Source: Rickettsia typhi | GTDB lineage: Bacteria; Pseudomonadota; Alphaproteobacteria; Rickettsiales; Deianiraeaceae | Length of the DNA stretch: 64,000 bases | NCBI GenBank assembly: GCA_945881985.1 | Contig: CAMCVL010000006.1 | Coordinates: forward strand, 31,197-95,196 | Direction of reading: 5' to 3' | Shown here: positions 1-64,000 of the stretch, piece after piece | How the letters are laid out: each line of letters begins with the position of its first letter | Position numbering within the stretch: the stretch's first letter is position 1 | The notes under the pieces: model-generated | Told to the model about the DNA's origin: nothing | What the model saw: only the letters and a program-made list of their open reading frames with translations | The model's database searches: none | Position numbers and translations under genes: made by a program

Positions 1-426
1 AATGTAATTGTTTGCGTTGCCGAGGATAATAACTTAAAAACCACAATGTTTAACGCCGCCGACAGAATAGCCATGGTGCAAGATGCCGTTGACAGCTTTG
101 GGCTTGATGTTGAAGTGAGGGGCTTTTCGGGGCTTTTGATAGACTTTGCCCGCACAAACAACGCAAATGTTATTGTGCGTGGACTAAGGGCGTTTTCGGA
201 CTATGAATACGAGTTTCAGATGTCTGCAATTAATTATCGCTTAGACGCCGGAATCCACACAATTTTTTTACCCTCAAGAGACGACATGCACTTTATCTCC
301 TCTCGCATGATAAAGAGTGTTTTTGACATAGGCGGCGATATTTCAAGCTTTGTGCCTGCAAATGTCGAAAAAACCCTAAAATCCATGCAGGCAAAGCAAA
401 GTATTGCCGCAAATTTTAAGCAGTAG
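1..426 (+). CDS. coaD: Phosphopantetheine adenylyltransferase, 5'-truncated by the window edge
   Basis: Frame is open from base 1 (NVIVCVAEDNNLKTTMFNAADRIAMVQDAV...); VRGLRAFSDYEYEFQMSAINYRLD and FISSRMIKSV are typical CoaD motifs. Confidence 0.93.
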   Translation, partial: NVIVCVAEDNNLKTTMFNAADRIAMVQDAVDSFGLDVEVRGFSGLLIDFARTNNANVIVRGLRAFSDYEYEFQMSAINYRLDAGIHTIFLPSRDDMHFISSRMIKSVFDIGGDISSFVPANVEKTLKSMQAKQSIAANFKQ

Positions 427-447
427 TTGTTATTTTTTTAGAATTGT

Positions 448-1395
448 ATGAGTAAAAAAGAAGATCAAAGTGTTTTAATACCAAAGCAAGGAGAGTGCGT
501 CGTTGCAAAATTTTTAAAAAAAGAAGTTAGAAAAACTTTCCATAATAATGAATGGTGGTTTTCAATAGTTGATGTAATTGAAGCGGTCGTTGAAACCGAA
601 AGACCAAGTGAATACTGGATAGACTTGCAAAATAAGATGAAAAAAGAGGAAGGATTCCAGTTTCTCGAAAAATTCGAGAAACTGAAACTGCCATCAAAAA
701 AAGATGGTAAATACTACTCTACTGATTGTGCAAATATTGAAGGTATCTTAAGAATAATTCAATCAATTCCCTCTAAAAATGCGGAGCCATTTAAAAAGTG
801 GTTAGCAAAAGTTGGGTTTGAAAGAATACAGGAGCAGCAAAATCCTGACTTAACTGTAAAAAGAGCAATCTTGTATTACGAACTACAGGGAAGAGATAAG
901 CAATGGATTCAAAATAGAATAGATGGTCAATTTACAAGAAACGAATTAACGGGCGAGTGGAAAGAAAGAGGGGTAAAGGAAGGTCAGGAGTATGCAACAT
1001 TAACTAACATTATATCGCAAGAAACATTTGGCGTATCCGTAAGCAAACACAAGGAAATAAAGGGATTAAAAAGAGAAAATCTGCGAGATAACATGACAAA
1101 TATTGAATTAATTTTTCAAAGACTAGGGGAGGAGGCAACGATAGAAGTTACAAAACAAAGAAACGCTCAAGGTTTTGAACAAAATAAAAAAGCGGCAAGA
1201 GATGGTGGTTCTAGTGCTGGTGAGGCACGAAAAGCATATGAAAACAAAATAGGTAGCAAGGTTGTAACTAAGGATAGTTTCGTGCAAAATTTACCTCACG
1301 GCAAGCAAGTTAAAGAACGCCCTAGAATGCAAGAATTAACAAAAGATGTAAAAAAAATTGAAAAAGACATTGCAAAAGCTACTCTTAAGAAATAG
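448..1395 (+). CDS. Bro-N domain protein with DinD-like C-terminal part (antirepressor/DNA-damage-inducible-D-like)
   Basis: N-terminus RKTFHNNEWWFSIVDVIEAVVETERPSEYW resembles Bro-N; C-terminal half (TNIISQETFGVSVSKHKEIKGLKRENLRDNMTNIELIFQRLGEEATIEV...) resembles DinD. Confidence 0.7.
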   Translation: MSKKEDQSVLIPKQGECVVAKFLKKEVRKTFHNNEWWFSIVDVIEAVVETERPSEYWIDLQNKMKKEEGFQFLEKFEKLKLPSKKDGKYYSTDCANIEGILRIIQSIPSKNAEPFKKWLAKVGFERIQEQQNPDLTVKRAILYYELQGRDKQWIQNRIDGQFTRNELTGEWKERGVKEGQEYATLTNIISQETFGVSVSKHKEIKGLKRENLRDNMTNIELIFQRLGEEATIEVTKQRNAQGFEQNKKAARDGGSSAGEARKAYENKIGSKVVTKDSFVQNLPHGKQVKERPRMQELTKDVKKIEKDIAKATLKK

Positions 1396-1518
1396 TTTTG
1401 TTATTAAGGCTTGTTAAGTATATATTTACCAAAGCATTTAAAAAAACATTTGAAAAATAAAACAAAGCAAGTAAGATTAGTTAAATTATAGATTTTTGCT
1501 ATTAGTGGTTACAAAATT

Positions 1519-2826
1519 ATGTCTTTTGACTTAAACAAAAGAATCGTTATTACGGGGCTTGGGGCGGTGTCGCCTCTTGGTGCTAGTGTTAAAACAAGCT
1601 TTGCCAACATAATTGCCGGCAAGAGTGGTGTGTCAAAAATCACTCACTTTGATGTTGACGCTGCTGGCTGCGAAACAAAAATTGCAGCTGAGGTAAAATT
1701 TGCAAAAACTGAAGAGCAAAAAGCTGACGAATACTTCTTTGACCCATTGCAGGTTGTGGACTTTAAAGACCAAAAAAAGATGGATAAATTTATCATGTAT
1801 GCCTTAAAAGCAAGCGAGGAAGCCTTGACTCAAGCAGGGTGGAAGCCAAAGGACGAGGAGTCCCTTAAACGCACAGGCGTTGTTATTGGGGCGGGTATTG
1901 GGGGGCTGGAGCCAATACAAGACCAAACAATTGACATGGAGGCAAAGGGCGTAAAAAGAATCTCTCCGTTTTTTATACCAAGGGCATTGATTAACTTGGC
2001 TTCGGGCTGGGTTTCTATCAAATACGGGTTTATGGGACCAAATCACTCGGTTGTTACCGCATGTGCAACAGGCGGGCATGCCGTCTACGATGCTGCAATG
2101 CTTATTAAAAACAACATGGCGGATGTTGTTGTTTGCGGCGGGGCGGAGTCCTCAGTTTGCAAAATTGGCATAGGTGGCTTTAACGCTGCAAAGGCACTTT
2201 CAACCGCTTTTAACGACAGACCAACTGAAGCCTCAAGACCTTGGGACAAAGCAAGAGACGGCTTTGTTATGGGCGAGGGTGCGGGGATATTGGTTTTGGA
2301 ATCCTACGAGCACGCAAAAAAAAGAGGTGCTAAGATACTTGCTGAGTATGTGTCCGCTGGTATGTCTGGCGATGCTTACCACATTACCGCCCCAGCTGAG
2401 GACGGTAGAGGTGCAAGATACGCAATGGAAATGGCACTTAAGCTTGGTGGTATAAATCCGGAGCAGGTTGGTTATGTCAACGCTCACGGTACATCAACCC
2501 CTCTTGGCGACCAAATTGAGCTTAACGCGGTAAAGGCGGTTTTAAACCCTAGTCTTGACAAAAAAGTGATAATGTCATCCACAAAATCATCAACTGGGCA
2601 CTTGCTTGGGGCAGCGGGCAGCCTTGAGGCTGTGCTGTCAATCTGTGCAATACAAAATGGCATAATACCACCAACGCTCAATCTTAGCGACCCTTGTGAC
2701 AACGCTGAGTATTTTAATCTAGTGCCAAACAAGGCAATTGAGGCAAGTGTTGACTATGCAATATCTAACTCCTTTGGCTTTGGTGGCACGAATATCTCTG
2801 TTGCCTTTAAAAAATTTAATGGCTAA
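1519..2826 (+). CDS. fabF: Beta-ketoacyl-ACP synthase II
   Basis: RIVITGLGAVSPLG, TACATGGHA active-site Cys, NAHGTSTPLGD, SSTKSSTGHLLGAAGS. Confidence 0.96.
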   Translation: MSFDLNKRIVITGLGAVSPLGASVKTSFANIIAGKSGVSKITHFDVDAAGCETKIAAEVKFAKTEEQKADEYFFDPLQVVDFKDQKKMDKFIMYALKASEEALTQAGWKPKDEESLKRTGVVIGAGIGGLEPIQDQTIDMEAKGVKRISPFFIPRALINLASGWVSIKYGFMGPNHSVVTACATGGHAVYDAAMLIKNNMADVVVCGGAESSVCKIGIGGFNAAKALSTAFNDRPTEASRPWDKARDGFVMGEGAGILVLESYEHAKKRGAKILAEYVSAGMSGDAYHITAPAEDGRGARYAMEMALKLGGINPEQVGYVNAHGTSTPLGDQIELNAVKAVLNPSLDKKVIMSSTKSSTGHLLGAAGSLEAVLSICAIQNGIIPPTLNLSDPCDNAEYFNLVPNKAIEASVDYAISNSFGFGGTNISVAFKKFNG

Positions 2827-2831
2827 AATAT

Positions 2832-4052
2832 ATGTTTTTAAAAAGCTTAATCAGCAGGGGCATTGTTAAGGACTGTACCAATACAGCCGTTTTAACAAAC
2901 TTGCTTGAAGAGCAAAAACTTACATTCTACATTGGCATTGACCTAACGGCGGATGGCATACATATAGGGCATTTAAGCGGCTTGATGCTTGCAAAAAGGC
3001 TTATTGATGCAGGGCATAAGTGCCTTTTTTTGTTTGGCGGCGGCACCACAAAAATTGGCGACCCAAGCGGCAAGGATAAAGAGCGTCCAATCATCACGCA
3101 GGACACAATAAACGCAAACAAGCAAGGTATAATAAGGGGCGTGGAGCAGATACTTGGCAAGAATAATCCTGCTGTGACCTTTGTTGACAACAACGACTGG
3201 CTTGAAAAACTAAGCTACATTGAATTACTAAACGAGGTGGGCAGACATTATACTCTTGCAAAAATGCTTGGCTTGGAATCCGTTAAAATAAGGCTTGACA
3301 GAGAGCAGAGCATATCCTTTACCGAGTTTAACTATAGCATTTTGCAAGGCTACGACTTTTACCACTTGGCAAAAAATTACGGATGCACTCTGCAAATTGG
3401 TGGCTCGGACCAATGGGGAAATATTACAAGCGGCACGGAGCTTGTGCGTAAAAAGCTTGGTAAGGAGGTTTTTGGACTTACAATACCACTACTAACCAAG
3501 GCAGATGGCTCAAAGATGGGTAAAAGCGAGGGCGGCGCTGTTTGGGTAAATAGCGACAAGCTTAGCGATTTTGCTTACTTTCAGTTTTTTAGAAACACAG
3601 AGGACACGGAGGTAAAAAAGCTCCTGCAAACCTTTACAATGCTTAGCGAGGAGGAGATAGAGTCTCTTGCAAGCCTTAAAGGCAGGGATATAAACAAAGC
3701 AAAGGAGGTTTTAGCCTTTGAAGCCACCAAAATTTGCAGAGGCACGGAGGCGGCAATCAAATGTCTTGAAGATGCAAAAAATTTGTTTAATCAATCCGAA
3801 AATGCCGGTGCAAACCAGCTTAACATGCAAATAAAAAATATAAAACTTGATGCAAAAATTACAGAGGTTTTAGTGGAACTTGGCTTTGCAAGTTCAAACT
3901 CTGAGGCAAAAAAACTAATTGCAGGCGGCGGCGTAAAAATTGCCGATGAATCTGCCGAGCAAGTTGTAAAAGACATAGCCTTTACTTTAAAAAGCGGCAC
4001 ATTTTTGCTTAAGTGCGGCAAAAAAAATATTGTAAAAATATCTGTAGCTTAA
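2832..4052 (+). CDS. tyrS: Tyrosyl-tRNA synthetase
   Basis: [16 protein letters not shown] (HIGH), [22 protein letters not shown] (KMSKS), C-terminal S4-like region. Confidence 0.96.
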
Positions 4053-4056
4053 CGAT

Positions 4057-4968
4057 ATGCAAAATTCCCTTGGTAATGCGGCTCAAAAAAAGCCAAGCTG
4101 GATAAGAGTTAAAGCACCTACCTCGCAGGAATTTAAAGCAACAAACGAGCTTGTAAAGGGGCTGAAGCTTAACACAGTTTGCGAGGAGGCTGCCTGCCCC
4201 AACATTGGCGAATGCTGGGCAAAAAAGCATGTGACTGTAATGATTTTAGGCTCGGTTTGCACCCGTGCATGTGCCTTTTGCAACATTAAAACCGGTGTGC
4301 CAGACAAGCTTGACCCCCACGAGCCACAAAGACTTGCCGAGATGGTGGCGGAGCTTGGTTTAAAGCATGTTGTTATCACCTCGGTTGACAGGGACGACCT
4401 TGAGGACGGCGGAGCTATGCAATTTGTAAAATGTATAGAGGAGATTCGCAAAAGAACAAGCTTAACGACAATAGAAATACTTACTCCAGACTTTAGAAAC
4501 AAAAAAAACGCCATTGACACAGTTGCCGCCGCAAAGCCAGATGTGTATAATCATAATCTTGAGACCGTGCCATCTCTCTACCAAAAAATACGCCCGGGGG
4601 CAAGATACTACGGCTCTTTAAGACTTTTACAAAGGGTTAAGGAGGTTTCCCCTGAGGTTTTTACAAAGTCTGGCATTATGGTGGGGCTGGGTGAAAAAAA
4701 AGAGGAAGTTTTGCAGGTTATGGACGATATGCGTAGTGCAGGGGTTGACTTTTTAACAATAGGACAATACCTACAGCCTACAAAAAAACATGCCGATGTT
4801 AAGGATTTTATAACGCCTGAGACCTTTAAGTTTTACGAGAAAATTGGATATGCAAAAGGATTTTTACTTGTTGCCTCAAGCCCGCTAACAAGATCCTCCT
4901 ACCATGCCGATAGCGATTTTGCAAAGCTAAAGGAATCAAGATTAACAAGTCTTGAACTAGGTAAATAA
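4057..4968 (+). CDS. lipA: Lipoyl synthase
   Basis: Radical [39 protein letters not shown]. Confidence 0.97.
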
Positions 4969-5075
4969 TAGTTTTAAAAATTATTTTTAAAGATTTTGAA
5001 AAACTTACTTGCTTATTAAATCAAGATATTTAAAATTGATTAGTTTTTATAATTTGGGTATTTTTTGTTTTTACC

Positions 5076-6236
5076 ATGAACATTCACGAGCATCAAGCTA
5101 AACAATTACTTGCAAAATACGGGGTTAAAATTTTGGAGGGTCATCCTGCTTTTACAGTTGACGAGGCAGTGTCCGTTGCAAAAAAACTTACAACACCTGT
5201 TAAGGTTGTTAAGGCGCAAATTCATGCTGGTGGCAGAGGCAAGGCGGGCGGTGTTAAAATTGCTAAAACTGAGGACGATGTTAAAAAATATGCTAGCGAG
5301 ATATTGGGTAAGGTGCTTGTAACTCATCAAACTGGGCCTGAGGGCAGGGAAGTTAAAAGGCTTTACATTGAATCTGGCTGTAACATTAAAAAGGAATACT
5401 ACCTATCTGCCGTGCTTGACAGGGCAACCTCTTCCATAGTTTTTATAGCATCGGAGGAAGGCGGGGTTGAAATTGAGGAAGTTGCTGAAAAACACCCTGA
5501 AAAAGTTATAAGACTTAGCATTGACCCTAAGTCTGGCTACTTCTCTTCATATGCAAGAACCCTTGGTTTTGCAATTGGCTTAAACGCTACTCAAGTTAAG
5601 GAATTTAGCAAGGTGGTTGAGGGTGTCTACAACTTTTTTGTTGACAAAGACGCGTCTCAGGTTGAAATCAACCCCTTGGTTGAAACTGCCGAAGGCGAGT
5701 TTATAGCTCTAGACGCAAAAGTAGGTTTTGACACAAATGCTCTTTACAAACACAAAGATATAGTTGAACTAAGGGACTTTAACGAGGAAGAGCCTCTTGA
5801 AATTGAGGCGTCAAAATACGACCTAAGCTATGTTAAAATGGATGGTAACATTGGTTGCATGGTTAATGGTGCTGGGCTTGCTATGTCTACTATGGATATT
5901 ATTAAGCTATACGGCAAGGAGCCAGCTAACTTTTTGGATGTTGGCGGTGGTGCAACGCAGGAAAAAGTAACTGCAGCTTTTAAAATCATTCTATCCGACC
6001 CAGCGGTTAAAGGTATTCTTGTCAACATCTTTGGTGGTATTATGAGATGCGACATTATTGCAAACGGTGTTATTGCTGCAGCTAAGGAAATTGGCATTAC
6101 TGTACCTTTAGTTGTAAGGCTTGAGGGGACAAATGTTGACCTAGGTAAAAAAATTCTTAACGAGTCCGGCTTGGCAATTGTTGCAGCTAACGACCTTGAG
6201 GATGCAGCACAAAAAATAACTTCACTAGTTGCTTAA
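5076..6236 (+). CDS. sucC: Succinyl-CoA synthetase (ADP-forming) beta subunit
   Basis: [48 protein letters not shown]. Confidence 0.97.
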
Positions 6237-6860
6237 TAATCTAAGTGACTTTTACCAGATTTTTTGTGCATTTATCACTAAACATCCAATACTAAACTTT
6301 TTTATTTGGCAATAAAGCTTTTAAAATTGCTTTGTATTTTCTTGTTTATTGTTAATAACTTCTTTGCTGCAAAACATCTGTTTATGGTTTTGTAATTGAT
6401 AACTGTAGATTACAAAACTCTATTGACAATTACAAGCAATATACAAATCTATGATTTGCCATATCTATTTTTTTGACTATGACAAGTAAAAGATGCCATT
6501 TTGCATCTGTAAATTGCTATAGGTAAAAACACATTGACAGATACATTACTTAAGATTGTAAGCAATCTAGATGAGGCATTTTATTGTTTTAATTTATCAA
6601 GTATTCCAAGGTCAACAAAGCCAGACTAAAACAAATTAATTTAAACAGCCTAACTGTAGCAAGTAAATATCTTTTATTCTTTTTACAATGTTAGCTAAAT
6701 AAACACTGTTACTAAGTTTTTACCTGAAGAATTACATTAGTATTTGGTAATATTTTGTTTTGTATCAATATTTTTTAGTACTTAAACACTTTACTTAAAA
6801 AGACTGATAAAAAAATTTAACTTCATAAAATTAAATAAAAATTAAAAAAATGAAAAATAC

Positions 6861-6889
6861 TTGACACATAGAAAAGTATTAATTACAAT
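6861..6889 (+). promoter_or_regulatory. Sigma70-type promoter for tRNA-Asp
   Basis: TTGACA (6861-6866), 17-nt spacer, TACAAT (6884-6889), 13 nt before the tRNA 5' end. Confidence 0.7.
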
Positions 6890-6902
6890 TTTTAAATACT
6901 TT

Positions 6903-6976
6903 GGGGTTGTAGCTCAGTTGGTTAGAGCGTCTGCCTGTCACGCAGAAGGCCGCGGGTTCAAGTCCCGTCAATCCCG
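6903..6976 (+). tRNA. tRNA-Asp(GUC), CCA encoded (6977-6979)
   Basis: Acceptor GGGGTTG/CAATCCC, anticodon stem TCTGC/GCAGA with loop CTGTCAC, T-arm GGTTCAAGTCC. Confidence 0.95.
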
Positions 6977-7015
6977 CCATTTAAAAGCCAAACATATCCT
7001 ATTAAAACCACTTCT

Positions 7016-7657
7016 ATGTTCACTGGCATTATTTATCAAAGCGGTTTGGTTGTTAAAAACGAAGCCTTGCAAGATTTATCAAGACTTCTTGAGGTTCAAT
7101 TTGTAAAAAATCAGCAAAATCAAAATCATTTTAACTTCTCCTCTATTAACATCGGTGATTCGGTTGCAATAAATGGCATATGCCTAACGGTTGTAAAGAT
7201 AAATAGCCAAAAAAGCAGTTTAGAATTTTTTGTATCAAGAGAAACCGTTGCAAAAACAACAATCATGCTACTAAATAACGGGACAAGAATCAACGCTGAG
7301 CTTGCAATGCTTGCATCATCAAGGTTTGGTGGGCATTTGGTTAGCGGGCATGTAGATGAGGTTGCAAAACTTGTATCAAAAAAAACTTTGGGTGATAGCT
7401 ATGTGCTTGGTTTTGAGTGTAGCATAAAAAATGCAAAATATCTTATAAAAAAAGGTTCAATTTGTATTGACGGAGTGTCTTTAACTATAAATAATGTGTT
7501 TAAAAATACTCTTGAAGTTTGTATCATACCTCACACTTGGCAAAACACAACCCTTAGCCTATTGGATACATCGGTAAATAATATGTGTAATATTGAATTT
7601 GATTACTTTGCAAAAATTATCGTTAGCAACATTAGCAACTTAGTGCCAAGCCGTTAA
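7016..7657 (+). CDS. ribE: Riboflavin synthase alpha chain
   Basis: MFTGIIYQSGLV, GDSVAINGICLTVV, GGHLVSGHVDEVA, CIDGVSLTINNV. Confidence 0.93.
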   Translation: MFTGIIYQSGLVVKNEALQDLSRLLEVQFVKNQQNQNHFNFSSINIGDSVAINGICLTVVKINSQKSSLEFFVSRETVAKTTIMLLNNGTRINAELAMLASSRFGGHLVSGHVDEVAKLVSKKTLGDSYVLGFECSIKNAKYLIKKGSICIDGVSLTINNVFKNTLEVCIIPHTWQNTTLSLLDTSVNNMCNIEFDYFAKIIVSNISNLVPSR

Positions 7658-7710
7658 GGTAGATAATTAACCATTTTCAAGACTATTTTCAATTCAATTT
7701 TAATAACTGC

Positions 7711-9084
7711 TTAACCCCTGCCGTAGTCGTCGTCAAATCTAACAATATCATCCTCGCCAAGATAGGTGCCTGTTTGCAGTTCAACAATTTCAACATCATC
7801 ATCACCTTTGTTTACAAGTCTATGCTTTGCACCAATCGGTATAAAGATTGCCTCACCTGGGTTTAGGGTAAATTCCTGCCCCTCAAGCACTACGGTTGCA
7901 ACACCTTTTAGCACCGTCCAGTTTTCCTGCCTCTTGTAGTGCATCTGGTAAGAGAGTCTTTGGCCGGGATGGACGCAGATTTTTTTAACCTTAAAGCCTG
8001 CATAATCATTGCCAGCAAGCTCATCGTAATACCCCCAAGGTCTTATGGTGCGGCGGGAGTTTTGATTACTATCCAGTTGTTTAACAAGATTTGAGCTACC
8101 TTTTTTACAAACTAAAATATTACCAGCATTTGCAGCAATTATGCAATCCTCAAGTCCAAGTACAGATACAATGCTTGACCTATCACTAAAAACGGTACAA
8201 TTTTTGCTGTTTACGCTTTTTACCATCCCGATGTAAGTGTTACCTTCTTTATCCTTTGGTAACACTGAGGACAGAACATCAAAAGACCCAACATCATGCC
8301 ATCTAAAACCGGCACTTACAACCGCAAGGGATGATGGATTTTTTGCCGCCATGTTCTCGGTTACTGCGTAGTCAATAGATATATCTTGCACTTGGCAAAA
8401 CAAATCTTTGTTAACGGCTAAATTTGTTGATAAACTTTTTGTTACGATATCTAAAGTTTGAGGAGAATATTGCTTAAAGGAAGCCTCCAAAATGCTTGTG
8501 CTTACCATAAACATTCCAGCATTCCACAAGTAATTACCTTTTTTTAAATAATGTTCTGCAGTATCTTTATTTGGCTTTTCAGTAAAAGATAAAACGCTTG
8601 TATCATCGCACTCAATATATCCATACTCCGTTGATGCAAAGCTTGGTTGCACGCCAAAAACAACAAATTTTCCATCTTTAGCAAATTGATTTGCAACGCC
8701 TACATCCTTGCAAAAGTTATCATAATCCAAAATTAAATGGTCAGATGGCAAAATTAACAAGCTACCATCAAATCCTCTTTGCTTTGCAAAAGCTAAGGCA
8801 AGGCAAATTGCAGGTGCGGTATTGCGTTTGCAAGGCTCGTAAATAAAATGTATATTTACTGGGCTGTCGCCCTTAACTTTTGTAGCAAAATGCTCTGCAA
8901 TATCCTTGTAAGCTTGGTTAGACACAACCAAAATATCCTTAGCTCCAAGCCCCATGGCTCTAGCAAGTGTTTTTTCAAAGAGAGTTTCGTCATCAAAAAT
9001 ATCAATAAACTGCTTTGGCAACGATTTTGATGTAAGAGGCTCAAGCCTTGACCCAGAACCGCCGCAAATAATAACGGGTATCAT
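7711..9084 (-). CDS. Mannose-1-phosphate guanylyltransferase / mannose-6-phosphate isomerase type II
   Basis: MIPVIICGGSGSRLEPLTSKSLPKQF, FTEKPNKDTA, C-terminal cupin RPWGYYDELAGNDYAGFKVKKICVHPGQRLSYQMH. Confidence 0.93.
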   Translation of the reverse strand: MIPVIICGGSGSRLEPLTSKSLPKQFIDIFDDETLFEKTLARAMGLGAKDILVVSNQAYKDIAEHFATKVKGDSPVNIHFIYEPCKRNTAPAICLALAFAKQRGFDGSLLILPSDHLILDYDNFCKDVGVANQFAKDGKFVVFGVQPSFASTEYGYIECDDTSVLSFTEKPNKDTAEHYLKKGNYLWNAGMFMVSTSILEASFKQYSPQTLDIVTKSLSTNLAVNKDLFCQVQDISIDYAVTENMAAKNPSSLAVVSAGFRWHDVGSFDVLSSVLPKDKEGNTYIGMVKSVNSKNCTVFSDRSSIVSVLGLEDCIIAANAGNILVCKKGSSNLVKQLDSNQNSRRTIRPWGYYDELAGNDYAGFKVKKICVHPGQRLSYQMHYKRQENWTVLKGVATVVLEGQEFTLNPGEAIFIPIGAKHRLVNKGDDDVEIVELQTGTYLGEDDIVRFDDDYGRG

Positions 9085-9353
9085 AATTAACAAAAATAAC
9101 ATTATCTAAATTTAATATTATTTTTTTTGATGTCAAACAATTAAAAATTTCTAATACAAAATAACATTGCAAGATTGCATTAGGCTTGCTACATAAGCTT
9201 GCAATTGATAAATAATATCATCTTTAGGTACATTGAAATTGTAGTAAAATATTTAGATGTGAAAAATACGATATTAAAGAGCCAAGTTTTTTTGTGCAAA
9301 TTAAATCTTGTTCGGCAGTGGAATAGTTTTTGGCATTTTTTGGTATTGTGTGA

Positions 9354-10397
9354 TTATTTTGTAGGAGTATGGGTATTTGGCTCGGTATTAAGTTCCAAAA
9401 TAATCTTTTGCATAAAGTTATTTGGATTTTGAGTGTAATGCTCCGCAAGAGTTAGCTGTTTTGAATTGCTTGATTGCGATTTAAAAAGCTCTTTGATTTT
9501 ATTTATTTTATCATCATCAGTATTGTTTTGTGTTATGAGCTCTATGATAATTTTGCCATATGCCAGAGGTGCAATTTTTAGCAGATTTGCAACTTGTTTG
9601 TCAAGTTCAAAGTGATGGTAGTCAACAGGAGAATGCCAGTTACCGCCCCAAGTGACAAAAAGATGCTTGGCGAATATTTTTTGCGTTTTAGCGTCAATAA
9701 AGCCTTTTTGCTTAGGGTTTATGCGTAATTTGGTTTTTTTATTCACATTTTTTACGCCATCAAAGGGGTGAACGCTAACAACCTTGCCACTTGCATCATC
9801 AATTTGTAAAAAAGGATTTTGTAGCGGGTTAAAGTCAATTGCCATGCCAGCTGCATGCATTGACCTTGAGTTAAGCCCCCTGCTATTACGGCAGGCAAAG
9901 GAGCCAGTGTAATTGTAGTTAGTTTGGGGTATGATATTTGTAATGTTGTTGTTTGTTATAAATTTCACTCCTTCAAAAGCACTTATGCCGTAGACAGGTA
10001 TTTTGTTTTTTTGCAGATCTTTAAACAAGTCAACAACCAATGGTGCGATTGCATCAAACACATATATTAAACCCCTATTGATTTTTTGATGGAAGTCTAC
10101 ATACTCAACTTCAACGGCAACAATTCTCGTGATTACATCATCGCACAGATCATTATATATTTGGTATTTTTTTAGTTTTTCAAGCTCCGCAGGCGTAATG
10201 GCTCTAATTAGACCTTTTTTGTCCTCTAAATTTTGTGCTGCAATTATTGAAGTTATTTCGCTGACATGTCTATCGTTTTGAGCTGCAAAACAATTGCTTG
10301 CCATAAGCAAGGTGGCTAAATAAAGTTTTACTTTACAAGCAAATTTTTGCCTGCATAATTTAGTTGCTCTTGCTTTATGCAAAAAAAACTTTAGCAT
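9354..10397 (-). CDS. Secreted M15-type (VanY/M15C-like) peptidase
   Basis: Signal peptide; SRSMHAAGMAIDFNPLQNPF and WGGNWHSPVDYHHFE metal-binding motifs. Confidence 0.75.
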   Translation of the reverse strand: MLKFFLHKARATKLCRQKFACKVKLYLATLLMASNCFAAQNDRHVSEITSIIAAQNLEDKKGLIRAITPAELEKLKKYQIYNDLCDDVITRIVAVEVEYVDFHQKINRGLIYVFDAIAPLVVDLFKDLQKNKIPVYGISAFEGVKFITNNNITNIIPQTNYNYTGSFACRNSRGLNSRSMHAAGMAIDFNPLQNPFLQIDDASGKVVSVHPFDGVKNVNKKTKLRINPKQKGFIDAKTQKIFAKHLFVTWGGNWHSPVDYHHFELDKQVANLLKIAPLAYGKIIIELITQNNTDDDKINKIKELFKSQSSNSKQLTLAEHYTQNPNNFMQKIILELNTEPNTHTPTK

Positions 10398-10442
10398 TTT
10401 GCTAATAAAAAATTGATAACTTACTATATAATAAAGCTTATT

Positions 10443-11255
10443 ATGTTTGATGAAGTAAAACAATCAAAACTTTTTTGTTTTGATATAGAAACCATACCAG
10501 ATGTAGATTTAGCAAGGCGTCACTTAGGTTTAAAAAACGAGAGCGAGGAAGAGGTTGTTGATGCCCTAACCAAGTATCATCTTGATATTACATCTGGCAA
10601 TAATGCTTTTTATAGGCAGCTTTTTCATAAGATTGCTTGTATTAGTTATGTTCAGTGCAATGTTGATTACGAGAGGGATGGCGAGGTTTATTCCGTTGTT
10701 TCGGTTGCTAGCGGGGGTAGTTTAGACGCCGGCGAGGCGGATATACTAAGGGGGCTTTTTACTTACTTAAACAAGGAACGCCCAAGGCTTGCAAGCTTTA
10801 ACGGCAGAGGGTTTGACTTGCCCGTGATTAAATATAGGTCAATGATGCATAAAATACCAGCTCCGTGGCTTTACAGAACAGGTAGCAAATGGAGCAACTA
10901 CGGCAATAGATACTCTTTGGACTGGCATACGGATTTACTGGAGGCATTTTCGGATTTTGGCACTTCGGCACGCATAAAAATATCCGAAGTTGCATCGCTT
11001 TTTAAAATACCATGCAAGCTGGACGGCGACGGCAGCTCTGTGTATCAAATGTACAAAGATGGCAAACTAGAGCAAATCAGAAACTACTGTGAGCAGGATG
11101 CACTTTGCACTTTTGTGCTTTATTTATTTTGGGCTTTGCATCAGTCTCGTATTAGCGAGCTGTCCTTTAACAAGTCAATTGAAAATCTTGAAAACTACAT
11201 AGCAAAGCAAAACAAACCCCATTTAACGGACTTTGCCTCCGGACTATTTAAATAA
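10443..11255 (+). CDS. PolB-like predicted 3'-5' exonuclease (DnaQ fold)
   Basis: LFCFDIETIPDV, LASFNGRGFDLPVI, YCEQDALCTFVLYL. Confidence 0.8.
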   Translation: MFDEVKQSKLFCFDIETIPDVDLARRHLGLKNESEEEVVDALTKYHLDITSGNNAFYRQLFHKIACISYVQCNVDYERDGEVYSVVSVASGGSLDAGEADILRGLFTYLNKERPRLASFNGRGFDLPVIKYRSMMHKIPAPWLYRTGSKWSNYGNRYSLDWHTDLLEAFSDFGTSARIKISEVASLFKIPCKLDGDGSSVYQMYKDGKLEQIRNYCEQDALCTFVLYLFWALHQSRISELSFNKSIENLENYIAKQNKPHLTDFASGLFK

Positions 11256-11310
11256 AAATTCCAAATTAATTTTTAGTTATATCTAGTAGATTTGTAATTT
11301 GCAAAAGCAC

Positions 11311-11826
11311 CTAAAATCTGCCAACGCTCTTGCCTTGAGATAGAAGTTCCTTTGCAACATAATGTGCGTCAAGAGCGCTGTTTTTACCTCTTCTCATGTT
11401 CTCGTTTAGGTCGTCCACTATGTCTTTAAACTGCCCTGAATCGCGGTATTTGTCAGTTGTTATCTCGTTTGTTTCACTAAGTTCTGGTTCATCGTTGTTT
11501 TGAGATGCTTCATTTTTTGCAAAGGCTGAGAATTTTTCTTTAATTTCGGCATTGTGCAGCTCGTAGCTTGTGGCATCGCAGGCTTTTTCAAAGCCAGCAA
11601 TCTCAATATCTGTGCCTCTGCGTTTTTTTGGCAGAGCCTCTGTTGTTTTATGAGTAATTTCATCCTCGCTTTGTGGCTTTGCGTAGGATTTATTATTTTG
11701 CTCTTTGTTAGCTAGGTCATTTTGATCTGTTGGTGCTTGTTTTTGAAAAGTAAAAATCCAAACCAAAATGCCAGCAAAGCACAAAATACTAACAATAATG
11801 CCAGCATTAAGTATTGCGTGGAGCAT
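11311..11826 (-). CDS. Hypothetical protein with a single N-terminal membrane anchor
   Basis: 171-aa ORF in a tight operon-like position; N-terminal TM segment AILNAGIIVSILCFAGILVWIF. Confidence 0.6.
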   Translation of the reverse strand: MLHAILNAGIIVSILCFAGILVWIFTFQKQAPTDQNDLANKEQNNKSYAKPQSEDEITHKTTEALPKKRRGTDIEIAGFEKACDATSYELHNAEIKEKFSAFAKNEASQNNDEPELSETNEITTDKYRDSGQFKDIVDDLNENMRRGKNSALDAHYVAKELLSQGKSVGRF

Positions 11827-11840
11827 GTTTTGACCTTAAA

Positions 11841-13439
11841 TTAATGTCTAAAAAAACGATTTGGTACAAAGGCAAGATTGAGTCCTAGCTCTTTTGCTCT
11901 AGCAACAACCTCACCGTCACGCACGGAGCCCATTGGGGCAACGATATTTTTAATGCCGTAGGAATGTATTACATCTATGTTGTCGGTAAAAGGAAAGAAG
12001 GCATCGCTTGCAATCACAAGATCCCCTGCCTCAATGCCAAGTTCGCCAGCTTTTTGCAGAGCTTTTTGGCAGGCAATTTTTACGCTGTCAATACGCGAGG
12101 TTTGTCCAAATCCACCTGCTATAAAGCTTGCATCCTTTGTTATACAAACCGCGTTGGACTTAAAAAACTTTACAAGCTTAACCGAAAATAGCATTTGCTC
12201 TTGCATTTTAGCATCAATATTGCCACTTACAATATGTATGTTGCTGGGCTCTGGCTCGTAGGTGTCGTTGCTTTGAATAAGTGCAACGCCCGCGTCAACC
12301 TTTAGCGTTTTGCCGGCAAATATGCTCTTTTGGCTTGAATCGTTTTGGCTAAATGTTTTACTTGTTAAAAGGCGGAGGTTCTTCTTTTTTGCTAAGATTT
12401 CAAGAGCTGCTGGCTCTACTTCGCGGCAAATTATCACTTCAAAAAACACTGTGGCAAGCTCATTTGCAAGCTCCGCGTCAATAATAGTGTTGATTGCAAC
12501 TATGCCGCCAAAAGCACTAACAGCGTCCCCGTTTTGCAATGCTTTTTTGTAAAGCTCCGCCCCGCTAAGCTTGCCGCTTGCAAAGCAACAAGGGTTTGTG
12601 TGCTTAACTATGCAGATTGTGTTTTGGGTAAAGTGACTTACTGCCTCGCATGCTGCCATTGCATCGGCTATGTTGTTGTAGCTAAGCTCCTTGCCTTGTA
12701 GCTGAGTAAAATTGTTAAGTGCATCTACAAGGGGCACTTGATAAAATGCGGCTTGTTGTTGTGGATTTTCGCCGTATCTAAGCTCTTGCTTTAGCTCAAG
12801 TGGTAGGGCTAAGTTTTTATAGCCAAATAAATCGTCTGATTTTGTAAGGTGCGAGGATATTACCGCATCGTAATAAGCGGTTTGCAAAAAGGCTTTTTTG
12901 GCACATTTTAATCTAAAATCGTAACCTGTAGAACCTTGTAAATTTGTAAGCTCGTTTAAAAACTCTTGGTAATCATCGGCATCTGTAAGGACGGTTGTTG
13001 AGGCAAAGTTTTTAGCCCCAGACCTAATCATTGAAGGCCCCCCTATGTCAATGTTTTCAATTATCTGGGTATGGTCTGTGGTTTTTAAAACGGTTTCGTA
13101 AAAAGGGTAAAGATTGACTATCACAAGGTCAATTTTTTCAAAGCCGTTTTCGGCAAGCTCCTTTGTGTGTTTTGCATCGCTCATGTTGCAAAGAAGGCCG
13201 CCATGTATCTTGGGGTGGAGTGTTTTAACCCTGCCATCCATCATCTCGGGGCTGTTTGTGTAGGAGGATATTTCGGTTGCATCAATGCCGTTTTGCTTAA
13301 GCAGGTTATAGGTGCCACCTGTTGAGATAATTTTTACCCCGTAATCATCTGCAAGTTTTTTACAAAGCTCCACTATGCCTGCCTTGTTTGACACGGACAC
13401 AAGAGCAGTTTTGATTTTAACATTAACACCCGTAAGCAT
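11841..13439 (-). CDS. purH: Bifunctional AICAR formyltransferase / IMP cyclohydrolase
   Basis: KTALVSVSNKAGIVELC, ISTGGTYNLLKQNG, LRYGENPQQQAAFY, SDAFFPFTDNID. Confidence 0.97.
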   Translation of the reverse strand: MLTGVNVKIKTALVSVSNKAGIVELCKKLADDYGVKIISTGGTYNLLKQNGIDATEISSYTNSPEMMDGRVKTLHPKIHGGLLCNMSDAKHTKELAENGFEKIDLVIVNLYPFYETVLKTTDHTQIIENIDIGGPSMIRSGAKNFASTTVLTDADDYQEFLNELTNLQGSTGYDFRLKCAKKAFLQTAYYDAVISSHLTKSDDLFGYKNLALPLELKQELRYGENPQQQAAFYQVPLVDALNNFTQLQGKELSYNNIADAMAACEAVSHFTQNTICIVKHTNPCCFASGKLSGAELYKKALQNGDAVSAFGGIVAINTIIDAELANELATVFFEVIICREVEPAALEILAKKKNLRLLTSKTFSQNDSSQKSIFAGKTLKVDAGVALIQSNDTYEPEPSNIHIVSGNIDAKMQEQMLFSVKLVKFFKSNAVCITKDASFIAGGFGQTSRIDSVKIACQKALQKAGELGIEAGDLVIASDAFFPFTDNIDVIHSYGIKNIVAPMGSVRDGEVVARAKELGLNLAFVPNRFFRH

Positions 13440-13461
13440 TTATTTTAGATAAATATTAAGA

Positions 13462-15399
13462 TTAAATTGTAAAACAAAGCACAAAAACCATGCCAACAAA
13501 AGCAAAAGCTGGCAGGATGTATAGGTTAATTTTGCCGTTTTGCAAAACTTTTGCAAGCTTTGACATGCCGGATGTAGCAACAACAAAAGAGCCAACAAGA
13601 GAGTTGTCTATTACTTTTTTATCGGCAATGGCGGATACTTTTGCGGTTTTAAATGTTAGCCAAACTAGGGTGTATTTGTAGATTTCGTCAAAAAAGTACT
13701 TGCCGGCAAAAAGTTTGTAAATAGGGTAAAAAGCCTTTGCAATTAAGGAAGGTAATTTTGTTTTTAAAAACATTAAATAAGATATAGTAATTAGTATAAT
13801 GGATAGCATCATAGGTAGGTATTTAATTAGCGGGGATATGTGGTGAGCAGCCTCCTCTGCGTGGTGAAGTGCGGCAGTGCCTTGGGTAAAAATGCCAGTC
13901 CAAAACAATGATGTTTTGTGATTTATTAAAAAGAAGTATTCCAAAACATAGCCCGAAACAACCGAAAACAAACAAAGTATACCAAGAGGCAGTGTCATTG
14001 ATAAAGGAGATTCGTGAATATGCTCCTCGGCCTCCTTTGTGCCTTTAAAATTGCCGTGAAACACCAAAGTAATAAGCCTCCAAGAGTACACTGTTGTGCA
14101 GCAAGCAGCAGCTATACCAAGATAAAAAGCTAGGGATGCAAAGCTGGAATTTGAGATATAGGCTGCCTCAAGTATAGCATCCTTTGAAAAGAACCCAGCC
14201 AAAGGAAAGATACCAGCTATAGCAACTGAGCCTATCATAAAACAGGTAAAGGTAAATGGTATTTTTTTGTAAAGACCGCCCATTTTGTTAATATCCTGTT
14301 CGCCGTCCACAGCGTGAATAACCGAGCCAGCAGATAAAAACAGCAAGGCTTTAAAAAACGCATGTGTAATCAAATGAAACATAGCCGATGTATAAGCCCC
14401 AACCCCGCAGGCAAAAAACATATAGCCAAGCTGGCTACAGGTTGAATAAGCGATAATTTTTTTAATATCATTTTGAGTAAGAGCTATGCTTGCAGCAAAT
14501 ATAGCGGTTAATGCACCGGTTAAAACTATAAAGTCCTTAACTAAAGGTGCGTAGTCAAAAAGAGCGGAGCATCTAACAAGCAAAAAAACGCCGGCAGTTA
14601 CCATTGTTGCTGCGTGAATTAGGGCTGACACTGGCGTTGGTCCTTCCATTGCATCCGGCAACCAAACATGCAGCCCAAGCTGAGCCGATTTGCCCATGCA
14701 GCCAACAAAAAGCATGAGTGCGGCAAAGGATAAATAGCTAAATTCAAAGCCAAAGATATTGATTTTTGCCTCGGCAAATGTGTGCAATGAGTCAAAAACC
14801 TCTCTAAAATTTAAGGTGCCAAAAAGGAGGTAAATTGCAGCTATGCCAATTATCAAGGCAAAATCCCCCACTCTGTTTGTTACAAAGGCTTTTATTGATG
14901 CTGCATTTGCACTATCTTTTTTAAACCAAAAGCCAATCAAAAGGTAAGAGCTAAGCCCCACGCCCTCCCAGCCTACAAATAGTTGTAAAAAGTCCGATGC
15001 GGTAACCAAAATTATCATAAAAAAGGTAAAAAGGCACAAATATGCCATAAATCTTTGTCTGTGCCCATCGTGACTCATGTAGCCAATGGAGTAGATATGC
15101 ACAAGGCTTGACACGCCAGTTACAACCAATAGCATTGCCGCAGTTAAACCATCGGAGTAGAAAGACCAATAGGATTGAAAAGAGCCCATCTGTATCCAGT
15201 CAAAAAAATGATAATCTGTAACATTACCAAGAATTGTTGTGTTGTAAAAGTTAAAGCAAGAGGCAATAAAGGCTATGCAAACGCTTGCAGTTGTAATTAA
15301 AGATGCCTTTGTGCCGTTAAGCTTATGCAAAAAAAGCCATACAAAAAAACTTGCAAAAATGCAGGGAAAGACAACAAAAAACGGCAGAATGTTAATCAT
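13462..15399 (-). CDS. nuoL: NADH-quinone oxidoreductase subunit L
   Basis: DFLQLFVGWEGVGLSSYLLIGFW, GKSAQLGLHVWLPDAMEGPTPVSALIHAATMVTAGV. Confidence 0.95.
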   Translation of the reverse strand: MINILPFFVVFPCIFASFFVWLFLHKLNGTKASLITTASVCIAFIASCFNFYNTTILGNVTDYHFFDWIQMGSFQSYWSFYSDGLTAAMLLVVTGVSSLVHIYSIGYMSHDGHRQRFMAYLCLFTFFMIILVTASDFLQLFVGWEGVGLSSYLLIGFWFKKDSANAASIKAFVTNRVGDFALIIGIAAIYLLFGTLNFREVFDSLHTFAEAKINIFGFEFSYLSFAALMLFVGCMGKSAQLGLHVWLPDAMEGPTPVSALIHAATMVTAGVFLLVRCSALFDYAPLVKDFIVLTGALTAIFAASIALTQNDIKKIIAYSTCSQLGYMFFACGVGAYTSAMFHLITHAFFKALLFLSAGSVIHAVDGEQDINKMGGLYKKIPFTFTCFMIGSVAIAGIFPLAGFFSKDAILEAAYISNSSFASLAFYLGIAAACCTTVYSWRLITLVFHGNFKGTKEAEEHIHESPLSMTLPLGILCLFSVVSGYVLEYFFLINHKTSLFWTGIFTQGTAALHHAEEAAHHISPLIKYLPMMLSIILITISYLMFLKTKLPSLIAKAFYPIYKLFAGKYFFDEIYKYTLVWLTFKTAKVSAIADKKVIDNSLVGSFVVATSGMSKLAKVLQNGKINLYILPAFAFVGMVFVLCFTI

Positions 15400-15659
15400 T
15401 TTAAGCCACACAAATAAACAACAAAATATTATATAATACATTTAATAACAGCTTTTGTCTTTTGTAAATATTTTTGTAAATAATTTTTTACAACCCTTGA
15501 TTTACATAGTTTTTATGCCAAATCTAATTTTAAAATCTGGTTTGAAATAAAGCGATTTTTAATTATAAAATTAGATTATATCATTGCTCACTCTACCATG
15601 CTCAAAGGGACAGAGGTGGATAAATATTTTGCTACAAGGGCAATTTTGAAGTCAAAACG

Positions 15660-15689
15660 ATATAATCCAATTTTACAATTGGATTATAT
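15660..15689 (-). terminator. Perfect 13-bp inverted repeat immediately downstream of the HPF-like gene
   Basis: ATATAATCCAATT-TTAC-AATTGGATTATAT; AT-rich, so terminator role is tentative. Confidence 0.4.
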
Positions 15690-15690
15690 A

Positions 15691-17010
15691 TTAGGCATTA
15701 CGCTTGATAATTTGGTTTTTTTTAGTAGATACACTTGCTTTTAACAACTGCTTTGCAGGTGTTTTTTGCAATACCTTATTAGCTTGTTTTACCTTTGCCT
15801 CCTCTTGTTTTTTTGAGTTATTAATAATCAATTTAAGTTGAGGGCGTGATACTTGTGCTTTTTGCTTGTTGTTTGCCGCTAGGTTTTTAGCTTTCTTTAC
15901 ATTTGATAAATTAGGTAGTTTTTGCTGCAGTTTTGCATCAGTATTTTTTTTGGTAATTTTTTGCTTAGCTGCAGCAACTGCGTTAGATTTTTTTGTAGTT
16001 TGGGTATTTTTTTTAACAACCTCTTTTTTGGCAGAGATTTTTTTGTTAACACTTGTATTTTTTATTTCTAATTTTGCAGGTTTTGCAAGTTTATCGCTTT
16101 GTTTTAACTTACTTACAACAGGCTGCAATTTTGATGCTGCAGAAGGTTGTTTTGTTGTAGAACTTTTTACAATTGACTTAATTGGTGCAGATGTATTTTT
16201 TTGGCTTACCGATTGTTTTGTTTTGGCTTTAACTTGGGTTTTGGTTAAAGTTATCTTTTGTTTTTTGGTAGGAGTAGTTTTTGCAACTGCTGTTTTTACA
16301 GCTTTTGTTGCCAATGGTTTTTGTAAAGATTCCAGCTTTGCCAACATATCTTTCATTGATCTATTTTGTTCTTTTAGGTTTTGCTCTTGAGGGTTGACTA
16401 TTAGGTCCCTAATGGCTACGATTTGCCCATTTGGTTTTTTGTGAAGTATGCTAATTAAACCGGTATCCTTGCTAATAAAAACAAGTAGGCTTAAGTTTTC
16501 AAGGTCCATTTTCATGTATGCCTCTTCTATTGTCATTGCCAATGCCTCAAGATTGCTAGTGCCCCAGTAATTTTTTACTTCTTTTGGATTTGTTTTAAGT
16601 CCTGTGTAGCTAAGTTCTAAAAAATCATCAACAAAATCTTCTATATTTAAAATTTCAGTACTTAATGCAATTTTATTAACCTTGTTACGGGTGTTTATCA
16701 AACCTTCGGCATTTTGTAGATGTTTTTTAATTTTTTCTTTGTGTCTTCTAACCTTGGACTCAAGTTGGGTTAAGGCAATTTGTATTGCATCTTCAATGTC
16801 TTGACCCTTGCCCTTAGATGTTATATTTAATATTGTTTTTGAAGAGTGCCTTACAAAAACAGTGCATATAAAATCACTATTTTGCTTTTGAGTATCTATG
16901 GTAAATGTAAAATCATCGTAGTCAAGCTGACCTAGATTAGCTTTACATTTGCTGATAATTTTGTTTTTGATGTTGTTGTTTGGAATTAGATTTTCGTATT
17001 GTATCTTCAT
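15691..17010 (-). CDS. hpf: Long-form ribosome hibernation promoting factor (HPF/RaiA-like) with long basic C-terminal extension
   Basis: N-terminal S30AE-like region (KIQYENLIPNNNIKNKIISKCKANLGQLDYDDFTFTIDTQKQ...AIQIALTQLESKVRRHKEKIKKH), HPF C-terminal-like MTIEEAYMKMDLENLSLLVFISKDTGLISILHKKPNGQIVAI, then ~250 aa K/T/Q-rich. Confidence 0.7.
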   Translation of the reverse strand: MKIQYENLIPNNNIKNKIISKCKANLGQLDYDDFTFTIDTQKQNSDFICTVFVRHSSKTILNITSKGKGQDIEDAIQIALTQLESKVRRHKEKIKKHLQNAEGLINTRNKVNKIALSTEILNIEDFVDDFLELSYTGLKTNPKEVKNYWGTSNLEALAMTIEEAYMKMDLENLSLLVFISKDTGLISILHKKPNGQIVAIRDLIVNPQEQNLKEQNRSMKDMLAKLESLQKPLATKAVKTAVAKTTPTKKQKITLTKTQVKAKTKQSVSQKNTSAPIKSIVKSSTTKQPSAASKLQPVVSKLKQSDKLAKPAKLEIKNTSVNKKISAKKEVVKKNTQTTKKSNAVAAAKQKITKKNTDAKLQQKLPNLSNVKKAKNLAANNKQKAQVSRPQLKLIINNSKKQEEAKVKQANKVLQKTPAKQLLKASVSTKKNQIIKRNA

Positions 17011-17798
17011 AAAATAATAGATAAAAAACAATTTAAATGCAATTAAACTTAAAATGCATTATTATATATAGCCTTACAATCTATCTTAAACACTTTACAA
17101 CTTACAAGAAAATCTTATTACTTTAAACTAATTTTTAAGATATATAAAGCTTAAAAAGTAGTGTGTTATATATATTTATATTGTCAATAAAAAAATAAAA
17201 AAATTATGATAAAATTACACTTTATGGTTGTGCTATTCTTAAAAATGCTGAATATTATACTCATCAACAATAAACTTTAAATATAACAAGATAAAAATTA
17301 TAATATAATCACATTGGATAAGTATTAAGTTTGTTGCAAGGTTTTATTGTGTAAAATACCCACTGCAAAGATTGCAATCTTATTGCTCTTTACAAGTTAA
17401 GCTTGTAGCGGAATCAAAAAAATCATAAAACAAGATGTTACAAACAAAAGATAAATATGTAAATACTTGTTGCAATTATACAAAGCTTAAAATATATTTT
17501 ATTTGTTTGCTTTGTGGGGCGAGAGGTGCCTTTTTTTATGCTGTATTGCGGTTTAATGCTAATGCTAACATCATAAAAAAGGGTAGCTACTGCCGCTTTG
17601 TAACGCAAATTTTTGTATATTTTTTATATTGTGTTGCACTTTGTGCTTTGGTTTTAGTAGCTTGCTTTTGTTACATTATAGCCCTTGATATGGGTTTTTA
17701 GTTAAAATAATTTTGCAAGTTAATTGGCAGTTGCAGCTTTGCCTGCCTTAAGCTACTGGCATTTAGCACTTTGTGCTGTATTTTTTGATTTATTTATT

Positions 17799-19913
17799 AT
17801 GTTTAAAATTACTAAAAAAAGCTTTGAAATAGGAGGTAAAACAATATCGCTTGAAACTGGCGAGCTTGCAAGGCTTGCAGATGCATCAGTGCTTGCAACC
17901 TTTGGTGGTACAATGGTTTTGTGTAATGTTGTTTATGACAAAAAAAAGGGGGTTAGTAACGATTTCTTCCCGTTAATGGTTGTTTATCAGGAAAAATACT
18001 ACGCTTGTGGGCGAATTCCGGGTGGTTTTTTAAAAAGGGAGGGCAAGCCTAGCGAGACTGAGATTTTAACCTCAAGGCTTATTGACCGCAGTATTAGACC
18101 ACTTTTTGACGAGAGCTTTACAAACGATGTTCAGGTTATTTGCACAGTTTTATCCTACGACAAAAACTACCCTACGGACTTTACCGCAATGCTTGCTGCC
18201 TCTGCAGCTTTAAAGCTTAGTGGAGTGCCTATTTTGCACACTCCTGCAGGGGTAAAAATTGGTTACGACAAAGGGGAATATATTGTCAACCCAAGCCAAG
18301 AGTCTAGTTTGGACTTGTTTGTGTCCGGTACAAAGGATTCCATATTGATGGTTGAAAGCCAAGCAAAAGAGCTAAGTGAATCGCAGATTGTTGGGGCAAT
18401 TGAACTAGCTCAGGCAAAGCTTTCTGAGCTTTGTACCTTTGTTGACGCATTTGCTGAGGAGGCTGGCTCAAAACCAAGATTTGTTTGCGAGCCAAAAGAT
18501 AATTCTGCCCTTAAAGCCGCAATTGAAGCGGACTTTAAACAGGCGATTGATGAGGCTGTAAAAATTACTACAAAAACCGAAAGATACGCAAAAATTGACG
18601 AAATTAAAGCTTTAGTTGTAGCAAAATTTGCTGGTAAAGATGGTGCCGAGCCTAGCGAAAAGCTTGTTCTTGAGGTGTTTAAGTCAATACAAAAGGAACT
18701 TGTGCGTAAAAGAATTACAGACGAAGGTATAAGAATCGACGGGCGTAAGCTTGACGAAATTAGACCAATTTCCATACGCACATCAGTTTTACCATCGGCT
18801 CATGGCTCTGCATTGTTCACAAGGGGCGAAACGCAGGCTCTTGCAGTGCTTACTCTTGGTGGAGAAAAAGAGGAACAACTCATTGAAAACCTTGATGGGG
18901 TCACAAAAAATAGATTTATGCTGCATTACAACTTTCCTGCATTCTCTGTCAACGAGGTAGGTAGATACTCTGGCATTGGCAGAAGGGAAGTGGGGCACGG
19001 CAAGCTTGCGTTTAAAGCAATTGAGGTGTGCTTGCCATCTAAGGATTATTACCCTCATGCAATAAGAATTGTATCTGAGATTTTGGAGTCCAACGGCTCA
19101 TCATCAATGGCTACAGTTTGCGGTTCATCCCTTGCTTTAATGGACGCAGGCGTGCCTTTTAAAAAGCATGTTGCCGGCATAGCAATGGGGCTTGTTAAGG
19201 AGGGTGACAAGGTTGCAGTGTTGTCGGACATCTTGGGTGACGAGGACTTTTTAGGCGATATGGACTTTAAAGTTGCCGGTACAAGGGATGGTATTACCGC
19301 TTTGCAAATGGATATAAAAATTACAGGTGTTGATGTTGCTTTACTTAAAACGGCAATCGAGCAGGCAAAGGCTGGCAGGTCCTACATTGAGGCAAAAATG
19401 GACGCAGTTATTTGCAAGCCATCGGAGGCGGAGAGACCTTCGATGCCAAAGTTTTTATCTATTTCAATTGATGCAAACAGAGTGCGTGAGGTAATAGGGC
19501 AGGGTGGTAGCGTAATTAAGTCCATCTCGGAATACTCGGGTGCTAGCATTGATGTATCGCGGGACGGAACAATTAAAATCACCGCCGACTCAAACGCTGG
19601 ACTTGCAAAAGCTCGCCAAGCTATTGAAGATGTTTTGTTTAGACTTGAAGAAGGCAAGATCTACGATGTAATGGTAACAAAAGTTGTTGACAGCTATGCA
19701 ATTGTAACAACCGAAAGCGGCAAAACAGGCATGCTACACATTACCGATGTGTCTCATTCTAACCTTGAAAACATATCCTTTGCTCTTTGCGAGGGTGAAA
19801 GACTAAAAGCAAAGCTTCTTGACTTTGGCGATAGCGGTAGAATGAAGTTTTCCATCAAAAATATCAATCAGGAAACTGGTGAGGAATTTAACCCAGAAAG
19901 CGACAAGTTTTAA
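17799..19913 (+). CDS. pnp: Polynucleotide phosphorylase (start MFKITKKSFEIGG)
   Basis: GRIPGGFLKREGKPSE, LTSRLIDRSIRPLF, KH/S1-like C-terminus (IREVIGQGGSVIKSI-type, GKIYDVMVTKVVDSYAIV). Confidence 0.96.
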   Translation: MFKITKKSFEIGGKTISLETGELARLADASVLATFGGTMVLCNVVYDKKKGVSNDFFPLMVVYQEKYYACGRIPGGFLKREGKPSETEILTSRLIDRSIRPLFDESFTNDVQVICTVLSYDKNYPTDFTAMLAASAALKLSGVPILHTPAGVKIGYDKGEYIVNPSQESSLDLFVSGTKDSILMVESQAKELSESQIVGAIELAQAKLSELCTFVDAFAEEAGSKPRFVCEPKDNSALKAAIEADFKQAIDEAVKITTKTERYAKIDEIKALVVAKFAGKDGAEPSEKLVLEVFKSIQKELVRKRITDEGIRIDGRKLDEIRPISIRTSVLPSAHGSALFTRGETQALAVLTLGGEKEEQLIENLDGVTKNRFMLHYNFPAFSVNEVGRYSGIGRREVGHGKLAFKAIEVCLPSKDYYPHAIRIVSEILESNGSSSMATVCGSSLALMDAGVPFKKHVAGIAMGLVKEGDKVAVLSDILGDEDFLGDMDFKVAGTRDGITALQMDIKITGVDVALLKTAIEQAKAGRSYIEAKMDAVICKPSEAERPSMPKFLSISIDANRVREVIGQGGSVIKSISEYSGASIDVSRDGTIKITADSNAGLAKARQAIEDVLFRLEEGKIYDVMVTKVVDSYAIVTTESGKTGMLHITDVSHSNLENISFALCEGERLKAKLLDFGDSGRMKFSIKNINQETGEEFNPESDKF

Positions 19914-19931
19914 TATCAATTTGTTTAGACT

Positions 19932-21152
19932 ATGAGGCTCTTGCTTTATCTTTTTGCAATCTTGATTGCTTATTTTGCAATATCAAAGATTGCAACTAAG
20001 ATTATCAAAAAAAAGAGCCTGCAAAAGCATGGTCGTAACTTTTTATATGTCAATTCAACATCTCTATCTCTTTTAACAAGTATTTGGCTAGGGGTGAGCT
20101 TTGTTGCTATGCTGGTGTTTTTTCAGAGCTTTGCTGGTCATAATCAAATTTTGGAGCTTTTTATTGCCTGCATTTTTGTTGCAGTTTTTTTGTTTGCAAC
20201 AAATATCTTTATATTCAAAAAGGCAAAAAAAACCAAGCTTACCAATATATCAAAGTATGTTGATGGCACAACAAAGTTTTTTATGAAGCTTGTTGTGTAT
20301 TTTTCAATAGCCATAACCATAATAACCTTTATAACCCTTTGCCTTGAAAGCTACAAATTTTTTAAAAGCGTGCCAGTGTTGGACTTTTTGTTTGGGCTAA
20401 AATGGTATCCAGACGACTATGATTTTGAAGGTTCAAAAGCTTTTGGTTTTGTTCCTTTGTTTTTAGGCACAATGCTAACATCAATTTTATCCATCTGCTT
20501 TGCCTTGCCAGTTGGTGTTTGCTGTGCAATTTACATATCGGAATATGCAAGCGAGTCCGCAAACGGCATCTTAAAATCTGTTTTAGAGGTGTTATCTGGG
20601 GTGCCAACAATAGTGTATGGCTATTTTGCCGCCTTTGTGTTTTCGCCATTTTTTGTAAAATTTTGGGGATTTGTTGGTTTTAATGTATCTTTTGAAAGTG
20701 CAATTAACGCATCTTTTGTAATAGGTGTAATGATTGTGCCATATGTTGCAAGCCTCTGCTACGACATATTTAGGGCAATGCCATCAAGCTTAAGGCACTA
20801 TTCCTTTGCTATGGGAATTACAAAATACGAGATGATAAAAGAGGTTTTGTTGCCATATGCAAAGCCAAAGCTTTTTAGCGTTGTCACCTTAGCCCTGTCC
20901 CGTGCCATGGGCGAGACAATGATAGTTGTTATGTCCGCTGGTCTTATGGCAAATCTTAGTTTAAATCCTTTTGAAAGCTCAACGACCATAACCGTTCAAA
21001 TTGCAGAGCTTTTAACTGGTGATAGCGAGTTTGGCTCTGTTAAAAGCCTATCTGCATTTGCCTTATCTTTTGCCCTTTTTTTAACAACTTTGTTAATAAG
21101 CTTTGTGGCAATGGTTTTATCCCGTAGATACGAGGCAAAGTACGGGATATAG
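19932..21152 (+). CDS. pstC: Phosphate ABC transporter permease
   Basis: FVPLFLGTMLTSILSICFALPVGVCCAIYISEYA, VLSGVPTIVYGYFA, LSRAMGETMIVVMSAG. Confidence 0.9.
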   Translation: MRLLLYLFAILIAYFAISKIATKIIKKKSLQKHGRNFLYVNSTSLSLLTSIWLGVSFVAMLVFFQSFAGHNQILELFIACIFVAVFLFATNIFIFKKAKKTKLTNISKYVDGTTKFFMKLVVYFSIAITIITFITLCLESYKFFKSVPVLDFLFGLKWYPDDYDFEGSKAFGFVPLFLGTMLTSILSICFALPVGVCCAIYISEYASESANGILKSVLEVLSGVPTIVYGYFAAFVFSPFFVKFWGFVGFNVSFESAINASFVIGVMIVPYVASLCYDIFRAMPSSLRHYSFAMGITKYEMIKEVLLPYAKPKLFSVVTLALSRAMGETMIVVMSAGLMANLSLNPFESSTTITVQIAELLTGDSEFGSVKSLSAFALSFALFLTTLLISFVAMVLSRRYEAKYGI

Positions 21153-21193
21153 TTCTGGGTCAAATTAAATCTTGTGAGATAACTTGGTGATAA

Positions 21194-22812
21194 TCATAAT
21201 TTTAAATTGGATTTACTATTGCAAAATCCCCCTTCTATTGTATCTAGATTTTTTACCTTAATACCGCTACAAGATATGATTGACTGATATATTGCCAAGT
21301 GATTTGTTGGTTTTGTTGATTTATTAAGGATTGAGTCATAAATATCCTTATGTTGCTTAATGTACTTTGAGGACATCCAAACAAAAAATGGTATTTGTTT
21401 TTGAATTTCTGGCTCTTTGCCATTTGGTAAAACAATTCCGTGACTATATTTACCACCTTACCCAGCATTTCGGCATGATCTGGGGCAAAAAATATTATTG
21501 CATTTTCATCTTGTAAAAGTTTAAAAATTTTTGCCAAAATTTCGTCGGTATAAATTACCGTATTATCGTAGCTATTATCCATAGCTAATTTACCATCAGT
21601 TTTAAAGCAGGCTTTTAAGGATTGCTTTTTACAGATTGGCATTAGGATATTACTCTTGTTTGCTATAAGTTTTTCTATGCCGTAATAAGAATGGGAGCCA
21701 AGCATTTGAACAACACTAAATGTTTTGCGATTTTTAAATTCTATAACATCTTTTTTAATAAAGACTTCAATGTCGCCATCCCTAATGTAATTATTAAGAT
21801 TTAAATTACAGTTTGTAAGCAAAGAAGGTAATATAGGCTTAAAAATATGTGTACTATGAGGACTGCGAAGTGTTGTGTAAAAACCGGCAGATTTAAATAT
21901 CTTTAGCAAGTCAAAATTACTACCAGATAAACTTCCGCTTAGCATGCAAGGCACTGATTGTGCGGTTGTAATGCCACAAGATATAGCTGGCATTTTAAAA
22001 TTAATTAATCTACCACTTTTGCTTTCCTTAATTAAGTTTGGGGTTGTGTTTTTACCGTATCCATTAATACCCATTCTGTCAAACCTTAGGGATTCGCCAA
22101 TTATGTAGTAAATTTTTAGGTCTGAGTCGCCATTATGAGGGTCAAAGGTTTCAATTTGTACTGCGGCATTGTTTTTGTTGCCAGTATTAACTAACATCAA
22201 AGCAGAATACAGTACGCTTACCGGTGCAGAGTGGATGATGTTTTTGATAAAGTAAGCTTTATGTATGTTATTCTTTTTTTGAGAACCAAATGTTTTATGC
22301 CAAAAGCTTTGCGGCATTGCAAAGCAAAATAATAAAGTTGCACAGCAAAAAGTAGCTAAAAAACCAAGGTAAAACCTTGTAGATGTCAATTTAATGCAAT
22401 CCCTATTTGCAAAAACAAAAACAAAACTTACGCTTACAACAATAGCAATAATTACATAGTCCATTACCCCCATAATTGTAGATGCTTCGTTGTGCTCTGG
22501 GTGTAATGCCGCATAAAGAGTTTGTGGCGTTATGATGAATCCATTGTTAATTTGCAATGTTATTGTAAGTGCCGAAGTTAAAACAATCACAAAGAAAATC
22601 ATTTTAAACAAAGTTGCATTAAAGCTAAAGAGCGCGGAAACTAAATGCAAAATAAGTATTTGCAGTGTAAATATGCAGATAAATGTACCAACTTTAATAA
22701 GAAGTATGTTAGATAGGTCAGCTTTGGCAGTTAAAAAAGATGATATGCATGAAATAAAAATAAAAACCAAACCGCAAAATGTTAATTGATTTTTTATTTT
22801 ACTTATTAACAT
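21194..22812 (-). pseudogene. EptA-like phosphoethanolamine transferase/sulfatase-family protein, interrupted by a frameshift near 21456-21463
   Basis: YYIIGESLRFDRMGINGYGKNTTPNL, FFAPDHAEMLG; C-terminus continues in another frame as KYSHGIVLPNGKEPEIQKQIPFFVWMSSKYIKQH... Confidence 0.8.
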
Positions 22813-22855
22813 TTGCAATAAGCACAGTGATTTAAAGATAATTACAAAATATTTA

Positions 22856-23374
22856 TTAGCGAATTGTAAAACTCTTGCGTATTTCAAGCAAAAGCAATAT
22901 TGCAGTGCCAATGCAAATTGATGCATCGGCAATGTTAAAAGCTGGCCAGTGATGGTTGTATATGTGAAAATCTAAAAAATCCACAACGCCCCCAATGCTT
23001 GCCCTATCGGTAATGTTACCTGCGGCACCAGCTAGTATAGCGGTAAAGGCAAGCTTTTCGTAAAAACTGGAAGATGTTGCAGCTAGCACAAAAACAACAA
23101 TAGATATAAAACCAGCAACAAAAAGCAAAAACCATCTTGCCCCAAGGCCAGACATAAAGCCAAAACTTACTCCGTCGTTTAAAACAAAAACTATGTTAAA
23201 AAAAGAGGTAACTTCAAAATGAGCTTCGCTTGTAACTAAGCTTGCACAGACGGCAAACTTTGTTAGTCTGTCCGCCGTGTATAAAGTTGCAAAAAGGCAA
23301 AACATAAATAGTATCATCTTTTTACCATTGTTTTGCCTTGCTAGGTTTGTATAATGTTTAATTAATTTAATCAT
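22856..23374 (-). CDS. lspA: Lipoprotein signal peptidase
   Basis: AGAAGNITDRASIGGVVDFLDFH and PAFNIADASICIG catalytic Asp motifs. Confidence 0.94.
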   Translation of the reverse strand: MIKLIKHYTNLARQNNGKKMILFMFCLFATLYTADRLTKFAVCASLVTSEAHFEVTSFFNIVFVLNDGVSFGFMSGLGARWFLLFVAGFISIVVFVLAATSSSFYEKLAFTAILAGAAGNITDRASIGGVVDFLDFHIYNHHWPAFNIADASICIGTAILLLLEIRKSFTIR

Positions 23375-23400
23375 GTTTTTTAATATAGTAATTTTATTAG

Positions 23401-24108
23401 TTATTTATCATTTGTATTAAACAATCTTTGCTCTAAATCTTTTGCAAAACTTATCCAGCTTGCATCCAAAAAATGGTAATTGCCTTTTTGAATATAGTCA
23501 ACAAATTGCTGCAAGCTAAGCGAGAAGATGTTAACATCAATATATTCGCCTTTCCAAAATTTGTAGTTTTGCAAAAGCCCTTCGTGCTTAAATCCAAGCT
23601 TGTTTTTAAGAATGTGTATTGACCTATGATTATCCTTTGTAGTTGTTGCTTGTAGCCTTACTGCATGTAGGTTTAAAAAAGCAAAGGCGGACACAAAACG
23701 CAAAACAGATGTAATAATGCCCCTGCCTTGGTAGCTTGGCATTATGTCGTAGGCAAGCTCAAGTCTGCGATGATATTTGTTCCAATCAATAAATCCGCAG
23801 CCACCAATTAGGCTATTTGTTTTTTCCTCGGCTATGCACCAGTAAAGCATTTCTCTTTTATAAAAGCCAGAGACTCTGTGCCTAAGCTCATCCATTGCCT
23901 CAGCTTTTGTTTTAAAAACCAAGCCGTCTGGCAAAAATTCTCTAATGCCTGGGGAGTTGTAAAAAGCATAGTAATCTGCCGCATCATCATCGCTATGTTT
24001 GCGTAAGATGTATCTGTTACCATCTTTGTCTGTTATTCCTTTAATAACCGGAAAATCGTTAAATGTTTTGCGATAAATTTCGCTTAACTCAGTTAAGGAA
24101 GTTGACAT
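23401..24108 (-). CDS. GNAT-family N-acetyltransferase (RimJ-like)
   Basis: ELAYDIMPSYQGRGIITSVLRFVSAFAFLNLHAVRLQATTTKDNHRSIHILKNKLGFKHEG. Confidence 0.85.
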   Translation of the reverse strand: MSTSLTELSEIYRKTFNDFPVIKGITDKDGNRYILRKHSDDDAADYYAFYNSPGIREFLPDGLVFKTKAEAMDELRHRVSGFYKREMLYWCIAEEKTNSLIGGCGFIDWNKYHRRLELAYDIMPSYQGRGIITSVLRFVSAFAFLNLHAVRLQATTTKDNHRSIHILKNKLGFKHEGLLQNYKFWKGEYIDVNIFSLSLQQFVDYIQKGNYHFLDASWISFAKDLEQRLFNTNDK

Positions 24109-24111
24109 ACA

Positions 24112-24780
24112 TTACTTTTTAAATCTATCAGGCGTTTGGGTTTTTGTTGTTACATCAAAAATACTATCCTTGATGGCATTGTCGTAGTTGGTTTTGGTCA
24201 TGTTTAGCACAGCCTTTGCGGAGGAGTCTTCCTTTGATATAACAAATATTTGCTTTAAATCTAGGCTGCCATTTGCTTTTTTTGCAAAAAGGAGTTTAAA
24301 AGAACCTTCCTGTGGCATGTCTGTTTTTTCAAACTCTACCGATACCGATGTGTCAGTTTCCTGCTGAGATATAACTTTAACATCGCTATCGCTAAATAAA
24401 AATACTCTTTTTATCAAAAGTGATACTATGGTTTTTTCGGCAGATAGAAAACTTACCTGATCTCTCTTGCGGTCGTAATAGGTGATAACACCGTTATTAA
24501 CAACAACTGTCAAGGGTAGGGCATCGTCGTATTGTAGCAAAATTTTATTAGGTCTTTTTATAAAAAGCTTACCGCTCACCGTAAAGCCAGAGCCATCTGT
24601 TTGCACAAAGTCGGCGGTAAAGCTTTTAAGATTATTAAAAAAATCCTCAATTGTTTGCGTAGGTAAGTTAAAATTTTTGTATGTAGATGCTTCGTCCTTC
24701 ACCTTTAGGGCGTCGCTTGCTGCGTATCCACACAAAGGTTGCAAAACAATGCACAAAAAAACTAAACAAATTTTTAACAT
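24112..24780 (-). CDS. lolA: Outer-membrane lipoprotein carrier protein LolA-like
   Basis: Signal peptide; FTADFVQTDGSGFTVSGKLFIKRPNKILLQYDDALPLTVVVNNGVITYYDRKRDQVS. Confidence 0.8.
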   Translation of the reverse strand: MLKICLVFLCIVLQPLCGYAASDALKVKDEASTYKNFNLPTQTIEDFFNNLKSFTADFVQTDGSGFTVSGKLFIKRPNKILLQYDDALPLTVVVNNGVITYYDRKRDQVSFLSAEKTIVSLLIKRVFLFSDSDVKVISQQETDTSVSVEFEKTDMPQEGSFKLLFAKKANGSLDLKQIFVISKEDSSAKAVLNMTKTNYDNAIKDSIFDVTTKTQTPDRFKK

Positions 24781-24794
24781 ATATTTGATAATTA

Positions 24795-25484
24795 CTAAAC
24801 TACCGCAATAAAACAATTTACATCTAAAGTTATGCAAAGTTTTTTATATTTTTCAATATATTCTTTTTCCAGATTGTAAAAAAAGCTTTTTGGCAACACG
24901 CCTTTTGCAAATCCACCTTGCACGCAAACAGGTCCGCCAAGCTCTCTTGTAAAGCTTAGCATTTTTTTAAAACTGGTAAATTGCAGCTGATAGCTTAAAT
25001 TTAAAACGCTAGGATCTCCAAACCCAGCCTGCGACATAAGCATGCCAAGTATTTGAGTGTCAATTCCGGGCATTGTCATTTGATAGGCACCTTTTATCAT
25101 TTTAGTTTGCAAGTTTAAACTTGTTAAAGCTAACTCCTGCAGATTTTTTACCCCAAAAAATGCACCGCAAAATATATCTATTTTATTTGTTTTTAGCTCA
25201 TTTTTTATTTCGCTAAGCAAGGTTTTTATGTTATTTTTGTAATGCAGGGTAAAAAAACTATGTCCAATTTTATCCTCCTTACCTTGCATTAAAATAAATA
25301 TATCTTTAACAACGCATTGCACTTGATGCTTAACAAAGGCGACAAAATCAGCTGCCGCTGGGTTGTGTGTTGCAAGGTTAAAATCAAGAGTTTTTAAGCT
25401 ACAAAGATCCGCAGCTTTGCAGATGGTAAAGGGATGTCTATCTTTTAAAAATCTATTGTTTTTGCAAAAAATATCCCTAAACAT
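24795..25484 (-). CDS. BioC/NDUFAF5-like methyltransferase-fold protein, apparently lacking SAM motif I
   Basis: C-terminal half fits the family (IDIFCGAFFGVKNLQEL..., MSQAGFGDPSVLNLSYQLQFTSFKKMLSFTRELGG...LEKEYIEKYKK); expected LDLGxGTG position reads LDFNLATHNPAA. Confidence 0.5.
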   Translation of the reverse strand: MFRDIFCKNNRFLKDRHPFTICKAADLCSLKTLDFNLATHNPAAADFVAFVKHQVQCVVKDIFILMQGKEDKIGHSFFTLHYKNNIKTLLSEIKNELKTNKIDIFCGAFFGVKNLQELALTSLNLQTKMIKGAYQMTMPGIDTQILGMLMSQAGFGDPSVLNLSYQLQFTSFKKMLSFTRELGGPVCVQGGFAKGVLPKSFFYNLEKEYIEKYKKLCITLDVNCFIAVV

Positions 25485-25492
25485 TAGGTTGT

Positions 25493-26134
25493 TTATTTAA
25501 TTTCCTTACGGCTTGTAATAACTTTATCAACAAGACCAAACTTTAGAGCCTCTTCGGCACTCATAAAGTTATCCCGTTCCATTGCTTTTTCTATCTCGCT
25601 CATTTTTTTGCCTGTATGTTCAACATAAATTTGATTAAGGCGTTTTTTAATGCCAAGTATCTCCTTTGCATGAATCTCAATATCCGTTGCCTGCCCTCTA
25701 AATCCACCAGATGGCTGATGTATCATAACCCTTGCATTTGGCAAGCAGTATCTACGCCCTTTTGCACCAGCTGTTAAAAGCAAGGACCCCATAGAGCATG
25801 CCTGTCCTAGGCAAATGGTTGTAATTTTTGGCTTAATGTATTGCATTGTGTCGTAAATGGACAGCCCAGCAGTTACAACTCCGCCGGGGGAATTTATATA
25901 CATATGGATGTCTTTTTCTGGTGCCTCTGCCTCCAAAAATAATAGCTGAGCCACAATTAAACTTGCCATATGGTCTTCAACCTCGCCGGTTACAAATATT
26001 ATGCGTTCCCGTAAAAGACGCGAGAATATATCAAAAGCACGCTCACCTACGCCGCTACCATCAATAACAACTGGCACAAGCCCAGTTGCAGGCTCGGTGC
26101 CGCAAAATTGTGTAATGGTTGACTTATTAATCAC
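25493..26134 (-). CDS. clpP: ATP-dependent Clp protease proteolytic subunit
   Basis: [34 protein letters not shown] (Ser), [12 protein letters not shown] (His). Confidence 0.97.
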
Positions 26135-26349
26135 GATACAAACTATAAAATAAACTTCCTTAAACTAAAGAGGCACTAGGCCTCGGTGCCAAGCCATTGC
26201 AAAAATTTAATTATCAATGGCAAAATTACAATGCAATTTCAATTAAATTTGGCACTATATAAATCTAAATATGCATTATAATTTATGCAAGATAATATTT
26301 ACTAATTGTTATTATTTGGTAATAATATACCAAATCCAAACACCATAGC

Positions 26350-26378
26350 TTGACAGATTGTTTTTTTTGTATTACAAT
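26350..26378 (+). promoter_or_regulatory. Sigma70-type promoter upstream of virB8
   Basis: TTGACA (26350-26355), 17-nt spacer, TACAAT (26373-26378); same boxes and spacing as the tRNA-Asp promoter. Confidence 0.65.
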
Positions 26379-26420
26379 TTAACTAAGAATGCCTTGTAGC
26401 TATTTGTATTTTGTTTAAAG

Positions 26421-27116
26421 ATGAAGGAAAAACTAACTAAGCAGGAGCTAAGCGACCTTAGAATGTCAAACTCTTGGTACACGGACAGATACTTTATATC
26501 CTTAGTGCAGCGTAACTTTTTATTTATTTTTTGCCTAGCCTGTTTTGTGGCTCTTATTGCAAGCTTGCTTGTAATTAAGGTGATGATTGAAAAAAACTCA
26601 ATAGAACCATATGTAATTGAGGTGAGCGATGCAAGTTTGATTCCAACCCATATATCAACCGAGAGTGTTAAAACATATGCCGAGGCAAACCCCATTGTAA
26701 TAGAGCACTTCGTTACTCATTATGTAAAAAGGAGGGAGACATATGACCCAGCGTCTTACAACTATGATTACAATGTTGTTGTTAAGACATTCTCGGCTGA
26801 CCAAATTTTTGGGCAGTTTTTGAGCGAAATGAAAGATGAAAAAACAAGCCCCATAGTAACACTTGGCAAAAATGGCAAAACCGATGTTATTATTAAGCAG
26901 GTTGTGCCTAAAATCAAAAGTAATACTTTTATTTTTAGAATCAGCAAGGTCACGGCAGCCTCTCAAGGTGCTACGCAGGTTGTAAAAAATTATCAAGTTA
27001 CTCTTAAATACGACTTTAACACCACCAATATGTCATATGACGACTCAATGATTAACCCGCTTGGACTAAAAATAACAAATTACGAAATCTTGGACGAGAG
27101 AACCTTGGCGGATTAA
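26421..27116 (+). CDS. virB8: Type IV secretion system protein VirB8
   Basis: Cytoplasmic N-tail, single TM, SWYTDRY, EVSDASLIPTHI, ITNYEILDERTL. Confidence 0.8.
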   Translation: MKEKLTKQELSDLRMSNSWYTDRYFISLVQRNFLFIFCLACFVALIASLLVIKVMIEKNSIEPYVIEVSDASLIPTHISTESVKTYAEANPIVIEHFVTHYVKRRETYDPASYNYDYNVVVKTFSADQIFGQFLSEMKDEKTSPIVTLGKNGKTDVIIKQVVPKIKSNTFIFRISKVTAASQGATQVVKNYQVTLKYDFNTTNMSYDDSMINPLGLKITNYEILDERTLAD

Positions 27117-27189
27117 TAATTGAGCTTAGCCCTTGGCGTTGGTATGGTAAGTGTATACAAAAGGGTAATGATTATAAAATTAATTAAAA

Positions 27190-28269
27190 TTATTCACTGA
27201 ATAAATCTTCGCAACCTAACAATTTTTCAACTTTTAAAATTGTATAACGCTTTTTTATTTTGCGGTTTAATTCAAATTTTTCTATTTTCATTTGAAGTTG
27301 CATCTTTTCTCTTCCACCTAACTTTTTTAACCCAGAAACATATTCTTTAAAAAATTGAGCATCGTCCATTTTGCATTGAATTTTGTTATCACCATCCTCA
27401 AATTCCCATAAACAATTTTCTTTGGATGTTGGTGTTAGACAAATAAAGGGCTCGTTTACAATAATGGCTGGGTAATCAATTGTTTCTTTATTGTTGTCAG
27501 TGTTATTTTCTGCTTTATACTCAAAGTTTTGAGGTATGGCGATTACTTTTTCGTTTTCTTTATTTTCTTCAAACTTTTCAATAAAGCTCACTTTTCCATC
27601 TAAACTTTTTGAAATATTAGACATATTTGACAACGAAGAAAACATCTTATCTTCATTTAATTTAATTGGTGATGATAGTTCGTGTCTTTCTAGCTCTAAT
27701 CTTTTTTTTTCTATTTCTTCAACAATTGGATTAATGATCTTGATTTTTCTTTCTTCTTTAGTTAAATCATTTTGCAATGCCTCAATTGCTTTTGTTTTTG
27801 CAAATTTCAAAATACCAGCAATAGTTGTTTTTACTGGGCTATCTACAAATTTTTCTATTGCTTTATCATCTGTTTTTTGCAACTTATCCAAGAGCCACCA
27901 CTTTACACTTCCTGTTTCAAAATCTTCAACATATGAAGCTACTGTATAGGTTTCATCAATTCCATTAACGATTGAATGATTAAAGGCTTCTATTTCTTCA
28001 AGAAAAGCATTCATTTTTTTTGAAAATTCAAGAGCTGTAATATTTTTTGGCGTATCAAATTTAATACAATACCAATTATTTTTATCTATTTCACCTCTAC
28101 CTCTCTTACTAACACCAATCCTCCCAGCCATGCTAACTGCCCCATCAAAGCTCATTTCAGGTTTGAATGGTGTGCTGTAGTTTATTTTTTCTTTTTTGTT
28201 ATTATCTATTTTTTTAATAGAATTAACATCTGTTTGATTTATTTTTGTTGTTTTTTCTTTTTTTTTCAT
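27190..28269 (-). CDS. Uncharacterised 359-aa accessory protein
   Basis: Long ORF; N-terminal YCIKFDTPKNITALEFSKKMNAFLEEIEAFNHSI...DFETGSVKWWLLDKL, C-terminal WEFEDGDNKIQCKMDDAQFFKEYVSGLKKLGGREKMQLQMKIEKFELNRKIKKRYTILKVEKL. Confidence 0.65.
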   Translation of the reverse strand: MKKKEKTTKINQTDVNSIKKIDNNKKEKINYSTPFKPEMSFDGAVSMAGRIGVSKRGRGEIDKNNWYCIKFDTPKNITALEFSKKMNAFLEEIEAFNHSIVNGIDETYTVASYVEDFETGSVKWWLLDKLQKTDDKAIEKFVDSPVKTTIAGILKFAKTKAIEALQNDLTKEERKIKIINPIVEEIEKKRLELERHELSSPIKLNEDKMFSSLSNMSNISKSLDGKVSFIEKFEENKENEKVIAIPQNFEYKAENNTDNNKETIDYPAIIVNEPFICLTPTSKENCLWEFEDGDNKIQCKMDDAQFFKEYVSGLKKLGGREKMQLQMKIEKFELNRKIKKRYTILKVEKLLGCEDLFSE

Positions 28270-28415
28270 ATTATTTTGAAATAAGATTTTTATACCTTGA
28301 TCTTCTTTTTAAATTACCTAAAAAGCAAGAAAATTTTTGATTTTGCGATGCTATAACGATAATTTATTTCGCTCAAATAAGAGTTCAAATATTTTGAACC
28401 AACCCAGTACCCAGT

Positions 28416-28586
28416 TTAATTTATAGTTCTTTTTACCAAACTAAAATAACCTTCTGTTACATTTTTATAAACATCATTTTTTACATACTCTCCTGTACTA
28501 CGATTAAGGCTTTTGTTTTTACAAAAGTGTTTCAAGTATTTATCAAATTGAAATTTCAAGAGTTTTTTATACCTTTTTGCATATAT
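28416..28586 (-). pseudogene. Decayed IS1595-like transposase fragment (C-terminal portion)
   Basis: Reverse-strand translation YKKLLKFQFDKYLKHFCKNKSLNRSTGEYVKNDVYKNVTEGYFSLVKRTIN*; EYVxxDVxxNxxEGxFSLxKR resembles the IS1595/ISXO2 transposase core; no intact ORF. Confidence 0.6.
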
Positions 28587-28746
28587 TTATCCTTGTGATT
28601 ATTACTTTTATCTTGCATTTAACAACACTTGCTTTAATCTAAGTATGCTTGCTTAAAAGCCGGAGGTAATTGCTGGCTTTGATATTGCTATATTAAATTA
28701 TTGAGGAACATTGTTGTTTAATGTTTTCATGTCCAGCCCAACAAAA

Positions 28747-30168
28747 ATGCTTTTTACAAGCACACGCAACTCCCATCAAAGCTACACCCTTGACCAAATC
28801 ATCTTAAGGGGAACATGCGACAGAGGGGGGCTTTTTATGCCGCAAACCTTGCCATCTTTTAGCAAGGAGGAGATAAATTTGTTTGCAACGCAAAGCTATC
28901 AAGATGTTTGTTTTGCAGTTGTAAGTAAATTTACAGATGGTGTTTTGCCCCAGCAAGAGCTTAGAGCTATGATTGACAGAGCGTATTCAAGCTTTACCCA
29001 CAAGGCGGTTTTGCCTTTAAAGCAGGTGTCGCACAATCATTATATGGCGGAGATGTTTTACGGCGAGACCTTTGCCTTTAAGGATTTTGCTCTTAGTCTT
29101 TTAGGGCAGATGATAGAGTATTTTGTAAAAATTAAAAACAAAAAAGCCGTGATAATTGGGGCAACATCTGGCGACACAGGCTCGGCAGCTATCTACGGAT
29201 GCAAAAATTTGGATGCGGCATCTGTTTATATTTTGTTTCCGCGTGGAATGGTATCGCAGTTTCAAAAAATGCAGATGGTAAGCACTGGCTCGCCTAGCGT
29301 GTACCCCCTTGAGGTTGACGGCACATTTGACGACTGCCAAAACATTGTAAAAGATTTGTTTGTTGATGAAGACTTTTTGTCAAAGCTTGGTAAGGACCTT
29401 GTGGCGGTTAATTCCGTAAATTTTATGCGTATTTTGGCACAGGCAGTGTATTATTTTTACACTTGTTCTAGGCTTAATCAGGGCTGCAAAATTGCGGTTA
29501 GCGTGCCAAGTGGCAACTTTGGCAATATCTACTCGGCAATGCTTGCAAAGCAGATGGGGCTAAAGATTGACAAATTTATCGTGGCAACCAACAAAAACGA
29601 CATACTATATCGCTTTTTTAATGCAGGCGACTACTCGGTTAAGCAAATTAGCCCCACAATTTCGCCAAGCATAGACATATCTATTGCAAGTAATTTTGAA
29701 AGATTTTTATACTCCGCCCTTAACTGCAACGCCGACTTAACCGCGGCAAAAATGCAGGATCTTAAGTCCTTTGGTAAAATTACATTTAGTGCTGCTGAGC
29801 TTAACGCTTTAACGCAAAACTTTGTTGCCTTTAAAGCACAGGAGGATGACATGAAGCAGGAAATACAAAACCTATACAATCTTACCTGCGAGGTGAGCGA
29901 GCCACACACGGCGGCTGGGCTTTATGCGGCAAATTGCTTTTTAAAAGCACAGGAGGCACAAGGTTATCTTGTAATTACCTTTGCAACCGCAAGCGGGGTA
30001 AAGTTTAGCGATGCTGTTTTATCTGCTGGGGTGCCGGCCCACGCTCTTGAGGCAACCATGCCAGCAATCATCACGGCTAAAAAGCAATCTAACCAGCAGC
30101 AAAAATGCTACAATTTGCCTGCCAAGCACGACCTAATTAAAGATTTTATCCTGCAAAGCCAATGTTAA
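28747..30168 (+). CDS. thrC: Threonine synthase
   Basis: TSTRNSHQSYTLDQIILRGTCDRGGLFMP, AEMFYGETFAFKDFALSLLGQ, IIGATSGDTGSAAIYG, SVPSGNFGNI. Confidence 0.95.
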   Translation: MLFTSTRNSHQSYTLDQIILRGTCDRGGLFMPQTLPSFSKEEINLFATQSYQDVCFAVVSKFTDGVLPQQELRAMIDRAYSSFTHKAVLPLKQVSHNHYMAEMFYGETFAFKDFALSLLGQMIEYFVKIKNKKAVIIGATSGDTGSAAIYGCKNLDAASVYILFPRGMVSQFQKMQMVSTGSPSVYPLEVDGTFDDCQNIVKDLFVDEDFLSKLGKDLVAVNSVNFMRILAQAVYYFYTCSRLNQGCKIAVSVPSGNFGNIYSAMLAKQMGLKIDKFIVATNKNDILYRFFNAGDYSVKQISPTISPSIDISIASNFERFLYSALNCNADLTAAKMQDLKSFGKITFSAAELNALTQNFVAFKAQEDDMKQEIQNLYNLTCEVSEPHTAAGLYAANCFLKAQEAQGYLVITFATASGVKFSDAVLSAGVPAHALEATMPAIITAKKQSNQQQKCYNLPAKHDLIKDFILQSQC

Positions 30169-30662
30169 AAAATTCCATTGCCATACTTTTTAGTCTGTGC
30201 GTTTTAAGCTCCTGCGGCTTTAAATATATTGCCGATGGGGCATATGATGCTAGGCACGACGAGTCAATTGGGGTTTTACAAAGTAATTTTTTATGTAATG
30301 CAAAAAATTACTCCTTTTGTCACGAGGTTTTAACCCTTTTAAAAGCAAGGGCAAGCAATACATTTGGCGGAATCATTGAGGTTGACCTTAGCGATATAAA
30401 TAACAACTTTACCAACTGGGAGGATGAAACCAAGATACAAAAGCTAAATATAATCAACCTTAGGGCAAGCTACACAATAGTGCCGCCAATGGGCGAGGTT
30501 GTTAGCGGCTACAAGGAACAATCTTTTTACTATCAGTTTAACACTTTGCATGCTACAACCTTGGCGTCGCAGGATTATTCCGTTGCCGCTCTTGCAAGCA
30601 TGATTGCCGATGATATTTCAAAGGAAGTATTTAAAACGCAATACACGGAGTCAAAATTATGA
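30162..30662 (+). CDS. Putative LptE-like LPS-assembly lipoprotein
   Basis: Lipobox VLSSCGFKY; INLRASYTIVPPMGEVVSGYKEQSFYYQF...SMIADDISKEVF fits LptE pattern. Confidence 0.55.
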   Translation: MLKNSIAILFSLCVLSSCGFKYIADGAYDARHDESIGVLQSNFLCNAKNYSFCHEVLTLLKARASNTFGGIIEVDLSDINNNFTNWEDETKIQKLNIINLRASYTIVPPMGEVVSGYKEQSFYYQFNTLHATTLASQDYSVAALASMIADDISKEVFKTQYTESKL

Positions 30663-32971
30663 ATAGCAAAATTATGAATAATAAAACGGAAGAGAGCTTT
30701 AAGGCGGAGTGCCTTACCGCTTGGGGCTTTGTAGCCGGCAAAGATTACACCCTAGGCAGGATTGATGCTAAGCTAAAAAACATCTGGATAGAGGCAAAAA
30801 AAGGCGCTGAAGATATAGATAAAATGCTGGCACAGATAATCTTTACCGCAAGAATACAAAGTGCCACTCTATGCGAGGCTTTGCCGCCTTACCTAGGATG
30901 CTTTAACCAGCTTTGCGGGGCAATTATACACGAGGACGACATACACGAGGCACTAAGCCACCCTAGTGTGAACTGGAACCAAACCCCTTCAAAAATCAAC
31001 GAGCAAACCGTTGCAATTATTGCCTCCACTTTAAAAAATAAACAAATTTTTTACAACTTAACAGACTTTGGCAAGGCTTTAAAGCAAATTGCCAGCACAA
31101 ATTACCTAAGGCAAAGCGAGATCACAAAGAACAATGTAATTTCAATTTATCACGACTGGCTTGCAACCATCGGTAAAATTTTAACCTTTAGAGACCCCAA
31201 GATGCTTGAAAACCTAAAAGCAGATTGCTTTTTAGCAGATATAATGATTGATGAGGACGGCGACAAAACAATCACTCAAAAGCTTACCTTAATACGCAGG
31301 ACAGTGGACAGAGAGTATTATTACATACCAAGGGACAGAACAGGCTTTGACTTAAAAGACGACATAAAAATAACAAATTACGATGTTTATAATACATTTT
31401 GGAACAAATACAAACGCCCCCCAGCCCAAGATTTTAGAAACCTAATACTCACAAGGCGAGACCTCTTGGTTTTTAACAAGGATAGGCAAAAAAATGGTGC
31501 CTTTTACACGCCGTCAACATTTTCGCAGGAAAGCAAAAAATATCTAGCCAAAGCCTTTGGCGAGGATTGGCAGGATAATTACTACATCTGGGATTGTTGC
31601 TGCGGCACTGGCAACTTGGAGGTGGGGCTTATTAATCAGGAGAGGGTTTTTATGTCCGACATCATGCAACAGTGCATAGACATAATAAAAGAGAGCTGCT
31701 TTATGCCAGATTCCACCCTCTTTCAATTTGATTTTTTAAATGACGAGTGGAAGCCACTCTCTCAAGGCGGCAAGATACCTAATAATCTGTGGCAAATTAT
31801 ACAAAACGAGCCGCAAAAGTTAATCATTTACATCAACCCACCTTACAAAGAGGACAGCAACAAGGAAACAATGCTTGGCAAAACAACAAATTACGCAGGA
31901 CTAACTCAAACCATCACCAAGGGCGAGATGAAAACTGACAACAAAAACCTCGGCAGGGCAAGTAACGAGCTTTTTGTGCAGTTTTATTACAATATTTACA
32001 CAAGAATTAAGGTGTGTAAAATTGCAGCCTTCTCGACATTAAAAAATTGCGTCTCACCTAATTTTGAAGGTTTTAGAAGCTTTTTTAAAGCAAAATTCTG
32101 TGGCGGCTTTATTTGCAAGTCCAATACTTTTGACAATGTTAAGGGGCAGTTTCCGATATCCTTTCAAATTTGGGATTGCGCTTTAAATCTTGATTTTAAA
32201 AAGTCACTCACATTTGATGTCTACGACACAGAGGGTAGCAAAACCGTATTTGCAACCGACAAAAAAGATGCTATTAACACTTGGTTTTACAGAGAGAAAA
32301 AAGATGCAAGTGAAATACTTGGCTACTGCCAGCATGAGCCGGGTGATTTTTCCCATCAAAATGGAGTGTACTTTGTATCGACAAAGCCAACTAGACCAGT
32401 TGCACTTAGCTTTGCAAATCTTGAAAAAGCCTTGATATACCTAGCCTTAAGGCATTGTATAAAATGTACTTGGATTAACGATAGGGACCAGCTTTTGCAT
32501 CCAACAAAAATTGTCAAAACTACTGATGATACGGGGCTTTATGCAAATGAGAGTGGGGAGTCTTGTATCCACGAATATGAATATCAAAAAGATACAAATT
32601 TTATTGCAAATTGCGTTGCTTTTGCACTTTTTCATAGGCAAAATCATGCAGATTGGTGCCTGTTTAAGGACAGCGAGCTGGGTCTGCATAGCTCTGGGCG
32701 GGATTTAAGTGTGTATAATTTTGTTATGCAATATCAATTTGGCGAAACAGCAAGTAAATTGCTTGAAGCCGCTAGGCAAATTTATATGCTTTATTATAGC
32801 AAAATTCATCAAAGCACTACAAATTATTCAGTTAGCCGCAAAATTGTTTGGCAAACGCTTAAGGACAATGATGAATTTAAAACTTTAAAAACAGAATTTA
32901 CCACCTTGCAAAACGAGCTTGCAAGCGAGATAGCCTTTGATATGATAGGCTATGGTTTTTACAGGGTATAG
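30659..32971 (+). CDS. N6-adenine DNA methyltransferase / type IIG-like R-M protein
   Basis: GAFYTPSTFSQESKKYL, WDCCCGTGNLEVGL (motif I), IIYINPPYKED (motif IV NPPY). Confidence 0.8.
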   Translation: MNSKIMNNKTEESFKAECLTAWGFVAGKDYTLGRIDAKLKNIWIEAKKGAEDIDKMLAQIIFTARIQSATLCEALPPYLGCFNQLCGAIIHEDDIHEALSHPSVNWNQTPSKINEQTVAIIASTLKNKQIFYNLTDFGKALKQIASTNYLRQSEITKNNVISIYHDWLATIGKILTFRDPKMLENLKADCFLADIMIDEDGDKTITQKLTLIRRTVDREYYYIPRDRTGFDLKDDIKITNYDVYNTFWNKYKRPPAQDFRNLILTRRDLLVFNKDRQKNGAFYTPSTFSQESKKYLAKAFGEDWQDNYYIWDCCCGTGNLEVGLINQERVFMSDIMQQCIDIIKESCFMPDSTLFQFDFLNDEWKPLSQGGKIPNNLWQIIQNEPQKLIIYINPPYKEDSNKETMLGKTTNYAGLTQTITKGEMKTDNKNLGRASNELFVQFYYNIYTRIKVCKIAAFSTLKNCVSPNFEGFRSFFKAKFCGGFICKSNTFDNVKGQFPISFQIWDCALNLDFKKSLTFDVYDTEGSKTVFATDKKDAINTWFYREKKDASEILGYCQHEPGDFSHQNGVYFVSTKPTRPVALSFANLEKALIYLALRHCIKCTWINDRDQLLHPTKIVKTTDDTGLYANESGESCIHEYEYQKDTNFIANCVAFALFHRQNHADWCLFKDSELGLHSSGRDLSVYNFVMQYQFGETASKLLEAARQIYMLYYSKIHQSTTNYSVSRKIVWQTLKDNDEFKTLKTEFTTLQNELASEIAFDMIGYGFYRV

Positions 32972-33014
32972 TGCTAAGGGGTTTTAGGTGGTTAAGGGTT
33001 TGTTAAATTTAAAA

Positions 33015-33509
33015 TCAAACTTTGCCATCTGTGTATTTTAAAATTTGCACCGCCTTTAGCACTTCGTCCCTTGCGTTAATTGCAGCCTGTTTGCTCGTTA
33101 GGTTAGTTTGCAATATTTGCAAGGCATTAAGCCTTAAGGTTTTGGCTTTAGCGATGGCGGATTCTGCGGAGGACTCAAAGAGTTCCTCTATGTTAAAAAT
33201 TGCCTCAAGAACATCTGGGTAGGCATTAAGGCTTAGTCTATGCTCGTTGTTTTGTATGTCAACTTCAAGCCACAGTTTTGTTAGATAGGCGGCTCTTTGA
33301 GTATCATTGACTAAAATACCATAGCAAGTGTTAATGTGTGCCGAGGCAAGGCTTGCAAAAAAAATATCTTGTTGTTTTAACACTTTGTCTGGATGGTATT
33401 GTTGCTGGAGCTGTAAAAGGTTTGCCTCAAGCTGTGCCTTGTTTATGTTAAAGTTTGGAGCGATTTTAAAAACTTCAAATGCCCCAAGTTTTGTAATATT
33501 AGTTTGCAT
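33015..33509 (-). CDS. hscB: Fe-S assembly co-chaperone HscB-like J protein
   Basis: YHPDK J-domain motif, SAHINTCYGILVNDTQRAAYLTKLW typical of HscB. Confidence 0.8.
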   Translation of the reverse strand: MQTNITKLGAFEVFKIAPNFNINKAQLEANLLQLQQQYHPDKVLKQQDIFFASLASAHINTCYGILVNDTQRAAYLTKLWLEVDIQNNEHRLSLNAYPDVLEAIFNIEELFESSAESAIAKAKTLRLNALQILQTNLTSKQAAINARDEVLKAVQILKYTDGKV

Positions 33510-33511
33510 TT

Positions 33512-34165
33512 TTAAAGTTTGGCAATAAAGCTTTTTGCTGCATCTATTGCGGCAGAGTCAATTGAATGCTCAAGTCCCGCAATTTTGCAAAAATTAGTAT
33601 TAAAGCCAGCCTCTTTAAGGTAAGTATTTGCAACCTTACTAAGAGCAATTGGCACAACAACATCTTCATCGCCGTGAATAAGGCATACTGGCGGCTTGCA
33701 AGCTGCCTCAGTGCCTGCAAGGTCTGGGGCAATTAATGTGCCAGAAAAGCCAATAATACATTTAATTTGCTGTTGTAATCTTATGCCGGTAAAAAGCGAC
33801 ACCATTGCCCCCTGCGAAAAACCAAACAAGCTAAGATTTGCATGGCTAAGCTCGTATTTTGTAAGCATTTGAGATATAAAATCTGTCAAAATTTGCTGCA
33901 CTCGGTAGGAATGGTTAAGTAAAACCTCACGGGATCTGTCAAGCAAGGAATACCATTGAAACCCCGGAGGACCAAACTCAAAAACCTCAGGAGCGTTAGG
34001 AAAGATAAAAACAGCATCCTCAAAAACGCCATCAAAATCACGCCAAATTGGCACAAGATTTGAGGCATCCGCCCCATAGCCATGCGAGCAAATAATAAGA
34101 TTTTTTGGCTTAGCACCATCCTTAAGGCTGGACTTAGCTACATAATTTAAACTTGCCTGTTGCAT
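33512..34165 (-). CDS. Phospholipase/carboxylesterase family alpha/beta hydrolase
   Basis: LIICSHGYGADASNLVPIW, LFGFSQGAMVSL (GxSxG), LIHGDEDVVVPI, GLEHSID. Confidence 0.88.
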   Translation of the reverse strand: MQQASLNYVAKSSLKDGAKPKNLIICSHGYGADASNLVPIWRDFDGVFEDAVFIFPNAPEVFEFGPPGFQWYSLLDRSREVLLNHSYRVQQILTDFISQMLTKYELSHANLSLFGFSQGAMVSLFTGIRLQQQIKCIIGFSGTLIAPDLAGTEAACKPPVCLIHGDEDVVVPIALSKVANTYLKEAGFNTNFCKIAGLEHSIDSAAIDAAKSFIAKL

Positions 34166-34198
34166 TTTAAAAACAAATAAAAATCTATAACTTATTCA

Positions 34199-34564
34199 TT
34201 ACTCATTTGACATAATATGCAGATGAAAATGAAACACAACCTGCCCCGCCCCCGCCCCATTATTTGTGTGAAGCTGATAGTTTTTAAGTCCTAAGACATT
34301 TGCAGCAATATGCTTAGCCTTGGCAAAAAAATCGGCAATTTGCAGTGGTGAGTTTTGGCAAGCCGCAACAAAATCGTCAAAATCTACAACTAAAGCCTTT
34401 GGTATCAATAAGGCGTGAGTTTTGCATTTTGGATAGGCATCGTAAAAACAAAGCAAGTTGTTGTCTTCGTAGATAATTTTTGCATCAAGCTCGCCTTGAA
34501 TTATCTTGTAAAACACATTTGCCTTGTTGTAGTTTTTTGTAGCGATATTTGCCGAGGTTTGCAT
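34199..34564 (-). CDS. HIT-family nucleotide-binding hydrolase (HinT-like)
   Basis: FYKIIQGELDAKIIYEDNNLLCFYDAYPKCKTHALLIPK; HFHLHIM histidine triad. Confidence 0.92.
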   Translation of the reverse strand: MQTSANIATKNYNKANVFYKIIQGELDAKIIYEDNNLLCFYDAYPKCKTHALLIPKALVVDFDDFVAACQNSPLQIADFFAKAKHIAANVLGLKNYQLHTNNGAGAGQVVFHFHLHIMSNE

Positions 34565-34565
34565 A

Positions 34566-35204
34566 TTATTTTTTTACAAATTCAAGTTCTAAAGCAAGTT
34601 CAACCTCGTCCCCAACATATGGAATGTACTCGTTTATACCCCATTGGCTGCGTTTGATTTTTGTTTTTGCAGATATACCAAAAGCTGGGTTTTTTGTGTA
34701 AGGGTGAGCGTCGTAGCCGCCATTAAACACAGCATCCAAGGTAATGGTTTGAGTTTGCCCGTGCATTGTTAAGTCGCCGGTTATAACACCTGTGTTTGCC
34801 CCTGTTTTTTTGATGCTTTTGCTAGCAAAGCTTGCCACAGGATATTTTTTTGCATTAAAGAACTTTTTTGCTATTTCTGCGTCAAAGTTTTCCTTTTTAG
34901 GGAAGGGGTAATCTGTTTTAACAGATTTTAACTTTACTTCTGCGTTGACAGATGATTTTTCAACATCGGCACTATTAAGATTTACATCGGCTTTAATGTC
35001 GGTAAATCTTGCCGTGTAAAAAGACAAGCCAATGTGATTAACTTTAAATGTTAGGCTTGCATGGGTTTTTTCAATCGCATAATTACCGGATGGTATTTTT
35101 GCAATGTCGCTCAAATAATCAGCGGATGCAAGGCTAAAGCTAGTAGCGTAAATTGCTGCGGCTACGGAGGCAATTTTAACTCCATTTAAAACAGATTTTA
35201 TCAT
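34566..35204 (-). CDS. YceI-family periplasmic protein
   Basis: Signal peptide; YAIEKTHASLTFKVNHIGLSFYTARFTDIKADV, GDLTMHGQTQTITLDAVFNGG. Confidence 0.9.
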   Translation of the reverse strand: MIKSVLNGVKIASVAAAIYATSFSLASADYLSDIAKIPSGNYAIEKTHASLTFKVNHIGLSFYTARFTDIKADVNLNSADVEKSSVNAEVKLKSVKTDYPFPKKENFDAEIAKKFFNAKKYPVASFASKSIKKTGANTGVITGDLTMHGQTQTITLDAVFNGGYDAHPYTKNPAFGISAKTKIKRSQWGINEYIPYVGDEVELALELEFVKK

Positions 35205-35488
35205 AATGGCAAATAAAAAATATCATTAATTAAAATTTATGCAATTCAATCTAGCAATTATCTTTTGCGGTTGAATATAAACATATCTAAGATTTAGATT
35301 GCTTTACAAGATTTGCAAGTAAAAAAGATTATTTAAGTAAAAATTATTTATAATTATAGCCGATAGCCGCAGAGCGATTGCATGTAGCTTGCCATATCAT
35401 TTTTGCAAAAAATTAAAACTAGGTAAGTTTTAGCTATTGTTTAAAAAATAATCCTACAAATTTACAGAGCGGCTGTTACTTGGGTTGT

Positions 35489-36853
35489 TTAAAGGCGTGA
35501 TCTTTTTTTACCTTCAAAAAACTGACTAGCTTTTTTGCTTGCAATTTTACCTTGGGGGCGGGAGATGTATATTGCGTCTTCTTCAACATCTTTATCTGCA
35601 ACGCTTGCGGCGGCAATTAGGGCATTTTTACCAATCTTTAGCGGAGATATAAGGCTTGTGTTTGACCCTATAAATGCCCCATCGCCCACAATTGCCTTGT
35701 GTTTAAGCACTCCGTCGTAGTTGCAAAAAACCGCTCCTGCACCAATATTTACGCCATCGCCAAGCTCAGCATCGCCAATGTATGCAAGATGCCCTGCTTT
35801 TACCCCGTGTTTAAGCTCGGAGTTTTTAACTTCAACAAAATTACCAATCTTGCACTTTTTGCCAATCTTTGTTTTACCGCGGATTCTTGCAAAGGGTCCA
35901 ATGCTTGCCCCCTCTTCAATTAACACATCTTCAAGATAGCAAAATGCCTTAATTGCCGCCCCGCTTTTAATCTTTACACCCTTGCCAATAAACACATTAG
36001 GCTCTATTGTTACATCTGGCTCAATTATTGTGTCAAGGCTTAAAAACACGGATGCTGGGTCAGTAAAGCTCACTCCGTTTTTCATAAAATCTTCCCTAAG
36101 CTCCTGCTGCATTAGTGCCTCGGCTTTACTAAGGTCAAGCCTGTCGTTCACGCCAAAGGCTTCGGTTTCGCTACAAAGTGTAAGCCCGCAGGTAAAGCCG
36201 TTTTGCGGGGCAAGGTGTGCTAGGTCAGTTAAATAAAATTCCTCTGCCTTGTTGTTGTTTTTAAGCATTGGCAACAAGGCTTTAAAGGCTGCAAAACCAC
36301 CGCCAGCAAAGCCAGCATTAAATGTGTTAAGCTCTTGTTTTTGCTCTTGGCTTGCATCCTTAAACTCCACAATATCAACAACTTGCCCCTTCTTGTTAAA
36401 CACAAATCTGCCAAATTGCAGGCTGGGGTCATGCTTTACAAATCCTGCAAAATTTACATCCTCCTTGCCCTTTAACAGCCCATCTATGCAAGATATTTTA
36501 AACAAAGGAGTATCCCCGTATAAAACCGCAAGCTTTGCAAAACCATCATCGCCCCATTGCTTAATTGCCTCTGTAAGTCCTATACTAACCGCATGCCCGG
36601 TGCCAAGCCTTTGCTGTTGCACCGCTATTGCAACATTAGCACTATCAAGATATGTTTTAGATATTACCTCGGCATTATCCTCGGAGCAAACAATCACAAA
36701 CTTGCCCCCCTCGCCGTAATGGCTGTTTAGAACCTTGTTAATGCAAATGTCAACCATTGCCTCGCCAGCAATTTTGTGCATTACCTTTGGCAGTGATGAT
36801 TTCATTCTTGTACCCTTGCCCGCCGCCAAGATGATGAAGAGAGTAGCTTGCAT
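35489..36853 (-). CDS. glmU: Bifunctional GlmU (UDP-GlcNAc pyrophosphorylase/GlcN-1-P acetyltransferase)
   Basis: LAAGKGTRMKSSLPKVMHKIAG; C-terminal hexapeptide repeats, NFVEVKNSELKHGVKAGHLAYIGDAELGDGVNIGAGAVFCNYDG. Confidence 0.96.
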   Translation of the reverse strand: MQATLFIILAAGKGTRMKSSLPKVMHKIAGEAMVDICINKVLNSHYGEGGKFVIVCSEDNAEVISKTYLDSANVAIAVQQQRLGTGHAVSIGLTEAIKQWGDDGFAKLAVLYGDTPLFKISCIDGLLKGKEDVNFAGFVKHDPSLQFGRFVFNKKGQVVDIVEFKDASQEQKQELNTFNAGFAGGGFAAFKALLPMLKNNNKAEEFYLTDLAHLAPQNGFTCGLTLCSETEAFGVNDRLDLSKAEALMQQELREDFMKNGVSFTDPASVFLSLDTIIEPDVTIEPNVFIGKGVKIKSGAAIKAFCYLEDVLIEEGASIGPFARIRGKTKIGKKCKIGNFVEVKNSELKHGVKAGHLAYIGDAELGDGVNIGAGAVFCNYDGVLKHKAIVGDGAFIGSNTSLISPLKIGKNALIAAASVADKDVEEDAIYISRPQGKIASKKASQFFEGKKRSRL

Positions 36854-36867
36854 AAATATATTAATAA

Positions 36868-37419
36868 TTACTTAATTTTTAACAATGATTTAAAATGTTT
36901 TTCAAATTCTATCTTAATGTCCTCAAGTGTTTTTACCTCTATCATGTCTTTTTCTTTAAAATCCCATTTATAGCCAGAGCCGGTGCCTTGCTTTTTACGA
37001 TTATGAAGTTTTTCAAAAGGGATGTTGTTTTTTACAAAAAACTTAACAAAAAGTTGATTTGGCTTAACCCCTAAAAATAAAATCCCCTCATAGTCTCCAT
37101 CTTCCTTAATTCCTTCGTTTTGAAATTTTTGATTTACATCTATGGAGGATGTTTTAATTTCAAATTTTATATCGTTAAATTTTAAATCCCAATCGCCTTG
37201 ATCTCCATCGTTATATTCTATCTTAAGCCTTCTAAAGTATATCTGAGTTAAAACTTGTGCAAAAAACCTTTCGCCAAAGCTACCTCTCTTGTCTATTTGT
37301 AAATTTCTATATTCTTTATATTTGCTATTTGGGTCTAACCATTCATTTTGAGCTTCTTTTAAGACAGCTTTTAAAATTGGTATAGCAATTTCGTCAATAT
37401 CATTTATACTATTTGTCAT
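36868..37419 (-). CDS. Putative type II restriction endonuclease (PD-(D/E)XK-like)
   Basis: GDQGDWDLKFNDIKFEIKTSS fits D-(x)n-ExK; overlaps the 3' end of the adjacent DNA methyltransferase by 11 bp; start MTNSINDID preferred to the upstream ATG. Confidence 0.7.
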   Translation of the reverse strand: MTNSINDIDEIAIPILKAVLKEAQNEWLDPNSKYKEYRNLQIDKRGSFGERFFAQVLTQIYFRRLKIEYNDGDQGDWDLKFNDIKFEIKTSSIDVNQKFQNEGIKEDGDYEGILFLGVKPNQLFVKFFVKNNIPFEKLHNRKKQGTGSGYKWDFKEKDMIEVKTLEDIKIEFEKHFKSLLKIK

Positions 37420-38539
37420 AAAATCCCCTAATAATAAGTTGTTGTTCAATAAGGTCAGTGCGTAGATTAAGAGCACTGTTTGTTGATAAAAAGGCAACAT
37501 CCTTCCAGCACACATCGTTAAAAAAGATTTGTTTTAGCCTTTCTTTTTGCTGTAAAAACACAATGCCATAGCCCCTTTTGTTTGGCAGTTCTGCAAAGCT
37601 TTTGTAAGCCGCCATTCCGCTAAAACATGTTGATGGCAAATAAACATCGCAGCAATTAAGCATTTTTTTGTTGCGAGTGCTACTTGGTGTGCCACCATCC
37701 GATAGTGAGTAGACTTTTGCAAAGCCTTTGCATGTTTGCTGGGGCGTTGTTTTTATTTTATCCTTGCCAAGCTTTGTCCATACCTGAAAGATAGTTGCAA
37801 TATCAACCGCCCTGCCATCTGGATACATAAATGAATTTTGTGGCAATTTTTGGCTATAGGCAAGGGAGTATTCTGGGTTGACTCTCTTCATTGGCACGCC
37901 CTTGCCAGTGCTATTAAAAAGTGGTGGCAATATAAATGCAACAACATCTGCAAATTGTGCCGAGTGATTGATAAATCTTAATGCTAAATTACCCCTAAGA
38001 CCAAATGGAGGATTGCCAATTACTATATATTTGCCAGAATTTGAATTTTTGCATTCAGGGGTAAAATCTAAATAGTTGCTACAAATTAACTCTTTTGCAA
38101 GAGCTCCCTTTGGGTCTATGTCAACGCCAATCCTTCTGGCTGCAGGCAAAAGATTATAAAAATTGCAGCAACCAGCACTAGGCTCAATAAATGTATATTC
38201 ATTGTGTTTTATGCCAAGCTCGGTTAAAACCTCTAAAGTTTTTTTGTAGCAAAAGAGCGAGACCTCCTCATTTGTGTAAAACTGGTCTTTTTGCCTATAT
38301 GTATCCTGAGGGGTGTATTTTGTGCCAAGCAGGTGGTTTAGGTCATTAAAATAATTGTTTGGCACTTTTTGCTGGCTTAACCATCTTTTGGAGGTTCCGC
38401 TATGTATGCCAAGTTTATCTTCAATTTCGGCAATGTTGTATTTTTGCAAAAGCTCGCATAGCAGGCTGTAAGCGGATGGGTTATCATCTGCCCCTAAGGT
38501 GTTGTAAAAGTTTGCGTCGTCAAAAATTTTACCTTGCAT
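37409..38539 (-). CDS. N6-adenine DNA methyltransferase with N-terminal HTH-like region
   Basis: FIEPSAGCCNFYNLLP (motif I), YIVIGNPPFGLRGNLALRFINHS (NPPF motif IV), N-terminal AEIEDKLGIHSGTSKRWLSQQ. Confidence 0.8.
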   Translation of the reverse strand: MQGKIFDDANFYNTLGADDNPSAYSLLCELLQKYNIAEIEDKLGIHSGTSKRWLSQQKVPNNYFNDLNHLLGTKYTPQDTYRQKDQFYTNEEVSLFCYKKTLEVLTELGIKHNEYTFIEPSAGCCNFYNLLPAARRIGVDIDPKGALAKELICSNYLDFTPECKNSNSGKYIVIGNPPFGLRGNLALRFINHSAQFADVVAFILPPLFNSTGKGVPMKRVNPEYSLAYSQKLPQNSFMYPDGRAVDIATIFQVWTKLGKDKIKTTPQQTCKGFAKVYSLSDGGTPSSTRNKKMLNCCDVYLPSTCFSGMAAYKSFAELPNKRGYGIVFLQQKERLKQIFFNDVCWKDVAFLSTNSALNLRTDLIEQQLIIRGFYDK

Positions 38540-38548
38540 AACTTAAAA

Positions 38549-39352
38549 TCAAACGGCAAATTGTTCTTCAAGGAGCTTTTCGGCAAAGGGTTTGTTTGCA
38601 TCAAAAAGCAGGTGGATTGGCTTTGTTTTGTCCGTTATTATTCTTGCTCTTTCAACATTTGTTTTAAAGGCACTGTCGCCGCTAAGATTTGTGGGTCTTT
38701 TGTTAGTGTTGTTGATTGCAACATCTATCACCGAGTCGTTAGAAATAAGCGCGCCACGCCAGTGTCTTGGTCTAAAGGGGCTAATGGGGCATATACTTAC
38801 CAAGTTGGACTCTGGGGTAAAGATTGGACCATGAACCGAAAAGTTGTAAGCCGTTGACCCAGCGGGGCTTGCAATTAAAAGCCCGTCAGAGACTAGGTCT
38901 GGTATTCTTTGCTTGCCGTCAATGCTAATGCAAAAGTGCGAAGCCTGATTTGTTTGCCGCAAAAAAGAAATCTCGTTGACGGCATAAACATCTTTTTGCA
39001 TTCCGTTTGTTTTAACAAGGCTTGCCTTGAGGGGGTAAATTGTTGTGGTCTTAGCATCTGCAATGCTTTGCATAACATCGGCTGCGGCTTTTTTTGCGTT
39101 AAGTAAAAAGCCAAAGGTGCCAAAGTTGATGCCGTAAAAGCTAATGCCGCCAAGCCCTAAAAATCTTTGTATTACCTTTAGCAAAAATCCATCCCCGCCA
39201 ATGCAAATAACTACTGTAGGCTCACTTTTTGCCTCCCCACCTTTAAGCCCTGCAATGGTGCAGTATTTTATATCAAGCATAGCCTCAAGCTGCAAGGCAA
39301 AGGCAATTGCCTGCTCGTTAAACTCATCGGCAATAATGCAAAAGTTTGGCAT
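38549..39352 (-). CDS. nadK: NAD kinase
   Basis: VVICIGGDGFLLKVIQ, YGINFGTFGFLLN, SPAGSTAYNFSVHGPIF. Confidence 0.93.
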   Translation of the reverse strand: MPNFCIIADEFNEQAIAFALQLEAMLDIKYCTIAGLKGGEAKSEPTVVICIGGDGFLLKVIQRFLGLGGISFYGINFGTFGFLLNAKKAAADVMQSIADAKTTTIYPLKASLVKTNGMQKDVYAVNEISFLRQTNQASHFCISIDGKQRIPDLVSDGLLIASPAGSTAYNFSVHGPIFTPESNLVSICPISPFRPRHWRGALISNDSVIDVAINNTNKRPTNLSGDSAFKTNVERARIITDKTKPIHLLFDANKPFAEKLLEEQFAV

Positions 39353-39503
39353 ATTATATTACAAAACAATTTTCTTATAAATCTTAAATCCTATTTGCAA
39401 AATAATCTATCTTTTTTTCTTTGCTTTGGATTTAACATTGACATTATATTGACATTTAGCCAATAGATAATAATACTATAATTGACATATTTTTTATTTA
39501 TAG

Positions 39504-40019
39504 TTGCAAGGAATGATTGTTAGTGGCAAGGCAGAGGCAAGGCATGCTATGCTTGCAAAACGCCTTGAATTAAATACCGCGTTTATTAAAGAGGCATCTG
39601 CTATTATTTGCAAAAAATTTATTAATATTATAGGCAAGAGTGATGAATATATTGCAATCTACTCACCTATTAAAAACGAGGTTGATACCGCTTTGCTTGC
39701 AAGTGAATATCCAAATTACTTATTGCCGGTTATTACGGATAAAAAAAATGGTGTGATGCACTTTGCAAATCCTGCAAATGATATCGCAGATATTGTGCCA
39801 AGCGTTGTTGCCGTGCCATTGGTTGCTTTTAACAAAAATCTTTATAGACTTGGCTATGGGGGGGGTTTTTACGACAGATATCTTGCAGAGCACAAAAGTA
39901 AAGTTCAGTTAAAAATAGGACTTGCATTTAGCATGCAAGAATGTAATGATTTTAATACAAATGATTTTGATGTAAAACTTGACTACATTTTAACTGAGGA
40001 CTATGACCTACGAAGCTAA
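39504..40019 (+). CDS. 5-formyltetrahydrofolate cyclo-ligase
   Basis: IAIYSPIKNEVDTALLA, YLLPVITDK, VPLVAFNKNLYRLGYGGGFYDRYL. Confidence 0.92.
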   Translation: MQGMIVSGKAEARHAMLAKRLELNTAFIKEASAIICKKFINIIGKSDEYIAIYSPIKNEVDTALLASEYPNYLLPVITDKKNGVMHFANPANDIADIVPSVVAVPLVAFNKNLYRLGYGGGFYDRYLAEHKSKVQLKIGLAFSMQECNDFNTNDFDVKLDYILTEDYDLRS

Positions 40020-41154
40020 CACTGATTTTACTGACAACATTGAGGCAAAGCAATCCTTAAAGTATATTATTACAGAAATTATCAAAGCAAATGGCTTTAT
40101 TGAAGTGGATAAATTTATTAATCTTTGTCTTTACCATGATGATTTTGGCTATTACAAAACCAAAAATCCTTTTGGGGCGGACGGCGACTTTGTAACCGCT
40201 CCGCAAATGACTAGCCTATTTGGTGAGATGATAGGGCTTTTTATCGCTTCTTGTTATAAAAGATTTAGTTCAGCTTCAAAGCTGACACTTTGCGAGCTTG
40301 GCGGCGGCGGCGGCTTTTTTATGCGAGACTGTCTTAGTTTGTTAAAGCTTGTCCCTGATGTTTATAAAAGGCTCTCTGTTGTGATGGTTGAAAGCTCTGA
40401 TGCTTTAACAAGGCAGCAAAAGCAAATCTTAGCGCCTTTTTTTGACGACATTGAAATCACTTGGAAAAAACAATATCAAGATGCCCTTGAGGATGCAGAC
40501 GAGAGTTCTAAACTCTTTGTTTTTTCAAATGAGTTTTTTGATGCCTTTGCATTAAAGCAATTTGTCTTGAACGATGGTAATTGGCACGAGGCAGTAATTA
40601 CAATAGGCGAGGAAAGTGGCGAGCTTGAGTTTGGTTGCGACAAAAGGCTTAACTACAACGAGCAAATGCAGGCTTTTTTAACGGCAAATAACATTAACTA
40701 CGAGCTTGAAGAGGAGAGTATTATTGAGATTGCAGGTGAGGCACTTGAATGCTTTAACTTTTTTGCAAAACAGGTAAAAAAGCAAGGCGGTGTGTTTTTA
40801 ACCATAGACTACGGGTATGTTAAGCCTAATTTTAGGTCAAGTATTAAGGCGGTTAGGGCTCATAAAGAAGTTGATGTTTTGACAAATCTTGGTGATGCTG
40901 ACATTACTTATTTAGTAAATTTTGACAACTTGCAAAACATTGCAATCAAAAATGGTCTTGTAACCTTTGGTGTGATAAATCAGGGTGATTTTTTTAGGTC
41001 CCTTGGCATTGAGGTGCGTCTTAATAAATATCTTGCAAAGCAAAGTGCAAATCCGCAAAAAGCAGAGCTTGCAAAAATTGCAGTCTCCCGCATTATATCG
41101 CCCGAGCAGATGGGTGAGCTTTTTAAAGTGTTAATTTGTGAGGAGGTAAATTAA
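40003..41154 (+). CDS. MidA/NDUFAF7-family SAM-dependent methyltransferase
   Basis: FINLCLYHDDFGYYKTKNPFGADGDFVTAPQMTSLFGEMIG, LCELGGGGGFFMRD, FSNEFFDAFALKQF. Confidence 0.93.
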   Translation: MTYEANTDFTDNIEAKQSLKYIITEIIKANGFIEVDKFINLCLYHDDFGYYKTKNPFGADGDFVTAPQMTSLFGEMIGLFIASCYKRFSSASKLTLCELGGGGGFFMRDCLSLLKLVPDVYKRLSVVMVESSDALTRQQKQILAPFFDDIEITWKKQYQDALEDADESSKLFVFSNEFFDAFALKQFVLNDGNWHEAVITIGEESGELEFGCDKRLNYNEQMQAFLTANNINYELEEESIIEIAGEALECFNFFAKQVKKQGGVFLTIDYGYVKPNFRSSIKAVRAHKEVDVLTNLGDADITYLVNFDNLQNIAIKNGLVTFGVINQGDFFRSLGIEVRLNKYLAKQSANPQKAELAKIAVSRIISPEQMGELFKVLICEEVN

Positions 41155-41205
41155 GGCAAAATCTAATTTAAAATTAAAATTGCACCGAGTGGATTTGAAT
41201 GTTGG

Positions 41206-42093
41206 TTATTTTTTAAGTGAGTTTGAAGTAATATTTTTAAAGTATTTAAATGCCTCGGCGTCTATGTTTGCTTTTGCAGCCAAGATTAGCTGCAGGCTTA
41301 TGCTTTGTAAATCATCGGAAAAATCTAAATAAGTATTTTGCGGTATTTTGGATGGGCGAAGAAACTTAATTTTTTGAGAAATTTTAACTACATCCTCAAT
41401 GCTTAAAGGCACCAAAGTCAAGCCGCATTTACGCAGATTGTCATAAATTTGAAAGTTTGGGTGGGGCAAAAAATAAATCCAAGCATCAAGCTCCTTGCTT
41501 TTGCACAAAGCTTGCACGGCGGAATCTAAGTCTATATCAAAAACAGCTCTTGGTTTAATTCCAAGTGCTTTTAAAATTGCTGTTGTAATTTGAGTGTTGT
41601 GAGCCTTGGGGGTGCCAATGTTGACCAGCTTGCCGCTTAGGTCGTAAATTGTTTTTATTTTACTTGATTTTTTTGCAAGTATCGTCAGGTGCTCCTCGCC
41701 AACAATTGCAATGGGTTTGATTTTAGAGTATAGATTTACGGCATTTTGATTGAACATTTTACTAAATTCCAGCGATTTAACAATAGCTACATCAACCTTG
41801 CCATTTGCCAGCAGGCTTAAGTTGCGTACCGGGCCTTTGCTAATAAGGTTGACGCACTTAAGCTGGTTTTGATTGTGCTTATCGTTAAAATTATTGCAGA
41901 TTTTATCCGCAATTGCATAATAGGCACCAGCCGTATTGCCAGAGGCAATTTTAAGAGATAGTCTAATGGGGTAGACAGAAGGATAAACTTGACTACTCTG
42001 CTCGGCTTTAACGCTAGGTAATAGAATGCAAAAAAGCAAAACGCTAGTTAATATTAGTTTTGAAACTGCTTTTACAAAAGGGATAAAGAGCAT
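41206..42093 (-). CDS. TAXI-family TRAP-type substrate-binding protein
   Basis: Signal peptide; RLSLKIASGNTAGAYYAIADKICNNFN, DVAIVKSLEFSKMF, LVNIGTPKAHNTQITTAILKALG. Confidence 0.85.
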   Translation of the reverse strand: MLFIPFVKAVSKLILTSVLLFCILLPSVKAEQSSQVYPSVYPIRLSLKIASGNTAGAYYAIADKICNNFNDKHNQNQLKCVNLISKGPVRNLSLLANGKVDVAIVKSLEFSKMFNQNAVNLYSKIKPIAIVGEEHLTILAKKSSKIKTIYDLSGKLVNIGTPKAHNTQITTAILKALGIKPRAVFDIDLDSAVQALCKSKELDAWIYFLPHPNFQIYDNLRKCGLTLVPLSIEDVVKISQKIKFLRPSKIPQNTYLDFSDDLQSISLQLILAAKANIDAEAFKYFKNITSNSLKK

Positions 42094-42103
42094 ACACTCA
42101 AGC

Positions 42104-42937
42104 TTATTCGCCGTGTCTTTTGGTTGCAAGATCGCCGCAAAATTTAACAAGCTCGTGATCCGTAGCCATGCCAGTGATGTTGTAACCGGCATCAACATAA
42201 ATAACCTCCCCAGTAATCGCTGTAGATAGGTCAGAGGCTAAAAAAACACCGCAACCGCCAACATCCTCAATTGTTGCATTGCGTTTTAGTGGAGCGTTAA
42301 CCTCGTTCCACTTACTCATCAATGAAAAATCACCTATGCCAGATGCCGCAAGTGTTTTAATTGGTCCTGCTGATATTGCATTAACACGGATTCCGTGAGG
42401 ACCAAAGTCGCAGGCTAAATATCGAACACTCGCCTCCAAAGCTGCCTTTGCAACACCCATAACATTGTAGTGGGGAATGAATTTTTCGGCACCAAAGTAA
42501 GTAAGGGTAACGATACTGCCGTTTTTATCCATACACTCCTTTGCCCTTTTGCAAACGGCAATAAAGGAATAGCAAGATATGTTCATTGTAAGCAAGAAGT
42601 TGTCCTTTGTTGTGTCGTAAAAATTGCCCCTAAGTTCGTTTTTGTCCGAAAAGGCAATAGCATGCACCAAATAATCAATCTTGCCCCATTTTTGCTTAAT
42701 TACATCAAATGCCTCGTCTATTGACGCCTCGTTTGAAACATCGCATGGTATCACTAAATTCGAGCCCACTTCCTCTGCAAGTGGTTTAACGCGTTTTTCA
42801 AGAACCTCGCCCTGATATGTAAATGCAAGCTCGGCACCGTGATCGTGGCAAGCTTTTGCAATTCCCCAAGCTATAGATTTATTGTTTGCAACACCCATAA
42901 CCAAAACCTTTTTACCTTTTAAGATATTTGAAGACAT
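42104..42937 (-). CDS. fabI: Enoyl-ACP reductase (NADH)
   Basis: GKKVLVMGVANNKSIAWGIAKACHDHGAELAFTYQG, TYFGAEKFIPHYNVMGVAKAALEASVRYLA, ISAGPIKTLAASGIGDF. Confidence 0.96.
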   Translation of the reverse strand: MSSNILKGKKVLVMGVANNKSIAWGIAKACHDHGAELAFTYQGEVLEKRVKPLAEEVGSNLVIPCDVSNEASIDEAFDVIKQKWGKIDYLVHAIAFSDKNELRGNFYDTTKDNFLLTMNISCYSFIAVCKRAKECMDKNGSIVTLTYFGAEKFIPHYNVMGVAKAALEASVRYLACDFGPHGIRVNAISAGPIKTLAASGIGDFSLMSKWNEVNAPLKRNATIEDVGGCGVFLASDLSTAITGEVIYVDAGYNITGMATDHELVKFCGDLATKRHGE

Positions 42938-42968
42938 ATAACAATACTAAAACAATAAGCTACAATAA

Positions 42969-44420
42969 CTACAAAATTGTAATTAATAAATTTTTAAAAA
43001 ACAAGAAATTTAACACACTAAACACAATAATTACAAGTAATAGCATTGTATTACATTCTTGAAGTTTAAAAAAACTTTTTACAGATATTGCTTTTGCAGA
43101 GTTTGCAAAGAACATTCGGTATATAATTGGTAAGAAATACATTGCGGTTAAAATGGTGCTTAACAGGAGGCAAAACTGCACAAAAAGCCCTCCGCCAGCA
43201 CCAAAGCTTGCCTCAAGCATTTGCTGTTTAACTATGTATCCGCTTGTAAGGGGTAGTCCAATCATCGCAAAAGCTGCAATACAAAAGCAAAAACAGGTAA
43301 TTGGCAACATTTTTGCAAGCCCATGAATTTTTTGAACCGTGATTGCCTTGTTGTGCATAAGTATAATTCCGCAACAAAAAAATAAAGTTATCTTACTAAG
43401 GGCATGTGCAGCAATCTGGGTAAAGACTATTTTGGCTGATTGGTCGCTAAACATTGCAATAGCAATAGCTATATAACTAAGCTGAGATATAGTTGAATAA
43501 GCGAGCATCTTTTTAAGCTCTTTTTGCCTAAGTGCCAAAAACGAGCCATAAATTGCACTAAAACACGCAAGATACACAAGCCACCATCCGCCAAGCAAGC
43601 TTGAAACGGATGAGAGTTTAATATTTGCAAATCCAATTACATCATGCAAGGCTCTAAAAACAAAAAATGCACCAAGTTTAACAACCGCAACAGCATGCAA
43701 AAGAGCACTTACCGGCACAGGGGCAACCATTGCTCTTGGCAGCCAAGAGTGCAAAGGAAAAATTGCAAATTTTGCAGAACCAAAAACAAATCCAAGCATT
43801 ACTATGGTAGTTTTTAAAGATGATGCCGATGATAAATTGTTGCTCTCGGTAAATGACAAGCTGCCGCCATCCACAAGACATACCACAAGAGCCGAAAATA
43901 TAAAAAATGCTGAGCAGCCAACAAGGTGAAAAATGTAGTATTTTAAGGCGGCTGCACCTTCCTTGCTATGATTTATGTTTATAAGAGGGATTGTAACAAG
44001 ACTCAAAACTTCATAAAACAAGAACATTGTCAGCAAGTCCCCAGCTAAAATACCACCAACGCAAGCAGCTATGCTAAATTGATAAAAAGCATAAAAGTCC
44101 TCCTTAGAAAAAGCCTGATTAGGCTTTAAATCCTCAGTGTAATAAATGCAGTATATGTTGCAAAGGGGCCACAAAAAAGATAGCAAGCGTAAAAAACTTA
44201 AGGACCAGTTGTCTAACAAAAACGAAATTTCCAAAAATGCCCTAATTTTAACAGGACTAAGGGAAAGTTGTAACAAGTAATTTTTAAACAAAAAATCCAC
44301 TAACAAAAAAAACACCATGCAAATAATGCTAGCTATAAAAGCCCTTAGGTTTTTATTAAGCTTTAAAAACGAAACGCACCCAGAAAAAACTGGCAGCAAA
44401 ATTAAATATAAATAAAACAT
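42969..44420 (-). CDS. MrpD/NuoN-like proton-translocating antiporter subunit
   Basis: Proton-conducting transporter pattern: FLFYEVLSLVTIPLI, FPLHSWLPRAMVAPVPVSALLHAVAVVKLGAFFVFR. Confidence 0.85.
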   Translation of the reverse strand: MFYLYLILLPVFSGCVSFLKLNKNLRAFIASIICMVFFLLVDFLFKNYLLQLSLSPVKIRAFLEISFLLDNWSLSFLRLLSFLWPLCNIYCIYYTEDLKPNQAFSKEDFYAFYQFSIAACVGGILAGDLLTMFLFYEVLSLVTIPLININHSKEGAAALKYYIFHLVGCSAFFIFSALVVCLVDGGSLSFTESNNLSSASSLKTTIVMLGFVFGSAKFAIFPLHSWLPRAMVAPVPVSALLHAVAVVKLGAFFVFRALHDVIGFANIKLSSVSSLLGGWWLVYLACFSAIYGSFLALRQKELKKMLAYSTISQLSYIAIAIAMFSDQSAKIVFTQIAAHALSKITLFFCCGIILMHNKAITVQKIHGLAKMLPITCFCFCIAAFAMIGLPLTSGYIVKQQMLEASFGAGGGLFVQFCLLLSTILTAMYFLPIIYRMFFANSAKAISVKSFFKLQECNTMLLLVIIVFSVLNFLFFKNLLITIL

Positions 44421-44431
44421 AATTTAAATCT

Positions 44432-47131
44432 TTACCTTTTGTTTGTTTGTTTTGCCCTACTACTAACAGTTGAGTCCATATAGCTTCCTCTGCGTCTTGG
44501 TGGCTTGGATGGTGCACTTGACGGTCTAGCTGGAGGATTTGAGTTTGGGGCAGAGCTCTCACCAGATGGTGCTGATTGCGGACGGGCAGGCTCTTCAAAT
44601 TCAATGTTATCATTTGGTGAAAAACTACCCCCATCCCCATTACTAGAGTCCGAGCCCTCATTTACATCTCCTGCACCTCCTTCTTCTTCGCCAGAGGTAG
44701 AGTTATCATCTGGATCCTCAACGCTGTCAAGGTTGTCGCTGTCAAGGTTGTCAACGCCTTCACCGTCAAACAGAACTTCATTACCACCTCCATCTCCTTC
44801 CGCTCCTCCACTTTCTTCTTCTTTGTTTTCCTCTTCGCTCTCTGTTGAATATTGTTCCATTGGAGTAATTTTTCCTCTTTCTGCCATGTTATCTTGATCT
44901 TCAGTTTCTGGCAAAGGATTGTCACCTGTTTTGTTTTCTTCTTCGTCTTCCATTCCTTTTGTTCCATCTTTGGACGCAATGTTTGATTTGTCACCTCCTT
45001 TATCACCTGTCTTGTCACCTGCCTTGTCACCAGCCTCATCTCTTAAAGGTGATTTAGGTTTGCTATCGTTACCATCGCCGCCAGATGCATCGTCGCTAAT
45101 TACATTGGATTTAGCCCCAGAGCCGGAGCCCGATGCTCCGCTAGGAGGCTTTAATTTGGATGTTGCTGCTTGTCTTGCATTGTAGGCATCAAAGTCTTTT
45201 TCCATAGCTTTTTTGTCAGCTTCAGAGCCTGTCGCTCCTCTTATCATGCCATCCTTGCGAAAGCCGTGATTAATAGCAACCATTCCTCCGTTTTTAATGG
45301 AATCATTTTGGTAATCCGTAAGCAGGCTTTCTCTTGCCTTTGCAAAATCCCCATTTTCTGGATTGTTTAAAAATCCTTGTCTGGCATCCTCGCCTTGCGA
45401 AACAGCTTGGTTGTAATCATCAAGTTTAGCGTTATACGCATTCATCACATCGCTACCTGCTTTGCCTTTAACATTGTTTAAGATATCGGTATTTTTTTTA
45501 TTTTTTTCAATAGCATTCTCTGCTGCTTGGTTGCCAAGCAAGTCCAAATTTGTGCCTTTTGACGCGGTATCAGTGGCATTGTTGAACTTATCTATTGCAT
45601 TCATTCCTTTTTTCCATGTTGCTTCTAATTTATTGAAAAACCCACCTTCTTCTTCAAGTTTTTTAATTTCTGCTTCATTTTTTGCAATATCTTTGTTTCT
45701 CTGTTCAATTCTTTTTACATTATCTTGAGCCCCCTTACCGCTAATTCTATCTGCAACATTGGAGTATGCTGCCTTTGCATTCTCCCATGCTAAAGCTGCC
45801 GCACCTTCGTTTAAACCTTTGTTTAGAGCTGCAGATTTGTCGTACATTGCGCCAATTGAGCCAGATTTGGTATTTATGCCACCGGATATTAATGCACCTG
45901 ATATTTCCACTGCGGCATCAAGCATTTTTTGCGATGCCAAGCTCATTACAATAAGGCATCCAATATTGGTTAATATATCTGGGTAGGGGTTTGACACGCT
46001 TGGTAAAAATTTATACCCAAACATAAAAGGTATTGTTACTTTAAGGATGTATTCGGTGTTAAAGATTGTTGCAAGCCAAGACGGTAATGGAATTTTAAAT
46101 GTTATGCCTAAAACGGTGCCCCAGCAAACTTCGTAAAGCATTGCTGTTTTGATGAAGGCAATTAGTATATAGTTTGTTAATATTAAAACAACATATATCA
46201 TAAATTGCTGCAAAGACAGAGCCGCAAGTGCCTTAAACCATGTTTTAAAAAAATCTTTTGTTCTGTCAAATATCAGCATTATAATAAATATAGGGCCGGC
46301 ACAAAGCATAAACCCAGCAATCACCATGGTTGAGGCATATAATAAAATGCCTCTAAAATTAAGTATTAACAAAGACAATACTGCAAACATTATTGCAATT
46401 AGATAGAAAAATCCAAAGTAACCACTTATAACAAAAGCTAAGATTTTTTCCATCGCAAGAGGGGAAAAAACATAGAATAGGGCTTGGTCTAAAAGTCCAA
46501 AAGGGGTCTCGGGGTTTGCACCGCCGCTTAAGGACACATTAAATTTATAAGCTAAGTACTTAGCACCAAAGAGCAGGGGTCTTATTATAAAGTCAAAGTA
46601 ATAATCCCAACCTTTTGCACTTGTAAAAAGTATAACAACAAAAATTCTAAACACATCTGGTAATACATCTTTAATTGCAATTGATTTAGTCCCTACAATA
46701 ATCCCTACGCCATAAAGAGTAATGTATAGTATTATACACATTGATACAACAAGTTTAACATCCCTATCACCTAAAAAATTTTTCACAGTGGAATGTATTA
46801 TGCCATTAAATCCTGAATCGTTGCGTTTTTGCAACATTCCCTTGCCTGCATCAACATCATTTGTCTTCCAAAAACTTGAGTCCCCGTATATTCTTGTGGT
46901 AAGTTGCCCTATAATAAGGCTTGCTAACCAAGTACCAAAAACACCTTTGTTAAATTGTTGCTGTATGCCAGCTGCACTGCTTCCTATAGCTCCAGTGCCT
47001 TGGTCTGCTATGTCTTTTGATATGCACCCCTTGTTTTTGCCTTTGCAGGATGCAATGATTGATGTTGCAACAAGAATTAATAAAAGATTTTTGATAAACC
47101 TTTTAACACTCCCGCTAGAAAAAAAATTCAT
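44432..47131 (-). CDS. virB6: Type IV secretion VirB6-family protein with lipobox N-terminus and long acidic low-complexity C-terminus
   Basis: VATSIIASCKGKNKGC lipobox; multi-TM core; ~400-aa hydrophilic tail with GDKAGDKTGDKGGDK repeats. Confidence 0.8.
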   Translation of the reverse strand: MNFFSSGSVKRFIKNLLLILVATSIIASCKGKNKGCISKDIADQGTGAIGSSAAGIQQQFNKGVFGTWLASLIIGQLTTRIYGDSSFWKTNDVDAGKGMLQKRNDSGFNGIIHSTVKNFLGDRDVKLVVSMCIILYITLYGVGIIVGTKSIAIKDVLPDVFRIFVVILFTSAKGWDYYFDFIIRPLLFGAKYLAYKFNVSLSGGANPETPFGLLDQALFYVFSPLAMEKILAFVISGYFGFFYLIAIMFAVLSLLILNFRGILLYASTMVIAGFMLCAGPIFIIMLIFDRTKDFFKTWFKALAALSLQQFMIYVVLILTNYILIAFIKTAMLYEVCWGTVLGITFKIPLPSWLATIFNTEYILKVTIPFMFGYKFLPSVSNPYPDILTNIGCLIVMSLASQKMLDAAVEISGALISGGINTKSGSIGAMYDKSAALNKGLNEGAAALAWENAKAAYSNVADRISGKGAQDNVKRIEQRNKDIAKNEAEIKKLEEEGGFFNKLEATWKKGMNAIDKFNNATDTASKGTNLDLLGNQAAENAIEKNKKNTDILNNVKGKAGSDVMNAYNAKLDDYNQAVSQGEDARQGFLNNPENGDFAKARESLLTDYQNDSIKNGGMVAINHGFRKDGMIRGATGSEADKKAMEKDFDAYNARQAATSKLKPPSGASGSGSGAKSNVISDDASGGDGNDSKPKSPLRDEAGDKAGDKTGDKGGDKSNIASKDGTKGMEDEEENKTGDNPLPETEDQDNMAERGKITPMEQYSTESEEENKEEESGGAEGDGGGNEVLFDGEGVDNLDSDNLDSVEDPDDNSTSGEEEGGAGDVNEGSDSSNGDGGSFSPNDNIEFEEPARPQSAPSGESSAPNSNPPARPSSAPSKPPRRRGSYMDSTVSSRAKQTNKR

Positions 47132-47161
47132 TTTAAGGCACAAATAATTGCTGTCATTATC

Positions 47162-48664
47162 TTAAACAAATTCTTTTGACAAGTAAAGACTTTTTATCAA
47201 AGCCATCATCTTGTTTATGCATTCATTATATTCACTTTCGGGCTCGCTATGATACACAACCCCTGCACCTGCCTGCATAAAAATTTTACAATCTTTAACC
47301 AGTGCGGTGCGTAGCATTATGCAGGTTTCAAGAGTATTTTTGTTGACATAACCAAGGCAGCCAGCATAAAAACATCTTTTTATATTTTCAAGCTCTGCAA
47401 TTATCTGCATTGCCCTAATTTTTGGCCCGCCAGAGAGTGTTCCCGCCGGAAACCCAGCAAACATAGCATCCACAACGCTCTTGTCATCTCGTAACAATCC
47501 TTTTACGGTAGAAGATATATGCATTACATGCGAGTAAAACTCAACCTCCATCTGTCTTGCAACTTCAACTGAGCCATCCTTGCAAACAATGCCAACATCG
47601 TTGCGGGCAAGGTCCAAGAGTATCAGGTGCTCGGATACTTCCTTTTGGTCGGCAAGTAAATCCTCGGCAATTTTTTTGTCCTCAGCCTCACTCTTGCCCT
47701 TTGGTCTTGTGCCGGCAAGAGGCTTGATGAATACTTCGCCATTTTTTACTCTTACCATTATTTCGGGGCTGGAGCCTATAATGTAAAAGTCATCAATTTT
47801 AACGCAAAACATAAAGGGCGATGGATTTATGCCTCTAAGTGCTCTGTAAAACGAGAGTGGCTCAAAGCCTTCGTCGGTATCTTTTATAAGTCGCAAGGAT
47901 GGAACAACCTGAAAGCAATCCCCCTCCCTTGCGTAATCAATACACTTTTGCACTTTGTTTAGGTAGTCTTGTTTTGAGGTATCGGACATAAGTTTAACCT
48001 CTCCAATATCGGTAATTTTAACAAGATGCTCCTTTGTGTAGACGCCGCCTTGTGGGCTTGGCATAATCTGTTTTTGCGGTGAATTAATTTTTGCAGCCTC
48101 AGGCACGATACCCAAAACAATCTCTTTAATATTTTGCAATCTTTGCTTGGCATTAATGTAACCTTCTCCGCTTTGGCAAATGGCAACAATTGTCATTTTA
48201 TCAAAAAGTTTGTCAAAATAAACTATATACTTTGGCAAGGTGATAACGCAATCTGGTATTGACACATCCTTAACTTGCTTACTTGCATCAATTAAATAAA
48301 GTGCCTCCGTGCAGTTGTAAGATAGATAAAAAAAGTAAGAAGAGACAAAATCTGGCATGTTTTTGCCTAAGGTGTCAACTTCAAGATTTTGCACCAAGGT
48401 CTCCATTTTGCTGCTTAGCGAGGGGGAGGAGTTAAGCGAGTGTTTTTCGTTGCATCCTATTGCAATAATTGAGTATCTTGCCTTGTTTGAGTTTGTTATT
48501 ACGGAGTCGTAAAAAAAGTAGTCTAGGCATTCAAGACTTGAGTTTTTAATTCTTGTTAATGCAAGCATTGGGGTTGTCATGTCGGCTTCAAGCTCGGCAG
48601 AAATTGCTTTATATTTGCATTTTGAAGCGTTAAAAATATCTTGTTGGCTTAATTTTATTTGCAT
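47162..48664 (-). CDS. trpE: Anthranilate synthase component I
   Basis: FYIIGSSPEIMVRVKNGEVFIKPLAGTRPKGKSEAED, LILLDLARNDVGIV, FPAGTLSGGPKIRAMQII, MQAGAGVVYHSEPESEYNEC. Confidence 0.93.
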   Translation of the reverse strand: MQIKLSQQDIFNASKCKYKAISAELEADMTTPMLALTRIKNSSLECLDYFFYDSVITNSNKARYSIIAIGCNEKHSLNSSPSLSSKMETLVQNLEVDTLGKNMPDFVSSYFFYLSYNCTEALYLIDASKQVKDVSIPDCVITLPKYIVYFDKLFDKMTIVAICQSGEGYINAKQRLQNIKEIVLGIVPEAAKINSPQKQIMPSPQGGVYTKEHLVKITDIGEVKLMSDTSKQDYLNKVQKCIDYAREGDCFQVVPSLRLIKDTDEGFEPLSFYRALRGINPSPFMFCVKIDDFYIIGSSPEIMVRVKNGEVFIKPLAGTRPKGKSEAEDKKIAEDLLADQKEVSEHLILLDLARNDVGIVCKDGSVEVARQMEVEFYSHVMHISSTVKGLLRDDKSVVDAMFAGFPAGTLSGGPKIRAMQIIAELENIKRCFYAGCLGYVNKNTLETCIMLRTALVKDCKIFMQAGAGVVYHSEPESEYNECINKMMALIKSLYLSKEFV

Positions 48665-48675
48665 ATCTTTTATTA

Positions 48676-49386
48676 TTACATATCATTATCAAGGTCTGCA
48701 ATAAAATCTTGCCCGCTTGCAACATACTTAACCGTAAAGTGGTTGTAGATTGAGTAGTCGGAGACTCTTTCAATAATCTTTGCAATTTCAATAATTGCAT
48801 AACAACCCACTATGCCCTTTGCATTTGTGCTTTTAATGCGAGATTTCATCTCTCTTTTGATTGAGTTATACATATCATCAATTTTTTTGTCAAGAGAGAC
48901 TGGATTTTGTGCGGCATCTAAAATTTCAATCTCCGAGAGGCATAAAATTTTGAGCTGTTCTATGGATTGTTGATTGATTGCAACGGCAAGCTCTAGCATT
49001 GATTTTAGCTTTTGTCTTGCATCTTCGTCTATGATTTTGCGATAAGATTGTGTTTTTTTAATGGTTTTAAAAAGCCATTTTGCAACAAGAGTTTGATAAA
49101 CCGAGACCCTATTTGCTGAGGCACAAAATCTTAACTGCAAGCCCACCATTTTAAACAGACCAAAAATTGCAAGCACAAGCTCGTTAATACTTGCATCGCT
49201 TGCTTTAGTTTGATTTACAAGATTTAAAACCTCAAGTTTTTCACTATTGCCAAAATTGACATCAAATGCCTTGTTTGTAAAGCCAATTAAAGATGCAATG
49301 TTTTTACTTTGCTTATCAAGCTCGCTTAAAAGATTAAAGATATGCTGAAACTTTAAATCTTTTTTTTTCAAATCGTTAATAGTCAC
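48676..49386 (-). CDS. PhoU-like protein
   Basis: Helical two-repeat protein with LDKKIDDMYNSIKREMKSRI and IEIAKIIERVSDYSIYNHF, typical of PhoU. Confidence 0.65.
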   Translation of the reverse strand: MTINDLKKKDLKFQHIFNLLSELDKQSKNIASLIGFTNKAFDVNFGNSEKLEVLNLVNQTKASDASINELVLAIFGLFKMVGLQLRFCASANRVSVYQTLVAKWLFKTIKKTQSYRKIIDEDARQKLKSMLELAVAINQQSIEQLKILCLSEIEILDAAQNPVSLDKKIDDMYNSIKREMKSRIKSTNAKGIVGCYAIIEIAKIIERVSDYSIYNHFTVKYVASGQDFIADLDNDM

Positions 49387-49418
49387 CTTTGATACCTTAA
49401 AAATTTATATAAATTAAA

Positions 49419-49586
49419 TTATGATGTGCGTTGCATCCATCCAAAATTAGGATTAATTCTATCGTCGCAAGGCCCAGATGGTGCAGAGCTACAAGGGCTT
49501 TTAAGCTGCTCCCCCTTTTTTTTACTACAGGATACGCAGGCTAAAAAGATACCTGCAAGCATCAACAAAAACCTAAACTTATTCAT
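49419..49586 (-). CDS. Small lipoprotein (55 aa)
   Basis: MNKFRFLLMLAGIFLACVSCSKKKGEQLKSPCSSAPSGPCDDRINPNFGWMQRTS; clear lipobox. Confidence 0.55.
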   Translation of the reverse strand: MNKFRFLLMLAGIFLACVSCSKKKGEQLKSPCSSAPSGPCDDRINPNFGWMQRTS

Positions 49587-49703
49587 GCCTTTAAAAACAA
49601 ATAATACCATAAATATAATATAGTTTAAAATTAAAATATTAAAATTGCAAATACTTATTGACAAAGCTTTTGTTTTTTGTAAACTTGTATTGCTTTACTA
49701 TGT

Positions 49704-49777
49704 GCACTTGTAGCTCAGCTGGATAGAGCATCTGACTACGGATCAGAAGGTCAAGGGTTCGAATCCTTTCAAGTGCG
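49704..49777 (+). tRNA. tRNA-Arg(ACG), CCA encoded (49778-49780)
   Basis: Acceptor GCACTTG/CAAGTGC, anticodon stem TCTGA/TCAGA with loop CTACGGA, T-arm GGTTCGAATCC. Confidence 0.95.
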
Positions 49778-49855
49778 CCAAGCAACAAAAATCCTTCAAA
49801 AGCAAAGTTGCTTGCAAGTTTTAGCGGTTTGTAAGTAAGTCTTAAATAGCACTTT

Positions 49856-51025
49856 ATGTCTTTTTTATTTAATACCCATAATAGGTCTGGTATTGCATTT
49901 GCAATGGGGCAGGGTTGCTATTTATTTGACGAGGCAAATAATAAATATCTCGACTTTGCATCCGGCATAGCCGTCAACTCCTTGGGGCACTGCCACCCAG
50001 AGGTCAACAAAGCTTTAACCAAGCAAGCAAACAAACTTTGGCATGTATCAAACCTTTACACAATTAGTGAGGCAGAGGCATTTGCAAAGCAAATGTGCGA
50101 TTTTACCTTTGCTGACAAGGCTTTTTTTTGCAACTCGGGTGCTGAGGCTGTGGAGTGCATGATAAAAATAATTAGAAGATATTTTTTTTTGAAAAATCAG
50201 CCACAAAAAAATCGGATTATTACATTTAAAAATTCCTTTCACGGGCGGACAATTGCAACTGTTTGTGCCTCTGCCAACTATAAATACATGGAGGGTTTTG
50301 CCCCTTTTTTGGATGGTTTTGACTGCATAGATTGCGGCGATATAGAGCTTGTTAAAAAAACAATCACCGATAAAACGGCTGGTATTATAATAGAGCCGGT
50401 GCAGGGCGAGGGGGGTGTGAACTTTGTTGGTGCTGCTTTTTTGCAAGACTTAAGAGAGCTTTGTAATCAAAAAAATATATTACTTGCATTGGACGAGGTT
50501 CAGTGTGGTATGGGGCGTACTGGCACTTTATTTGCTTACGAGCAGGCTGGTATAAAGCCTGATGTTTTAGCATTTGCCAAGGGTATAGCAAACGGCTTTC
50601 CTTTAGGTGGGTGCCTTGCCACTGGGGATGCTGCAAGTGCAATAACACCCGGCACTCATGGCACAACATATGGTAGTAATCCTCTTGCTATGGCAGTGGG
50701 TTCTTGTGTGTTTGGTATTATTTCAAATCCAAATTTTTTACATGGCGTAAAAGAGGTTGCAGATTATCTTGATGAAAAACTTAAAAATATTATTGCTAGC
50801 CACCCTGATTTGTTTGTAAAGCCTAGAGGGCTTGGATTGATGCGAGGTATTGAATGCTCTGCTGCATTGCAGGCATCGGTTTTTGTGGAGGCTGCAAGGG
50901 CAAATAACTTGCTACTTGCAACTGCTGGGCAAAATGTTATTCGTATCCTACCCCCTTTAATTATTGGTAAATCTGAGGTTGATGAATTTGCCGAGAGCTT
51001 TAATAAAACAATTAAAAGCTTATAG
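49856..51025 (+). CDS. argD: Acetylornithine/succinyldiaminopimelate aminotransferase
   Basis: YLDFASGIAVNSLGHCHPEV, FCNSGAEAVECMIKIIRRY, LLALDEVQCGMGRTG, DVLAFAKGIANGFPLGG. Confidence 0.92.
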   Translation: MSFLFNTHNRSGIAFAMGQGCYLFDEANNKYLDFASGIAVNSLGHCHPEVNKALTKQANKLWHVSNLYTISEAEAFAKQMCDFTFADKAFFCNSGAEAVECMIKIIRRYFFLKNQPQKNRIITFKNSFHGRTIATVCASANYKYMEGFAPFLDGFDCIDCGDIELVKKTITDKTAGIIIEPVQGEGGVNFVGAAFLQDLRELCNQKNILLALDEVQCGMGRTGTLFAYEQAGIKPDVLAFAKGIANGFPLGGCLATGDAASAITPGTHGTTYGSNPLAMAVGSCVFGIISNPNFLHGVKEVADYLDEKLKNIIASHPDLFVKPRGLGLMRGIECSAALQASVFVEAARANNLLLATAGQNVIRILPPLIIGKSEVDEFAESFNKTIKSL

Positions 51026-51170
51026 CAAAATCACATTTTAAAATTACAATTTAATACAATCATTAAGTAAAAACAATACAAAGTGTTTGACTTTAACCAA
51101 TACCGCATTATTTAATAACTAATTGTTAATTAATTATTAAAAATACTATGACAAAACCTTTGTTTAGGTA

Positions 51171-51222
51171 TAGCCAGCCCGCCTCCCCCCTTGCTGGCAA
51201 AGCCAGCAGGCGGAGCTGGCTA
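51171..51222. repeat. GC-rich nested palindromic element, copy 1
   Basis: Outer arms TAGCCAGCCCGCCT / AGGCGG(A)GCTGGCTA, inner hairpin GCTGGC-AAA-GCCAGC, C-rich left bulge. Confidence 0.8.
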
Positions 51223-51278
51223 ATGAGGAAGCCGCGAAAGCTTTAACACTATTTACTTACTATAATTATTAATATTTT

Positions 51279-52634
51279 ATGAAAAAACTAGCAGAGGTGT
51301 ACCACATGGACATCTACGGCAAAAGGCTACCAAAGTTCAAACAAATTAGCGAGATAGATTTAGAAACATCGGCGTTTACAAAGCTTGAGCCTTGTGCCCC
51401 ATTTTACTTGTTTGTACCGCAAGATAATACCCTAAGAGCCCAGTACGACAAGGGCTGGAGCTTAAGGGATGTTTTTATAGAGAGTGGGGTTGGTATTACA
51501 AGTGCTCACGATGATTTTGTTGTTGATTTTAAGAAAGAAAAACTTGTGAATAAATTTACAGAGTTTCAAAAATCAGAGAAAAGTTTGGATTTGCACGATA
51601 AATTCAATGTCAACAAAAAGGCAGGATGGGATATTTTAAAAGCTTGGGAGGAGCTTCAGGTGCTTTCTGCAAACGATATTGATAACTTGATTTGTAAAAT
51701 AGATTACCGCCCCTTTGACGCAAGGCATATTATTTATCACGATGCTCTTGTTTGGCGAACTGTTAAAAAAATGACTAACCATCTTCTTGGCAAACAAAAC
51801 ATATCCCTTGTCTTTGTTCGCAACCAACAAGGTGCTAGCTACTACGATAATGTTTTTATTTCAAAACACATAATTGACTTACACTTACTGCCAATAGGCT
51901 CATACCTCGCCCCCCTCTACCTCTACACCGACAACCTTGGAATGGAAGAGAAAACACCAAACTTTCAACCAGAGTTTTTAAAGATGATTGCGAATCTAGG
52001 TAAAAACAACCCCCTTGAGGGGGAGCTGGAATCTTGCAAAGATTTTGGTGGGGAGTTTAATAACAACAACCCCTCCCAGAATTTGCAGGCAAATTCTACC
52101 CTCCCTCAAGGGGAGGGTGATACCCCTCCTACTCCAGAACAAATTTTAGCCTACATCTATGCCGTTTTGCACTCTAACAATTACAGAACAAGGTATTTAG
52201 ACTTTTTAAAGATTGACTTCCCTAAGATTCCATTTGATGTTTCAATTCAGGAATTTAAACGCCTTGCATCACTAGGGCAGGAGCTAATTGAGGCTCATTT
52301 GATGCAAACCCCTCCTTCTTCCTCCCCTGTTAGGGGAGGTTGGTGGGGTCTTAGCATTGGCAATCCTGAGTTTGACGGCGAGCAAAACTTTGTTGTAGAA
52401 AAGGTATCTTACAACCAGCCAACACAAAGGCTTTATTTTAACAAAACTTGTTATTTTACTGGGGTATCTCCTGCAGTTTGGGAATTTAAAATAGGTGGCT
52501 ACCAAGTGCTTGATAAATATTTAAAATCTCGTAAGGATACTAATATATCTGATGACTTAAAGCATATTCAAAACATCATAAAGGTGCTGGAGTATAGCGT
52601 AAAAAAGATGGAGGAGGTGGATAGTTTAATTTAG
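51279..52634 (+). CDS. Fragment (mid to C-terminal region) of a type ISP-like R-M protein with in-frame palindromic inserts
   Basis: VYHMDIYGKRLPKF, TPEQILAYIYAVLHSNNYRTRYLDFLKIDFPKIPF, YFTGVSPAVWEFKIGGYQVLDKYLKSRK typical of the specificity region; no methyltransferase motifs present. Confidence 0.75.
   Translation: MKKLAEVYHMDIYGKRLPKFKQISEIDLETSAFTKLEPCAPFYLFVPQDNTLRAQYDKGWSLRDVFIESGVGITSAHDDFVVDFKKEKLVNKFTEFQKSEKSLDLHDKFNVNKKAGWDILKAWEELQVLSANDIDNLICKIDYRPFDARHIIYHDALVWRTVKKMTNHLLGKQNISLVFVRNQQGASYYDNVFISKHIIDLHLLPIGSYLAPLYLYTDNLGMEEKTPNFQPEFLKMIANLGKNNPLEGELESCKDFGGEFNNNNPSQNLQANSTLPQGEGDTPPTPEQILAYIYAVLHSNNYRTRYLDFLKIDFPKIPFDVSIQEFKRLASLGQELIEAHLMQTPPSSSPVRGGWWGLSIGNPEFDGEQNFVVEKVSYNQPTQRLYFNKTCYFTGVSPAVWEFKIGGYQVLDKYLKSRKDTNISDDLKHIQNIIKVLEYSVKKMEEVDSLI
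52010..52117. repeat. Two palindromic units in inverted orientation, inserted in frame in the R-M fragment
   Basis: Unit 1: CCCCC-TTGA-GGGGG then AATCTT-GCA-AAGATT. Unit 2: AGAATTTGC-AG-GCAAATTCT then CCCTCCC-TCAAG-GGGAGGG. The reverse complement of unit 2 aligns with unit 1. Confidence 0.75.
52308..52349. repeat. Third palindromic insert in the same ORF
   Basis: Outer ACCCCTCC / GGTGGGGT, inner perfect CCTCCCCT-GTT-AGGGGAGG; encodes TPPSSSPVRGGWWG. Confidence 0.7.
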
Positions 52635-52809
52635 GTGCATTGGCTTGATAGGCTTTAAATTGGCTTGGTAAAATGAAAAATGGATTTACTTTAATAGCTT
52701 GACATCTGCAATTAAGTGATATAAGATTTACTTGAATTATCTTTGATAATGCACTTGTTGCCTTGTTTTGATAGTTTAAAATTTGTTTATTGTATTTTTT
52801 TGTATTTCT

Positions 52810-53031
52810 GTGGCTGACAACAAAAGCAACTCTCAAAAAGGAGTTATTAAATTTTTTAAAAAGGATAAAGGTTTTGGTTTTATTACTGCAAACGATGGCA
52901 AGGATGTGTTTTTTCACATAACTTCATGCCTATCACCTGAGGACGCTTTTAGACCTGAGGCTGATGTTTCTTTTTCAACCGAACTTGACAAAGACGGTAG
53001 AGTAAGAGCTATTAATGTTACTGTTCTTTAA
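52810..53031 (+). CDS. Cold-shock-domain protein (probable GTG start)
   Basis: KGVIKFFKKDKGFGFITANDGKDVFFHITS (RNP1/RNP2). Confidence 0.92.
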   Translation: MADNKSNSQKGVIKFFKKDKGFGFITANDGKDVFFHITSCLSPEDAFRPEADVSFSTELDKDGRVRAINVTVL

Positions 53032-53040
53032 TAAAACATT

Positions 53041-53064
53041 CCCCATTTTTTTGCAAAAATGGGG
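53041..53064 (+). terminator. Terminator-like hairpin after the cold-shock gene
   Basis: CCCCATTTTT-TTGC-AAAAATGGGG perfect 10-bp stem directly after the stop codon. Confidence 0.6.
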
Positions 53065-53230
53065 TAGTATTTAATCTAAAACGCTTAACTATTTTAAGTC
53101 TTTTGTTTTAAAATAGTAATTCCATTATCTATATTTTGTAAAAATTTTCTAACAAAATTTTTATAAATCAATCCCAATCCCAATTGTATAAAACCATTGA
53201 TAAAATCAAATGCAATTTTTAATATTGGTG

Positions 53231-54436
53231 CTAACTAAAAATATCTGTGTCAATCTGACCGCTGGCAAGCATAAGCTCGGCAATTGTTGCTGCGTAATTG
53301 TACTGGGCGTTAAGAACCTCAAAAAACATTTCGTAGCTTTGCATGTCGTACTCAATGTATGTTAAAAATTCAATTGTGTCGCGTAAAAAGTTTTTATCTG
53401 CCTCGTCTAGGTTTTTAAGTCCTTCCTCAATTTTGTTCATTGGCAAGATGGCAATAATTTGTGCTTGTTTTTGATACTCGGTAAAAAGATTTTGCATTTT
53501 GTTTTGTAAAACTTTTAGGTCAAAGTTGTATTTTGTTTGCCTTGCAAGTTCAAGAGTTTTAAGGCCCGCAATTTTTGCCTTGTTTTGGTTAAACAAAGGC
53601 ACAGATGCCCCTATAACTAAACTATGAGTAGCATGCTCAGCGTTTTGATTGGACCTAGTTGCCCCAACAACAAAGTCTGGCAGGTATTCCACTTTTGCAA
53701 GGGCGGTCTCGTTTTTAACTAAGTCAATTTCGCTACGCACAATGCTAAGCTCTGGATTTGCATCTATTGCCTTTGATATCAAGCTACTAAGGTTAAGTGG
53801 TTTTGGATTTACGGCAAATGGCACGGAGATAATTGTATTTTGCTTTTCAAGATTTAAAAAAAGATTAAGCTCGTTCCAAGCAATTTGCTCTTCGTTTTCA
53901 ATCTCGGCAAGCTGTTTTGCAACAAGGGCAAGACGGGTTTCAACAATATGTTTTTGCACTTTTTTTTGTGGCGATGCAAAAAGCCTTGTATTTATATAGG
54001 TTTGTAGGTGTTTAAATCTTTTAATTCTAAGCTCTGCCAAGTTGTGTTTTTTCAAGATAACCGAGTAAGCATACATTTTTTTTATTACTTCTGTTTTTAC
54101 CTCAAGGCTTGTTTTTATGGATTGTTTTTGTGCTATTGTTGCATCTGTGTTTGCAACGGCAAAAGCTTTGCTTCGCTTTGAGTAAAAAGGTATGTCCTGC
54201 TCTATGTCTTCGGTTTTTTCATGCCCTAGTGTTGCCCTAAGCCTTGGGTTGTTAAATGCTTTTGCCTGCAATGCCCCCTTTTGCTTTGCCGCTGCAGCTT
54301 GGCTTGCCGCAAGTATGTATCCGTTGTTTTGTGATGTAATTTGCAGTGCTCTTTGCAGGTCAACAACATCTGCTGCTAGAGTAATTTTTACCCCCCAAGA
54401 GATGCAAAAGAACAATGTGGTAAGAAGCTTTTTCAT
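53231..54436 (-). CDS. TolC-like outer-membrane efflux protein
   Basis: Signal peptide; ALQITSQNNGYILAASQAAAAKQKGALQAKAFNNPRLRATLG, LPDFVVGATRSNQNAEHATHSLVIGASVPLFNQNKAKIAG. Confidence 0.85.
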   Translation of the reverse strand: MKKLLTTLFFCISWGVKITLAADVVDLQRALQITSQNNGYILAASQAAAAKQKGALQAKAFNNPRLRATLGHEKTEDIEQDIPFYSKRSKAFAVANTDATIAQKQSIKTSLEVKTEVIKKMYAYSVILKKHNLAELRIKRFKHLQTYINTRLFASPQKKVQKHIVETRLALVAKQLAEIENEEQIAWNELNLFLNLEKQNTIISVPFAVNPKPLNLSSLISKAIDANPELSIVRSEIDLVKNETALAKVEYLPDFVVGATRSNQNAEHATHSLVIGASVPLFNQNKAKIAGLKTLELARQTKYNFDLKVLQNKMQNLFTEYQKQAQIIAILPMNKIEEGLKNLDEADKNFLRDTIEFLTYIEYDMQSYEMFFEVLNAQYNYAATIAELMLASGQIDTDIFS

Positions 54437-54441
54437 ATAAC

Positions 54442-55980
54442 CTATTCCCATTCAATTGTTGCTGGCGGCTTTGATGTTATGTCGTAGACAACTCTATTAA
54501 CACCCCTAACCTCGTTTGTTATGCGGGTTGACACCTCCGAGAGGAAGTTCATGTCAAAATGGTAAAAATCCGCCGTCATTCCGTCAACGGAGTTGACGCT
54601 GCGAATCGCAAGAACATACTCGTAGGTTCTGGCATCCCCCATTACGCCCACGGTTTTTGTAGGTAGCAAAACGCAAAATGCTTGCCAAATTTTGTCGTAT
54701 AATCCTTTTGCTTTAAGGTGAGAGATAAACACATCATCAGCATCCTGTAGTATTTTAATCTTTTCCTCAGTAACTTCACCAAGTATCCTTATTGCAAGCC
54801 CCGGGCCAGGAAAGGGATGCCGATTAACAATCTCTCCGCTAATGCCAAGCTCTGTGCCTAAAAGGCGTACTTCATCTTTAAAAAGCTCTCTTAGTGGTTC
54901 TATGATTTTAAGATTCATTTTTTCGGGCAAGCCACCAACATTGTGGTGAGACTTAATTGTTTGCCCCGCCCCAACATTTGAGGACTCGATAACATCGGGA
55001 TAAATAGTGCCCTGCACCAAGTATTTTGCATTATCTATTTTTTTTGCCTCTTCTTCAAAAATTTCAATAAATAATCTGCCAATTATCTTGCGTTTTTGTT
55101 CTGGGTCGGCAATTCCGCTAAGAGCGGTCATAAATTTTTGTTTTGCGTCTACATATGTAAGCTTCATGTTAAAATTGCTTTCAAAGGTTTGCTTTACTTG
55201 TAAGCCCTCGTTTTTGCGTAGCAAACCTGTGTCAACAAAAATGCACTCAAGCCCCCCGCCAATAAATTTGTTTGTTGCAACGGCTGCAACCGAGCTGTCC
55301 ACCCCGCCGCTAAGCCCGCAGATAACCTTGCTTTTGCCGTCGTAAATGCTGGTTACATGCTCTTTTGCAGACTCTAAAAAGCCAGCAGCATTCCACTCTC
55401 TTGTGCAGCCGCAAATATTCACCGCAAAGTTTTCAATTATCTCCTTGCCAATAAGCGAGTGATATACCTCTGGGTGAAACTGCACCCCATAAATATGCTT
55501 GTTATTGTATTTAAAGGCTGCAAATGGTGCATGATTTGTTGTTGCAATAACTTCAAAGTCTTTTGGTAATTTTGCCACATAATCGCCGTGACTCATCCAA
55601 ACTTGTTTGGTAGTCGCATTTTGCAAGCCTGCAAAAAGGCATTTGTAGCTAGATATATCTAAGATTGCCCTTCCAAACTCCTTTGCCGCCCCAGCTTTAA
55701 CCTCGCCCCCATTTAAATGAGCAATAAGTTGCTGCCCGTAGCAAATGCCTAAGATTGGCAAGTTAAGGTCAAAAATGCTTTGGGGCACTGACGGTGCCCC
55801 AGCCTCGTAGACAGAGTGATGCGAGCCGGAAAAAATTATCCCGCTAGGATTAACCTCTTTAATCTTTGCTTCAATGTTGTGGTGATTTACGATAACCGAG
55901 AACACGCCTATTTCACGGACTCTGCGAGCTATGAGCTTTGTAACCTGTGAGCCAAAGTCAATAATTAAGATTGTCTTCAT
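54442..55980 (-). CDS. guaA: GMP synthase (glutamine-hydrolysing)
   Basis: ILIIDFGSQVTKLIARRVRE, GICYGQQLIAHLNGGEV, CGLSGGVDSSVAAVA, C-terminal KPPATIEWE. Confidence 0.97.
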   Translation of the reverse strand: MKTILIIDFGSQVTKLIARRVREIGVFSVIVNHHNIEAKIKEVNPSGIIFSGSHHSVYEAGAPSVPQSIFDLNLPILGICYGQQLIAHLNGGEVKAGAAKEFGRAILDISSYKCLFAGLQNATTKQVWMSHGDYVAKLPKDFEVIATTNHAPFAAFKYNNKHIYGVQFHPEVYHSLIGKEIIENFAVNICGCTREWNAAGFLESAKEHVTSIYDGKSKVICGLSGGVDSSVAAVATNKFIGGGLECIFVDTGLLRKNEGLQVKQTFESNFNMKLTYVDAKQKFMTALSGIADPEQKRKIIGRLFIEIFEEEAKKIDNAKYLVQGTIYPDVIESSNVGAGQTIKSHHNVGGLPEKMNLKIIEPLRELFKDEVRLLGTELGISGEIVNRHPFPGPGLAIRILGEVTEEKIKILQDADDVFISHLKAKGLYDKIWQAFCVLLPTKTVGVMGDARTYEYVLAIRSVNSVDGMTADFYHFDMNFLSEVSTRITNEVRGVNRVVYDITSKPPATIEWE

Positions 55981-55981
55981 T

Positions 55982-56809
55982 TTATTTATTTTTAATAATT
56001 GCATCAATTAACATTACATCCCTTAAAAAGCCTTCAAAAGTGTCAAGCTTTATCATGCATGGACCATCGCTTGGGGCGTTGTCTGGGTCGTCGTGCACTT
56101 CGGCAAAAATGCCGGCAATGCCGATTGCAGTAGCTGCTTTTGCTAAAACAAAAGCCATTTTTCTATCCCCGCCGCTTGCCCCGCCAAGCCCGCCTGGTGC
56201 TTGGGTTGAGTGGGTTGCGTCAAAAATTACTGGGTAAAGAGTTTGGTTTTTCATCACCTCCATGCCCCTCATATCCACAACCAGATTATTGTAGCCAAAA
56301 CTTGTGCCACGCTCGGTTAGCAAAATATCGGTTTTGCCAAAGTGTTCAAGCTTTTTAACGATATTTATCGCATCCTGAGGGGCTAAAAATTGCCCCTTTT
56401 TTACATTTATAACTGCCGATGTTTTTGCCGCTGCCTCCAGTAGGTCAGTTTGCCTGCATAAAAAAGCCGGAATTTGCATCATATCAACAATGCCATCAAG
56501 CTCTTTTGCATGCTCCTCCTTGTGAATATCGGTAATAATAGGCAAGTTAAGCTGCGTTTTTAGCTCATTAAAAACCTCACTTGCTTTTGCAAGCCCTATG
56601 CCTCTTTTGCCGGATACGCTGGTTCTATTGGCTTTGTCAAAAGAGCTTTTAAATACTAAATCAACACCAATTTTTTGACAGATGTTTTTAAGAGATTCTG
56701 CAATTTTAAAGGCATGGTCTCTGCTTTCCATCTGGCATGGGCCAGCAATAAGGCAAAGCTTTTTGTTGTTTGCAAATTCAAGATTTTTTACCTTAACAAT
56801 TTTTTGCAT
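55982..56809 (-). CDS. kdsA: 3-deoxy-D-manno-octulosonate 8-phosphate synthase
   Basis: CLIAGPCQMESRDHAFKIAE, FKSSFDKANRTSVSGKRGIG, ILLTERGTSFGYNNLVVDMRGM, DATHSTQAPGG. Confidence 0.96.
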   Translation of the reverse strand: MQKIVKVKNLEFANNKKLCLIAGPCQMESRDHAFKIAESLKNICQKIGVDLVFKSSFDKANRTSVSGKRGIGLAKASEVFNELKTQLNLPIITDIHKEEHAKELDGIVDMMQIPAFLCRQTDLLEAAAKTSAVINVKKGQFLAPQDAINIVKKLEHFGKTDILLTERGTSFGYNNLVVDMRGMEVMKNQTLYPVIFDATHSTQAPGGLGGASGGDRKMAFVLAKAATAIGIAGIFAEVHDDPDNAPSDGPCMIKLDTFEGFLRDVMLIDAIIKNK

Positions 56810-57041
56810 AGCAATATTTATGTATCAATGTATCATACAAAACAATAACGCAGATAGTTTAAACAAAGTGATAATTTTTAGCAAGTTTTTTTACATTTTA
56901 CCATTTTGTTAAGTCTGGTTTTTTAAGTGCATTTGATTATGCTATCCAAAATTGCAAAAAAAACTTGCAATATATTTTATATCTTATCTTAATTTATAGG
57001 TTTAGCTATTAGATTTTGTTTGTATTTTTGGCTTTGCAGCT

Positions 57042-58979
57042 GTGAGTGGTGCTGATAATAATTGTGGCAGCTTTGCTGGCGGCAAAGAATACAAGATATT
57101 AAGCAGGGTTGACTGCCCTGAAGATGTAAAAAAACTAGAACTTGAAGACCTTAGCCTTTTAGCCGATGAAATTAGAGACTTTTTGATACAAACCGTATCC
57201 AAAACTGGGGGGCACTTGGGTGCCGCTCTTGGTGTTGTGGAGCTAACAATTGCATTACACTATGCCTTTAACTCCCCTCAGGACAAAATTGTGTGGGACA
57301 TAGGGCATCAGGCATATCCCCACAAAATACTTACTGGGCGTAAAAATCAAATGCACACAATACGCCAACCGGGGGGGATATCTGGGTTTTTGAGCATCTT
57401 TGAAAGCATTCACGATAGCTTTGGTGCGGGGCATAGTTCAACATCAATATCAGCAGCTCTTGGCATGGCAATTGCAAACAAGTTAAATGGCAGCGGTAAC
57501 TTTGCCATTGCTGTGATAGGCGATGGGGCAATATCTGCAGGCATGGCTTACGAGGCACTTAACAACGCAACCGAAGCCGGCAAGAGGCTCATTGTTGTGT
57601 TAAACGACAATAACATGTCAATTTCCAAGCCAACGGGTGCAATTAGCAGATACCTGCCAAGGCTTGCAAGTTCAAAACCTTATAATGTTGCAAGGGATGC
57701 GTATTACAAGCTGTCTTCAAAGCTTGGCATGCTGGGGCTTGCTAAAAGAACCGAAAAATCCATTAAAGACCTTGCAATTGGCAGTAATATTTTTGAAGAA
57801 ATGGGTTTTAGATACATATGCCCAGTGGATGGGCATGATGCAAAGGCTCTTGTGAGCCTTTTTCAAAACATAAAAAATAATTTTGACGAGAGTGAGCCAG
57901 TACTTGTGCATCTTATTACCAAAAAGGGTAAGGGATACGCACCAGCTGAAATGGCAGAGGATAAGTTTCATGGCGTTGCAAGCTTTGATGTAAAAACAGG
58001 GGAGCAAAAGCAAAGCAGTTCCAAAAGTTATAGTTCAATTTTTGCCACAACTTTAACTAGCCTTGCAAAAAATGACCCAAAGCTTATTGCAATCACCGCA
58101 GCCATGAAGAGTGGAACCGCTCTTGACATCTTTGAAAAATCCTTACCAAAGCAGCTTTACGATGTAGGTATTGCCGAGCAGCACGCGGTGACATTTGCCG
58201 CCGGCCTTGCATACTCTGGCTTTAAGCCCTTTGCTTGCATATACTCAACTTTTTTACAAAGAGCCTACGACCAAGTAATACACGATGTTTGCATACAAAA
58301 CCTCCCCGTGAGGTTTATGATTGACAGAGCTGGCTTTGTAGGTGCTGATGGAGCTACTCACAACGGGGTTTTTGACACTGCATTTTTAAGCATTATTCCC
58401 AACATTGTGCTTTGCGGGGCAAGTGACGAAGTATCTTTAATTAAGCTTACAGAGCTTTGCTACAATCACAACTCTTCCCCCATTGCACTTAGATATCCAA
58501 AGGCAAAGGTATGTAGTATATATGGGCAAGATGAAGTATTTGAGCCATTTAAAGCAAAATGGCATGGTAAAGATGGATTTAAAAGCAATGGTGGTAGCGG
58601 CGTTTGCCTTGTGGGTTTTGGCATTACTGTTGCCAACTGCCTTAAGGCAGCACAAAATCTTGAGGCCGAAGGCTTTAAAGTGAGTATTGTTGATGCAGTT
58701 TTTGCAAAACCAATTGACAAAAACCTTTTTGCAGATATTGCAAGGGAGCATTCAATTGTTATTGTGGCGGAGGAAGGCTCTGCCGGCGGATTATGTAGCA
58801 TTTTGCTTGAGTTTTTTTATCAATATAAGCATATGAACTGCATTACACTAAGGCTTGAAGATGTATTTTTGGAACACAACACCCCAGAGGCAGTGCAGGC
58901 AAAATATTCTATTGATGCCGATGGCATTGCAAAGACTGCCCTTAAAGCATTGCAAAACAAAGATAGTTCTGTTTTGTAG
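57042..58979 (+). CDS. dxs: 1-deoxy-D-xylulose-5-phosphate synthase (GTG start)
   Basis: TGGHLGAALGVVELTIALHYAF, IVWDIGHQAYPHKILTGR, AVIGDGAISAGMAYEALNNA, DVGIAEQHAVTFAAGLA. Confidence 0.97.
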   Translation: MSGADNNCGSFAGGKEYKILSRVDCPEDVKKLELEDLSLLADEIRDFLIQTVSKTGGHLGAALGVVELTIALHYAFNSPQDKIVWDIGHQAYPHKILTGRKNQMHTIRQPGGISGFLSIFESIHDSFGAGHSSTSISAALGMAIANKLNGSGNFAIAVIGDGAISAGMAYEALNNATEAGKRLIVVLNDNNMSISKPTGAISRYLPRLASSKPYNVARDAYYKLSSKLGMLGLAKRTEKSIKDLAIGSNIFEEMGFRYICPVDGHDAKALVSLFQNIKNNFDESEPVLVHLITKKGKGYAPAEMAEDKFHGVASFDVKTGEQKQSSSKSYSSIFATTLTSLAKNDPKLIAITAAMKSGTALDIFEKSLPKQLYDVGIAEQHAVTFAAGLAYSGFKPFACIYSTFLQRAYDQVIHDVCIQNLPVRFMIDRAGFVGADGATHNGVFDTAFLSIIPNIVLCGASDEVSLIKLTELCYNHNSSPIALRYPKAKVCSIYGQDEVFEPFKAKWHGKDGFKSNGGSGVCLVGFGITVANCLKAAQNLEAEGFKVSIVDAVFAKPIDKNLFADIAREHSIVIVAEEGSAGGLCSILLEFFYQYKHMNCITLRLEDVFLEHNTPEAVQAKYSIDADGIAKTALKALQNKDSSVL

Positions 58980-58981
58980 CT

Positions 58982-60769
58982 ATGTCCTTTGATGTAAAAC
59001 GCAAAACAATTTTAGCAAGGCGAATGTTTATCGTTGGGGCGATAAAATCATTAGCCTTTGGCACATTGATTGTTCGTAGTTTTAAGTTGCAGGTTTTGGA
59101 CCACAAATCTTACAAAAAATTATCAAACAGCAACCGCACACGCAATGTGCTTGTTATACCAAATAGAGGGGAGTTTTTGGATAAAAATGGACAAAAACTT
59201 GCTTTTAGCAAGATGTATCATAGACTGATTTTTACCCCAAGCCGCAATAGGATCAAGGATTTAAATTCCATTAAAAAAGTTGCAAAAATTTTAAATACAG
59301 ACCAAAAAACTTACGCCGAGATGCTAAAACGCTATCGTGGTAGTAGCGGTGTTAGCTTTGTTTTGTATAGATTTTTAACGAGAGAGGAGCTTGTTAGAAT
59401 TAATTATTACTTTGTGTATCTTGAGGGGGTTTCCATTGAGGAGTCTTTTTTGCGTTTTTACACAAATCCTTTTGCCTATTCTTCTTTACTGGGGTACATA
59501 GGTCAAGTATCCGATAGTTTTGACGAAGGCTTAAGACTACTCAACAATGCGGATGCAAAAGAGGGTAAGTCTGGGCTTGAAAAGCACTTTAATAATCAAG
59601 TATCCGGCACGCCTGGCATTAGGGCAATTGAGGTTGATAGTTCAAATAAGTTTGTAAACTCATTTATTACGCAGGATGCAAAGGAGCCATCTTCTGTGCG
59701 TTTGTCAGTTGATGCAAGAGTACAGGAAAAGCTCTACGAGCTTACAAAAGACCAGATGGTATCGGTTTGCATATTTGATATTACAAAAAATTCATTACTT
59801 GCTTGCATTTCAACCCCGGGGTTTGACTCAAATTTGCTTTCCAAACAAACAACAAGTGGCGAGTGGTGGAGGCTTGTTAACGACCCATCAAAACCGCTGC
59901 TAAACAGGCCATTCTCGGCTCTATATCCACCCGGTTCAATTTTTAAAATACCAGTTGCATTATCAGCTTTGGTGGATGGTTTTGACCCTTCAACAAAATA
60001 CACTTGCAACGGGCATATTACTTACGGGGGGCGTAAGTTTAACTGTTGGCAAACAAAGGGTCATGGCTCACTTGACATGCTTGGTGCAATCAAAAACTCT
60101 TGCAATGTGTATTTTTACAGGCTTTCCGGTTTTATTGACATAGACAAAACGGCGGCCCTTGCAAACAAACTTGGGCTTGGGGCATTGCCTTATAACGACC
60201 TATTGATAAATCTTAACTACAAAAAAGGTAATATACCAACTAAGCATTGGAAGGTGAAAAATAGGCGTGAAGAATGGCATGGCGGCGACAACTTAAACTT
60301 TTCCATAGGGCAAGGTTTTAACTTGGTTAATTGCTTTCAGCTTGGACTTATGCTTACACGCATGCTAAGTGGCAGGCTTGTGGAGCCTGGTTTTTTGCAT
60401 AACGAGCATTTTGATCCATCCAAATTTGAAGCTCTTAAAATCCCACAATCCGCAATTGATATAATAAAGCAAGGTATGTTTATGGCGGCAAACGAGGCGG
60501 GCGGCACTTGTTATGGCTCGCATCTTGTTAACGACAATAACTTTGTTATGTCCGGCAAAACAGGTAGTGCTCAGGCGGTATCGCGTTTTATTGACAAGCA
60601 CGCAAAACGCAGCCTCAAGGAAAACACTCACGGACTCTTTGTAGGCTTTGCCCCATTTGACAACCCCCGTTATGCAATTTCAATAATTAACGAGCATGGT
60701 GGTTTTGGCTCGGTCGCCGCCGCCCCTATTGCTAAGGAAATTATGACTTTTATCAATACCTTACAATAA
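58982..60769 (+). CDS. mrdA: Penicillin-binding protein 2 (transpeptidase)
   Basis: YPPGSIFKIPVALSAL (SxxK), SCNVYFYRL, MSGKTGSAQAVS (KTG). Confidence 0.93.
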   Translation: MSFDVKRKTILARRMFIVGAIKSLAFGTLIVRSFKLQVLDHKSYKKLSNSNRTRNVLVIPNRGEFLDKNGQKLAFSKMYHRLIFTPSRNRIKDLNSIKKVAKILNTDQKTYAEMLKRYRGSSGVSFVLYRFLTREELVRINYYFVYLEGVSIEESFLRFYTNPFAYSSLLGYIGQVSDSFDEGLRLLNNADAKEGKSGLEKHFNNQVSGTPGIRAIEVDSSNKFVNSFITQDAKEPSSVRLSVDARVQEKLYELTKDQMVSVCIFDITKNSLLACISTPGFDSNLLSKQTTSGEWWRLVNDPSKPLLNRPFSALYPPGSIFKIPVALSALVDGFDPSTKYTCNGHITYGGRKFNCWQTKGHGSLDMLGAIKNSCNVYFYRLSGFIDIDKTAALANKLGLGALPYNDLLINLNYKKGNIPTKHWKVKNRREEWHGGDNLNFSIGQGFNLVNCFQLGLMLTRMLSGRLVEPGFLHNEHFDPSKFEALKIPQSAIDIIKQGMFMAANEAGGTCYGSHLVNDNNFVMSGKTGSAQAVSRFIDKHAKRSLKENTHGLFVGFAPFDNPRYAISIINEHGGFGSVAAAPIAKEIMTFINTLQ

Positions 60770-60920
60770 TACTAAGCCTAATACAAAATTTTGGTCAAAA
60801 AGATTTATAGATATTGTTTTTTTGTCTATTTTGCTTCTTTGTAAAAAGCACGCCACCTAGCTGACTTTATTTTTTGTTTAGCGTTGTTTAGCGAAAACTA
60901 CACTAACGAATTATCAATCG

Positions 60921-61712
60921 TTAAATGAAATTTTTTAAGCCGTGTTTTGGTGAGCTTGTAAAAATAATATTACCACCTTCAACAAGACCAATGGTGTGCT
61001 CGTATTGAGCTGATAGTTTTTTATCCTTTGTTGTCGCTGTCCATCCGTCAATCTTGCTAACTATTGCATGATAGGTGCCCTGATTTATCATTGGCTCAAT
61101 AGTAAAAATCATGCCGGGCTTTAAAATCATATCCTGATATTTGCTAGATTTTTCGTTGTAATGCACAACATGGGGTTCGTCGTGAAAAACTTTGCAGATT
61201 CCATGTCCGCAAAAATCACGAACAACAGAGTATGAAAACCTCTTTACATGAGTCTCTATTGCAATTGCAATGTCCCTTAGAGTGTTGCCCGGTTTTGCGG
61301 CATCAATGCCAAGCATCATTGCCTCGTAAGTTACTTGGCAAAGTCTAATACCATCCGTCCTGCCTTTACCTGCGATAAACATGCGGCTTGTATCGCCATA
61401 GTAGCCGTTAAGTATCACGGTTACATCTATATTTATTATGTCGCCATCCTTAAGTATTTTAGAATCGGATGGTATGCCGTGGCAAATAACATGATTAACC
61501 GATGTGCAGATAGATTTTGGAAATCCTTTGTAATTTAACGGAGCAGGTATAGCACCATGTTTAATTATAAAATCGTGACAAAGGTTGTTTAGATGCAAAG
61601 TGGATACGCCAACCTTCACAAAATCCTCAATGTAGTCAAGCACCTGTGCTGCTAAAGTGCCTGCCTTTTGCATCTGTTCAAAATCGTTTTTATCGTAAAG
61701 CTTTACGGCCAT
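60921..61712 (-). CDS. map: Type I methionine aminopeptidase
   Basis: INIDVTVILNGYYGDTSRMF, DFCGHGICKVFHDEPHVVHY, MIFTIEPMINQG. Confidence 0.96.
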   Translation of the reverse strand: MAVKLYDKNDFEQMQKAGTLAAQVLDYIEDFVKVGVSTLHLNNLCHDFIIKHGAIPAPLNYKGFPKSICTSVNHVICHGIPSDSKILKDGDIINIDVTVILNGYYGDTSRMFIAGKGRTDGIRLCQVTYEAMMLGIDAAKPGNTLRDIAIAIETHVKRFSYSVVRDFCGHGICKVFHDEPHVVHYNEKSSKYQDMILKPGMIFTIEPMINQGTYHAIVSKIDGWTATTKDKKLSAQYEHTIGLVEGGNIIFTSSPKHGLKNFI

Positions 61713-61720
61713 ATGGTTAA

Positions 61721-62734
61721 TTAATAATTAATTTTTTCCCTCCAGTTTGGCTTAACCTTAACAACAAGTCTTAGTTTTACCCTTGTGCCGTCCGCCAAAA
61801 ACTCCTGCATATCGGCTGAGGCATCTTTTAAAAGCTTTGTAAGCATCACGCCCTTTGCCCCTATAACAATTTTTTTATGATTATCTTTGTCAACAATCAC
61901 ATTTTGAATTACATCAATGGTTTTTAAAACCACCTCACCACTTTCGTTTTCATTACCTTGGTCTTCATCGTAGTCGTCATTTAGCAAATCCTCAACTCTG
62001 TTTGGTTGCTTTAGATTGGTAGTTTTTGTCTTAATTATCTGCTGGTAAGGCTGGGATATGCTGATGGTTTCCACCCTGCTGCTATAAGGTATCTCCTGTT
62101 TAAAGTTTAAAAAGATGTGCTTACGGGTGATTTCGGATAGAGTTTCCTCTATGTCCAAGTCTGTCACTTCTCCATCTTTAAAAGCCCAAGGGGCGACGGG
62201 GGATATGTCTTTTAGATATTCAATTAATGGCACAACGCCAAGGTCTGCCTTTGCCGAGAGTCTAAAAATTTTGTCAAATAGATGTTTATTTGGTATTGAG
62301 GCTTCAAATTCCTCAAGTTCCTCTGGTTTTGTTATGTCTATTTTGTTGATTACTAAAATTGCTTGCTCGCCGCTTCTTTCAATCTCGGATTGTAAATATT
62401 TAAAACCATCCGAAAGCTTTTTTTTAGGGTCAACAACAAGCATAATCTTATCGCTGCTTCTAATGCCGGTCCATGCGTTTGAAATGATGTATTTTTCAAG
62501 CCCGCTACGCCCCTTAAACTTAAACACACCCGGAGTGTCAACAAAAATTATCTGATGCTCGCCTTGGCTGTAAATACCTTTAACATTAAACCTTGTAGTT
62601 TGTGGCTTGTTTGTGGCAATTGAAACATCTTTGCCCGAAATTAAATTTACAATGGTAGACTTACCCACATTTGGCTCGCCGGCAATTGCTATAGTAATGC
62701 AACGGCTTGTGCCATTGCTTAAGTTTGATGTCAT
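61721..62734 (-). CDS. era: GTPase Era
   Basis: IAGEPNVGKSTIVNLISGKDVSIATNKPQTTRFNVKGIY, FVDTPGVF, VINKIDI; C-terminal KIVIGAKGVMLTKL KH domain. Confidence 0.95.
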   Translation of the reverse strand: MTSNLSNGTSRCITIAIAGEPNVGKSTIVNLISGKDVSIATNKPQTTRFNVKGIYSQGEHQIIFVDTPGVFKFKGRSGLEKYIISNAWTGIRSSDKIMLVVDPKKKLSDGFKYLQSEIERSGEQAILVINKIDITKPEELEEFEASIPNKHLFDKIFRLSAKADLGVVPLIEYLKDISPVAPWAFKDGEVTDLDIEETLSEITRKHIFLNFKQEIPYSSRVETISISQPYQQIIKTKTTNLKQPNRVEDLLNDDYDEDQGNENESGEVVLKTIDVIQNVIVDKDNHKKIVIGAKGVMLTKLLKDASADMQEFLADGTRVKLRLVVKVKPNWREKINY

Positions 62735-63100
62735 CTTGATACATTAATTAACACATTTTAAAACATTCCTTACGGCTTAAACAAGTGTAAAAATTATCTA
62801 CTTAATTGCAAGACATAAATGTGTAAAAACAATCAAAGGCTTCACGCTTAATTTGGTAAAAATCCATAGCTAGCCAGACACCTTCCATCCTCAGTAAAAT
62901 ATTATTACAATACCACCTATCCGCAATATTAGTGATGCACCAGTGCTTCTTGTGCGGTAGTTTTATTTTTTGCAAAGCAAAAAATTAATTATTAATGCAG
63001 TGTTTTTACAATGCTCACTCTCTGCAATTTTAGCGTGAGCCCGCCTCACATATGCTTATAATCAATTGTTTTTCTCCCACCTATAAATACATAACCAATT

Positions 63101-63153
63101 AAACACACACGCCCCCGCCCCCCAGCTGGCTTTGCCAGCGGGCGTGTGTGTTT
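63101..63153. repeat. GC-rich nested palindromic element, copy 2
   Basis: Outer arms AAACACACACGCCC / GGGCGTGTGTGTTT (perfect 14 bp), inner GCTGGC-TTT-GCCAGC, C-rich left bulge CCGCCCCCCA. Confidence 0.8.
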
Positions 63154-63229
63154 GTTGGGTAAGGTTTTTTTAATTGACAACTTTTTTGTATTAAATAAAA
63201 AAATACTGATATGTCCTATATACCCTATC

Positions 63230-64000
63230 CTATCCCTCCACCACCTCAATCTCCTCCCTTGTCAAGCCATAAAGCTTATAGACCATCTGGTCTATCTCTT
63301 TGTCTAAAACAGAGATTTGGGTTTGTAGAGATTGGCACTCTTTTGCTTTGGTGGTAAAGGTGTCGTTAAATTCTAGGCTAAAGGCAAATTGCTCTTTACT
63401 TGGCACTATGATGTTAAACTTTTGCAATACTTCAAACACACTTGCTAGATTAAAGCCTGTTTCGTACCATTTTGATAGTTTTGATTTTAGTTTGTAAATA
63501 TCCTCCTCCCCTAGGGTCTCTTGCATATCTTTATTAAGTTTTTTAGCAAGAGAGTTGTTGTGATTTGCAACACGGTTAATCTCTGGAATGGACTTGTTAT
63601 AGTCTGTATCTGTTTTTAGGGCTTCAAATTCTTCTAGGGCTTGTTTTTTAGATTTTGGTTTGTGGTAAGGTAAAAACTTATCTACCAAAAACTCTACCAT
63701 CTGGCTGGAATGGGTTTTTAAATCCTTGTTTAACTTAAGCATTGCCTCTGCCTTTTCTTCAAATGGCTTTTGGGCATCTTGGGGGATGATGGGGATGGGG
63801 AGTTTTTCTAAAAACATTTTCTTATATCTAAACCCTTTGGAGCCAAGACCGCCACCAGCATAAAATGTTTTAAAAGCCCAAGTGCAAGGCTTTGAATTTA
63901 GCAATACCAATAAGTATTTTAAATTTTTACCAGTCATTACAAATGTTGTTGCCTCTGGGTATATTATATCTTCTGTATAGCAAAAAGATGAATTGTAGAC
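63230..64000 (-). CDS. C-terminal part of a type IIG-like R-M protein (TaqI-like specificity region), truncated by the window edge
   Basis: Frame stays open to base 64000: VYNSSFCYTEDIIYPEATTFVMTGKNLKYLLVLLNSKPCTWAFK...; RYKKMFLEKLPIPII; C-terminus DKEIDQMVYKLYGLTREEIEVVEG. Confidence 0.8.
   Translation of the reverse strand, partial: VYNSSFCYTEDIIYPEATTFVMTGKNLKYLLVLLNSKPCTWAFKTFYAGGGLGSKGFRYKKMFLEKLPIPIIPQDAQKPFEEKAEAMLKLNKDLKTHSSQMVEFLVDKFLPYHKPKSKKQALEEFEALKTDTDYNKSIPEINRVANHNNSLAKKLNKDMQETLGEEDIYKLKSKLSKWYETGFNLASVFEVLQKFNIIVPSKEQFAFSLEFNDTFTTKAKECQSLQTQISVLDKEIDQMVYKLYGLTREEIEVVEG

Follow-up and report, generated by a model that had tools for sequence, protein, structure and literature searches.

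What kind of element placed two facing palindromic units, in frame, within a restriction-modification gene? The question is raised by the window, the whole stretch of 64,000 nucleotides of DNA that was analysed, in which two head-to-head double-hairpin units lie at about 52007–52122 within a C-terminal fragment of a Type ISP gene. The preliminary description of this DNA had reported palindromic units facing each other in frame within such a fragment, and it was right about the sequence, the coordinates, and the open frame.

Host gene and empty site

The host open reading frame (51279–52634, forward strand) encodes 451 residues and is formed by a Type ISP restriction-modification C-terminal specificity domain (PF18135, E 1.8e-67 in a Pfam scan). 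It is truncated at the N-terminus relative to a 1046-residue paralogue on contig C8 of the same genome, G000, with which it shares 94% identity across the C-terminal part. The insert separates two conserved blocks of the Type ISP protein, PNFQPEFLKM and PEQILAYIYAV. The stretch from AAGATG to CCAGAACAA (51987–52133, forward strand) is 147 nt long in the window and 27 nt long in the paralogue G000:C8, a net insertion of 120 nt, or 40 codons, read directly from both sequences. A second in-frame insert, unit 3 (52309–52349, forward strand; CCCCTCC...CCTCCCCTGTTAGGGGAGG..GGTGGGGT, encoding PPSSSPVRGGWWG), lies approximately 190 bp downstream of the first and was overlooked in the preliminary description. 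It is likewise missing from G000:C8 and adds a net 30 nt to the window reading frame. Since G000:C8 carries neither insert, it serves as the empty site for both. The paralogue (L046) has an apparent degenerate C/G-rich in-frame stretch, NAPSSFSEGGDVSFPSIPLGGVACGA, upstream of the domain before AAVYHMGIYGK.

The first insertion site is empty in G000:C8 and empty or short in most of 12 homologues. Genome G007 has a similar pair of units there, and the sister genome G001 has a different insert made up of several units. The site is either a permissive linker that has been hit repeatedly or one that received an old insertion which later changed. A protein search with the window Type ISP protein gave no match in named genomes. 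Matches to guaA reached only 52–58%, the best being alphaproteobacterial, which places the genome no lower than class. The Pfam scan detected host domains only, with no Hint (intein) domain in the window reading frame or in the host parts around the embedded DUF559 copies described below, and no intron was found in Rfam scans. Another hairpin family, which is C-rich (GCTGGCAAAGCCAGC / GCTGGCTTTGCCAGC), occurs in the window at 51180–51240, on the 5′ side of the ISP fragment, and at 63112–63170, near the window end.

Architecture of the insert

The layout of unit 1 recurs in unit 2 when the latter is reverse-complemented: a C/G hairpin, a second hairpin, and a GG-rich box. Unit 1, the R unit (52007–52058, forward strand; AACCCCCTTGAGGGGGAGCTGGAATCTTGCAAAGATTTTGGTGGGGAGTT), was delimited by sequence reading and alignment and encodes NPLEGELESCKDFGGEF. 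Its first hairpin, CCCC-TTGA-GGGG, spans 52010–52023 in both sequence and folding, and is followed by hairpin 2, AATCTTGCAAAGATT, read from the sequence at 52030–52044. The unit is closed by the G-box GGTGGGG at 52047–52053, as seen in sequence and alignment; all three parts lie on the forward strand. A short spacer (52054–52067, forward strand) separates the two units, and it is in this R/L interval that the DUF559 gene is most often found in complete relatives. Unit 2, the L unit, is the inverted copy (52068–52120, reverse strand) and matches the whole model of the Rfam family whalefall-1 (RF01762, positions 1–56) at 30.8 bits with an E value of 3.9e-6, below the gathering cut-off of 37 bits. 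Its hairpin 2, AGAATTTGCAGGCAAATTCT (52078–52097), and hairpin 1, ACCCTCCC-TCAA-GGGGAGGGT (52098–52118), both given on the forward strand, were assigned from the sequence and the whalefall-1 alignment. The unit ends read AAC/ACCCC...GGTGGGG.

The two units had been regarded as inverted copies along about 50 bp. The three-part architecture does hold throughout, but the strict alignment of unit 1 with the reverse complement of unit 2 covers only about 27 bp, with a score of 25, compared with a mean of 11.8, a standard deviation of 2.2, and a maximum of 26 in 2000 shuffles. The segment 52007–52128 folds with a minimum free energy of −58.6 kcal/mol (z −5.3), which was matched by none of 200 shuffles.

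Copies in the genome and its relatives

Further copies of related stems were sought in G000 and found: the pattern TCCCC-loop-GGGGA occurs 64 times, as against three for the reversed control pattern. CTCCCC-loop-GGGGAG stems number 59 in G000, 73 in the sister genome G001, and 13 in G007, and are absent from all other family members searched. The 2.0-Mb genome G028, from the same order, contains at least 89 near-identical copies of an IS200/Y1 transposase and no CTCCCC-GGGGAG stems. In the genome itself, 51 of the 52 G000 stems classified in context (23 clusters) are intergenic, and unit 3 alone lies in a long open reading frame. No gene other than the Type ISP gene contains the CCCCTTGAGGG type. 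The TTGA variant is likewise confined in G000 to the Type ISP gene of the window. Intergenic copies in G000 are composed of a hairpin, GGTGGGG...AACAACCCCACC, a second hairpin (CTAGGCTAAAGCCTAG or CGACTTTGTCG), and then a CCTCCCC/GGGGAGG hairpin; unit 3 has the stem type of this family. The whole 133-bp insert, used as a DNA query in G000, retrieved itself and weak matches, and the family is visible only through stem patterns. Some clusters, including that at G000:C5:71962-72556 (L065), are intergenic tandem arrays of CTCCTCCCCTTTAAGGG-type repeats of about 30 bp that adjoin R/L-type hairpins, and the spacing of the arrays suggests stepwise amplification.

Near-identical R-L elements of about 120 bp are present at several loci of genome G021, among them ileS and a 733-residue gene that we named fadJ-like by reading, both of which they enter in frame. 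Their peptides follow the pattern NSPLEGES...GG...PHQN...TPPQGGS and are alignable with the window peptide; the ileS insert peptide NSPLEGESKSASDSVGGDNQLPNAPHQNGNAALTPPQGGS aligns in the same frame with NNPLEGELESCKDFGGEFNNNNPSQNLQANSTLPQGEGD of the window. The preliminary description would have counted the same peptide in unrelated genomes against insertion. It is present there, yet in different genes, which favours mobility and is no argument against insertion. The proposal that in-gene copies share a frame agrees with the TTGA-type copies verified in genes of relatives. The favoured frame reads PLEG for R units and PPQG or LPQG for L units, with one exception, in genome G034; it may be due to selection and to the avoidance of stops, and not to targeting.

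DUF559 nuclease genes between the units

Because G000 contains no genome-wide TTGA-loop family, the variant was followed into relatives, where its units adjoin, and are in one frame with, the gene of a Vsr-like endonuclease, DUF559 (PF04480). The complete form is composed of an R unit, a gene for a DUF559 protein of about 110 residues, and an L unit, and is approximately 450–500 bp long. The closest solved chain to DUF559 of the complete element is PDB 3HRL (E 5.9e-33); a structure predicted without alignment reached a pLDDT of 50 and was set aside. Among 36 relatives, strong DUF559 matches were found in eight of the nine genomes with at least two stems and in none of the 27 others. The exception is G000 itself, which is 88.7% complete and has no DUF559 besides a weak helicase-terminal match, so that the driver would have been lost, left unassembled, or be located elsewhere. 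Beside the window units there is no DUF559 gene, whereas G007, G021, and G001 have one together with matching units, and the window copy is therefore termed a miniature derivative and not a complete copy.

Eighty DUF559 loci were collected from the order and class without a random draw, one batch for its long open frames and another as the strongest hits. Of these, 54 have a perfect 7+7 C/G hairpin no more than 120 bp to the left of DUF559, 50 have one no farther to the right, and 34 have both. At 151 pseudo-positions displaced by 850 bp within these loci, the corresponding counts are one, zero, and zero. The hairpins are concentrated within 200 bp of DUF559, and beyond 300 bp they number 0–2 per 100-bp bin. 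The order R-DUF559-L was found in 27 loci, L-R in five, L-L in two, and R-R in one, the remaining loci having just one flanking unit or being not orientable. Some DUF559 loci, such as L301 of E. coli, have one flanking palindrome or none.

Across 385 genomes of the class, 53 of the 93 DUF559-positive genomes contain at least ten stems, versus 10 of the 292 DUF559-negative ones (Fisher p 2e-29), in a count that is uncorrected for genome size, G+C, and relatedness and is confounded by the first two. DUF559 was called here at E 1e-15, a threshold that may miss some copies; the reversed-pattern counts remain low across these genomes. Hairpins of this kind lie beside DUF559 in 17 of 18 named records of a plasmid collection, Deinococcus and Cyanobacteria included.

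The window insert has the double-hairpin units with a GG-box, in an inverted R/L pair, of the DUF559-associated element. In G007, the R unit in the Type ISP gene and the R unit beside DUF559 differ solely in the loop of hairpin 2, and unit 2 of the window aligns over about 50 nt with a DUF559-flanking unit of that genome. The DUF559 copy in dnaE of G021 bears the units of the 120-bp R-L elements of the same genome. We read the window insert as the R-L form without the nuclease on the basis of the peptide match in G021 and the unit match in G007. In the open-access papers mentioning DUF559 that our search covered, no link to palindromes was found.

Complete elements within genes

Complete DUF559 copies are positioned in frame in dnaE (G021), in ileS of G027 and G034 at different points, in rdgB/Ham1 (G034), and in genes for a Type IIG enzyme (G007), a Pyr_redox_2 protein (G020), and a YkuD protein (G145). 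Separate scans of the host halves matched Ham1 1–104 and then 109–186 across the insert, and tRNA-synt_1 3–183 and then 184–407 in one case and 2–182 and then 185–409 in the other; each time a single host domain continues from the point at which it broke off. Host domains also surround DUF559 in dnaE, Eco57I / TaqI_C, N6_Mtase / Type_ISP_C (same genus), and YkuD. In the genus of the window, DUF559 at G001:C2:8213-8530 (L198) is in frame in a Type ISP gene and is flanked by CCTCCCCTCTTAGGGGAGG and TGCGACAAAGTCGCA, which are of the unit type of the G000 intergenic family. The flanks of DUF559 at L198 are direct repeats of a palindromic array. A Pseudanabaena galeata protein, WP_281009668.1, is apparently a methyltransferase-like protein, identified by reading, with an inserted DUF559 and palindrome-coded peptides. 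In three Deinococcus species (L302, L306, and L310), DUF559 occupies three different places of the hpa (hydroxyphenylacetate) gene cluster, a sign of movement.

The units could instead be independent passive repeats resembling Rickettsia palindromic elements (RPEs), which insert in genes on their own and have DUF559 as a frequent passenger or preferred target. Intragenic repeats of this kind are known, as RPE-4, RPE-6, and other REPs lack a known dedicated transposase (PMC3733652), and G000 with its 59 stems and no full DUF559, together with the ten stem-rich DUF559-negative genomes, would fit among them. However, the symmetric order of R unit, nuclease, and L unit in 27 loci, the near absence of hairpins beyond 200 bp from DUF559, the nuclease-bearing complete copies in frame in unrelated host genes, and the recurrence of the association in Deinococcus and Cyanobacteria make passive repeats an unlikely explanation.

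Relation to whalefall-1

In 2010, whalefall-1 was known only from a whale-fall metagenome and was taken to be a probable noncoding RNA (PMC2864571). It resembles the units described here in its two adjacent hairpins and GGGUGAGG-like tail, and differs in having been described as an RNA; in the present data it acts as a DNA-element end, one that may also be situated within coding frames. In genome G023 (L196, G023:C1:1494557-1495149), whalefall-1 matches above the cut-off (39.1 bits) and one inverted match (28.1 bits) directly flank the DUF559 gene, and weaker matches are located at DUF559 flanks elsewhere. If the units were transcribed structured RNAs, the copy within the Type ISP gene would be incidental. 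The match of unit 2 to RF01762 and the strong fold of the insert agree with such an RNA, but units that occur in inverted pairs around DUF559 and within coding frames are both explained by a symmetric DNA element, and the original description drew on the single metagenome; we regard the RNA reading as very improbable. Whalefall-1 fits better as the end of a DNA element than as a noncoding RNA.

Comparison with known repeats and nucleases

RPEs and the Wolbachia palindromic element WPE are short palindromic DNAs located between genes and in frame in unrelated genes, where they encode a favoured-frame peptide (PMC10969869). The window family is like them in its in-frame insertion into coding genes, intergenic copies, and favoured frame. 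The GTAG and CGTC end tags mark two described REP super-families, and RPE-4 and RPE-6 are of the CGTC type (PMC3733652). No CGTC tag of the RPE-4/RPE-6 type is present at the ends of the window units, and the distinction from RPEs is drawn by end tag and description. The families also differ in the nuclease gene that lies between the units in relatives and in the almost exclusively intergenic position of own-genome copies. The likeness to RPEs put forward earlier is thus apt for behaviour, the units being palindromic, in frame, and scattered in copies, but membership among RPEs is not established. The window copy is ordinary within its family; what is new is the link of the family to DUF559. 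We know of no mobiliser of RPEs.

DUF559 has been placed among EDxHD-type homing endonucleases (PMC9403480), and DUF559 proteins are Vsr-like PD-(D/E)XK nucleases (PMC12907096). The Caulobacter DUF559 protein VsrA has a proposed role in mismatch repair, a host role that counts against the mobile-element reading of DUF559; the word palindrome does not appear in that paper (PMC12907096). The nuclease of the element is of the same DUF559/EDxHD (Vsr-like) kind as I-Bth0305I, VsrA, and PDB 3HRL, from which the element is distinguished by its bounding double-hairpin palindromes, common nuclease-less copies, and lack of an intron or intein. Similarly, REP/REPIN-RAYT systems (REPtrons) and MITEs are small inverted-pair derivatives of an element with a DNA-processing enzyme, but here the enzyme is of the PD-(D/E)XK type instead of an HUH tyrosine or DDE transposase, no GTAG tag is present, and transposition is presumed. 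The CIR repeats of Caulobacter, compared by description only, are also an alphaproteobacterial inverted-repeat family; they are reported as strictly intergenic (PMC10969869).

Ordinary length variation of a disordered linker by local repeat expansion, with no mobile element involved, is scarcely credible. The site does lie in a variable linker between conserved blocks and several kinds of insert occur there in homologues, but the same units are found again in genes and genomes unrelated to these and between genes, and the insert is a structured inverted pair with the same net 120 bp as the G021 elements. REPs or REPINs moved by a RAYT (Y1 tyrosine transposase) are likewise short and palindromic and can be paired in opposite orientation, as REP dimers are (PMC3733652), but this driver was rejected as the least plausible of all, as G000 and G001, the richest in copies among the relatives, contain no Y1_Tnp, the unit ends bear no GTAG tag, and no RAYT is located between units.

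Model and implications

The insert in the window is probably a miniature, nuclease-less derivative of a small mobile element that encodes DUF559, is bounded by palindromes, and inserts in frame. The in-frame insertion, the empty paralogue, the copy families, the tight flanking of DUF559, and the complete copies in frame are shown directly by the sequences. We infer that DUF559 drives the movement, and in what way. The DUF559 protein would nick or cut DNA at or near the palindromic ends or at a target, and repair or replication would then copy the element into the break, in a homing-like or MITE-like spread. Miniature forms, each an R unit, a short spacer, and an inverted L unit of about 120 bp in total (40 codons), would be mobilised in trans. 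The elements land mostly between genes and in some cases in frame inside them. A single frame stays open across the two palindromes and, in complete copies, across the nuclease as well; the host protein thus acquires a polar loop and remains readable. Within genes, only in-frame copies located in loops would survive.

We lean towards the broader view that such elements constitute a widespread, unrecognised class of minimal autonomous elements of about 0.45 kb in Alphaproteobacteria, Deinococcus, and Cyanobacteria. Its members would carry a Vsr-like/EDxHD DUF559 between double-hairpin palindromes, give rise to R-L miniatures, and insert in frame and without splicing into essential genes, whether or not they contain the nuclease; their ends would be what is seen as the whalefall-1 "RNA" and as many C/G-rich protein-coding palindromes. 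The Rfam family whalefall-1 accordingly deserves re-examination as the end of a mobile DNA element. Some proteins annotated as "DUF559 domain-containing" call for caution, as the nuclease in them has been inserted into a host protein (IleS, DnaE, RdgB). The element would also explain the odd PLEGE/PPQGG-like peptides in otherwise conserved proteins. To our knowledge, the spread of protein-coding palindromes such as RPEs has had no known driver so far, and the link to a small nuclease across several phyla provides a concrete, testable candidate driver for RPEs and the like.
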